A program made the translations under genes and the position numbers. The notes under the pieces are model-generated. The model did no database searches. It saw only the letters and a list, made by a program, of their open reading frames with translations, and was not told the DNA's origin. A stretch of DNA of 35,994 nucleotides from an uncultured Gammaproteobacteria bacterium (lineage in GTDB: Bacteria > Pseudomonadota > Gammaproteobacteria > Arenicellales > JAANXG01), in assembly GCA_947258495.1 (NCBI GenBank), contig CAMYIN010000136.1, positions 1-35,994 of the forward strand, read 5' to 3'. Within the stretch, counting starts at the first letter, position 1. Each line of letters begins with the position of its first letter. This document shows, in pieces, positions 1 to 35,994 of this stretch.

Positions 1-1
1 G

Positions 2-850
2 CTCGAGGTCAAGGCGACCGACGCTTCCGGACGCGTCTGGTTCAACAACGTGTACGAGAAGCGCGTCGACGCCCGGGCCTACGTCGACGCCAAAGACGCC
101 GAAGTGTTTCAGGATGTCTACAACCGCATTGCCAACAATCTGTACCGCCAAAAAGCGAAATTGACGGCGGACCAGATACTGGAAATCCGGCGCATCGCCG
201 AACTGCGTTTCGGGAAATCTCTGGTGCCGGTTGCGTTCGAAGACTTCGTCGCGTCAAGCGACGACGGCCGGTATCGCATCCACAGATTGCCGGCCGAGCA
301 AGACCCGATGGTCGATCGCGTGCTGAAGGTCCGTGAGCGGGAAAATATGTTGATCGACGTCGTCAACGGCTACTACGACGTATTCAACGCGGAAATGACG
401 GATCCGTACTTCAGTTGGCGCAAAGCCCTCAGTGACGAGGCCGCGGCCCTGCGCGAAGTAAAGAAAAGCGCCACCAATCGTTATCTACTGGGCGCGGCCA
501 TGATCGTGGGCGCCATCGCGATCGAGGCCCTCGGGGGCGATGCCAACACCGAGTCGGTGCGCGACGTGATGGTCCTGGGCGGCGCCTACAACGTGAAGCG
601 CGGCATGGACATGAGTCAGCAGAAGGGGATACACGAGGACGCGATACGCGAGCTCGGCGACTCGTTCAACGCCGAGGTGGCGCCGCTGGTGATCCACGTC
701 GAAGGGCAGACGGTGGAACTGACCGGTACGGCCGAACAACAATTCACCCAGTGGCGCGGTCTACTTGCCGAGATCTACGCCACCGAGACCGGTGCGACTA
801 TGCCCGTCATCGCGGACGATGACGGTCCGCAGTCACCGACGCTAAAATGA
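2..850 (+). CDS. Unknown protein with one membrane segment, 5'-truncated, first gene of the ExbB/vWA operon
   Basis: The frame is open from base 2 of the window, so the true start lies upstream and 282 residues are visible. I do not recognise the family. The visible part is mostly charged and helical, with a hydrophobic segment (YLLGAAMIVGAIAIEALGG) near the middle that could be a membrane helix or a buried hairpin. The tail is acidic and polar. It ends in TGA about 40 bases before the TPR gene on the same strand, so it is probably co-transcribed with the cluster that follows. The very start of the window reads as conserved-looking extracellular or periplasmic sequence (VKATDASGRVWFNNVYEKR), which suggests that the missing N-terminus carries a signal peptide, but this cannot be seen. 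Function unknown. Confidence 0.75.
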   Translation, partial: LEVKATDASGRVWFNNVYEKRVDARAYVDAKDAEVFQDVYNRIANNLYRQKAKLTADQILEIRRIAELRFGKSLVPVAFEDFVASSDDGRYRIHRLPAEQDPMVDRVLKVRERENMLIDVVNGYYDVFNAEMTDPYFSWRKALSDEAAALREVKKSATNRYLLGAAMIVGAIAIEALGGDANTESVRDVMVLGGAYNVKRGMDMSQQKGIHEDAIRELGDSFNAEVAPLVIHVEGQTVELTGTAEQQFTQWRGLLAEIYATETGATMPVIADDDGPQSPTLK

Positions 851-890
851 TTTCACGAGCCGCCGCAGGTACGCCGGTTGAGGTCTCGGC

Positions 891-2321
891 GTGACCCGCG
901 CTCGACCCCGCTCTCCCCGCTGGGTCCGGATCACGCTGCTGGCGGTGCTTACGATCTTGTTGAGCGCCGTCGTCATCGTCGTCTGGGTGCTTCCAGACTT
1001 CGTCAGCCGTCGCGCCGCAATCGACGCGCTCGACCGGCGAACGACACCCGAGGCGGCCACACCCGCCGCTCCCAAATCGGAACTAGTACGTCAACACCGG
1101 GAAAAGCGCGAGGCCGAGCTTGCCTTGCAGGTGGTGTTGCAGCGCCAGAGTGTGCTCGAAGCGCAGCAGGTCCGCTCCTGGGCCGGCGGGGACTACGAAG
1201 AAGCGCTCGCGCGCCTGGCCGAGGGCGACGTCGCGTTCGCCGACAACGATTTCGCGACGGCGGTTTCGGCGTATCGCGATGTCGCAGCGCTGTTTGCGGC
1301 CCTGGAAGCGTCCAAGGCCGAGCGCCTGGTCGCGGCCCTGGAACGCGGCGCGCTTGCGTTGAAAGCTTACGGCGCCGATTCGGCGCGGAAACAATTCACC
1401 ATCGCGCTCGCGATCGACCCACGGCACGCAGAGGCACAACGCGGCCTGGAGAGGGCAGGCACGCTCGATCGCGTCGCCGAGCTCCTGGCGTCCGCGCGCA
1501 AGCACGAACAGGACGGCGAATGGGCGCTGGCTGAAAAACACTACACCCAGGCCCGGCAACTGGATCCGGAATCCGAGGAAGCGCAACAGGGCGAGGCGCG
1601 GGTTGCCGCGACGCGCAAGCGGCTGTTGTTCCGAGAAGCCATGTCTGCCGTGCTGACGGCGATGGAAGACGGGAAGCTGCCCGAGGCGCAGCACGCACTG
1701 GATCGGGCGCGCGCGTTGAACGTGGAACCGGCGGAGGTGGCGGACGTGCAACGGCGCTTGACACGTGCGGTCCAGGCGAAAAAAATCGGCCAACATCGAA
1801 CACGGGCTCAGCGGGCCGAGCACGAGGAAAGCTGGCGGGACGCGATCGCCGACTACGACGCGGCGTTGACCATCGACCCGCGGGCGCAGTTTGCGTTGCA
1901 GGGACGGCAACGCGCCGAACGCTACGCGGAACTGCACGCGCAGTTGGACACCTACCTCGGCGCGCCCGACCGCTTGCAGTCGTCCGAACCGCGCGCCAAC
2001 GCGTCTCGTCTGCTGCAGACTGCAGCGACGCTGTCGGAGAAAGGGCCGAAGCTGCTGGATAAACTCAATGCCCTCGAACGAATCGTCCGAACGGCCAGCA
2101 CCCCGGTGACGGTGGTGCTGCGCTCCGACAACCAGACCGAGATCTCCATCGACCGCGTCGGCCGCTTCGGCCGATTCACGGAATCGAAGATCGAATTACT
2201 GCCCGGCACCTACCGCGTACGCGGGTCGCGGTTCGGATTCCGCGACGTGCACCTGGAATGGACCGTGACCGCGGTACAGAAACTTCAGACCCTGGAAGTA
2301 CGTTGCAAAGAACGGATTTGA
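891..2321 (+). CDS. Membrane-anchored TPR protein with C-terminal PEGA-like domain
   Basis: A 476-residue protein from a GTG start. A basic N-terminus is followed by one membrane helix at about residues 13-36, which gives a type II anchor with the rest in the periplasm. Residues about 97-345 are Ala/Glu/Arg-rich helical pairs typical of degenerate tetratricopeptide repeats, including repeat-end signatures such as ALAIDPRHAEAQ, ARQLDPESEEAQ and ALTIDPRAQFAL. Residues about 404-470 form a beta-rich PEGA-like domain (LLPGTYRVRGSRFGFRDV). The TPR part suggests a protein-protein scaffold and the PEGA-like part suggests envelope anchoring. The stop overlaps the probable TTG start of the next gene. 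The pairing with PEGA, ExbB-like and vWA genes suggests it is part of one envelope complex. The specific partner is inference. Confidence 0.85.
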   Translation: MTRARPRSPRWVRITLLAVLTILLSAVVIVVWVLPDFVSRRAAIDALDRRTTPEAATPAAPKSELVRQHREKREAELALQVVLQRQSVLEAQQVRSWAGGDYEEALARLAEGDVAFADNDFATAVSAYRDVAALFAALEASKAERLVAALERGALALKAYGADSARKQFTIALAIDPRHAEAQRGLERAGTLDRVAELLASARKHEQDGEWALAEKHYTQARQLDPESEEAQQGEARVAATRKRLLFREAMSAVLTAMEDGKLPEAQHALDRARALNVEPAEVADVQRRLTRAVQAKKIGQHRTRAQRAEHEESWRDAIADYDAALTIDPRAQFALQGRQRAERYAELHAQLDTYLGAPDRLQSSEPRANASRLLQTAATLSEKGPKLLDKLNALERIVRTASTPVTVVLRSDNQTEISIDRVGRFGRFTESKIELLPGTYRVRGSRFGFRDVHLEWTVTAVQKLQTLEVRCKERI

Positions 2322-4663
2322 ACGCGTTGACGGTCACTACCCGCAACGCAACAGACCGGCGGTGCACCGAAGGCGAGCGGCTCAGTATCGGCGGCGAGGC
2401 TGCGGACATCCCGTTGTCGGGAGACCGTAGCAGGAACGAATACGCCTACATCGAGTACCGGGACGGGCATCCCTGGCTGGCGCCGGCCGGACCCGCCATT
2501 GAGCTGCGGCTGAACGAGCGCCGTATCACCGATCCAGCCCCCCTGCGGGACGGCGACCGTATCCAGCTGGGTGGAGTGACGCTGGTGTGCGCGCTGTCGG
2601 GACAATCTCTGCAGATTGGAGAAGACGCCCGTGAGACGCCGGACCTCGCAGCAGCCGCCGCAGTGACGGCGGCGAAACCCGGCGGCCGCCGCGCGCTGCG
2701 AATCGGTCTACTGCTGGTGTTCGCGGGTCTTCTGGTGGTCGCGGCCTTTGTCTTCACGGCCACGCCGGTGTCGATCGCCGTAACCCCCGAGCCGGACCAG
2801 CTGGAGCTGAGGGGCGCGCTCCCGACGTTGAAATTCCAGGGCCGTTTTCTGGCCTATCCGGGCAGCTACCGGATCCTCGCGAGCAAGGCCGGTTACCGCG
2901 CGCTGGAGCGCGAGGTCGAACTCCGACGCGGACCACATCGGCAGCTTGCGTTCGCCCTGGATAAGCTCCCCGGCCGCGTTACCCTGCTGAGCCGGCCCAT
3001 TGCGGGCGCGAGCGTGGAGGTGGACGGCCGGCAGATCGGGGTGACGCCGATCCGCGATCTGGAGCTGGCCGCCGGCGCGCATCGGATTCGATTCGCGGCA
3101 CCCCGCTACCAACCGGCGCAACTCGATGCCAAGGTCGAGGGCATGGGCCGTTCCCAACAGTTCGAGATCGCGCTGCAGCCCGATTGGGCGCCGGTGTCGT
3201 TCGCGTCGACGCCGAGCGGCGCGTCCCTGTGGATCGACGGCGAGGCAATGGGTACGACGCCGGTTACCCTGGATCTGCGTTCCGGCGAACGCAGCGTCGA
3301 ACTGCGGCTGGACAAGCACGACACGCATCGCGCACAGCTCACCGTGGTTGCGGGCCAAGCGATGACCCCCGCGCCGTACCTACTCAGTCCGTCCGACGGC
3401 GTGCTCGCCGTCAGCAGCGAGCCGGATGGCGCCTCGGTAACGGTGGACGATCGGTATCACGGCGTGACGCCGCTCGAAATAAGCCTCGCCCCGGAACAGG
3501 AACACCGCGTCGTCCTCAGCAAGGCCGGTCACCGGCCGGTCAGCAGGTCGGTGCGCGTGGAAGCGGCGGCGACGGAATCGCTGCAGGTTGCGCTGGCGGC
3601 GGAGTTCGGCACGATTTTCGTGGTCAGCGATCCACCCGATGCGCGGCTGTTCGTAGACGGCAAGGAGCAAGGCGCGGGCAGTCAGCGTTTGCGTATGACC
3701 ACCGAGACCCACCAATTGGAATTCAAGAAGCCGGGTTACAAATCCTACCGCGTGAGCGTTACGCCGCGCGCCGGGGTGAGCAAAGAAGTGACGGCGACGC
3801 TCGAACGCGTTACGCCGGAAGCGGGCGGCGCCGCGAACAACAAGAGTGTCACTACCGGCGAAGGGCAGGTGTTGCGATTGATCACGCCGGGCCGCTTCAC
3901 CATGGGCGCGTCGCGCCGCGAACAGGGAAGGCGCGCCAACGAGCAGCTGCGTGAGATAGCGCTGACACGGCCGTTTTATCTCGGGACCAAAGAAGTCACC
4001 AATCAGCAATTCCGCCGCTTCAAGACCGATCACAGCTCGGGTTCCGCCTACGGCCGAAGTCTCGACGGCAACGAGCAACCGGTGGTGAACGTTCGCTGGG
4101 ACGAAGCGGCCGCTTATCTCAACTGGTTGAGCGCGCAGGACGGCTTGACCCCGGCGTACGTGAAACAGGGGGAAACCATGATCGCGGTACGGCCGCCGAC
4201 CAACGGTTACCGCCTGCCCACCGAAGCCGAATGGGAATATGCGGCGCGCTACGCGAAGCGCCCGAGTCCGGTCAAGTACGCCTGGGGAAAAGGCTATCCG
4301 CCAACCGGTTCGGCCGGCAACTACGCGGACCGCGCGGCGTCCGGCCTGCTCCCCAATACGCTCTCGACCTACGACGACCGATTCGCGGTCACCGCCCCGG
4401 TCGGCAGCTTCGCACCGAATCCGCTCGGAATCTTCGACGTCGGCGGAAACGTGGCAGAATGGTGCCACGACTACTACGACGTGCAGGTCGCAGCCGCAGG
4501 AGTTACCCAAGACCCCATCGGTCCCGAATCGGGACGCCACCACGTGGTGCGCGACGCCGGTTGGCAACACTCGACCATCAGCGAATTGAGACTGAGTTTT
4601 CGAGACTACAGCGACAAGGCGAGGCAGGACCTGGGGTTCCGGATCGCGCGTTATGCCGACTAG
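2318..4663 (+). CDS. FHA-like / TM / PEGA-repeat / formylglycine-enzyme-like (SUMF1 family) protein
   Basis: I chose TTG at 2318, which overlaps the previous stop (TTGA). An in-frame ATG at 2258 would add 20 unlikely residues, and the residue numbers here count from that ATG. Residues about 34-115 look like an FHA domain (RLSIGGEAADIPL, then LRDGDRIQLG). A membrane helix follows at about 147-168. Residues about 170-515 hold several PEGA domains (for example GASVEVDGRQIGVTP, GASLWIDGEAMGTTP, GASVTVDDRYHGVTP). Residues about 535-800 are an FGE-sulfatase/SUMF1 fold (FTMGAS, RLPTEAEWEYAAR, GNVAEW, DLGFRIAR). The conserved active-site cysteine pair of formylglycine-generating enzymes is not present near the usual RGGSW site, which here reads RDAGW, so a structural or binding role is more likely than sulfatase maturation. 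Predicted topology is FHA in the cytoplasm and PEGA/FGE in the periplasm. Confidence 0.88.
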   Translation: MNALTVTTRNATDRRCTEGERLSIGGEAADIPLSGDRSRNEYAYIEYRDGHPWLAPAGPAIELRLNERRITDPAPLRDGDRIQLGGVTLVCALSGQSLQIGEDARETPDLAAAAAVTAAKPGGRRALRIGLLLVFAGLLVVAAFVFTATPVSIAVTPEPDQLELRGALPTLKFQGRFLAYPGSYRILASKAGYRALEREVELRRGPHRQLAFALDKLPGRVTLLSRPIAGASVEVDGRQIGVTPIRDLELAAGAHRIRFAAPRYQPAQLDAKVEGMGRSQQFEIALQPDWAPVSFASTPSGASLWIDGEAMGTTPVTLDLRSGERSVELRLDKHDTHRAQLTVVAGQAMTPAPYLLSPSDGVLAVSSEPDGASVTVDDRYHGVTPLEISLAPEQEHRVVLSKAGHRPVSRSVRVEAAATESLQVALAAEFGTIFVVSDPPDARLFVDGKEQGAGSQRLRMTTETHQLEFKKPGYKSYRVSVTPRAGVSKEVTATLERVTPEAGGAANNKSVTTGEGQVLRLITPGRFTMGASRREQGRRANEQLREIALTRPFYLGTKEVTNQQFRRFKTDHSSGSAYGRSLDGNEQPVVNVRWDEAAAYLNWLSAQDGLTPAYVKQGETMIAVRPPTNGYRLPTEAEWEYAARYAKRPSPVKYAWGKGYPPTGSAGNYADRAASGLLPNTLSTYDDRFAVTAPVGSFAPNPLGIFDVGGNVAEWCHDYYDVQVAAAGVTQDPIGPESGRHHVVRDAGWQHSTISELRLSFRDYSDKARQDLGFRIARYAD

Positions 4664-4874
4664 GATCGCAGTGTTGGCGTTGCTGCTTGCGACGACGGCT
4701 TCGGCTCAGTCGCCGCCCGGCGCTCCGGAGCCCGGCGCCGTCGAACCGCAGACCGAAGACACAACCCAAGCGTCACCGCCGTCGCCGCAACAGGGGCGCA
4801 AGTTTCCCGAACCGTTCGTACCGACGGACAAGATCTCCCCGGACAGCGTGATCTCCTTTCCTTCCGATATTTGA
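4653..4874 (+). CDS. Small exported proline-rich protein
   Basis: A 73-residue protein whose ATG overlaps the end of the FGE-like gene by 11 bases. It begins with a clear signal peptide (MPTRIAVLALLLATTASAQ). The mature part is short, Pro/Gln/Glu-rich and probably disordered, and ends PTDKISPDSVISFPSDI. It has no cysteine or lipobox. It stops 13 bases before the ExbB-like gene, whose ribosome-binding site (GAGCGAGGACC) lies in that gap. The position between the FGE-like and the channel gene suggests a periplasmic linker or plug for the complex, but I do not recognise the family. Confidence 0.75.
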   Translation: MPTRIAVLALLLATTASAQSPPGAPEPGAVEPQTEDTTQASPPSPQQGRKFPEPFVPTDKISPDSVISFPSDI

Positions 4875-4887
4875 GCGAGGACCAACG

Positions 4888-5697
4888 ATGACTCCGAACG
4901 TTTTGAAAAAGACGATCCCGGTCGAATTCGTCTACCAGGTTTTTTCACTGCTGCTCGCCGTTATCATCGTCCATGCACTCTATGTGGCCATGATCCGGCC
5001 CAATGCCGAGGCCTTCATCAAGGCCGAGGCCGAGCAGATGCAGGCCGACCCCGAGTACGTGCAGCAGCGGTCGCTGTACGTCGTCATACGCGACTACGAG
5101 CAGGAGGCCTGCTTCATCCTAATGCTGTGGGCGTTTGCGATCATGGGTTACAAGGGGACATTGATCTATCGCGAACGGCGCCTGCTTGAGACCGACGTCG
5201 TCGGCGATGCAGGCAATGCAACGTTCACATCCGAGGAAACCCAGACCCTGACGCGACGCATTCAATCGCTGCCTGCGCGCGCGCAGCGGCTGTTGCTGCC
5301 ACGCGCCTTGACCGCCGCACTGCATCGATTTGCCGCCGCGGACAACGTGCAAAGCGTGTCTGCGGCCTCGCGCGAGGTCTGTGAGTCCGAAGCAGAGCGC
5401 CTCGAATCGGAACTGTCGATCATCCGTTACATCGCCTGGGCCATACCCTCGATCGGCTTCATCGGCACCGTGCGGGGAATCAGCGACGCGCTTGCGCAGG
5501 CGCACCGCGCGGTGGAAGGCGACATCACGGGCGTTACGCAGAGCCTCGGCGTCGCCTTCAACTCGACCTTCATCGCCCTGGTGATCAGCATCGTCGTCAT
5601 GTTCTTCGTGCATCAACTGCAGCTGGCGCAGGAGCGCGTGGTCCTCGAAACCGAAGACTATTGCGATCAGCGGCTGATCCGCCGCCTGCGTCGATAG
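4888..5697 (+). CDS. MotA/TolQ/ExbB-type proton-channel subunit
   Basis: A 269-residue inner-membrane protein. Membrane helices are predicted at about 14-36, 74-92, 181-202 and 222-246. The third helix region carries the family signature RYIAWAIPSIGFIGTVRGI, equivalent to the LLGLLGTVxG motif of ExbB/TolQ/MotA. The last helix (SLGVAFNSTFIALVISIVVMFF) carries the small polar residues expected in the ion path. This family forms a pentamer around two MotB/ExbD/TolR helices and couples ion flow to rotation or force. Two proteins with suitable Asp-bearing helices are encoded immediately downstream, and no classical exbD, tolR or motB is present here. The long cytoplasmic segment between helices 2 and 3 is normal for the family. 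It ends in TAG, 21 bases before the next gene. Confidence 0.9.
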   Translation: MTPNVLKKTIPVEFVYQVFSLLLAVIIVHALYVAMIRPNAEAFIKAEAEQMQADPEYVQQRSLYVVIRDYEQEACFILMLWAFAIMGYKGTLIYRERRLLETDVVGDAGNATFTSEETQTLTRRIQSLPARAQRLLLPRALTAALHRFAAADNVQSVSAASREVCESEAERLESELSIIRYIAWAIPSIGFIGTVRGISDALAQAHRAVEGDITGVTQSLGVAFNSTFIALVISIVVMFFVHQLQLAQERVVLETEDYCDQRLIRRLRR

Positions 5698-5718
5698 CAA
5701 TCCTGCCGCCGGCATCCC

Positions 5719-6831
5719 GTGGCCGCCCTCCGTTCACGCCGCAAACGCCGAGGCATCAGCGTCTTCGGGCTCTCGTTCCTGGACGTCATGTTCTGCGGTT
5801 TCGGCTCGGTCATCCTGCTGGTGATGATCGTCAACGCCGACACGCTGACCCGCCGCAAGCAGGTGCACCAGGACCTGCGCGGGCAGGTCTCGCGGCTGCA
5901 GACGGAGGTCCGGACGGGCGAACGCTATCTGGCGGAACTGCGCAACGCCCTCGACGAGGTCGACCGCCAGCGCGTTGCCACCGAAGGACGCTCCCGCGAG
6001 GTCGTGGACCGCATGCAGCGGCTGCAGCCCGAAATCGCGACGCTCAACCGGGAGACGCGGTCACAGCGTGAACACGCGAACCGGCTCAAATCGGACTTGC
6101 GCAGACTCGAGCAGGAGCAACAGAAACTCGCCGCCGAACGCGAACGCGAAAAACAACGCGGCACCCAGGTCCGGCGTTTCGTCGGCGAAGGGGACCGTCA
6201 ATACCTGACCGGACTGAAGATGGGCGGCAAACGTGTGCTGATCCTGGTGGACGCTTCCGCGAGCATGCTGGAAGAAACCATCGTCAACATCGTCCGCCTG
6301 CGCAATCTTGCCGATGCCGTGAAACGCGACGCGCCGAAGTGGCAGCGCGCGGTGCGCACCGTGGAGTGGCTGCTCGCCCAGCTGCCGGTCGACAGCCGCT
6401 ATCAGATCTACGCCTTCAACACCAAGGCCTGGCCGCTGCTTGCGGGCACAGACGGCATCTGGCTGGACAGCGGCGACAGCGCGACGCTCGACCGGGCCGT
6501 CGGTGCTTTGCGCGTCCTGGTGCCCGACGGCGGCACCAGTCTGTACCACGCGTTCGAGGTGGCCGCGACGCTGTCGCCGCGTACGGACAACGTGTTCCTC
6601 GTCAGCGACGGCCTGCCCACCCAGGGCAAATCCCGGTCGACGCGAGCGCGCGTGTCCGGCGATCAGCGGCGCAAGCTTTTCCGCCGCGCCCTGGAGCGCC
6701 TGCCCGCCAACGTGCCGGTCAACAGCGTTCTGTTCCCCATCGAAGGCGATCCGTTTGCCGCCAGCGAGTTCTGGAGGCTGGCGTTGTCGAGCGGCGGTTC
6801 GTTCATGACGCCGTCGCGGGACTGGCCGTGA
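5719..6831 (+). CDS. ExbD/MotB-like helix fused to coiled coil and vWA domain (subunit 1)
   Basis: A 370-residue protein from GTG 5719. A basic N-terminus is followed by one membrane helix at about 17-38, beginning SFLDVMFCGFG. Asp22 sits where ExbD/TolR (FLDVxLVLL) and MotB (YADLM) carry their essential proton-binding Asp. Residues about 45-150 are a strongly charged coiled coil. Residues about 171-360 are a von Willebrand factor A domain with an intact MIDAS: DASAS at 178-182, a Thr in DGGTSLYHAF, and the SDG of FLVSDGLPTQG. This predicts a metal-binding vWA domain held outside the membrane on a long stalk. The stop overlaps the start of the second vWA gene (GTGA), a sign of coupled translation. 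Exported-side placement of the vWA domain is inferred from MotB/ExbD topology. Confidence 0.88.
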   Translation: MAALRSRRKRRGISVFGLSFLDVMFCGFGSVILLVMIVNADTLTRRKQVHQDLRGQVSRLQTEVRTGERYLAELRNALDEVDRQRVATEGRSREVVDRMQRLQPEIATLNRETRSQREHANRLKSDLRRLEQEQQKLAAEREREKQRGTQVRRFVGEGDRQYLTGLKMGGKRVLILVDASASMLEETIVNIVRLRNLADAVKRDAPKWQRAVRTVEWLLAQLPVDSRYQIYAFNTKAWPLLAGTDGIWLDSGDSATLDRAVGALRVLVPDGGTSLYHAFEVAATLSPRTDNVFLVSDGLPTQGKSRSTRARVSGDQRRKLFRRALERLPANVPVNSVLFPIEGDPFAASEFWRLALSSGGSFMTPSRDWP

Positions 6832-7835
6832 GACGCCGTCGGCGCGCCGTGGAGGCGTTCAGCATCTCCTTTCTCGACGTCATCTGCTGCGCGTTCGGCG
6901 CCATCATCCTCGTCCTGGTGCTGTCGAAGACCGCCGAGCCCCGTGTGCTGGAGGCGATCCGCGCCGACCTCAACGAGGTCGTCGCCGAACTCACCCGGCA
7001 GATCTTCGAAATACGCGGCGACACCCAGGTCTTGAACCGCGAACTCAACAGCGAACGCGAACAGGTCTCCGACATCAAGCAGCAGCTTGCCCGGCTCATT
7101 GGAGACCTGGCGCGCGTCCGCGCACAGTTCGCGGCCTCCCAGCGCGACCTGGAAACGCAGCGCGCCATTACCGGGCGGCTGGACTCGGCGAAGCAGGAAC
7201 TCAGCGCCGAGATGCGCCGTCTGCTCGGCGAGGATTTCCGCCGAGCGCCCGCGGACACCACGGTGGGCGGCATCCCGGTGGACAGCGAGTACATCATCTT
7301 CATCATCGACACGTCGGGAAGCATGTTCAACTACGCCTGGAGCCTGATGCTGAAGAAGGTGGAGGAGACGCTGAGTGTCTATCCACGAGTCAAGGGGATC
7401 CAGGTGATGAACGACATGGGCGAGTACATGTTCTCGCAATACGCGGGAAAATGGATCGTCGACACCCCGGCGCGGCGTAAAGCCATCCGCCGCCGGCTCG
7501 CGACCTGGAATCCGTTCAGCAACAGCAGTCCGGTCGAAGGCATCACCCGCGCCATCCGCACCTATTACGCGCCGGACAAGAAGATCAGCCTCTACGTCTT
7601 CGGCGACGAGTTCTCAACCGGCTCCATGGAAGAGGTGGTCCGCACCGTCGACCGCATCAATCGCGCGGACGCGCAGGGCAACCGGCTGGTGCGCATCCAC
7701 GGGGTGGGCTTTCCGGTGCAGTTGACCCGCCCGGACGGCCTCGACGCCACCGGCGTCCGCTTCGCCGCGCTCATGCGCATGCTCAGCGAGCGCAACGGCG
7801 GGACCTTCGTAGGTTTGAACCGCGTCAGTCCGTAG
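6828..7835 (+). CDS. ExbD/MotB-like helix fused to coiled coil and vWA domain (subunit 2)
   Basis: I chose GTG 6828, which overlaps the previous stop by four bases. The frame is open much further upstream, but that part is only a shadow of subunit 1. The protein has 335 residues: RRRRR, then a membrane helix at about 13-32 beginning SFLDVICCAFGA with Asp17 in the ExbD/MotB position, a coiled coil at about 38-135, and a vWA domain from about 153. The MIDAS motif DTSGS is perfect at 161-165, while the later acidic site reads VFGDEF rather than the usual TDG. It has the same architecture as subunit 1 but a clearly different sequence, so the pair is either an old duplication or a heterodimer. It is the last gene of the operon and ends in TAG. 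Confidence 0.88.
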   Translation: MRRRRRAVEAFSISFLDVICCAFGAIILVLVLSKTAEPRVLEAIRADLNEVVAELTRQIFEIRGDTQVLNRELNSEREQVSDIKQQLARLIGDLARVRAQFAASQRDLETQRAITGRLDSAKQELSAEMRRLLGEDFRRAPADTTVGGIPVDSEYIIFIIDTSGSMFNYAWSLMLKKVEETLSVYPRVKGIQVMNDMGEYMFSQYAGKWIVDTPARRKAIRRRLATWNPFSNSSPVEGITRAIRTYYAPDKKISLYVFGDEFSTGSMEEVVRTVDRINRADAQGNRLVRIHGVGFPVQLTRPDGLDATGVRFAALMRMLSERNGGTFVGLNRVSP

Positions 7836-7858
7836 GCATGACTGCATCCACGTAGATC

Positions 7859-7879
7859 CGGTGCACGATCGTTGCACCG
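7859..7879. terminator. Possible bidirectional terminator hairpin
   Basis: CGGTGCA and TGCACCG pair over 7 bp around a 7-base loop that is itself near-palindromic. It sits in the 49-base gap between two converging genes, the vWA gene and the SRAP gene. No clear T-tract follows on either strand, so this is weak. Confidence 0.3.
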
Positions 7880-7884
7880 AACCG

Positions 7885-8616
7885 TTATCGATCGGTCTTT
7901 TGCTCGATCACACTCGCGTCGTCGAAGCCGGGGTTGTTCACCCTGGTCGAGACCGCATACGCCTCCATGAGTTCCGCGGGAAAGGGCCTCACCAGGGCCA
8001 GTGCCTGCTCCGGCTCGCCTCGCAGCCAGACGTCGTACTTCTCGGGCGGCACCAGCACCGGCATGCGGTTGTGGATGGACCGCATGAGCGCGTTCGGACC
8101 GCAGGTGACGATGGCCGCGGACAATACCGCTTCCTCCTCGTTCAGATACGACACCTCCCAGAGCCCGGCCACGCCGAGCAATCCGCGGTCCGCGCCCTGG
8201 ATGTGGTAGGGCTGCTTTCCGCGTTGACCCGGGACCTTTTTCCATTCATAGAAACCGGACATCACAAACAGACAGCGCTGCCGGTGCTTCCAGGCGTGCC
8301 GGTAGGTCGCTTTTTCCGCCATGGACTCGCCGCGGGCGTTCGCCGTGGAATATTTCGGTACTTTGCCTTTCGCCCATACCGGGATCAGCGGCCAGACGGC
8401 ATCGACGATTTCCCGCTCCCCCTCTTTGTTGACGCGCACTATGGGTACGCGTGTCAACCGCGCTGATGCGCCGTCAGCCCCTTCCTTGGCGGGCGCCGAT
8501 GGGGCGATGTTATAGCGCGGCTTGGCATACGTTTTCGCTTTGAGATTCGCGTCAAGAATATCGAACGCGTCCATCAACGCCTGCGCATCGGTGACGATGT
8601 TGTACCGACCGCACAC
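7885..8616 (-). CDS. SRAP-domain protein (SOS-response-associated, YedK/HMCES family)
   Basis: A 243-residue protein from a GTG start that gives the mature-form motif M-CGRYNI. Cys2 is the residue that crosslinks to abasic sites in single-stranded DNA and shields them from cleavage. Other family hallmarks are RYNIAPS, the FYEWKK segment with its Glu, and MRSIHNRMPVLVPP with the catalytic-site His. Length is normal for the family. No ribosome-binding site is obvious. I see no LexA box close to the start. It stands alone, converging with the vWA operon and following the gamma-glutamyltransferase gene on the same strand after a gap. Confidence 0.95.
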   Translation of the reverse strand: MCGRYNIVTDAQALMDAFDILDANLKAKTYAKPRYNIAPSAPAKEGADGASARLTRVPIVRVNKEGEREIVDAVWPLIPVWAKGKVPKYSTANARGESMAEKATYRHAWKHRQRCLFVMSGFYEWKKVPGQRGKQPYHIQGADRGLLGVAGLWEVSYLNEEEAVLSAAIVTCGPNALMRSIHNRMPVLVPPEKYDVWLRGEPEQALALVRPFPAELMEAYAVSTRVNNPGFDDASVIEQKTDR

Positions 8617-8681
8617 GGCTCAACGCTTCATGGCCACGACACTGGAGTCGCCACGGCTCGCGAACGGGTATAGCCACACGG

Positions 8682-10688
8682 TCATCGATATCCGTACGCG
8701 CCCATGCTGCGAATGCGGTCGCGGCATCCGCCGGAGAGTGACGCCCGCGCAGGGCCATGGTGTGTATCGGCGACGGAATTACAGACCCCCGGGTACTCGG
8801 AGTCGTCCCGGGCTGCCTTGATCGCGGCCGGTCGAATCTCCGTCCGTCGAACCGAGACCACGCCGCCCGTACGGCGCTTGTCGGCTGCTCCGAACTGGCG
8901 TTCGTCCTCGTCGAGGGCGATGGCCTGAACCGAGCCGATATCGCCCGGGTTTCGCAGCGAGTGTCCCAGGTCGAGCAGGCCCGCAATGACGGCATCGGAG
9001 AAACCGAGTTCGAGACTCGTGGCGCGGTTGGCGGAGGTCTGGGCTATGCGCGGCGCGTCCACGGCCTCCTGGATCACATGCCCGTGGTCGATCAGGTTCA
9101 CGATCATGTTCGTTACCGACCAGATGATGGTCGAGCCGCCGGGCGAGCCGAACGCCGCCAGCGGTTTGTTTTGGTCGAAAATCATGGTCGGCGCCATGCT
9201 GCTGCGGGGGCGCTTGCCCGCTTCCACGTCGTTGGCGCCGGGATTGAACTCGTCGGGGTCGGGATTGAAGGCGGGGACAGGATTGAAATCCGTCAACTCG
9301 TTGTTCAACAGGAACCCGTAGCCCGGCACCATAAGACCCGTGCCCCAGGACGTCTCGATGGTACTGGTGTAACTCACGATATTGCCGTCGCGGTCGACGA
9401 CGGTGAAATGCGTGGTATCGATCCCCCCGGCTTCCGCCGAATTCGCTGCCGCCACCTTGCGGCGCTTCTTCTGTGCGTCGACGTCATAGGGCACGGGATC
9501 GTCGGCGTTCACCTGCGCCCGCCGAGTTTCAACATCAATCAGGGCGCTGCGCATCGCCACGTACTCGTCGCTGAGCAGCCCCGCAGCGGGTACGTCCACG
9601 AAGTCGCCATCGCCCATCCACACGGCCCGGTCGGCGAAGGTCAGGCGCCCGGCCTCGATCATGACGTGCAAAGTGTTGACGGAGCCGAAACCGAACCCTC
9701 GGCTTGCGTCCCCGAGTGGAAAACGCTCGAGCAGCTTCAGTATTTGAATTACCGCAAGGCCTCCCGAGGACGGGGGCGGCATGGATACGATACGAAAACC
9801 CCGGTAGTGATCCTCGATGGGGTCGCGAACGACGACGCGATAGTTCGCCAGATCGTCGGGGATCATGCGTCCTCGACCGTCCGGATTGGATGTGCGGGTG
9901 GCCGACTGCGCGGCCACAATGGCCGCGGCGACGACACCACGGTAAAACGCGTCGACTCCAGAGCCCGCGATGAGCTTGAACGTCTTTGCAAGGTCCTTCT
10001 GTATCAACAGATCGCCCTCAACCTTAGCGACGTCCCCCGGGAGAAACACCTCGCGCGCTTCGTCGTAGGCCGGATTGCCGGGTTCGTTGCGGAGACGGGG
10101 AGACAAGATACTCTCGGCGAGCCGCGGACTTACTCGAAAGCCGTCTGCCGCCAGGGCAATAGCCGGCGCCAGGGCCTCGGCCAGCGATATCGTCCCCCAC
10201 TGCTCGAGCGCCGTCGCCACCCCCAGCAGGGTGCCGGGCACGCCGACCGCATAACCGCTGGTCGAGCGAAGATCGAACGAGGATTGGGTTACGAACATAT
10301 CGGGCGTCGCCGCCGCCGGCGCGGTTTCGCGGGAATCCACAATGATCGTCTTCTTCTCTTTCGCCAGGTGGATCATCATGAAGCCGCCGCCGCCGATGCC
10401 GGACGACTGGGGTTCTACGACGTTGAGCACGAACTGCACTACGGCCGCCGCATCCACCGCGTTGCCGCCCCTTCGCAACACCTCCGCCCCCGCCGCGGCC
10501 GCTACGGGCTCGCTGGTGGCGACGACTCCGCCGCGAACGCCCGGAACGCCCAGGGTGCGTTTCTCGTCGCACCACGAGGTCGCCGGGCCGAGGAGCAGCG
10601 CGAAAGCAAACGCTAACGACACGACCCTATGCGACCGACGGGTCTTTGGCGGCGTGCGCGCGTCGACCGCTGTTTCAGTTCGTATCAT
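8682..10688 (-). CDS. ggt: Gamma-glutamyltransferase, secreted
   Basis: Start ATG 10688 has a strong GAGGAG site just upstream; the frame is open to 10976 but that part looks non-coding. The 668-residue protein has a signal peptide at about 18-40 (VVSLAFAFALLLGPATSWC). The heavy-chain substrate pocket and conserved segments are visible (GGNAVDAA, GIGGGGFMM, PPPSSGG). The autoprocessing site is DTTHFT with the nucleophile Thr425, which becomes the first residue of the small subunit. GSPGGSTII near 514-522 forms the oxyanion region. The enzyme cleaves glutathione and other gamma-glutamyl compounds in the periplasm. Family members usually end soon after the GAADxRR motif (about residue 600-612); here some 55 extra residues follow, with no recognisable domain. 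That tail could reflect a lost stop codon. Confidence 0.95.
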   Translation of the reverse strand: MIRTETAVDARTPPKTRRSHRVVSLAFAFALLLGPATSWCDEKRTLGVPGVRGGVVATSEPVAAAAGAEVLRRGGNAVDAAAVVQFVLNVVEPQSSGIGGGGFMMIHLAKEKKTIIVDSRETAPAAATPDMFVTQSSFDLRSTSGYAVGVPGTLLGVATALEQWGTISLAEALAPAIALAADGFRVSPRLAESILSPRLRNEPGNPAYDEAREVFLPGDVAKVEGDLLIQKDLAKTFKLIAGSGVDAFYRGVVAAAIVAAQSATRTSNPDGRGRMIPDDLANYRVVVRDPIEDHYRGFRIVSMPPPSSGGLAVIQILKLLERFPLGDASRGFGFGSVNTLHVMIEAGRLTFADRAVWMGDGDFVDVPAAGLLSDEYVAMRSALIDVETRRAQVNADDPVPYDVDAQKKRRKVAAANSAEAGGIDTTHFTVVDRDGNIVSYTSTIETSWGTGLMVPGYGFLLNNELTDFNPVPAFNPDPDEFNPGANDVEAGKRPRSSMAPTMIFDQNKPLAAFGSPGGSTIIWSVTNMIVNLIDHGHVIQEAVDAPRIAQTSANRATSLELGFSDAVIAGLLDLGHSLRNPGDIGSVQAIALDEDERQFGAADKRRTGGVVSVRRTEIRPAAIKAARDDSEYPGVCNSVADTHHGPARASLSGGCRDRIRSMGAYGYR

Positions 10689-11076
10689 CGCGCTCCTCCT
10701 CGCTGCGCCGTGGGATGGCGGGTTATGAACTTGCGAACTGTCGCCCTCCATGCGGTCTCTGTCAACCGATGGGCCCGGTTTGGTTGCCGGCTGTGTTGGG
10801 CGGGGCCGATTGTTGGCCATTGGCGCGGCACCCCTTTCTTCAAACCCAGAGGAATTAAGTTGCGTCGCGATGACGACGAGAATTTCGTTTCTCAACCAAA
10901 GCTCTGAATAATTCACCCATGAATTACCCGAGCACGAGAAACGAAAAGTGCGATTATTATTTTTCCATTGTTCCATCCGTAACTCAATCGAACTATGTCG
11001 GTACTCCCTTGTACCGCGGGACCCTCTGCATTGAGTCAGGGGGTCGTTGATTCGTACTGTCCAAAACGATCATTCC
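10689..11076. other. Intergenic stretch, no gene seen
   Basis: This covers the ggt upstream region and the flank of the first hairpin repeat. An AT-rich patch near 10900-10990 could hold the ggt promoter (- strand), but I cannot point to convincing -35/-10 boxes. The open - frame running through here is not supported by codon use or a start site. Confidence 0.4.
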
Positions 11077-11248
11077 ATTGAATCTCCCCGCGCTCATGCG
11101 CGGGGAATCATCCCGGCTACGCCGGGAGGCACTGGACTCGGCCGTCCGTCGGCAGAGCCGCATCCGACCTCGTCCGTGGCCCGCACGATACCGTGCGGGC
11201 ACCGCGTCCATCCCCGTGCTCATGCACGGGGTATTGTTCCGCGATAAA
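11077..11248. repeat. 172-bp four-hairpin dispersed repeat, copy 1
   Basis: This copy runs from ATTGAAT to GCGATAAA and matches 19784-19955 along its full length with about 13 substitutions and no gaps by eye. It contains four hairpins in order: CCCCGCGC(TCAT)GCGCGGGG, TCCCGGC(TAC)GCCGGGA, GCCCGCACG(ATAC)CGTGCGGGC and CCCCGTGC(TCAT)GCACGGGG. The first and last are near copies of each other. It lies between ggt and a small membrane-protein gene. It may be a miniature mobile element or a structured RNA element. Confidence 0.85.
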
Positions 11249-11315
11249 AACCACGGGGCCGGTACCGACCCCGCGATAGTAGAGCTGTGGGATGTCTGTG
11301 ACCGGATGCGTGCTG

Positions 11316-11504
11316 CTAATTGTGCGTCTGTTTCGCGATCTGCGAGGTCGATACGGGTGTCTCCATCTGCTGCTTGGCCTCCAGACTGTCGCCGTGGGGT
11401 CGTCCCGAAGACAAACCGAAGCTCGCAGCCCCAAAGACCGCAAACAGCGCTAATCCGATACCAACCGAAAAGAAACCTCTTTGCCTCGTGTGCATCTTTG
11501 TCAT
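11316..11504 (-). CDS. Small single-helix membrane protein
   Basis: A 62-residue protein from ATG 11504, chosen because AGGAG lies 7 bases upstream; the longer in-frame ORF has no such support. A basic N-terminus (MTKMHTRQRG) is followed by one hydrophobic helix at about 11-31 (FFSVGIGLALFAVFGAASFGL). A polar Gln/Lys/Thr tail follows. I do not recognise the family. The design (basic start, helix, short polar tail) fits a small inner-membrane protein. It lies about 70 bases from repeat copy 1. Confidence 0.55.
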   Translation of the reverse strand: MTKMHTRQRGFFSVGIGLALFAVFGAASFGLSSGRPHGDSLEAKQQMETPVSTSQIAKQTHN

Positions 11505-11953
11505 CTTCGCACTCCTGTTGAGTCGTTGGCGTGGTTCGTGCTCTGCCCCGGGTGGACCGCTCGTGTTTCGTTGACTCGTGCGAGAGGCCGATAACGATGG
11601 GATCCTCACGGTTGCCCCGTACCTTACTGGTCGGAGCGAAGGAAATCCGTGAACAAATAGAGCACAATAATGTGCACAAATTCCTAGTATTCCGCTACAG
11701 AATAACGTCTGGCGCCGCATGGCAAATGCAGTTTGTGCGACAACCGACGGCCGGCACTCGGTGTGTGAGTCCTGGCGCTGGCCAACCCACCCTTCGGCCG
11801 CCTCCCGGGCGGGCGCAACCGAACGCGCAGGTTCTCGCGCGCGATGCTTGCTTCAGGTCAATGATCGGTACCGGGCATTATGCTATCGATCTACTCCGTG
11901 GAACGTCTGTCTCGCCACGAAGGCAATCGATAACACGCAATCGGAGATGAGTC
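11505..11953. other. Intergenic stretch, no gene seen
   Basis: About 450 bases between two small genes that diverge from it. I see no convincing ORF, RNA gene or repeat. A small dyad (GTGCAC near 11672) and a C/G-rich patch near 11800-11850 are the only local features. Confidence 0.4.
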
Positions 11954-12169
11954 ATGATCGTCGAAACCACAGACCCGATCACCGGCAATGACGTCACGGA
12001 CCTGGACTCCGCGCCGTACGTGGTCGACGGGGACCTGAAAATCTACTTCGAGTCGGAGGCCAGCAAGGCCGAGTTCCTCGGTATTGAGGTCGAAAACCCG
12101 TCCGCCGACCTGCCCTCGGGATTGGACAATCCGGCACCGATGGGACCCGGAGACTTCAAGCACACTTAG
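11954..12169 (+). CDS. Small acidic protein of unknown function
   Basis: A 71-residue acidic protein. GGAGATGAGTC precedes the ATG at a workable spacing. The middle reads APYVVDGDLKIYFESEASK and then AEFLGIEVENP. This loosely resembles the YHS-type pattern of a short strand pair followed by an aromatic-Glu-Ser helix, but without cysteines. No signal peptide or membrane helix is seen. It stands alone, upstream of the convergent yggX gene. I treat it as a real but unassigned gene. Confidence 0.55.
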   Translation: MIVETTDPITGNDVTDLDSAPYVVDGDLKIYFESEASKAEFLGIEVENPSADLPSGLDNPAPMGPGDFKHT

Positions 12170-12315
12170 ATTTCGATTTACGGTTCGGGGAATCCCTCGG
12201 CGGGGCGCGCGTGTTATCCGCTTTCTCGCGACGCGGAACCGCTTTGAGGTGCCGAACGTAAAAAGGGAAGAAGAGCGGAAAATGGGTGCCGCTGATCTCG
12301 GGGCGGTGGGTGGTG

Positions 12316-12600
12316 CTATTTTTTTTGTCCCGCCGGCGTGAATCCGGGAGGCAGCTTGCCCAGTTCGCCCTCGCCAAAGAGGAAACCCACCATGTGCTGC
12401 TCAATCAGCTCGATGCTTGCCGGATCCGCGGTGCTCAGCCGATTCTCGTTCATGATGGTGGTGAGCCGCTCGAGCCATTTGTTCCACCCCTCCCTGGATA
12501 CGTTTTCGTAGACGCGTTGCCCCAGCGACCCGGGATGGGGGGGCCGGTCGAGGCCTTCGGCTTCCCGCTTCAACACCTGGCAGTAGACGATACGCGTCAT
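12316..12600 (-). CDS. yggX: YggX-type Fe(2+)-trafficking / oxidative-damage protection protein
   Basis: A 94-residue protein matching the YggX family over its length: MTRIVYCQVLKREAEGLD, then GSLGQRVYENVSREGWNKW, LTTIMNENRL and a Phe/Gly-rich C-terminus. Cys7 is the conserved cysteine. The family is cytoplasmic, is limited mainly to beta- and gammaproteobacteria, and protects iron-sulfur enzymes from oxidation. AGGA sits directly before the ATG. It is divergent from the A-type Fe-S carrier gene across 122 bases, so one iron or redox-sensing control region could serve both. Confidence 0.95.
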   Translation of the reverse strand: MTRIVYCQVLKREAEGLDRPPHPGSLGQRVYENVSREGWNKWLERLTTIMNENRLSTADPASIELIEQHMVGFLFGEGELGKLPPGFTPAGQKK

Positions 12601-12663
12601 TTTCCTAAAGATAATATGGAGTTGGCGATTACCCCGACTCGTCGCGGGGATTATCTAAGTAAA

Positions 12664-12692
12664 ATACTCAACTATTGCGCCGAGTAGGGTAT
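12664..12692. promoter_or_regulatory. Palindromic operator candidate, IscR-like half-sites
   Basis: ATACTCAACT, a 9-base spacer, and AGTAGGGTAT form an inverted repeat (8 of 10 positions pair). The half-sites resemble the ATAxYYGACT half of IscR type 1 sites, but the spacer is about 4 bases longer than usual. It lies 31 bases before the start codon of the A-type carrier, next to a possible -10 box (CATAAT), so a repressor bound here would block that promoter. Confidence 0.4.
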
Positions 12693-12722
12693 CATAATCG
12701 GTACAGCAACAGGAGCGGAACG

Positions 12723-13094
12723 ATGTCTGAGTCAGCACAACAGATCTATTCGACCACAGTTACCGACACTGACGTGCGCTTAACGCCCGCCGCCGATGCC
12801 AAGATGGCCGAGTTGACGGCGAGCGCCGATGTCGAACTCGCGGGGATACGGTTGTTTGTCACCGGCGGCGGTTGCAGCGGTATGGCCTATGGCATGACTT
12901 ACGCCGAGGTCGTGAGCGAGTACGACAGCACGCTCGAAGGAGAGGGATACAAGATGGTCATCGACGCGGTGGCACTGAATTATCTGGCGGGATGTGAGAT
13001 CGATTACTCCCAGGGCAGTTTCAAGTTCAAGAACGTCTTCCAGACCGTCGGCGGCAGCGGTATGTGCGGCGGTTGCGGCGGCGGCGGTTTTTGA
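12723..13094 (+). CDS. A-type iron-sulfur cluster carrier (ErpA/IscA family)
   Basis: A 123-residue protein from ATG 12723, with AGGAG 7 bases upstream. The family core is clear: VRLTPAADAKMAEL, then RLFVTGGGCSGMAYGMTYAE, DYSQGSFKFKN and a Cys-rich end. The family ligates a cluster through one Cys in the GGCSG region and two near the C-terminus, usually CGC. Here the tail is SGMCGGCGGGGF, that is Cys-Gly-Gly-Cys, followed by glycines. It probably acts in the cytoplasm, delivering [4Fe-4S] or [2Fe-2S] clusters to apo-enzymes. A radical SAM gene, which needs such a cluster, lies 1.6 kb downstream on the same strand. Confidence 0.93.
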   Translation: MSESAQQIYSTTVTDTDVRLTPAADAKMAELTASADVELAGIRLFVTGGGCSGMAYGMTYAEVVSEYDSTLEGEGYKMVIDAVALNYLAGCEIDYSQGSFKFKNVFQTVGGSGMCGGCGGGGF

Positions 13095-13381
13095 TGTGCC
13101 GCAGGCCCACGCCCCAGATTCACGCCCGGGTCGCGCGTTGATCGGAACGTCGTCGGCAAACGTCTTGCGCACCTCATAATCGTTCAACAGACGTAGCCGT
13201 CGATACAGCGACGCGCAACGGCATGCGGAGACGCACGGTCGAGATTTACCATTGCAGCCAAGCAACCTCAATGCGCCACAGCGTTCCTGTTCCCGCCCGC
13301 CTGGCCCGGATAATTCCTATGCCTGACAGCGGCCCCCTTCACGCAAGACCGATACGCGACAGGCCGGCGGTTTCGACAACA

Positions 13382-14668
13382 ATGGCACTGCGTGAACGCG
13401 TGCTGATCATTGCGCCGCACAGCAGCTACCGGTCCTCCGCGTTTCTCGATGCTGCAAAAAAACTCGGCGTCGAGGTGCTGTTTGCTTCCGAAGGCAGGCA
13501 CTCGGTGGTCAGTATGTACAGCAACGGACTGCACATCGATATCGAAGACAGCGACGGCGCCATAGAGACGATCTTGCGCGAGGCTTCGCGGTTTCCGTTC
13601 CGCGCTGTCGTCGGCACCGACGATTCCACTATCGAGCTGGCGGCGCGGGTCGCACGGTCTCTCGGCCTGCGCCACAATCCGGCGCCGGCGGTGCGCATCG
13701 CCCGCTTTAAGGACGAGGCACGAACGCGACTTGCGCAGACGCGTATCCCCGTGCCGCGGTTTCGCCTTATCGATTTGCGGCGTCCGCTGGCCCCGCAAGC
13801 CGAACAGGTCCGTTTTCCCTGTGTGCTGAAACCGCTAAGCCTCTCCGCCAGCCGCGGCGTAATCCGCGCCGACAATCCGGATCAATTTCTAAGCGCTTGT
13901 GCGCGTATACACCGGCTGTTGCAGGCCGAAGCGGCGGAGCAACGCGACCACATCCTGGCGGAGGACTTCATTCCCGGTGTCGAGGTCGCGGTCGAGGCGA
14001 TGTTGACCGAAGGCGAGCTCGAGGTTCTCGCGATTTTTGATAAGCCCGACCCGCTGGACGGACCGTATTTCGAAGAGACTTATTATGTAACCCCTTCGCG
14101 ACTGGACCCGGCGCTGCAACGGCAGATTAGGGACCGGGTCAACGACGCCTGCGACGCCTACGGCCTGCGCGAGGGCCCTGTGCACGCGGAATGCCGGCTG
14201 AACCACCAAGGCGTTTGGATCCTCGAAGTCGCGCCCCGCACCATAGGCGGCCAGTGTGCGCGGCTCCTTCAATACGCAACGGGTCAAAGCCTGGAGGAAC
14301 TCGTGCTTTCCCACGCCATGGGGCGTCAAAGGCGACACCGCCGAAGCCGCCGTGATGCTGCGGGGGTGCTCATGATACCCATTCCCGCCGCCGGCATTCT
14401 GCGCCGGGTGGAAGGGGTGCTGGCCGCGGAGCGGGTACCCTATGTGGAAGAAGTTTCCATATCGGTGCGCGAAGGCTATCAGCTGGTGCCGTGGCCGGAA
14501 GGATCGACCTATCTCGGGTTCATCTTCTCCCGAGCGCCAACGCCCGGCCAGGCCGAGGCCGCGCTGCGCGAGGCGCACGCCCGATTGCGGTTCGTGGTTG
14601 CGCCTCTGTGGAATATCGACACCCGATCCATTGACAGCTCGACGGCGTCGGTCCGGCAATATTCCTGA
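13382..14668 (+). CDS. ATP-grasp ligase-like protein, paired with a radical SAM protein
   Basis: I used ATG 13382 because the Rossmann-like start RVLIIAPHSSYR follows at once; in-frame ATGs at 13271 and 13319 remain possible and none has a good ribosome site. From 13382 it has 428 residues. The ATP-grasp features are FPCVLKPLSLSASRGV (ATP-binding Lys150 and glycine-poor loop), AEDFIPGVEVAVEA, and HAECRLNHQGVWILEVAPR with the Mg-binding acidic and Arg residues near 270-286. The family joins a carboxylate, through an acyl phosphate, to an amine or thiol. The 3' end overlaps the next start by one base (TGATG), so the two products are made together. Substrate unknown. Confidence 0.88.
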   Translation: MALRERVLIIAPHSSYRSSAFLDAAKKLGVEVLFASEGRHSVVSMYSNGLHIDIEDSDGAIETILREASRFPFRAVVGTDDSTIELAARVARSLGLRHNPAPAVRIARFKDEARTRLAQTRIPVPRFRLIDLRRPLAPQAEQVRFPCVLKPLSLSASRGVIRADNPDQFLSACARIHRLLQAEAAEQRDHILAEDFIPGVEVAVEAMLTEGELEVLAIFDKPDPLDGPYFEETYYVTPSRLDPALQRQIRDRVNDACDAYGLREGPVHAECRLNHQGVWILEVAPRTIGGQCARLLQYATGQSLEELVLSHAMGRQRRHRRSRRDAAGVLMIPIPAAGILRRVEGVLAAERVPYVEEVSISVREGYQLVPWPEGSTYLGFIFSRAPTPGQAEAALREAHARLRFVVAPLWNIDTRSIDSSTASVRQYS

Positions 14669-16056
14669 TGCGCGCGGTCTTGATCAATCCTTACGAAATC
14701 GGCCGGCAGCCGTTTGGATTGGCGGAACCCGCCGCGCTGCTGCAACAAGCCGGTTGCACGGTCGACTGCCTGGATCTGTCTCTGCAGAGACTCGACCCGG
14801 CATTGCTCGCGCAAGCCGATCTCGTAGGCGTCTACGTTGCCATGCACACGGCAACCCGCATCGCGGTGGAAGCAATACCCCGCATTCGCCGTCACGCGCC
14901 GCGCGCTCATCTCTGTGCTTACGGTCTGTATGCGCCCATGAACGAAGCACGGCTAAGCGTTCTCGGGGTCGACACGGTGCTCGACGGCGAGTTCGAGTCG
15001 CGAATGCTCGCTCTGGTTGAGGGGCTCGCATCCGGCAACGGCGCCGCCTATGCCACCGCTTCGAGCAAACTCCCCGAAGTCCCTTTCGTGGTGCCCGATC
15101 GGTCCAAACTGCCGCCGCTGTCGCAGTACGCCCGCCTGGTCACTTCCGACGGGGTCGAAAAGACCGTCGGTTTCGCCGAGACCTCCAGAGGTTGCAAACA
15201 TTTTTGCCGGCATTGTCCTGTCGTCCCGATCTACGAAGGCAGATTCCGCATCGTGCCGCGCGATGTGGTTGCCGCCGATGTCCGCAATCAAGTCCTGGCG
15301 GGCGCCGAGCACATTTCGTTCGGCGACCCCGATTTCCTCAACGGCCCGGGACACGCACGCAGGGTCGTGTGCGCGTTGCACGCGGAGTTTCCGGACGTCA
15401 CCTATGACGCCACCGTAAAGATCGAACATATCCTGCGATACCGGGAACTGCTTCCGGAACTGAAGGATACGGGCTGCCTGTTCATCACCTCGGCGGTGGA
15501 GTCCGTCGACGACCGCGTGCTGGCGCATCTCAACAAGGGCCACACGAAAGACGATTTCGTCACCGCGGTCCGCCTACTGCGGAATACGGGCATCAGCCTG
15601 ACGCCGACGTTTGTCGCCTTCACGCCGTGGACGTCCCTGGACGGCTATCTCGATCTGTTGCGGACCATCGCCGAACTGGGGCTCGTCGATAGCGTCCCTC
15701 CGATTCAGTTAGCCATTCGCTTGCTGGTGCCGCGAGGCTCCCACCTCTTGAAATTGGAAGGATTCGAAAAACGATTACGCGACTTCGATTCGAATACGCT
15801 GGGCTACCCCTGGGGCCACGCCGACCATCGGGTAGATGCGCTCCAAGAAGCCGTGCAGGCCTGCGCGGCCCGGGCCGAACAAAACGGGCTTTCGCGCGCC
15901 GAGACGTTCGCGGAGATCTGGCGTCTCGCGCACCGCGCCGCAGACCGACCCGTGCCCGTTTTGCCGCCCCGTTCCTCGGCAGAGCTCGTACCACATTTGT
16001 CGGAACCCTGGTACTGCTGTGCCGAACCGACGAATCAACAACTGGCGTCCTTCTGA
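14668..16056 (+). CDS. Radical SAM protein with C-terminal CCAEP tail
   Basis: A 462-residue protein. Residues 1-120 form a Rossmann-like domain as in B12-binding radical SAM proteins, but I see no DxHxxG cobalamin motif. The cluster motif is C176-KHF-C180-RH-C183 (CxxxCxxC), followed by GAEHISFGDPDFLNGP as the SAM-binding strand region. The last residues read WYCCAEP at about 448-454, then a short tail. This matches the radical SAM group that I recall as named for its CUAEP/CCAEP tail, in which some members have selenocysteine at the second Cys position. The second codon of the pair here is TGT, so this is the all-cysteine form. It is translationally coupled to the ATP-grasp gene, suggesting a two-enzyme modification or biosynthetic step. 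Confidence 0.9.
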   Translation: MRAVLINPYEIGRQPFGLAEPAALLQQAGCTVDCLDLSLQRLDPALLAQADLVGVYVAMHTATRIAVEAIPRIRRHAPRAHLCAYGLYAPMNEARLSVLGVDTVLDGEFESRMLALVEGLASGNGAAYATASSKLPEVPFVVPDRSKLPPLSQYARLVTSDGVEKTVGFAETSRGCKHFCRHCPVVPIYEGRFRIVPRDVVAADVRNQVLAGAEHISFGDPDFLNGPGHARRVVCALHAEFPDVTYDATVKIEHILRYRELLPELKDTGCLFITSAVESVDDRVLAHLNKGHTKDDFVTAVRLLRNTGISLTPTFVAFTPWTSLDGYLDLLRTIAELGLVDSVPPIQLAIRLLVPRGSHLLKLEGFEKRLRDFDSNTLGYPWGHADHRVDALQEAVQACAARAEQNGLSRAETFAEIWRLAHRAADRPVPVLPPRSSAELVPHLSEPWYCCAEPTNQQLASF

Positions 16057-16152
16057 GGCGTGCTGCGAACGACTATACCCGCCGCACCTCCACCGCTCCG
16101 CTTGCACGCGCAGCCGTTCGCGTTACGCCCACCGCTCTAAAGCGCAATCAGC

Positions 16153-17376
16153 GTGCATCGAGGCACAGCGGTGACGGCGACCGGCACGGAAGTTTTTTAC
16201 GAGCGGCTTCCAGCATTTTCCGAATTCGTGGCGTTTCCCGATACCGGTTTCTACCGATCGCTCCCGGACGATTGGGACGTCGTCATCACGGACGTAAAAA
16301 ATTCGACGCGGGCGATTGAGAGAGGAGAATACAAACAGGTCAACGCCATCGGTGTCGCGTCCATCGTCGCTATGGCGAACGCGGCAAAACCGTTCCAGGT
16401 TCCGTATGTTTTCGGTGGCGACGGGGCCGCGGCCTGCGTCCCGACAGCGACAAAAGAATCGGTGCTGTCGGCGCTCGCGGCTGCAAGAACCTTAGCGGCC
16501 GAATGTTTCAGACTCGAGTTACGTATCGGGTCAGTCCCGTTGAAGCAAATACGCAACGCCGGCCGCGAAGTATTGATAGCAAAGTATCGGCCCCATCCCG
16601 ACTACCAGCAGGCGGTATTCATGGGTGACGGCCTTTCCTATGCAGAAATGTTGGTCAAGGACACGAGGCCGAACAATCCGTTTCTGGTCGCCGAGGAAGA
16701 AAAAGGCAAAGAGTATATATTCACAGGATTTGAATGCCGATGGAATGAAATCCCCAGTCCTCACGAAGAGACCATCACGCTGATGGTACGGGTCTTGGAG
16801 AACGATCTATCGGAAAGAAACCGCATGTATCGGGCATTGTTGAAGCATATAGATCGAATCTACGGCACCGAGAGGCGCTACCATCCATTGCGGGCAGACA
16901 ACATGACGCTGACCCGATCCCCTGCGCTGCTATCCGTGGAGGCCGGAGTCAGAACCGCGTTTCGACCCAAACCGTTTCGGATGATCTATATGTGGAAGCT
17001 CCAGGCATTGCGCATCGTCGGCGCCTGGTTCATGAAACGGGGCGTGAAAACCGAATCCGCAGATTGGGGGCAGTATAAACGCAACCTGATACGCAACACG
17101 GACTACCGAAAATTCGATGAGACCCTGCGCATGGTGATCTCGGGCACCGAGGCACAACGTGCGCAATTACGTGAAGTTCTGAAAGGATATCGACACAGGC
17201 AACAATTGGTGTTCGGCATATACGCGGCGCCCTCTTCACTCATAACCTGCATGATTACCGACTACGACAAGGACCATGTCCATTTCCTCGATGCGTCCAA
17301 CGGCGGCTACGCGATGGCGGCGCGGGAATTGAAGCGGCAGTTGGCGGAATTGAAGCGTCCCCAGAGCCCAATATGA
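16153..17376 (+). CDS. DUF3095 family protein (adenylate-cyclase-like fold)
   Basis: A 407-residue protein from GTG 16153 (GTG 16168 is also possible). The start SLPDDWDVVITDVKNSTRAI and then YVFGGDGAAACVP are the family hallmarks, and resemble the two metal-binding strands of class III nucleotide cyclases (D-x-x-x-ST, then GGDG). Near the C-terminus it reads LITCMITDYDKDHVHFLDAS. The full catalytic set of cyclases is not confirmed by eye. No signal peptide is seen; MIYMWKLQALRIVGAWFM near the middle could touch the membrane. The stop overlaps the next gene (ATGA), so the pair is an operon. Function of the family is not established. Confidence 0.88.
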   Translation: MHRGTAVTATGTEVFYERLPAFSEFVAFPDTGFYRSLPDDWDVVITDVKNSTRAIERGEYKQVNAIGVASIVAMANAAKPFQVPYVFGGDGAAACVPTATKESVLSALAAARTLAAECFRLELRIGSVPLKQIRNAGREVLIAKYRPHPDYQQAVFMGDGLSYAEMLVKDTRPNNPFLVAEEEKGKEYIFTGFECRWNEIPSPHEETITLMVRVLENDLSERNRMYRALLKHIDRIYGTERRYHPLRADNMTLTRSPALLSVEAGVRTAFRPKPFRMIYMWKLQALRIVGAWFMKRGVKTESADWGQYKRNLIRNTDYRKFDETLRMVISGTEAQRAQLREVLKGYRHRQQLVFGIYAAPSSLITCMITDYDKDHVHFLDASNGGYAMAARELKRQLAELKRPQSPI

Positions 17377-17957
17377 AGCGAAAGCTGGCCCGTGAATTGT
17401 TGTCGCTGCAGCAGCGCGATAGCGATATGCGATCGCGGCTGTTGAAACAGGGGAAACTTCATGGCGAATACCACCCCGAAATGCGGCGTGTGCACGTAGA
17501 GAACGCGAGACGGCTGGATGCGATCATTGCGCAGCACGGCTGGCCCGGCCTCGCCCTGGCGGGCGTCGACGGAGGTCGCGCTGCCTGGCTCATCGCTCAA
17601 CACGCAAATTGCACGCCGTGGTTACAGCGAAAGTTCCTCGCCGCGCTGGCGGCGGCCGGCGGAGAAGCCCCCGGAAAACACCTGGCGTTTCTCACGGACC
17701 GTATCCGTTTCAACGAAGGCAAACCGCAGGTTTATGGCACGGTCCTGGACTGGAACGAATACGGCGAGCTCTCCTGTGAGGTCGAAGACCCGGCCGGACT
17801 CGACGCGAGACGCAGATCCGCGGGTTTGGTGCCTTTCGCCGTGGATTTAGTGCGCCACAGACGGGAAGTCGAGGCCGAAGGGGGTCTGCCGCCTGAAGAT
17901 TTCGACGACTATCGAAGAAGGCAACGGGCGTGGGCACGAAGCGTCGGCTGGCGGTGA
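17373..17957 (+). CDS. DUF6624 family protein
   Basis: A 194-residue protein that starts within the previous stop (ATGA). The family pattern is clear: HGWPGLALAGVDGGRAAWLI, then AQHANCTPWLQRKFL, then AFLTDRIRFNEGKPQVYGT. The C-terminus is Arg/Glu-rich and ends RRQRAWARSVGWR. No signal peptide or membrane helix is seen. The family has no known activity; the conserved His, Asp and the QxYGT segment look like a binding or catalytic pocket. Coupling to the DUF3095 gene suggests a shared job. Confidence 0.85.
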   Translation: MKRKLARELLSLQQRDSDMRSRLLKQGKLHGEYHPEMRRVHVENARRLDAIIAQHGWPGLALAGVDGGRAAWLIAQHANCTPWLQRKFLAALAAAGGEAPGKHLAFLTDRIRFNEGKPQVYGTVLDWNEYGELSCEVEDPAGLDARRRSAGLVPFAVDLVRHRREVEAEGGLPPEDFDDYRRRQRAWARSVGWR

Positions 17958-18085
17958 CAGATATCGTGCAGCCGGAATCTCTGATCTCCGTGGTGTCCCG
18001 CATCGCAAGCCCCACGAAGCGAAAAATTGAACTTTATCGTGTGGTGCGAAACCTATGAGGGGACCCACTATTGAGGATAACAACG

Positions 18086-18991
18086 ATGATGAATCGCAGA
18101 GAGTTTCTGTGCAGCGCCTCCATGGTCGTCGCCGGCATGTCTTTACCGGTGGTGCTCCGGGCAAAGCAGCCCGGCCCACAACACCGGCTGCCGACGCGCC
18201 GTGTTCCTTCTACCGGGGAGGAGCTTCCGATCGTCGGATTCGGAAATTCCCAGGCATTCCGCAACGGCGATATCGACGTCACCCACGCCTTGTTGCAGGT
18301 GTTGATGGATTTCGGGGGACGTTTCATCGACACCGGGGGGCAGAGCCAGTTTACCCTCGGCGAGGTCATGCAGGAGAAACAAATCCGAAACCAACTGTTT
18401 CTGGGCACCAATATCGATCCGGTGGACGAACAGGCCGGCCTGCAATACGTCGAGCAGTCCCAGGACGTCCAGGGAAAGAAACCGCTCGATCTGCTGCAGC
18501 TCCGACGACCGAGTGATCTGAACAAGGAGTGGCGCGCCATGCGCAAGTGGAAAGAGGCGGGCATGACCCGATTCCTCGGCGTCGCCATATCGCGCAAGCA
18601 GTATTACGAGCCGCTCATAGCCCTGATGAAAACCGGCACCATTGACTTCGTGCAGGTCAATTATTCCATGCTGGAACCGGAATCCGCGGAAAGATTACTC
18701 CCCCTCGCGCAGGATCAAGGCATTGCCGTCATTACCAATCGCCCCTTCATCAACGGACAATATTTTTCTCTGGTCAAGGGCAAAGCATTACCGGCGTGGG
18801 CGGCCGATTTCGACTGCGAAAGCTGGGCCCAGTTTTCATTGAAATATATACTTGCGCACCCCGCCGTCACTTGCGCGATAACGGAAACCGCCAACCCCAA
18901 ACACGCCGTGGACAACTTGTCCGCAGGCCTTGGGCGCTTGCCGGACGAGCGCACGAGACAGCGGATGTTGCGTGTCATGCAGTCGATGTAA
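18086..18991 (+). CDS. Tat-exported aldo/keto reductase homologue with degenerate active site
   Basis: Start ATG 18086 (or the adjacent 18089) gives MMNRREFLCS with a twin-arginine signal, then a hydrophobic stretch to about residue 24. The rest follows one aldo/keto reductase subgroup over about 270 residues, including FIDTG, TRFLGVAISRKQYY, DFVQVNYSMLEPES, GIAVITNRPF and LAHPAVTCAI. The catalytic tetrad should be Asp, Tyr, Lys, His. I see Asp82, but Ser87 at the Tyr position, Asn109 at the Lys position (GTNID) and Arg140 at the His position (LLQLRR). It is full-length and uninterrupted, so a binding or regulatory role in the periplasm is more likely than reduction of carbonyls. Confidence 0.85.
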   Translation: MMNRREFLCSASMVVAGMSLPVVLRAKQPGPQHRLPTRRVPSTGEELPIVGFGNSQAFRNGDIDVTHALLQVLMDFGGRFIDTGGQSQFTLGEVMQEKQIRNQLFLGTNIDPVDEQAGLQYVEQSQDVQGKKPLDLLQLRRPSDLNKEWRAMRKWKEAGMTRFLGVAISRKQYYEPLIALMKTGTIDFVQVNYSMLEPESAERLLPLAQDQGIAVITNRPFINGQYFSLVKGKALPAWAADFDCESWAQFSLKYILAHPAVTCAITETANPKHAVDNLSAGLGRLPDERTRQRMLRVMQSM

Positions 18992-19086
18992 TCGAGTCGT
19001 AAGGACCGTTACGACGAGACGAAGGCCCGAGTTTAACTTTTGGTCCACGGCGACCGTGGATCAGCCGGAATTGATTGACGCGTCAA

Positions 19087-19755
19087 TCAACGAATTGCGT
19101 TGAGCACCGTTGTCAACCGGTCCGACGCCACATTCGTCACCGTCCGGTTTATCAGTATGTCTCTCGGTGACACGGTTTTCCCGTAGTACGCGTGATTGAA
19201 CTCGTTGTGGACGCCCACCGTCGACCCTTCCAGCGACACGCCCGCGAACGCTCCTTTCGATCTCGAGAAAGTCAGTATATCGGCGGCGGTGTTCATTGCC
19301 GCGCCGGATCCAACCGAACCTACCGCGATGGCGCCACCGGCGCCCAGTTTTCCGGTTGTCTGCAGAAAAGATTCGAGTCCGCGCTCGGTTCGAACGATGA
19401 GTATCACCCGCGATTTTTTTCCACCGATTTGCGCGCCGACGCTGAATCCACCGATTTGATAAAACCCGGGCTGACTCCACGTACCGGTCTTCGGATCGCG
19501 CGCCACGAGTACGCCGTCGCCCCCACCCGCCCCGAGGACGAAGCCCGCCTTGATCATAGACGGGATGATCATTATCGCCATGGCGTTCCGGAGGTGACCG
19601 CGAAACCAGTCCGCACTCTCGTCCTGCAGGAACGATTGCAGGGTGCTGACTGAGGACTCGACGAGCTTAGCGGGAGCGTTGGAATCGGCGACACTGACAG
19701 TGGAAAACACGCACATGACCGCTGCGATGGAAAGAGCTTTGACGCTTGCTTGCAT
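19087..19755 (-). CDS. SYLF-domain (Ysc84-like) lipid-binding protein, exported
   Basis: A 222-residue protein with a signal peptide (VKALSIAAVMCVFSTVSVADS). The SYLF core is clear: AIMIIPSMIKAGFVLGAGGGDGVLVARD, then GTWSQPGFYQIGGFSVGAQIGG, then SKGAFAGVSLEGS near the C-terminal part. This family binds phosphoinositides in eukaryotes; bacterial members are exported or periplasmic and poorly understood. It is alone on the - strand, with repeat copy 2 starting 29 bases upstream of its start codon, so the repeat probably occupies its promoter or 5' leader. A GGAGA lies about 14 bases before the ATG, which is far for a ribosome site. Confidence 0.93.
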   Translation of the reverse strand: MQASVKALSIAAVMCVFSTVSVADSNAPAKLVESSVSTLQSFLQDESADWFRGHLRNAMAIMIIPSMIKAGFVLGAGGGDGVLVARDPKTGTWSQPGFYQIGGFSVGAQIGGKKSRVILIVRTERGLESFLQTTGKLGAGGAIAVGSVGSGAAMNTAADILTFSRSKGAFAGVSLEGSTVGVHNEFNHAYYGKTVSPRDILINRTVTNVASDRLTTVLNAIR

Positions 19756-19783
19756 GGTTGTGGGCTATCTCCAAGGTTGAAAA

Positions 19784-19955
19784 ATTGAATCTCCCCGCGC
19801 TTACGCGCGGGGAATCATCCCGGCTACACCGGAATACACTGGACTCGGCCGTCTGTCGGCAGAGCCGCATCCGACCTCGTCCGTGGCCCGCACGATACCC
19901 TGCGGGCATCGCGTCCATCCCCGTGCTCGCGCACGGGGTTTTGTTACGCGATAAA
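19784..19955. repeat. 172-bp four-hairpin dispersed repeat, copy 2
   Basis: Same length and orientation as 11077-11248, with about 13 differences. The two outer hairpins keep their full 8-bp stems; only the loops differ (TTAC and TCGC in place of TCAT). The inner two are weakened by mismatches. It lies between the start of the SYLF gene and the 3' end of the glycosyltransferase gene, both on the - strand, with no gene interrupted. Confidence 0.85.
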
Positions 19956-20090
19956 CAAGGAACGGTTTATTCTATTGAGGATTATCGCCGTGCACTGCAC
20001 GCGAAGCCGATCTTTAGACGAAACGGAAACTTTTTCTGACGCGTGTCGAACGGCCTCAACGGACTCGGCACTTTACAACAGAAGCGTCTG

Positions 20091-21191
20091 CTAGAATTCG
20101 GCGACAGCTCGGGCGACCGCATCGTTGCCGTCCGCTGTGGGCGGGTCGCTGCGTACGGGGGACTGCAAAGATCGACGCAGGAATTCCCAATCGCCCCGAA
20201 AAAACTCATCGGCGGTGACGAAGCGATGACGCGCGTGGTCCCGTATACCGGCAATGATGAACGGCGATTCCGCGAAGTCTTCGCGCGTCAGCGAGACGAT
20301 CGGCGTGCCCGACATGAGCGCCTCGGACACCGTGCTGTACCCGGGCTTGCATAACACCAATCCACATGCGGGCATGAAATCCACGGGACGCAAAGACCGA
20401 TCCGTGACTCGAATCAAATTCGGTAGTGCTGGAGCGTGGGTATCGAACGTGATGAACCGCCAGTCGGGGAATCGATGTAGATTGGCGTAGGGAACGGCGT
20501 CGAGTCCGAGTCCTCCAAAGGTCAACAGCACATTCTGTTCGCGAATCGCACTTAACCCGAAACGCGTGTGCAGCTCGTCTGGCGAACAGCGCGGAACACC
20601 GCCGGTCAGTCCCACATCGCTGATTGCCGGGAACCCACGCATGGGTTCGTGCATGGGCAGGCGAAACAGCCGCTCGCAGGTGCGATATAGTTCGCCGCTC
20701 CAGTCCGCGATGTCGTGAAATTCCCCACCCCAGTCGCGATAAATGAAATCCCAACCGAAATTACCCATCATCCAGCAGGGAACGCCCGCGGCCTTCGCAA
20801 TGGCGCCCGCCAACGGCGGAATATCCGCCAGTACCAATCCCACATTATTTTCTCGAATGAACGCCGACTCTTCGGCGACGATGCTGGGCTCCTGCTCGCG
20901 CAGCCGCCGCAGCGCGTGCAGCGTGGCGATCTTGTCCATCTTCAGGCTGTCCGACTGCACCACGCCCACGTCCAGAGTGCGCCGGCGGTAAACAAATCCG
21001 TCCGGACAGTAGACCTCCAGCAACCAGCGCGGTGCCGTGGTGACAAAGATCAGTGTCGTCTGCGGCCGCCGTTGTCGAACCGCGGCGGCCACCGCAGCGG
21101 CACGCGCCGCGTGGCCGAATCCGTGCCCGGTGACGGCTACATACAGGGCAGATCGAGACAATCCGGGGTCCGGTCCGTTGAATGCCAACAC
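20091..21191 (-). CDS. Glycosyltransferase-like protein (GT-B, L-arabinokinase-N/MGT-like)
   Basis: A 366-residue protein from GTG 21191, with AGGAG 9 bases upstream. The N-terminal loop is VAVTGHGFGHAARAAAVAAA, the GHGxGHAxR motif typical of this GT-B branch. The C-terminal nucleotide-sugar site reads LVLCKPGYSTVSEALMSGTPIVSLTREDFAE, with the family KPGY and SE elements. This is the fold used by macrolide-type and undecaprenyl-linked glycosyltransferases and by the N-terminal half of plant L-arabinokinase. No membrane helix is seen, so it is probably cytoplasmic. Acceptor and donor are unknown and no sugar-pathway genes are adjacent. Confidence 0.88.
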   Translation of the reverse strand: MLAFNGPDPGLSRSALYVAVTGHGFGHAARAAAVAAAVRQRRPQTTLIFVTTAPRWLLEVYCPDGFVYRRRTLDVGVVQSDSLKMDKIATLHALRRLREQEPSIVAEESAFIRENNVGLVLADIPPLAGAIAKAAGVPCWMMGNFGWDFIYRDWGGEFHDIADWSGELYRTCERLFRLPMHEPMRGFPAISDVGLTGGVPRCSPDELHTRFGLSAIREQNVLLTFGGLGLDAVPYANLHRFPDWRFITFDTHAPALPNLIRVTDRSLRPVDFMPACGLVLCKPGYSTVSEALMSGTPIVSLTREDFAESPFIIAGIRDHARHRFVTADEFFRGDWEFLRRSLQSPVRSDPPTADGNDAVARAVAEF

Positions 21192-21362
21192 ACACCATGC
21201 TCCTGGAAGGGATAAATAATGTCTTTCACCTCATGCACGAGGGGGAGAGTATCCGCTAAGTCTTTGTGTGCTGAGCGGACTATCTGGGAATCAGATTCGG
21301 ACTCAATTGCGGATTATCCCTTTTAGAGTTCTGCCCATACCTAATCTTTCTCGCTTTACGTG

Positions 21363-21722
21363 TTAATGGAATTCGGTAAAAAACGCGCTCGATTCGGAAA
21401 GATCGACAAATTGTTTCTGGAAGGCCAATATTTTCTTTCGAATTTCTCTGGCCGCCTCGGAATTGTACAGGTCCATAAGTTCGCTGCCGTTCTGCCACCA
21501 GAACTCGATGATGCCATCGAACGGCTCGCGGCTGCCTCGTTCTTCCCGGATCATCAAATTGGCGTCCACATCCAGGGTCAGATTCCTGGAAACGCTTTCA
21601 GGCTTGGTGATATCGACGACCTGCTGGAGTAGGTCTTCGAATTCCCGGCTGTTCCAGTACTTGCGAAAATCGTCGATGGAAACGTCTTTGCGACGTTTTA
21701 TGCAATTGATAAATCGTATCAT
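21363..21722 (-). CDS. EthD-like dimeric alpha/beta-barrel protein
   Basis: A 119-residue protein. MIRFINCIKRRKDVSIDDFRKYWNS is the usual opening of EthD-family small ferredoxin-like proteins, and DGIIEFWW and SSAFFTEFH fit the remaining strands. A G-rich ribosome site (AAGGGGG) precedes the ATG. Members are dimeric cytoplasmic proteins, some linked to ether or aromatic compound breakdown. It is 38 bases downstream of the chimeric GntH-like remnant on the same strand. The substrate cannot be told. Confidence 0.85.
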   Translation of the reverse strand: MIRFINCIKRRKDVSIDDFRKYWNSREFEDLLQQVVDITKPESVSRNLTLDVDANLMIREERGSREPFDGIIEFWWQNGSELMDLYNSEAAREIRKKILAFQKQFVDLSESSAFFTEFH

Positions 21723-21760
21723 TATGGCCCCCTTCGGGCTGTTCGGCAGAGCACCACCGC

Positions 21761-22060
21761 TTAACGCTTATTCAGACACTCGATTCGATAACGATCACTC
21801 GCGGCTTTTCTACGCTGGGGTTTGCCTCTTAAATCGTCGATCTGCTGTCGCAGCTGCTCACAGCGCGCATCCGGCATGCCGGTGCCGCAGGCGATGACAC
21901 GGACCTCGTCTTTGGCCAGCACCTCGGTGCCGGGGTAATAGACATAACGATCCGGGGCCGCGACGTTAGGACCTTTCGCCATGCCCCCGGCAGCGTACGC
22001 GCTTGACGTCAGTGCTATCGTGAACATCATACTTAGTAATAACGAAATTAACTTGTTCAT
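21761..22060 (-). CDS. Chimeric exported peptide: N-terminal piece of a GntH-type MBL hydrolase plus unrelated tail
   Basis: ATG 22060 has AGGAG 8 bases upstream; an in-frame GTG at 22066 is too close to that site. The signal peptide is KLISLLLSMMFTIALTSSAYA. The next part, PNVAAPDRYVYYPGTEVLAK and VRVIACGTGMPDAR, is what I recall as the opening of the GntH-type MBL-fold metallo-hydrolases. In those the HxHxDH metal site follows. Here the sequence switches to CEQLRQQIDDLRGKP and ends in ECLNKR after 99 residues. The other two frames beyond the switch do not resume the family, so this is not a simple frameshift. It is either a truncated pseudogene or a new small exported protein; the clean start argues that it is still expressed. 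Confidence 0.65.
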   Translation of the reverse strand: MNKLISLLLSMMFTIALTSSAYAAGGMAKGPNVAAPDRYVYYPGTEVLAKDEVRVIACGTGMPDARCEQLRQQIDDLRGKPQRRKAASDRYRIECLNKR

Positions 22061-22217
22061 AGTCACTGCTCCTGTTCCAGACTTCGATTTGCATTGAACC
22101 AGTTGCTACTACGTCTACCCCGACAGCAGGACAGCAAACGCTACTTTAAGAATCGCTTTCGAGCCCACTGCATCAGGAGTCTCTGGCGGATCTTAGCGGT
22201 GGACTATTGTTTTCACA

Positions 22218-22964
22218 CTAGGGCGCGCCGCCCCAACTAATAACCACCGCGGCGATAATTCCCTCGATTGACCCGTCGAATCCAAACCGGTTTCGACCGC
22301 TTCCCGACTCGAAATCGTAATCAAGAATCCTGTAGCCTGCGAAACCGGTGAAGGTCTGGTTAAAGCGGTAATCGAAGTGAGCCGCGACGTTCCAGACCAG
22401 ATCCGAGTCCCCGGCACCGACATCACCCCTTGCCACGAATTTCCAACGATCGGACAGCGGTACTGTCAAGCGCCCGCCGATAAAACCGTCCCACCAGCTC
22501 TCGTCGGCGAGTCCGGCTTTTGGACCACCCACGATATCTACATCAATCTCCATCGATGTGTATCGCGCCCCACCGAGCACCTCAATCTTATCGCTCGCGC
22601 GGTAGGTTACGCCGAGCTCACCAATATCGGCGGTAAAATCGACATCGATCGTTGGCCCTCTGGTTTCGGCGCTGGGATCCAGTCCGACATGCATGTACTC
22701 CGTCAGGAACCCCCAGTCGCCCCGCTGCCCCTCAAAATGAACGGTGAATACCGCGTCTAGGTTTTCCAATACGTCGTCCCTGAAATCGAGCTCCAGCGGT
22801 GCGGTCACTGGGCCGAGGGTCGAGGTGCCTTGGATATTGGCCGCCCAAAGCCACAACGGAGCCAACTGAAACGACCATCTCTCCGATTGCGCGCGAGCAG
22901 TACTCGTCAGCGGCATTAACAGACCACTTAGGGCTATAAACATTGTCAGTTTCTTCAGCCTCAT
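22218..22964 (-). CDS. Predicted outer-membrane beta-barrel protein
   Basis: A 248-residue protein. Its signal peptide is LTMFIALSGLLMPLTSTARAQ. The mature part alternates hydrophobic and polar residues in strands (for example FQLAPLWLWAANIQG, VLGGARYTSMEIDV, FVARGDVGAG, HFDYRFNQTFTGFAGYRIL), as in 8-stranded OmpA/Opa-like barrels. GGAGA lies before the ATG. It is downstream of the TAG-interrupted barrel gene on the same strand, about 100 bases away, so they may have formed one operon. The ligand is unknown. Confidence 0.82.
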   Translation of the reverse strand: MRLKKLTMFIALSGLLMPLTSTARAQSERWSFQLAPLWLWAANIQGTSTLGPVTAPLELDFRDDVLENLDAVFTVHFEGQRGDWGFLTEYMHVGLDPSAETRGPTIDVDFTADIGELGVTYRASDKIEVLGGARYTSMEIDVDIVGGPKAGLADESWWDGFIGGRLTVPLSDRWKFVARGDVGAGDSDLVWNVAAHFDYRFNQTFTGFAGYRILDYDFESGSGRNRFGFDGSIEGIIAAVVISWGGAP

Positions 22965-23066
22965 CTCTGTAATCTCCGTCTAATTACTTCAAGTGTTGCA
23001 GGTTGCAAACTGCGAAAGAAACCGCACCCACGCGTGGATTATCCTGATGACCCGCTGCTCCCGCTC

Positions 23067-23879
23067 TCACGACTTGGGGAAGAGCAACTGCAGCTGCATT
23101 CTCAAGGTCCAGTCCGCGCCGAATTCCGGTTTGTCTACGTTGTAGAACACCTGCGCCGACGCGTTCATAGGTTGTTTGCCAATGCGAAAGATCTTTCCGC
23201 CGCCTCCGCCTACAGGAATTGTCCATTTGTTGCCGCTGTCCGCCTCCCAATTGGCGGTCATTATCGGCGCCGAACTTAAATACCAGCCCCCAGGCATGTT
23301 GTAGTTGACGAAATATTGCCAGGTAAAGAGATTGACATCTGCATCACCAGAGCCACCGACCGACCACACATTGCTGAACAGAGACCCGATCACCCAACTA
23401 CCGGGCATCGTCAGGACCACAACAGACGGGCCGAATCCCCACTTGTCAGACCCCAACACATCGTCAGAGGCCGTCGGCAGCAATACCACCGGCCCGGCGC
23501 CCCAAATCCACGTGCTGGGTTTTCGGGGAGAGAAGAAGGTGGTGAAGGTCGTGTCACCAAGTCCATTGGTTCGATCTTGGCCCGGTACCAATCCCGGGTT
23601 TGAGACGATCGGGACGATAGTGCGAGTAATCAGATTCCAGTTTTCGTTCAGCGACACAGGCTAGATCGGCTGGATATTTAAAATATTCTGAGTCTTCTGC
23701 TGCGGTCCAACATCAAAGTTTGCATTGTTTTGAAACGACAAACTGATCAGATCGCTGACTGGGTTCTGCGTAGCTTTGGCGAGATCGGACTCAGTGGCCG
23801 CCTGCGCGTAAGCAGGTTGAACGAAGAGCAAGGCGATCATCGAGCAGCAACCTTTCGATATCGACCGTTTAGCGCTCAT
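23067..23879 (-). pseudogene. Transporter-like outer-membrane barrel, interrupted by an in-frame TAG
   Basis: Two open stretches lie in one frame: 23879-23661 (signal peptide, then NPVSDLISLSFQNNANFD and QNILNIQPI) and 23660-23067 (PVSLNENWNLITRTIVPIVS to LQLLFPKS). They are separated only by TAG at 23663-23661. The reading NIQPI-stop-PVSLNENW runs straight through a segment that is continuous in the family I recall, a barrel family of exported proteins sometimes labelled transporter or neuromedin U. Without the stop the protein would have 270 residues, the expected size. A single change such as TTG or CAG to TAG would explain it. The downstream part keeps good coding quality, so the event is recent, or it is a sequence error, or the stop is read through. 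Confidence 0.8.
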
Positions 23880-23960
23880 GTTCGTATTTCGCTTTCTGCG
23901 AATAAATGCTCATGGACGAACCGCGGACTTGAATCTTGCGATCCGGATTGAGGACTGTCG

Positions 23961-24281
23961 TCAGCCAAGGACTGCTTCGAGCATTTCGAACCCTCGGGTT
24001 TCCGACACAAAATCAAAACGTATCTCTGGCGGTTCGGTGGACATCTCTATCCAGGCCAGGACCTTGTGGTAACGATCCGAACGAATGTGGCGTTCCAGGT
24101 CCGGTAACGATTCCCATCGCTCTATCAGAATAAGGGACCCGTCGTCTTCAGTTCCTTGATAGAGGTCACAGCTAAGGCAACCCGATTCCGTGTGCGTGGG
24201 GCCCAGCAACGGCAGGATCACCTGCATCGCGCGCCTTGTGTTTTCCGGCGCGACACGGATTCCCAGCGTGGCCACAATCAC
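23961..24281 (-). CDS. Antibiotic-biosynthesis-monooxygenase (ABM) domain protein
   Basis: A 106-residue protein from GTG 24281. ABM features are VATLGIRVAPENTRRAMQVI, then GPTHTESGCLSCDLYQG, ILIERWESLPDLERHI and the RYHKVLAWI helix. These cofactor-less ferredoxin-fold dimers oxidise quinol-type substrates or act as heme or quinone partners. The ribosome site is weak. It follows the TAG-interrupted barrel gene's 5' end by about 80 bases on the same strand, so it may be the first gene of that run. The start region faces a perfect 14-bp inverted repeat 170 bases upstream. Confidence 0.85.
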   Translation of the reverse strand: MIVATLGIRVAPENTRRAMQVILPLLGPTHTESGCLSCDLYQGTEDDGSLILIERWESLPDLERHIRSDRYHKVLAWIEMSTEPPEIRFDFVSETRGFEMLEAVLG

Positions 24282-24451
24282 CGGTGTTCTGCGCCTTCAT
24301 ACGTCGTTGACCGCATGTCCATGGCAATTGCTACGCAAGACCCGTTCCATCAAGCGGCCTAAGCGCGCGAAATAGAGTAACTGACTGATCCGGTTAGCGA
24401 AAGTACTTGGTGCTTTGACAAAGATGCGAAGCGAAACGCAGGGCCGTTTTG

Positions 24452-24482
24452 ACGATATTTCGTAACGCTTACGAAATATCGT
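24452..24482. repeat. Perfect 14-bp inverted repeat, 3-base spacer
   Basis: ACGATATTTCGTAA, CGC, TTACGAAATATCGT: all 14 positions pair. It lies in the 440-base gap between the divergent ABM monooxygenase and nucleotidyltransferase genes. No T-tract follows on either side. It could be a regulator operator or a bidirectional hairpin. Nothing else in this gap looks like a gene. Confidence 0.75.
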
Positions 24483-24697
24483 TTGTTGCTATTGTGTGCA
24501 CCGACGCGTTCGCCACTACGGGCTTCTGAAACCAAACACGCCCAAAGGGCTTGACCACCCGTCCGGCACACCAGAAATGGGTAACGTACGGGACGCCCCA
24601 GGGCTTCGATCCGGCAATCCCCGCGCCCCTTTTCTCCGTGTCGTACCGGTATCGAGTAAAGAAACTCCCGGAAGCGACTGCCGCTGATGATAAAAGA

Positions 24698-24715
24698 TAT
24701 ATACTGGTATATACT
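24698..24715 (+). promoter_or_regulatory. Direct-repeat operator before the nucleotidyltransferase/RHH pair
   Basis: TATATACT, GG, TATATACT: two identical octamers with start-to-start spacing of 10 bp, ending 6 bases before the start codon. One helical turn of spacing is typical for ribbon-helix-helix antitoxin operators, and TATACT could also serve as a -10 box, so repressor binding would block transcription of its own operon. Confidence 0.5.
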
Positions 24716-24721
24716 CAAAAT

Positions 24722-25183
24722 ATGTTCTTAAAGCGAGTTGTTAATGCACTCGAGAAATATCGGGTCAAATATGCGCTCGTCGGTGGATACGCGGTGGCGC
24801 TACATGGCGCCATACGCGGGACCGTAGACATCGATATCGCAATCGGTTTGTCGAAGACGGCATATAGCCGGTCGGAAAAAGCGTTGGGAGAACTCGGCTT
24901 GACGTCCCGATTGCCACTTACGGCACAAGACGTGTTCACCTTTCGCGAGGAGTATGTCACTAACCGCAACCTCTCGGCTTGGTCGTTCATCCATCCGCAT
25001 AATCCGCTCGAGGTCGTGGACATCGTCATTATCGAAGACGTAAACAAGCTTCGTGTAGTCACCAAGAAGGCATTTGGTATGAACATTCGCGTCGTTGCGA
25101 TCCCCGATCTAATCGCGATGAAAACGCGATCGAAGCGCCCACAGGATCTGGAAGATATCAAGGCTTTGGAGAAACTTATATGA
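24722..25183 (+). CDS. Minimal nucleotidyltransferase, probable toxin or modifier of a TA-like pair
   Basis: A 153-residue protein from ATG 24722; the frame is open to 24551 but the operator lies there. The polymerase-beta-like site is YALVGGYAVALHGAIRGTVDIDIAI: GG at 21-22 and the metal-binding Asp36 and Asp38, with a third acidic residue in VVDIVI further on. The C-terminal part (VAIPDLIAMKTRSKRPQDLEDIKALEKL) is typical of AbiEii/MenA-like and related small nucleotidyltransferases. Such enzymes can inactivate tRNAs or modify partner proteins with nucleotides. The stop overlaps the start of the RHH-like gene (ATGA). Which partner is toxic is inferred from the domain types only. Confidence 0.85.
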   Translation: MFLKRVVNALEKYRVKYALVGGYAVALHGAIRGTVDIDIAIGLSKTAYSRSEKALGELGLTSRLPLTAQDVFTFREEYVTNRNLSAWSFIHPHNPLEVVDIVIIEDVNKLRVVTKKAFGMNIRVVAIPDLIAMKTRSKRPQDLEDIKALEKLI

Positions 25184-25425
25184 GACCGGTACAGTATTTC
25201 AACGACGAGTATCTCGAGCGATGCAGGAATGTTAAAACCGAGGCGATCCTGGAATACCTGGAGAGTTTCCGACTCATGCATTCACCATCTAATAAATCTA
25301 AATTGATTAGCATCAAGATTCCGGAATCACTGCTGATCAGCTTTCGCCGGAAATGCGAACTGGAAAACGTTAAGTACCAAACTCAAATCAAGCGACTAAT
25401 GCAGCAGTGGCTCGACGGTCATTAA
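25180..25425 (+). CDS. Small ribbon-helix-helix-like DNA-binding protein, partner of the nucleotidyltransferase
   Basis: An 81-residue protein that begins in the previous stop (ATGA). The C-terminal half, SKLISIKIPESLLISFRRK and YQTQIKRLMQQWLDGH, has the strand-helix-helix pattern of CopG/Arc-type proteins, also seen in BrnA-like antitoxins. The N-terminal half is helical and may bind the toxin. A tandem direct repeat with 10-bp spacing sits just upstream of the operon and fits autoregulation. The order enzyme-then-antitoxin is reversed compared with most type II systems but is normal for several families. Confidence 0.75.
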   Translation: MRPVQYFNDEYLERCRNVKTEAILEYLESFRLMHSPSNKSKLISIKIPESLLISFRRKCELENVKYQTQIKRLMQQWLDGH

Positions 25426-25847
25426 GTGGGTACACAATATATCGAATTGAACGAGATATATGGATTTGAACGTAAAATCGGCTTAGACGTGCGGGTGTGG
25501 AGACACACCTCCGCGCGTTTGAAATAGGCGGGATAGTCCTGCTCGCGGTTCGGTCGATCGTCCAGTTCCACCGCTTCGTCCACGGATAATGACGCCAAGC
25601 TTGACAGCGTATCTTCGCTTTGCGTGAACGCACTTGGAGAGTTCAAGAACGCGCTCCGCGACTCCTCGCATAAACCTCGGCAATCCGGCGAGGAGTTACT
25701 CATTAATGTCCGTTTCGCCCACCTGTTCTTCCAAGCCAATGTATTAACGTCAGTAACCGCGACTTTTGTCAGGAGAAAATTGATGGGTGGCGAGATTGTC
25801 TTTGTTTTCGATTCTTATCCTGCCGGGCGCCGTTATGTCTTGCGGAG
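25426..25847. other. Gap with no supported gene
   Basis: About 420 bases between the RHH-like gene and relE. Short open frames exist on both strands (for example 25483-25683 on -), but none has a ribosome site, recognisable family or clear codon bias. A - strand reading with ELSKCVHAKRRYAVKLGVII looks vaguely coding and could be a degraded gene that I do not recognise. Confidence 0.35.
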
Positions 25848-26108
25848 TTAGCGATAGATATCTTTGCGATGACCGATTTTGAGTACGATGATAATCAGTT
25901 TTTGTTCCAGAACACTGTAAAGGATGCGGTATCGACCAACTCGGATTCGGTATACGTCCTCGTAGCCGATAAGTTTCCGTGAGCCTTTGGGAAACGGCGC
26001 ATCAGCCAAGTCACGTATAGCGTTCACGACGCGCCGCTGATCCGCCTGCGGGAGCTTCTTGAGCTGTTTCTCCGCGGTACGTGAAATCTCGATATCAAAT
26101 CTTGCCAT
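25848..26108 (-). CDS. relE: RelE/ParE-family toxin
   Basis: An 86-residue protein with the family pattern FDIEISRTAEKQLKKLPQ, VNAIRDLAD, the YRIRVGRYRILYSV strand pair, and KIGHRKDIYR at the end. The conserved basic and Tyr residues of RelE-type mRNA interferases at the C-terminus are present (R, H, R, Y). RelE toxins cleave mRNA on the ribosome. The start lies inside the antitoxin gene (14-base overlap), the usual antitoxin-first arrangement. Confidence 0.93.
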   Translation of the reverse strand: MARFDIEISRTAEKQLKKLPQADQRRVVNAIRDLADAPFPKGSRKLIGYEDVYRIRVGRYRILYSVLEQKLIIIVLKIGHRKDIYR

Positions 26109-26319
26109 CGAGTTCGAGCTCCGCCAGTACTTCCGAAAGAGGACGAGTTGGCTCGTGGCGGATGGTCTTTAAATCCTCGATGTCTTCGAGCTCCTCCAGA
26201 CGATCGAGGAGCGCCTCTTGTATAAAATGATTCATAACGATGCCTCGCGATTTACAGTACTGTTCAACCGCGTCTTTCAGTCTTTCATCAATACGTGCGC
26301 TGATCTGGACGACCGCCAT
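26095..26319 (-). CDS. relB: RelB/CopG-like antitoxin
   Basis: ATG 26319 has AGGAGA 9 bases upstream; the in-frame extension to 26355 would run into the operator and has no ribosome site. The 74-residue protein opens MAVVQISARIDERLKDAVEQ, a ribbon-helix-helix DNA-binding start, then SRGIVMNHFIQEALLDRLEE. The acidic C-terminus (SEVLAELELDGKI) would wrap the RelE toxin. It represses its own promoter, which contains a triple 10-bp-spaced operator. Confidence 0.9.
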   Translation of the reverse strand: MAVVQISARIDERLKDAVEQYCKSRGIVMNHFIQEALLDRLEELEDIEDLKTIRHEPTRPLSEVLAELELDGKI

Positions 26320-26356
26320 CGTGCGTTTCTCCTGGGTGCATGGACATGTGTTCATC

Positions 26357-26384
26357 TGCTAGCAGATGCTAGCATATATTAGCT
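26357..26384 (-). promoter_or_regulatory. Tandem palindromic operator upstream of relBE
   Basis: TGCTAGCA occurs at 26357-26364 and 26367-26374, exactly 10 bp apart, followed at the same period by a degenerate box (TATTAGCT, 26377-26384). Each box is a palindrome. Three boxes one helical turn apart fit cooperative binding of RHH dimers. It lies about 40 bases before the relB start. Confidence 0.6.
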
Positions 26385-26574
26385 TCTGCGTGAAGCTAGG
26401 ACGGCTGCTCTGCAGGGAGTTGGTGTTAATGTGTCCTGTGGCTTCAGAATTGTGCCGCGATGGTGGCGCGTGGATTAAACGAATAACAGTGCCTATACCC
26501 ATGAAGGCTGAAGATCTTTCGATTCCACATTCCCAGGAATGTATTACTTGGTCCATGGTCTTAGACCAGAGTAG

Positions 26575-26826
26575 ATTAAGACGATAGAAGAAATCGTCGT
26601 TTCGAAGTTCAAGGCTACCTGTCTGTCTGTCCTGGAAAAAGTGCGCCGGACGCGTAAGCCAGTCCTGATCACGCCGTTTGGCAAAGGGGTAGCCGAGATC
26701 GTCCCTCCTCCTCCGGCGCCAAGGCCCGAGTACTGGCTAGGCGCGCTCGAGTCAACGGGTAAAATCGAAGGTGACATCATCTCTCCAGCAACCGATTAAG
26801 ACGATTGGGAAGTCTTGCGTTCGTGA
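26575..26826 (+). pseudogene. Decayed Phd/YefM-type antitoxin
   Basis: Reading from 26575 gives the family sequence VVSKFKATCLSVLEKVRRT, then KPVLITPFGKGVAEIVPPPP, EYWLGALES and GDIISPATD. The first codon is ATT where ATG is expected (the family opens MKTI; here the frame reads IKTI), and a stop TAG is just upstream. TAA at 26797-26799 cuts off the last eight residues, DDWEVLRS, which still follow in frame up to TGA 26824-26826. So the start and the C-terminus are both damaged while the middle is well preserved. It was followed by a PIN toxin with the usual four-base overlap. Confidence 0.8.
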
Positions 26827-26990
26827 AGCTGCTTCTGGGCACACACATTTGGCTATGAAGCTTGCTGGAGCCGCATCATCTGAGCCAGCGTGTCGCACGG
26901 GCGCGCGGGAGCAAAAAGAATGAGCTTTGGCTCTCGCCGATCAGCACGTGGGAACTTCTGATGCTCACTGAGAGAAATCGAGTGACGTAA
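26823..26990 (+). pseudogene. Decayed VapC-type PIN-domain toxin fragment
   Basis: GTG 26823 overlaps the antitoxin stop as in intact pairs. The frame reads KLLLGTHIWL, stop TGA (26856-26858), SLLEPHHLSQRVARA, KKNELWLSPISTWELLML, then TAA at 26988-26990. Family members open LLLDTHIWLW: the first catalytic Asp is now Gly and the second Trp codon (TGG) has become TGA. The last two thirds of the domain are missing. The Glu of STWELL, a second catalytic acid, is still there. Three independent lesions make this a dead gene. Confidence 0.8.
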
Positions 26991-27067
26991 GACGGTTAAC
27001 AGATTTCCAGAAAAATCTACAAAATAACCATTTTTCCATAAAGCTGTTTTTATGGCATACTACCTGA

Positions 27068-27298
27068 ATGAAAACGACATTTGAACTACCCGATCAACTA
27101 ATGAGGCGCATCAAATTGCGGGCGGTGGAACGAAATCAAAAACTCAAGGACACCGTAGCGCAGCTCCTGGAACTTGGACTGGCGAACTTGCAACAAACGG
27201 AAGCGCCGACGCGGGCTCCGAGACCGGTGCGCCTTAAAAAGCACGGACCGCTTACGATCAGCGACATCGAAACAGCCATCGCCGCCGGGCGCGATTAA
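27068..27298 (+). CDS. vapB: VapB-type antitoxin
   Basis: A 76-residue protein opening MKTTFELPDQLMRRIKLRAV, a ribbon-helix-helix start, with a Lys-rich helix (NQKLKDTVAQLLELGL) and a proline-rich C-terminus ending GPLTISDIETAIAAGRD, the toxin-wrapping part. It is followed after 13 bases by a PIN toxin. AT-rich sequence just upstream (near 27005-27065) is probably the promoter and operator. Confidence 0.88.
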   Translation: MKTTFELPDQLMRRIKLRAVERNQKLKDTVAQLLELGLANLQQTEAPTRAPRPVRLKKHGPLTISDIETAIAAGRD

Positions 27299-27311
27299 CC
27301 GAATCCAGGCC

Positions 27312-27716
27312 TTGATTGTCGTCGACACCAACGTTCTCGCCTACCTGTTGATCGCTGGCGACCGCAGTAAAGAAGCACAGACTCTTTACGCGCAGGACTC
27401 AGAATGGTACAGCGAGGCTTTTGTGCTCGTTGAGTTCTGTAACATTATTGTGACGTATCAACGAATGGGAGATCTCAGCCGCAATCAAACGGAGCAACTG
27501 TTGAACGAAGCTGAGGCACGTATGCGTGGTCTGGTCAACGTGCCACACATCGCTGCACTTCGCACTGCCCAACAATTTGTGGTATCCGCCTATGACGCTC
27601 GCTTCCTTGCCGCAGCGGAAAACATGGGTACAAAGTTGGTGACCGAGGACGCAAAGCTACGTATCGCTGCGCCGGCGCTAACGCAATCCCTCACCGAAGC
27701 CTTAACTCAAGTGTAA
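27312..27716 (+). CDS. vapC: VapC-type PIN-domain ribonuclease toxin
   Basis: TTG 27312 is the best start because IVVDTNVLAYLL, the first PIN strand with its catalytic Asp, follows directly; the longer frame overlaps vapB. It has 134 residues. The acidic site residues are in VDTN, FVLVEFCN, the SAYDARFLAAAE helix and TEDAKL. VapC toxins cut tRNA or rRNA. It is intact, in contrast to the neighbouring PIN fragment 320 bases upstream, and is from a different PIN subgroup. Confidence 0.9.
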   Translation: MIVVDTNVLAYLLIAGDRSKEAQTLYAQDSEWYSEAFVLVEFCNIIVTYQRMGDLSRNQTEQLLNEAEARMRGLVNVPHIAALRTAQQFVVSAYDARFLAAAENMGTKLVTEDAKLRIAAPALTQSLTEALTQV

Positions 27717-27763
27717 ACGCTAGCAATATAAAGAAGTCTTAATCCGATCCAGGCCCCGAGTTC

Positions 27764-29839
27764 TTACGGTGTCGGTCGGCGAATTCCCAGCTTTTCCATC
27801 CTCGAGCGCAGGGTGGTGGGTTTGAGCCCCAATCGCTGTGCAGCGCCCTGCTTGCCGCTGATTCGCCAGCCGCTCTGCTCTAATACCCCCTCTATGTGCC
27901 GCTTCTCCATCTTCTGCAGCGTCAGATTGGTGGTCTCGAGTTCCTCGGATTGGCGCGGAAAATCCACCCTCAGGACGTTATCGATGCTCAGGATCATCGC
28001 CCGCTCGATGACGTTTCTCAACTCCCTGATGTTGCCCGGCCAATCGTATGCCTGCAGCCCCTCCATTGTCGACTTGTGGATCACGTCGATCTTTTTACCA
28101 ATATTCTCGCAATATACCTGCACGAATGCCCAAACCAGCAATGGGATATCGCCACGCCGGTCCCGCAACGGCGGCACTTCAATCGGAAACACATTCAACC
28201 GATAATAAAGGTCTTCCCGAAAACGCCCCTCCCGCACCGCCTTGGCGAGGTCCTGATTGGTCGCGGCGATTACACGTACGTCGACCTTGACGGTCTTGCT
28301 GCTGCCCAGTCTCTCGAACTCGCCCTCCTGCAGGACCCGTAGCAGCTTGGGCTGTAATTCGAACGGCAATTCGCTGATTTCGTCGAGGAAGATCGTGGAA
28401 CCGTGGGCCAGCTCGAAGCGGCCAACCTGCTTGGACAGGGCGCCGGTATAGGCGCCTTTCTCGCGTCCGAAGAGCTCCGCCTCGATCAGGCTCGCCGGCA
28501 ACGCCGCGCAATTCACCTTTACGAGCGTATTTTTTTCGCGGCGGCTCTGCTTGTGGATCGCCCGGGCAATGAATTCCTTCCCGGTTCCGGTCTCACCCGA
28601 GATCAATACGCTGGCCTCGGTCTCCGCGACCTGCTCGACCTCGCCTAACACGGACTTGATCGCTTCGCTGTGACCGAGTATCCCCTCATGAGGTCTTTCC
28701 AGTTCAACCTCTCTCCGTAAATAAATGTTCTCTGCTTCGAGACGCTCTTTCAGACTTTTGATTTCGTCGTAGGCGGTTCGTAGTTGCCGCTCCATCTGCT
28801 TGCTTTTGAGTGCATTGGCGATGACTTCGCTGGCGAGCTGCAGCCGCCGCGAGACGGTTTCCGACCAGCGTGTTTGACTTCTAACCGTATCAAAAGCGAA
28901 CATACCGATCACTGAATCGTCGATGGTCAACGGGACTATCGCCGATGAATTGATCCCTGTTCTTGCAATATATTCCCGCTCATTGACAGCATGCCTTGGT
29001 AATTCATCGATAGACCTAAACACCAGGCGCCGGCCGCTCAGCATCCTCTTGGTAAACCAAAGAAGGTATTCGCTGAGCACTATCCCGAACACGAGATCGT
29101 CCTGCGGGATGCCGGCCGCCGTCCACATGTGGGTGATCCGAAAGGTACTCTTGTCGTCCGAAAACTGGCCTACCGTCACCCGGTCCACGGCCATGAACTC
29201 ACCGATGGTTCGCAGCGCGCCGTTGATCGACGCATCGATCTCATCCGAGGGTAGCGTAGCAAACGTCGCCGATACCATTGCCAGCATTCGTTCGAAGCCA
29301 AGTTGATTGTTCAATGCCAGTTCCGTCTGTCCGCGGCGCAAGGCGTTGGCAAAGATCTCGCCCAATAACGTTAAGCGTTGAACCGGGTCAACCGGCCAGT
29401 CTACTTCCCGCCGCAGTGTATTGAGCACAATACAAGCGACCATCTGCCCATCGATCGAAACCGGCACCCACAGAACGGATTTGATGCCGGTGTTTTGGCA
29501 AATCGACCTTTCCTCAGCCGCTTCTTCAGGGAAATCATGGAGACACGAAATGACTATTGGTTCTCCCTTAGGCAATTCTTTCGCTACCCACGGAGCGGAG
29601 TTCTGCAGGTCGAAATCTTGAGCGGTGAAATCTAGATCATAGTTCATTTCGGGAGCGACCCATTGATGAGTGTGCCGAAGTATCCCGGTGTCCGGGTCCG
29701 ACTGCAGAAAGGTAGACACGTCCGATCCCATGAATTCCGATATCTGTTCCAACGCGAGGGGAATAGACTCATTGATCTGGTCGAGATTGGAGCTTAGTAA
29801 CTTGGCCGAGATGTCCGCCAGCAGTTGTTCAAACCGCAA
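27764..29839 (-). CDS. Sigma-54-dependent activator with two GAF domains
   Basis: A 691-residue protein from TTG 29839. Residues about 5-170 and 180-345 are GAF-type sensor domains, then a short coiled coil. The AAA+ domain has Walker A GETGTGKE (415-422), the sigma-54 contact loop GAYTGA (462-467; the usual form is GAFTGA), Walker B FLDE (484-487) and the arginine region RFREDLYYRLNVFPI. The Fis-like helix-turn-helix is at about 650-685 (GAAQRLGLKPTTLRSRM). It would sense a small molecule and drive sigma-54 promoters. The start is uncertain: directly upstream, in frame, is TAG after a segment that looks like the family N-terminus (see 29846-29968). No target promoter is obvious nearby. Confidence 0.9.
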   Translation of the reverse strand: MRFEQLLADISAKLLSSNLDQINESIPLALEQISEFMGSDVSTFLQSDPDTGILRHTHQWVAPEMNYDLDFTAQDFDLQNSAPWVAKELPKGEPIVISCLHDFPEEAAEERSICQNTGIKSVLWVPVSIDGQMVACIVLNTLRREVDWPVDPVQRLTLLGEIFANALRRGQTELALNNQLGFERMLAMVSATFATLPSDEIDASINGALRTIGEFMAVDRVTVGQFSDDKSTFRITHMWTAAGIPQDDLVFGIVLSEYLLWFTKRMLSGRRLVFRSIDELPRHAVNEREYIARTGINSSAIVPLTIDDSVIGMFAFDTVRSQTRWSETVSRRLQLASEVIANALKSKQMERQLRTAYDEIKSLKERLEAENIYLRREVELERPHEGILGHSEAIKSVLGEVEQVAETEASVLISGETGTGKEFIARAIHKQSRREKNTLVKVNCAALPASLIEAELFGREKGAYTGALSKQVGRFELAHGSTIFLDEISELPFELQPKLLRVLQEGEFERLGSSKTVKVDVRVIAATNQDLAKAVREGRFREDLYYRLNVFPIEVPPLRDRRGDIPLLVWAFVQVYCENIGKKIDVIHKSTMEGLQAYDWPGNIRELRNVIERAMILSIDNVLRVDFPRQSEELETTNLTLQKMEKRHIEGVLEQSGWRISGKQGAAQRLGLKPTTLRSRMEKLGIRRPTP

Positions 29840-29845
29840 CCGATC

Positions 29846-29968
29846 CTACAGGATCCGCTCCAAGCGTATTTGATCTGTATCTGGGAAGTCAGCGACTTTC
29901 CTCGCCGCCTGATGAGTCGGCCGCCCGGCGTGGGTCGTCTGTATCCCCTCTTTAGTGGCAGTAGTCAC
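29846..29968 (-). other. Probable lost N-terminus of the sigma-54 activator, ended by in-frame TAG
   Basis: From GTG 29968 the frame runs 40 codons and ends TDQIRLERIL, then TAG (29848-29846), then DRLRFEQLLADISAKLL, which continues into the annotated activator. In related activators, ERILxDRLRFExLL is one continuous helix, so TAG probably replaces CAG (Gln). The activator may now start at TTG 29839, three codons past the stop. Confidence 0.55.
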
Positions 29969-30194
29969 GGCTCGTAAAAGATTTTATCGAGGGGCAAGCG
30001 TAACATTCCAGGGTGACTCGACCAAAAGTTCGACGATATCAGGTAACGTACGGCGCCCTGAACGCAGCAAACGTCCTCCGACGAAATCGACCGACCCCAA
30101 TAACCATTTGCTTGACGAGGAAACGACGTTCCGCACCCGCTCCAGCGCTGGGCGCACGCCGATCCCGGCCATTAAAGGCTTTGCGGCGAATGTA

Positions 30195-30470
30195 CTAACG
30201 CATCACGTTCACGCGGAAACGGTCCATCACCCGGCAGTTTGCCTGCGTGTCCGGGCGCGCGGCACTGGTCTGGAACCAGCAGTAGATGAGCCGCTGGTCT
30301 TCTGTCGCGATCCACACCGCGTCGGAACCCCCGGTCATATGGGTTATGACGTTGGCGTCGTCTCCGATCTGGGCGGTCGCGGTTCGACTAAACAAACCGT
30401 ATGTGAGGACGAGACAGAGCATTCCGAGGCTTATCGTCGAGAAAACGAGGAACTTCGTGCTGATTTTCAT
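30195..30470 (-). CDS. Small exported or membrane-anchored protein
   Basis: A 91-residue protein from ATG 30470, with AAGGAGA 7 bases upstream; the longer open frame is a shadow of glpK. The N-terminus is a signal peptide or anchor (FLVFSTISLGMLCLVLTYGLF), then SRTATAQ. The mature part reads GGSDAVWIATEDQRLIYCWF and NCRVMDRFRVNVMR; its two cysteines, at 64 and 79, could form a disulfide. I do not recognise the family. It follows glpK by about 150 bases. Confidence 0.7.
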   Translation of the reverse strand: MKISTKFLVFSTISLGMLCLVLTYGLFSRTATAQIGDDANVITHMTGGSDAVWIATEDQRLIYCWFQTSAARPDTQANCRVMDRFRVNVMR

Positions 30471-30619
30471 GGATCTCTCCTTATGCAGTTTGTTGAGTTG
30501 AATGAAAATCTTATCCAGTAGCGAGTACTCGGCGTTCCGAGGGGGGGCGCGTCGAATTTGAATAGTGAACTGGTGCAAACTACTTCGTCGATGGGACCTG
30601 CGGCTTCGAATACCAAGCA

Positions 30620-32107
30620 TCAAACAGTGGTGAGTGTATTCACGCCGTCGACCGCGTTTTTCCATCCCTGCAGCAGACGCCGGCGATCGGCGTCCGGCAT
30701 GGCAGGCTCGAATCGCCGATCGAGCTGCCACTGGGAAGAAAACGCCGCCGGGGAATCGAATACCCCCGCTTGCAGACCAGCCAGGTAGGCCGCTCCCAGC
30801 GCGGTAGTCTCGGTCACGGTGGGGCGTTCCACGGCCACGTCGAGGATATCGGCGAGCAGCTGCAGCATCCAATCGTTGGCGACCATGCCGCCGTCCACAC
30901 GGATGGAGGCGATGTCCGCGTCCGCGTCGCTCGCCATGGCGACGACCAGGTCGTGGGTCTGGTAGCAGACCGATTCCAGGGCCGCGCGCGCGAAGTGGGC
31001 GATACCGGTGTCGCGCGTCAGTCCAAACAGCGCGCCGCGCGCGTCGGGGTTCCAGTAGGGAGCGCCGAGACCCACAAAGGCGGGCACCAGATACACGCCG
31101 TCGTTGTCGGCGAGACCGCGCGCCAGGGCCTCGGTGTCCGCGGCCGCGCTGATGATCTTCAACTGATCGCGCAGCCACTGCACCGCGGCGCCGGCGACAA
31201 AGATGGAGCCTTCCAGGGCGTAGGTCGGCGTGCCGTCGAGGCGGTAAGCAATCGTGGTCAACAAGCCGTTCTGCGAACGCACCGGCTTGTCGCCGGTATT
31301 CATCACTGCGAAGCAACCGGTGCCGTAGGTGCTCTTGACCATGCCCGGCGAGGCGCAGCACTGGCCCACGGTCGCCGCCTGTTGATCGCCGGCGACACCG
31401 GCAATGGGAATTTCGACGCCAATGCTCTCGCGCGTCGTGTTGCCGAAATCGGCGGCGCAGTCCCGTACGTCCGGCAAGAGCGCGCGCGGCACGTGCAGGA
31501 GCTGCAGCAGTTCCTCGTCCCACTCCTGGGTATGGATATTGAACAGCATGGTGCGCGCCGCGTTGGTCGCATCGCTCGCGTGCACCGCCCCGTTGGTCAA
31601 GCGCCAGATGAGGAAGCTGTCCACGGTGCCGAAGGCGAGGCGTCCGGCCTCGGCGCGATCCCGTGCGCCTTCGACCTCGTCGAGCAGCCACGCGATCTTG
31701 GTCCCGGAAAAATACGGATCGATAATGAGCCCGGTCTTTTCCGCGATCGCGTCTTCGAAACCGCGCTCGCGCAATATGCGACAGCGGTCCGCGGTGCGCC
31801 GGTCCTGCCACACGATCGCAGGGTGGATCGGACGCCCGCTTTCGCGGTCCCAGACGATGGTCGTTTCACGCTGGTTGGTGATGCCGACCGCGATCGCCTT
31901 CTCGCCCCCGCTCAGCGCCTCCCGGCACACCGCCACCGTGGTCTCCCAGATCTCTTCCGGGTCGTGCTCGACCCAGCCGGGGCGGGGGAAGTGCTGCGTA
32001 AACTCGCGCTGCGCCGAGCGCACCGGCATGCCGTGCGCGTTGAACAGGATGGCGCGACTGCTGGTGGTGCCCTGATCGATACTGAGGATGAACTCGCCCA
32101 TAGTCAT
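30620..32107 (-). CDS. glpK: Glycerol kinase
   Basis: A 495-residue protein; ATG 32107 and ATG 32101 are both possible. The FGGY kinase features are plain: [62 protein letters not shown] and [13 protein letters not shown] with the catalytic Asp region. It phosphorylates glycerol to glycerol 3-phosphate in the cytoplasm, trapping glycerol brought in by the ABC transporter encoded just upstream. The E. coli regulatory loop that binds fructose 1,6-bisphosphate (GGKGGTR) is replaced by ESIGVE, so that feedback is probably absent. It follows the DUF2160 gene after a gap that contains a hairpin-rich element. Confidence 0.97.
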
Positions 32108-32178
32108 GAACCTACGTTGGAATATTTATCGGTTTCGCCCATACCGCGGTGTCGGTAGCCATCACACGACATAAAGGC

Positions 32179-32284
32179 GCCGGAGCGGGGACAGATATAC
32201 CGGACCGTTGCCGGCAGGGATGCCGGCACCGAGCCTACACGGACGTATACACGGCGTGTCCGGGAGATCTTTTCCCGCTCCGGC
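32179..32284. repeat. Hairpin-rich element between glpK and the transporter genes
   Basis: An outer 11-bp stem pairs GCCGGAGCGGG (32179-32189) with CCCGCTCCGGC (32274-32284). Inside is TGCCGGCA, GGGA, TGCCGGCA (an 8-bp hairpin) and a weaker CGGAC/GTCCG pair. It fills the place where the substrate-binding protein gene usually lies. It may act as an mRNA stabiliser or processing hairpin, or be a small repeat element. Confidence 0.6.
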
Positions 32285-32319
32285 TTTCACCGTAAGCCTA
32301 AACGACATACCGTCCAGGC

Positions 32320-32601
32320 CTAGACCCACTTGAACACCACAAAGCCGTAGACGACGGCGACGATCAGCGCCCCCCACAGCGGCGTGCCGAAGAAACCGAG
32401 CCAGCCGAGGAAGATGAAGGCGCTGCCGAGCAGCGAGATGAACAGGCGGTCGCCTCGGGTGGTGTCGAGACCGAGTATGCCGCGGCGCGGCGCGCCGCCC
32501 GGCGCGAAGTGCTCCCACACGCCCATGCCGACGAGACAGGCAAGGATAAAGATAAAGAACGCCGCGGTGGGCCAGGTCCACGCCATCCACGACAGGTCCA
32601 T
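32320..32601 (-). CDS. DUF2160 membrane protein of the glycerol ABC transporter locus
   Basis: A 93-residue protein with two or three membrane helices (MAWTWPTAAFFIFILACLVG, then LFISLLGSAFIFLGWLGFFG and LIVAVVYGFVVF). The opening MDLSWMAWTWPTAAFF and the middle TTRGDRLFISLLGSAFI are characteristic of DUF2160 proteins, which I recall in glp transporter operons. It starts 17 bases after glpQ. Its role is unknown, perhaps assembly or coupling of the transporter. Confidence 0.93.
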   Translation of the reverse strand: MDLSWMAWTWPTAAFFIFILACLVGMGVWEHFAPGGAPRRGILGLDTTRGDRLFISLLGSAFIFLGWLGFFGTPLWGALIVAVVYGFVVFKWV

Positions 32602-32618
32602 AATGCGCTCCCCTTAAC

Positions 32619-33418
32619 CTATACCCGACCGAGGGCGAAGCCCTTGGCGATGTAGTTGCGGACGAAATAGATCACGAAGGCGCCCGGCACCAGGGTCAGG
32701 GTGCCCGCCGCCGCCAGCAGACCCAGCTCGTAGCCGGCGGTGCTGGCGGTGCGCGTCATGGTGGCGGCGATCGGCTTCGCCGCCACCGAGGTCAGGGTCT
32801 TGGCCAGCAGCAGTTCCACCCAGGAGTACATGAAACAGAAGAACGCGGCCACGCCGATGCCGGCGGCGATGGTGGGTATAAAGATCTTGCGAAAGAAGCG
32901 CCAGAAGGAGTAGCCGTCGAGATAGGCGGTCTCGTCCAGCTCCTTCGGCACCGCCGACATGAAACCCTCCAGGATCCACACCGCCAGGGGAATGTTGAAC
33001 AGGCAGTGCGCCAGCGCCACAGCGATGTGGGTGTCGAACAAGCCGATGGCCGAATAAAGCTGGAAGAACGGCAGGGCAAACACCGCAGGCGGCGCCATGC
33101 GGTTGGTGAGCAGCCAGAAAAACAGATGCTTGTCGCCGAGGAAGCGGTAGCGCGAGAAGGCGTAGGCCGCCGGCAGGGCCACGGACACGGATATCACGGT
33201 GTTCATCACGACGTAGGCGATGGAATTGAGATAACCGTTGTACCAGGTTGGGTCGGTGAAGATCTTGCGGTAGTTGTCGAGGGTGAAATCCAGCGGCCAC
33301 AGAGAAAACGTTCCCAGGATCTCGTTAGTGGTCTTGAACGACATGTTCAGCAGCCAGTAGATCGGCAGCATGAGGAACACGATGTAGAGCGTCGGCACCA
33401 GCCACTTGTGGGTCTTCA

Positions 33419-33422
<4 letters not shown>
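32619..33422 (-). CDS. glpQ: Glycerol ABC transporter permease
   Basis: ATG 33422 overlaps the glpP stop (ATGATG). The 267-residue protein has about six membrane helices and the ABC permease EAA-loop region SAVPKELDETAYLDGYSFWRFF, which docks on the ATPases. The start THKWLVPTLYIVFLMLPIYWLL is the first helix. It forms a heterodimeric channel with GlpP. The assignment to glpQ rests on gene order, the adjoining DUF2160 gene and downstream glpK. Confidence 0.9.
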
Positions 33423-34282
<860 letters not shown>

Positions 34283-34294
34283 CTTTGATCACGA

Positions 34295-35362
34295 CTAGTT
34301 CACGACCCAGCCGTCTGCGTAGATCCACGTCGCCGCAGGGTCAAAGGATATGCAGGGGTTCTCGCTCGGGATGTCTGCGCCCTCCTCCACGATCAGCTTC
34401 AGGCGATGCCCGTCAACACGCGCTTCGACGATGCGGTAGCGGCCGAGGTCGTCCACTTTGACCACCTCCGCGGGGAAGCCGTGCTCGTCGAAGTGCACGA
34501 ATTCCGGACGCACGCCGACTTCGATCTCCCGAACATCGCTGCCGGGCTTTTCCGCAGACGCAGTCGTAATCGCGTGACCCGCGAACCGCACCGTTCCGTC
34601 GACGATCTCGCAGGGCAGGACGTTCATGCCCGGCGAGCCGATAAAATGGCCAACAAACGTGTGGTGCGGGCGCTCGAACAGCTCTACCGGCGTGCCCACC
34701 TGCACCACCGTGCCCTCGTACATGACCACCACCTGGTCGGCAAAGGTGAGCGCCTCGGTCTGATCGTGGGTCACATAGATCATCGTCAGACCGAGCCGCT
34801 GGTGGAGCTCCTTCAATTTCGAGCGCAGGCGCCACTTGAGGTGCGGATCGATCACGGTGAGCGGTTCGTCGAACATAATGACGTTGACGTCGTCGCGAAC
34901 CAGGCCGCGGCCGAGCGATATCTTCTGCTTCCCGTCCATGGTCAATCCCGATGCCCGGCGCTGCAGCGAGGCATCGAGGTCGAGCATGCCTGCGATTTCC
35001 TCCACACGCTGCTTGACCCTTACCTCGGGGACGCCTCGATTGCGCAACGGAAACGCCAGATTGTCGAACACCGACATGGTGTCGTAGACCACCGGGAATT
35101 GAAACACCTGTGCGATATGCCTTTCGGTGGTGGGCACCTCGGTCACGTCCGTATCGTTGAACAGGACCCGGCCCTGGGTGGGCACCAGCAGGCCGGAGAT
35201 GATGTTCAGCAGCGTGGTCTTGCCGCAACCCGACGGGCCCAGCAAGGCGTAGGCGCCGCCGTCCTGCCAGACGGCGTTGATTTCCTTCAAGGCGTAGTCT
35301 TCCAACCCGGCGGGGCGCGCCATGTAGCTGTGCATGACTTTGTGAAAGCTGATCTTCGCCAT
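34295..35362 (-). CDS. glpT: Glycerol ABC transporter ATPase with degenerate signature motif
   Basis: ATG 35362 is chosen over an in-frame TTG at 35386 because GAAGGGA lies about 10 bases upstream. The 355-residue protein has Walker A GPSGCGKTT, Q-loop QVFQFPVVYD, Walker B VIMFDEP, and H-loop VTHDQTEA. The signature, normally LSGGQ, reads GLTMDGKQKISLGR. The C-terminal about 110 residues form the regulatory beta domain common to sugar-type ATPases. It pairs with the partial ATPase encoded next to it, giving one normal and one defective ATP site. Confidence 0.92.
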   Translation of the reverse strand: MAKISFHKVMHSYMARPAGLEDYALKEINAVWQDGGAYALLGPSGCGKTTLLNIISGLLVPTQGRVLFNDTDVTEVPTTERHIAQVFQFPVVYDTMSVFDNLAFPLRNRGVPEVRVKQRVEEIAGMLDLDASLQRRASGLTMDGKQKISLGRGLVRDDVNVIMFDEPLTVIDPHLKWRLRSKLKELHQRLGLTMIYVTHDQTEALTFADQVVVMYEGTVVQVGTPVELFERPHHTFVGHFIGSPGMNVLPCEIVDGTVRFAGHAITTASAEKPGSDVREIEVGVRPEFVHFDEHGFPAEVVKVDDLGRYRIVEARVDGHRLKLIVEEGADIPSENPCISFDPAATWIYADGWVVN

Positions 35363-35382
35363 CGGGGGCTGATCCCTTCGTC

Positions 35383-35994
35383 TCAACTCCGGGCAGCGGT
35401 ATCCACCTGATGACCGATACGGCTGCCTTCTCTATCGAAATAGAGGCAGCGCCCTACGTGCAGAAACAGTTCCGCGGAATCGCCCACTTCAAACGGATGC
35501 ACACCGTGGGATTCGGAAACCCACTGGTTTCCCTCGACGTCGGCGCGGACGATGCTCTCCGAGCCGCTGATCTCCGCCACCAGGACCCTGGCGCGCACTT
35601 TTACCGCGTCGTCGTCCCTGGGGCTTATGGTCAGATGATGCGGGCGTACGCCGATGGTGTAGGTCCCGTCGGCGAGGTCCTCATAAGCAGACGGAACCAT
35701 CCAGTTCACGGTCTCCGTAAGAAAGAAGGTGTGCCCATGCTTTTGCACCGGCGCCGTGTTGATGGGCGGATCGGAGAACACCTTGGCGCTGGCCAGCGTC
35801 GTCGGTGTGCGGTATAGCTGGACGGTGGGCCCGTACTCGATGACGCGCCCCTGCTCGAGCGTCGCCGTGTATCCTCCCAGCATCAGGGCCTCCAGCGGCT
35901 CGCTGGTGGCGTACACAACGGTGGCTCCCGAGTCCTGGAACAGTTTCGGCAGTTCGTCGCGCCGTTCCTCGCGCAGCTTGTAATCAAGCTTCGC
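35383..35994 (-). CDS. glpS: Glycerol ABC transporter ATPase, 5' part beyond window
   Basis: The frame is open through the window edge; 203 residues of the C-terminal part are visible. It begins LDYKLREERRDELPKLFQD, then the switch region ATVVYATSEPLEALML, where the H-loop His of most ABC ATPases is Ser. VIEYGPTVQLYRTP follows, then the beta-rich regulatory domain (YTIGVRPHHLTIS). Walker A, Walker B and the signature lie outside the window. It is the first of the glp genes visible on the - strand. Confidence 0.9.
   Translation of the reverse strand, partial: AKLDYKLREERRDELPKLFQDSGATVVYATSEPLEALMLGGYTATLEQGRVIEYGPTVQLYRTPTTLASAKVFSDPPINTAPVQKHGHTFFLTETVNWMVPSAYEDLADGTYTIGVRPHHLTISPRDDDAVKVRARVLVAEISGSESIVRADVEGNQWVSESHGVHPFEVGDSAELFLHVGRCLYFDREGSRIGHQVDTAARS

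Follow-up and report, generated by a model that had tools for sequence, protein, structure and literature searches.

Positions 4,888–7,835 of a gammaproteobacterial contig raise the question of whether an ExbB-type ion channel can drive vWA proteins in the place usually taken by ExbD, TolR or MotB, and of which envelope partners such a motor might serve. The window analysed here is the whole 35,994-nucleotide stretch, contig C136 of an uncultured, 217-contig genome with 74% completeness. A sequence-only reading had described in it an ExbB-type gene followed by two genes whose products each combine a helix, a coil and a vWA domain; this layout is seen at 4888–7835, with Pfam matches to MotA_ExbB in the first protein and to VWA_2 in the second. 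The three core genes, designated E, F and G, and their main features are:

4888–5697, + strand: gene E, ExbB/TolQ/MotA-family channel protein, 269 aa; Pfam MotA_ExbB, E-value 4.7e-16
5467–5469 and 5566–5568, + strand: pore residues Thr194 and Thr227 of E
5719–6831, + strand: gene F, vWA protein 1 (vWA1), 370 aa, GTG start; Pfam VWA_2, E-value 1.5e-8
5776–5832, + strand: single N-terminal hydrophobic helix of F, residues 20–38
5782–5784, + strand: Asp22 of F, within the helix
6250–6264, + strand: DxSxS motif of F, vWA domain
6828–7835, + strand: gene G, vWA-like protein 2 (vWA2), 335 aa, GTG start at 6828
6864–6920, + strand: single N-terminal helix of G, residues 13–31
6876–6878, + strand: Asp17 of G, within the helix
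7308–7322, + strand: DxSxS motif of G, divergent vWA domain

The MotA_ExbB score of gene E exceeds the family cut-off, and a PDB search with this protein alone returned TolQ matches at E-values of 0.017 and 0.018. The ORF list had placed the start of G at 6339, inside F; that start is mechanical, and the corrected one at 6828 leaves a 4-base overlap with the F stop. The coils have median lengths of 106 residues in F (n = 65) and 96 in G (n = 60), or roughly 16 nm and 14 nm if fully helical, and their heptad periodicity exceeds that of shuffles in all 65 F and 97% of the 60 G sequences.

A total of 521 relatives were found, and 80 loci were fetched for neighbourhood counts. F and G occur together in 80/80 of these. 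Of the 61 loci that leave F 2.5 kb or more of room, 60 have E no more than 2 kb upstream of F, so the layout is beyond chance. Linkage of E, F and G is conserved across phyla, and an objection from unconserved neighbourhoods therefore fails.

Helices of F and G and the pore of E

Asp22 is present in all 77 F sequences of 340 aa or more and Asp17 in all 81 G sequences, the window included in both counts; on the channel side, all 65 E sequences of 240 aa or longer keep Thr194 and Thr227. These threonines also align with Thr in each of the MotA_ExbB paralogues aligned, four of the five in this genome. The patterns used to select loci sit in the vWA part of G, outside the helix. In both proteins the helix is the best-conserved segment: its mean majority fraction is 0.78 for F and 0.83 for G, higher than in the vWA parts (0.65 and 0.77) and the coils (0.50 and 0.59). 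The helices of F and G are on average 58% identical over 75 pairs; local alignments of F with G give about 23–29% identity. A net positive charge on the N side of the helices fits an N-in topology.

These observations bear on the earlier proposal that F and G are the D/B-subunits of the channel. The invariant Asp and Thr residues, the conservation of the helices and the lack of any ExbD/TolR (PF02472) match on the window contig all speak for it, and on these sequence grounds the assignment of F and G as pore subunits of E is well supported. A profile link to ExbD was sought and not found. In hhalign, the helix profiles scored 11.9 (F) and 10.0 (G) against the ExbD profile, within a background set by 178 unrelated N-terminal helices (median 9.55, 95th percentile 14.3, maximum 18.2); single sequences gave medians of 12.5 for F (best 21.6) and 11.1 for G (best 14.7). 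Because the profile scores lie inside the background, the comparison gives no significant homology of the helices to ExbD and does not establish common descent; the likeness to ExbD appears to consist of position and an invariant Asp.

The same lack of a profile link would suit a different arrangement, in which F and G dock at the side of E as TonB/TolA-type transducers while the E pore is occupied by an ExbD or TolR encoded at another site in the genome. The genome does hold four ExbD (PF02472) matches, on contigs C203, C106 and C14 (two), and the accessible part of PMC12204202 (Mol Biol Evol 2025) describes a family of vWA proteins that act as TonB/TolA-like transducers, with an SHLS/His motif, tolR-like genes and a TPR gene. 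However, the SHLS/His motif of that family is absent from the helices examined and its tolR-like genes from the window contig; none of 65 F and 60 G helices contains a His, so they lack the TonB/TolA-type docking residue and carry the invariant Asp instead; and each genomic ExbD match shares its contig with another ExbB gene. Given the His-free helices, we rejected docking of this type, which we regard as quite improbable.

Insertion of F and G into the pore, the arrangement that we favour, has a close counterpart in the same paper. Its accessible text describes TolQ-like genes with pairs of heterologous vWA proteins, mainly in Proteobacteria and Verrucomicrobia, that carry a conserved Asp in a transpore helix and lack both tolR/exbD and the SHLS/His docking motif; in the AF3 models reported there, the Asp lies inside the pentamer, where the vWA proteins are proposed to rotate. 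Shared with those systems, as far as this text describes them, are the TolQ-like gene beside two different TM-vWA genes, the helix Asp (77/77 F, 81/81 G), the absence of His and the absence of tolR/exbD from the cluster. The core thus appears to be of the kind predicted in 2025, being placed there by layout and motifs rather than by comparison with the query of that study, Idiomarina loihiensis; there is no Idiomarina record among the loci listed. The claim of the sequence-only reading that no described system has such a layout is overturned by this description, and the pore-subunit inference of that reading is therefore independent but not new.

Compared with the 5:2 motors ExbBD, TolQR and MotAB, the core shares a MotA_ExbB protein with two pore Thr and one Asp per partner helix. 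It differs in having two unlike partners, with a periplasmic coiled coil and vWA domain rather than an ExbD/TolR fold or OmpA-like domain, and a helix profile without detectable ExbD homology.

The vWA heads

The MIDAS of vWA domains is formed by DxSxS together with a T and a D. F keeps D178, S180, S182, T273 and D297 in 77/77 sequences, and G keeps D161, S163, S165 and D260 in 81/81. With these residues invariant, F is likely to bind metal in the MIDAS manner, and the same is plausible for G.

That both stalks carry a vWA domain, as first proposed, stands for F at the Pfam level and is weaker for G, in which DxSxS is invariant and the window protein matches VWA_2 only at an E-value of 0.17. 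Among the 50 of 81 G proteins scanned, VWA_2 was matched in 10/50 and VWA in 8/50 at E-values of 0.01 or less. An hhalign comparison of the G and F domains is co-linear over 174 columns with an E-value of 5.7e-4 and a probability of only 30%. Against the PDB, the vWA2 profile gave no match at an E-value of 0.01 and 36 matches up to 1, mostly on coil positions, with two weak integrin alpha-M matches at 0.73 and 0.90. We take G to be a divergent vWA protein, an assignment weaker than that of F.

The C terminus of F carries Trp-Pro in 77/77 sequences and Asp-Trp-Pro in 75/77.

The surrounding operon and a model of the motor

The left end of the window holds seven plus-strand genes in a run, A-B-C-D-E-F-G, with A cut by the contig edge. 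Those upstream of the core are:

2–850, + strand: gene A, probable lipoprotein with no assigned family, truncated by the contig start
891–2321, + strand: gene B, N-terminal TM helix, TPR repeats and a conserved C-terminal region; TPR_2, E-value 1.2e-8
2258–4663, + strand: gene C, FHA, TM helix, four PEGA and an FGE-sulfatase-type domain, by Pfam
4653–4874, + strand: gene D, 73-aa probable secreted protein with the C-terminal peptide FP-x-DI, a conserved C-terminal pattern

In the 52 relatives with 9.4 kb or more between the locus start and G, the A family is present in 48 and B in 49. Full-length relatives of A are mostly 388–439 aa, and a simple regex finds a lipobox-like pattern in 37/52 A sequences. 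A Pfam scan of 20 of the 52 members gave nothing better than an E-value of 0.03, and the PDB yielded a single match at 0.01, without a significant stretch, that offered no lead. B has its hydrophobic stretch at residues 16–44. Pfam detects an N-terminal Pkinase domain in 6/14 B proteins scanned, of 56, a figure that is not a frequency, as these 14 were hand-picked and many are long; a simple regex finds the kinase signature in 1/53, and we prefer the Pfam figure because the regex is narrow. One B member also matches Fe-ADH, perhaps through a wrong ORF boundary.

In C, the Pfam matches to PEGA (E-value 1.7e-47, four stretches) and FGE-sulfatase (1.5e-43) are accompanied by a borderline FHA match, just over the cut-off at 4.1e-4, and a TM helix at residues 149–167. 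PEGA and FGE occur in 14/14 and FHA in 2/14 of the C proteins scanned (14 of 61). D is probably secreted, judged by eye on its N-terminal sequence. Its C-terminal pattern is present in 55/59 loci with both C and E; among 9,924 ORFs, it occurs in 61 just before E, the window included, versus 3 elsewhere. Relatives add gene X, an Hsp70-like FHA protein, and kinase domains, and FHA is found on some of their C and some of their X proteins. The operon set seen is Z-A-B-C-(D)-E-(X)-F-G, in nearly constant order around the core across phyla.

From the observed gene layout, conservation, motifs and operon content we infer a pentamer, pore insertion, an ion drive, a head ligand and gating, arranged as follows. 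Five copies of E would form an ion channel in the inner membrane, and one F and one G would each insert their N-terminal helix into it in place of ExbD/TolR/MotB, with the Asp of each helix facing the Thr ring of E. Ion flow would turn or tilt the hetero-dimeric F/G axle, and the movement would travel along two coiled coils, each about 15 nm long, to the vWA heads, which would sit at the peptidoglycan or at the outer membrane. There, the MIDAS metal sites may grip a partner, for which the C-terminal peptide of D, the lipoprotein A and the FGE/PEGA protein C are candidates. B, C and, in relatives, X would place TPR, PEGA, kinase, FHA and Hsp70-like parts on both sides of the inner membrane and would probably gate or scaffold the motor. 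We consider it probable that the vWA stalks are the axle of an ion-driven motor and that the whole operon is one trans-envelope machine. The head ligand, the direction of force and the purpose of the motor are guesses, as are gliding, adhesion, secretion and envelope upkeep as candidate purposes of the operon.

The regulatory parts also fit a sensor or scaffold without ion drive, in which the vWA heads would sense the state of the envelope and feed the kinase/FHA parts, with E as an anchor. Kinase domains on B in 6/14 of the hand-picked relatives, FHA on some C and X proteins and the Hsp70-like nature of X all agree with this, but neither the pore Thr of E nor the helix Asp varies in the sequences examined, which span several phyla, and a mere anchor would need neither of them, which makes such a sensor unlikely in our judgement.

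An anti-phage defence motor like that of Zorya is suggested by weak matches of E to ZorA2 (PADLOC, E-value 1.4e-4) and ZorA (NCBIfam, 0.028). ZorB is a peptidoglycan-binding protein. The operon shares a ZorA-type channel protein with ZorAB, but no ZorB, ZorC or ZorD match was found in its seven proteins, and relatives show a long conserved set of envelope proteins, not a variable defence setting. Since the ZorA-type matches are weak and the other Zorya components are missing from these proteins, we rejected membership in Zorya, and a defence motor of that kind is very improbable.

We read this predicted ion-driven motor as the engine of a machine that spans the envelope, comparable to Agl-Glt or GldKLMN. 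In the accessible part of PMC3169522, Agl-Glt of Myxococcus xanthus comprises a TolQ-like AglR with two different TolR-like subunits (AglQ and AglS), an FHA-TM-periplasmic GltG, TPR proteins and a small secreted GltF (89 aa); a TolQ-like protein with two different partners, FHA-TM, TPR and a small secreted protein are thus shared. The differences are that AglQ and AglS are Pfam ExbD proteins rather than vWA proteins, whereas the window contig has no PF02472 match, and that the Agl-Glt genes lie in several clusters, with no PEGA or FGE protein noted in that part of PMC3169522. C matches the NCBIfam GldK/PorK model at an E-value of 5.4e-32 and 111.6 bits, against a cut-off of 350, presumably because both contain an FGE-type domain. 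With GldKLMN (type IX secretion, gliding), the operon shares an FGE-type protein beside an ion-driven motor, the latter predicted here; C differs in being membrane-anchored with PEGA and FHA. GldL and GldM belong to different families.

For the paired-vWA family, the accessible text of PMC12204202 mentions no TPR, PEGA, FHA, FGE, lipoprotein or small secreted partner, and relative to those systems the Z-A-B-C-(D)-E-(X)-F-G operon is described here alone. In the open-access literature searched, preprints aside, we found no description of the whole operon, and of the core solely that in the accessible part of PMC12204202. The new element is the operon around the core, notably the C-terminal peptide of D beside a motor with predicted metal-dependent grips. 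If the model is true, ExbB-type motors drive metal-dependent gripping domains across the periplasm, beyond OmpA- or TolR-like domains. The operon supplies named partners (A, B, C, D, X and Z), the model makes predictions for Asp22, Asp17, Thr194, Thr227, the MIDAS and the C-terminal DI of D, and the published structural prediction becomes directly testable in isolated marine bacteria that carry the operon.

Distribution of the operon

Named holders of the operon include Halieaceae, Desulfobacterales, a Myxococcales MAG, Acidobacteriota, Kiritimatiellia and Phycisphaerales; isolated marine strains of Pseudohalioglobus, Parahaliea and Seongchinamella are among the records. The order Z-A-B-C-E-F-G is retained in three divergent relatives (L183–L185). 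One locus (L056) has F and G without E, C, B or A in roughly 9 kb upstream. Another (L044) has C, B and A on the opposite strand, downstream, and in genome G091, E lies downstream of G, so the operon order is not absolute.

The best named vWA2 match is an uncultured gammaproteobacterial MAG (L030) with 87% identity, in a search that may not cover the genome of the window itself. At an E-value of 0.001 or less, vWA1 is matched in 10/143 genomes of the window's class, its own included. Seven of these matches are strong; in those genomes an E-type gene directly precedes F (five), is separated from F by the single gene X (one) or follows G (one). At the same threshold, vWA2 is matched in 35/398 genomes of the phylum; 16 matches lie below 1e-80, and the remainder mostly cover coil positions. 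Around the planctomycete holder, vWA2 is matched in 18/99 genomes, strongly in the holder and weakly in the 17 others; around the Desulfobacterales and acidobacterial holders, it is matched in 1/79 and 1/80 genomes, the holder itself each time. The wide spread outside Pseudomonadota is therefore patchy, since the strong match falls each time in the centre genome alone.

Pairwise distances of A, B, C, E, F and G, compared among these operon genes over 49 loci, correlate at 0.84–0.95, which fits a unit inherited together and could also result from shared ancestry alone. The patchy spread and the correlated distances together suggest that the operon was transferred as a block. Under a more far-reaching reading, which we hold tentatively as a minority view, E-F-G would drive a trans-envelope machine that is undescribed and horizontally mobile, built on seven core genes (Z, A, B, C, E, F and G) and joined by D and X. 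In such a machine, two vWA grips on a hetero-dimeric axle would pull outer-membrane partners via the MIDAS, the C-terminal carboxylate of D would serve as ligand or clutch, and control would come from cytoplasmic kinase, FHA and Hsp70-like parts, giving a third machine of the gliding/secretion type beside Agl-Glt and GldKLMN.

Two weak planctomycete relatives have an E-like protein followed by a protein that matches F/G: in L180, the match covers the helix (31 residues, 52%), and in L181 it covers the helix and coil (30%) and extends faintly beyond.

The C terminus of vWA1

The vWA1 protein, encoded by gene F, ends in Trp-Pro in all 77 of the 77 sequences, and in 75 of the 77 this ending is extended to Asp-Trp-Pro.
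window 6820-6831: C-terminal end of vWA1

Genes flanking the operon in relatives

Upstream of Z, a further operon gene found in relatives, some loci encode a TPR protein (a cluster of 22 loci).
L177 5567-7018: TPR protein
L186 13474-14751: similar protein, candidate
L187 14151-14975: similar protein, candidate
The L177 protein, the one cluster member scanned, carries a weak, below-cut-off match to the TonB_C domain (E 8.7e-4), and the L186 and L187 proteins resemble it as judged by eye. A TonB_C-bearing TPR protein at this position would fit a link to the outer membrane.

Downstream of G, the vWA2 gene, many relatives encode two additional probable lipoproteins (clusters of 28 and 25 loci), both devoid of a Pfam match, and many also encode an M48 peptidase (30 loci); in the window, a SRAP gene stands there instead.
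L034 4597-5259: first probable lipoprotein, example
L035 4120-4833: second probable lipoprotein, example
L034 5955-7442: M48 peptidase, example
window 7885-8616, - strand: SRAP gene

In the chromosome-scale MAG at locus L056, F and G stand with neither the channel gene E nor genes A, B and C in the roughly 9 kb upstream of them; this locus is a copy that has either been rearranged or degenerated.

Other genes of the genome and window

Two more MotA_ExbB genes lie on contigs C187 and C172 of the genome that the window comes from, both contigs being without an ExbD match. Elsewhere in the window, three successive genes resemble a small biosynthetic gene cluster.
window 13223-16056: ATP-grasp protein whose C-terminal domain is of the L-amino acid ligase type; the very next gene encodes a B12-binding radical SAM protein
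window 16153-17376: DUF3095 protein, after the radical SAM protein
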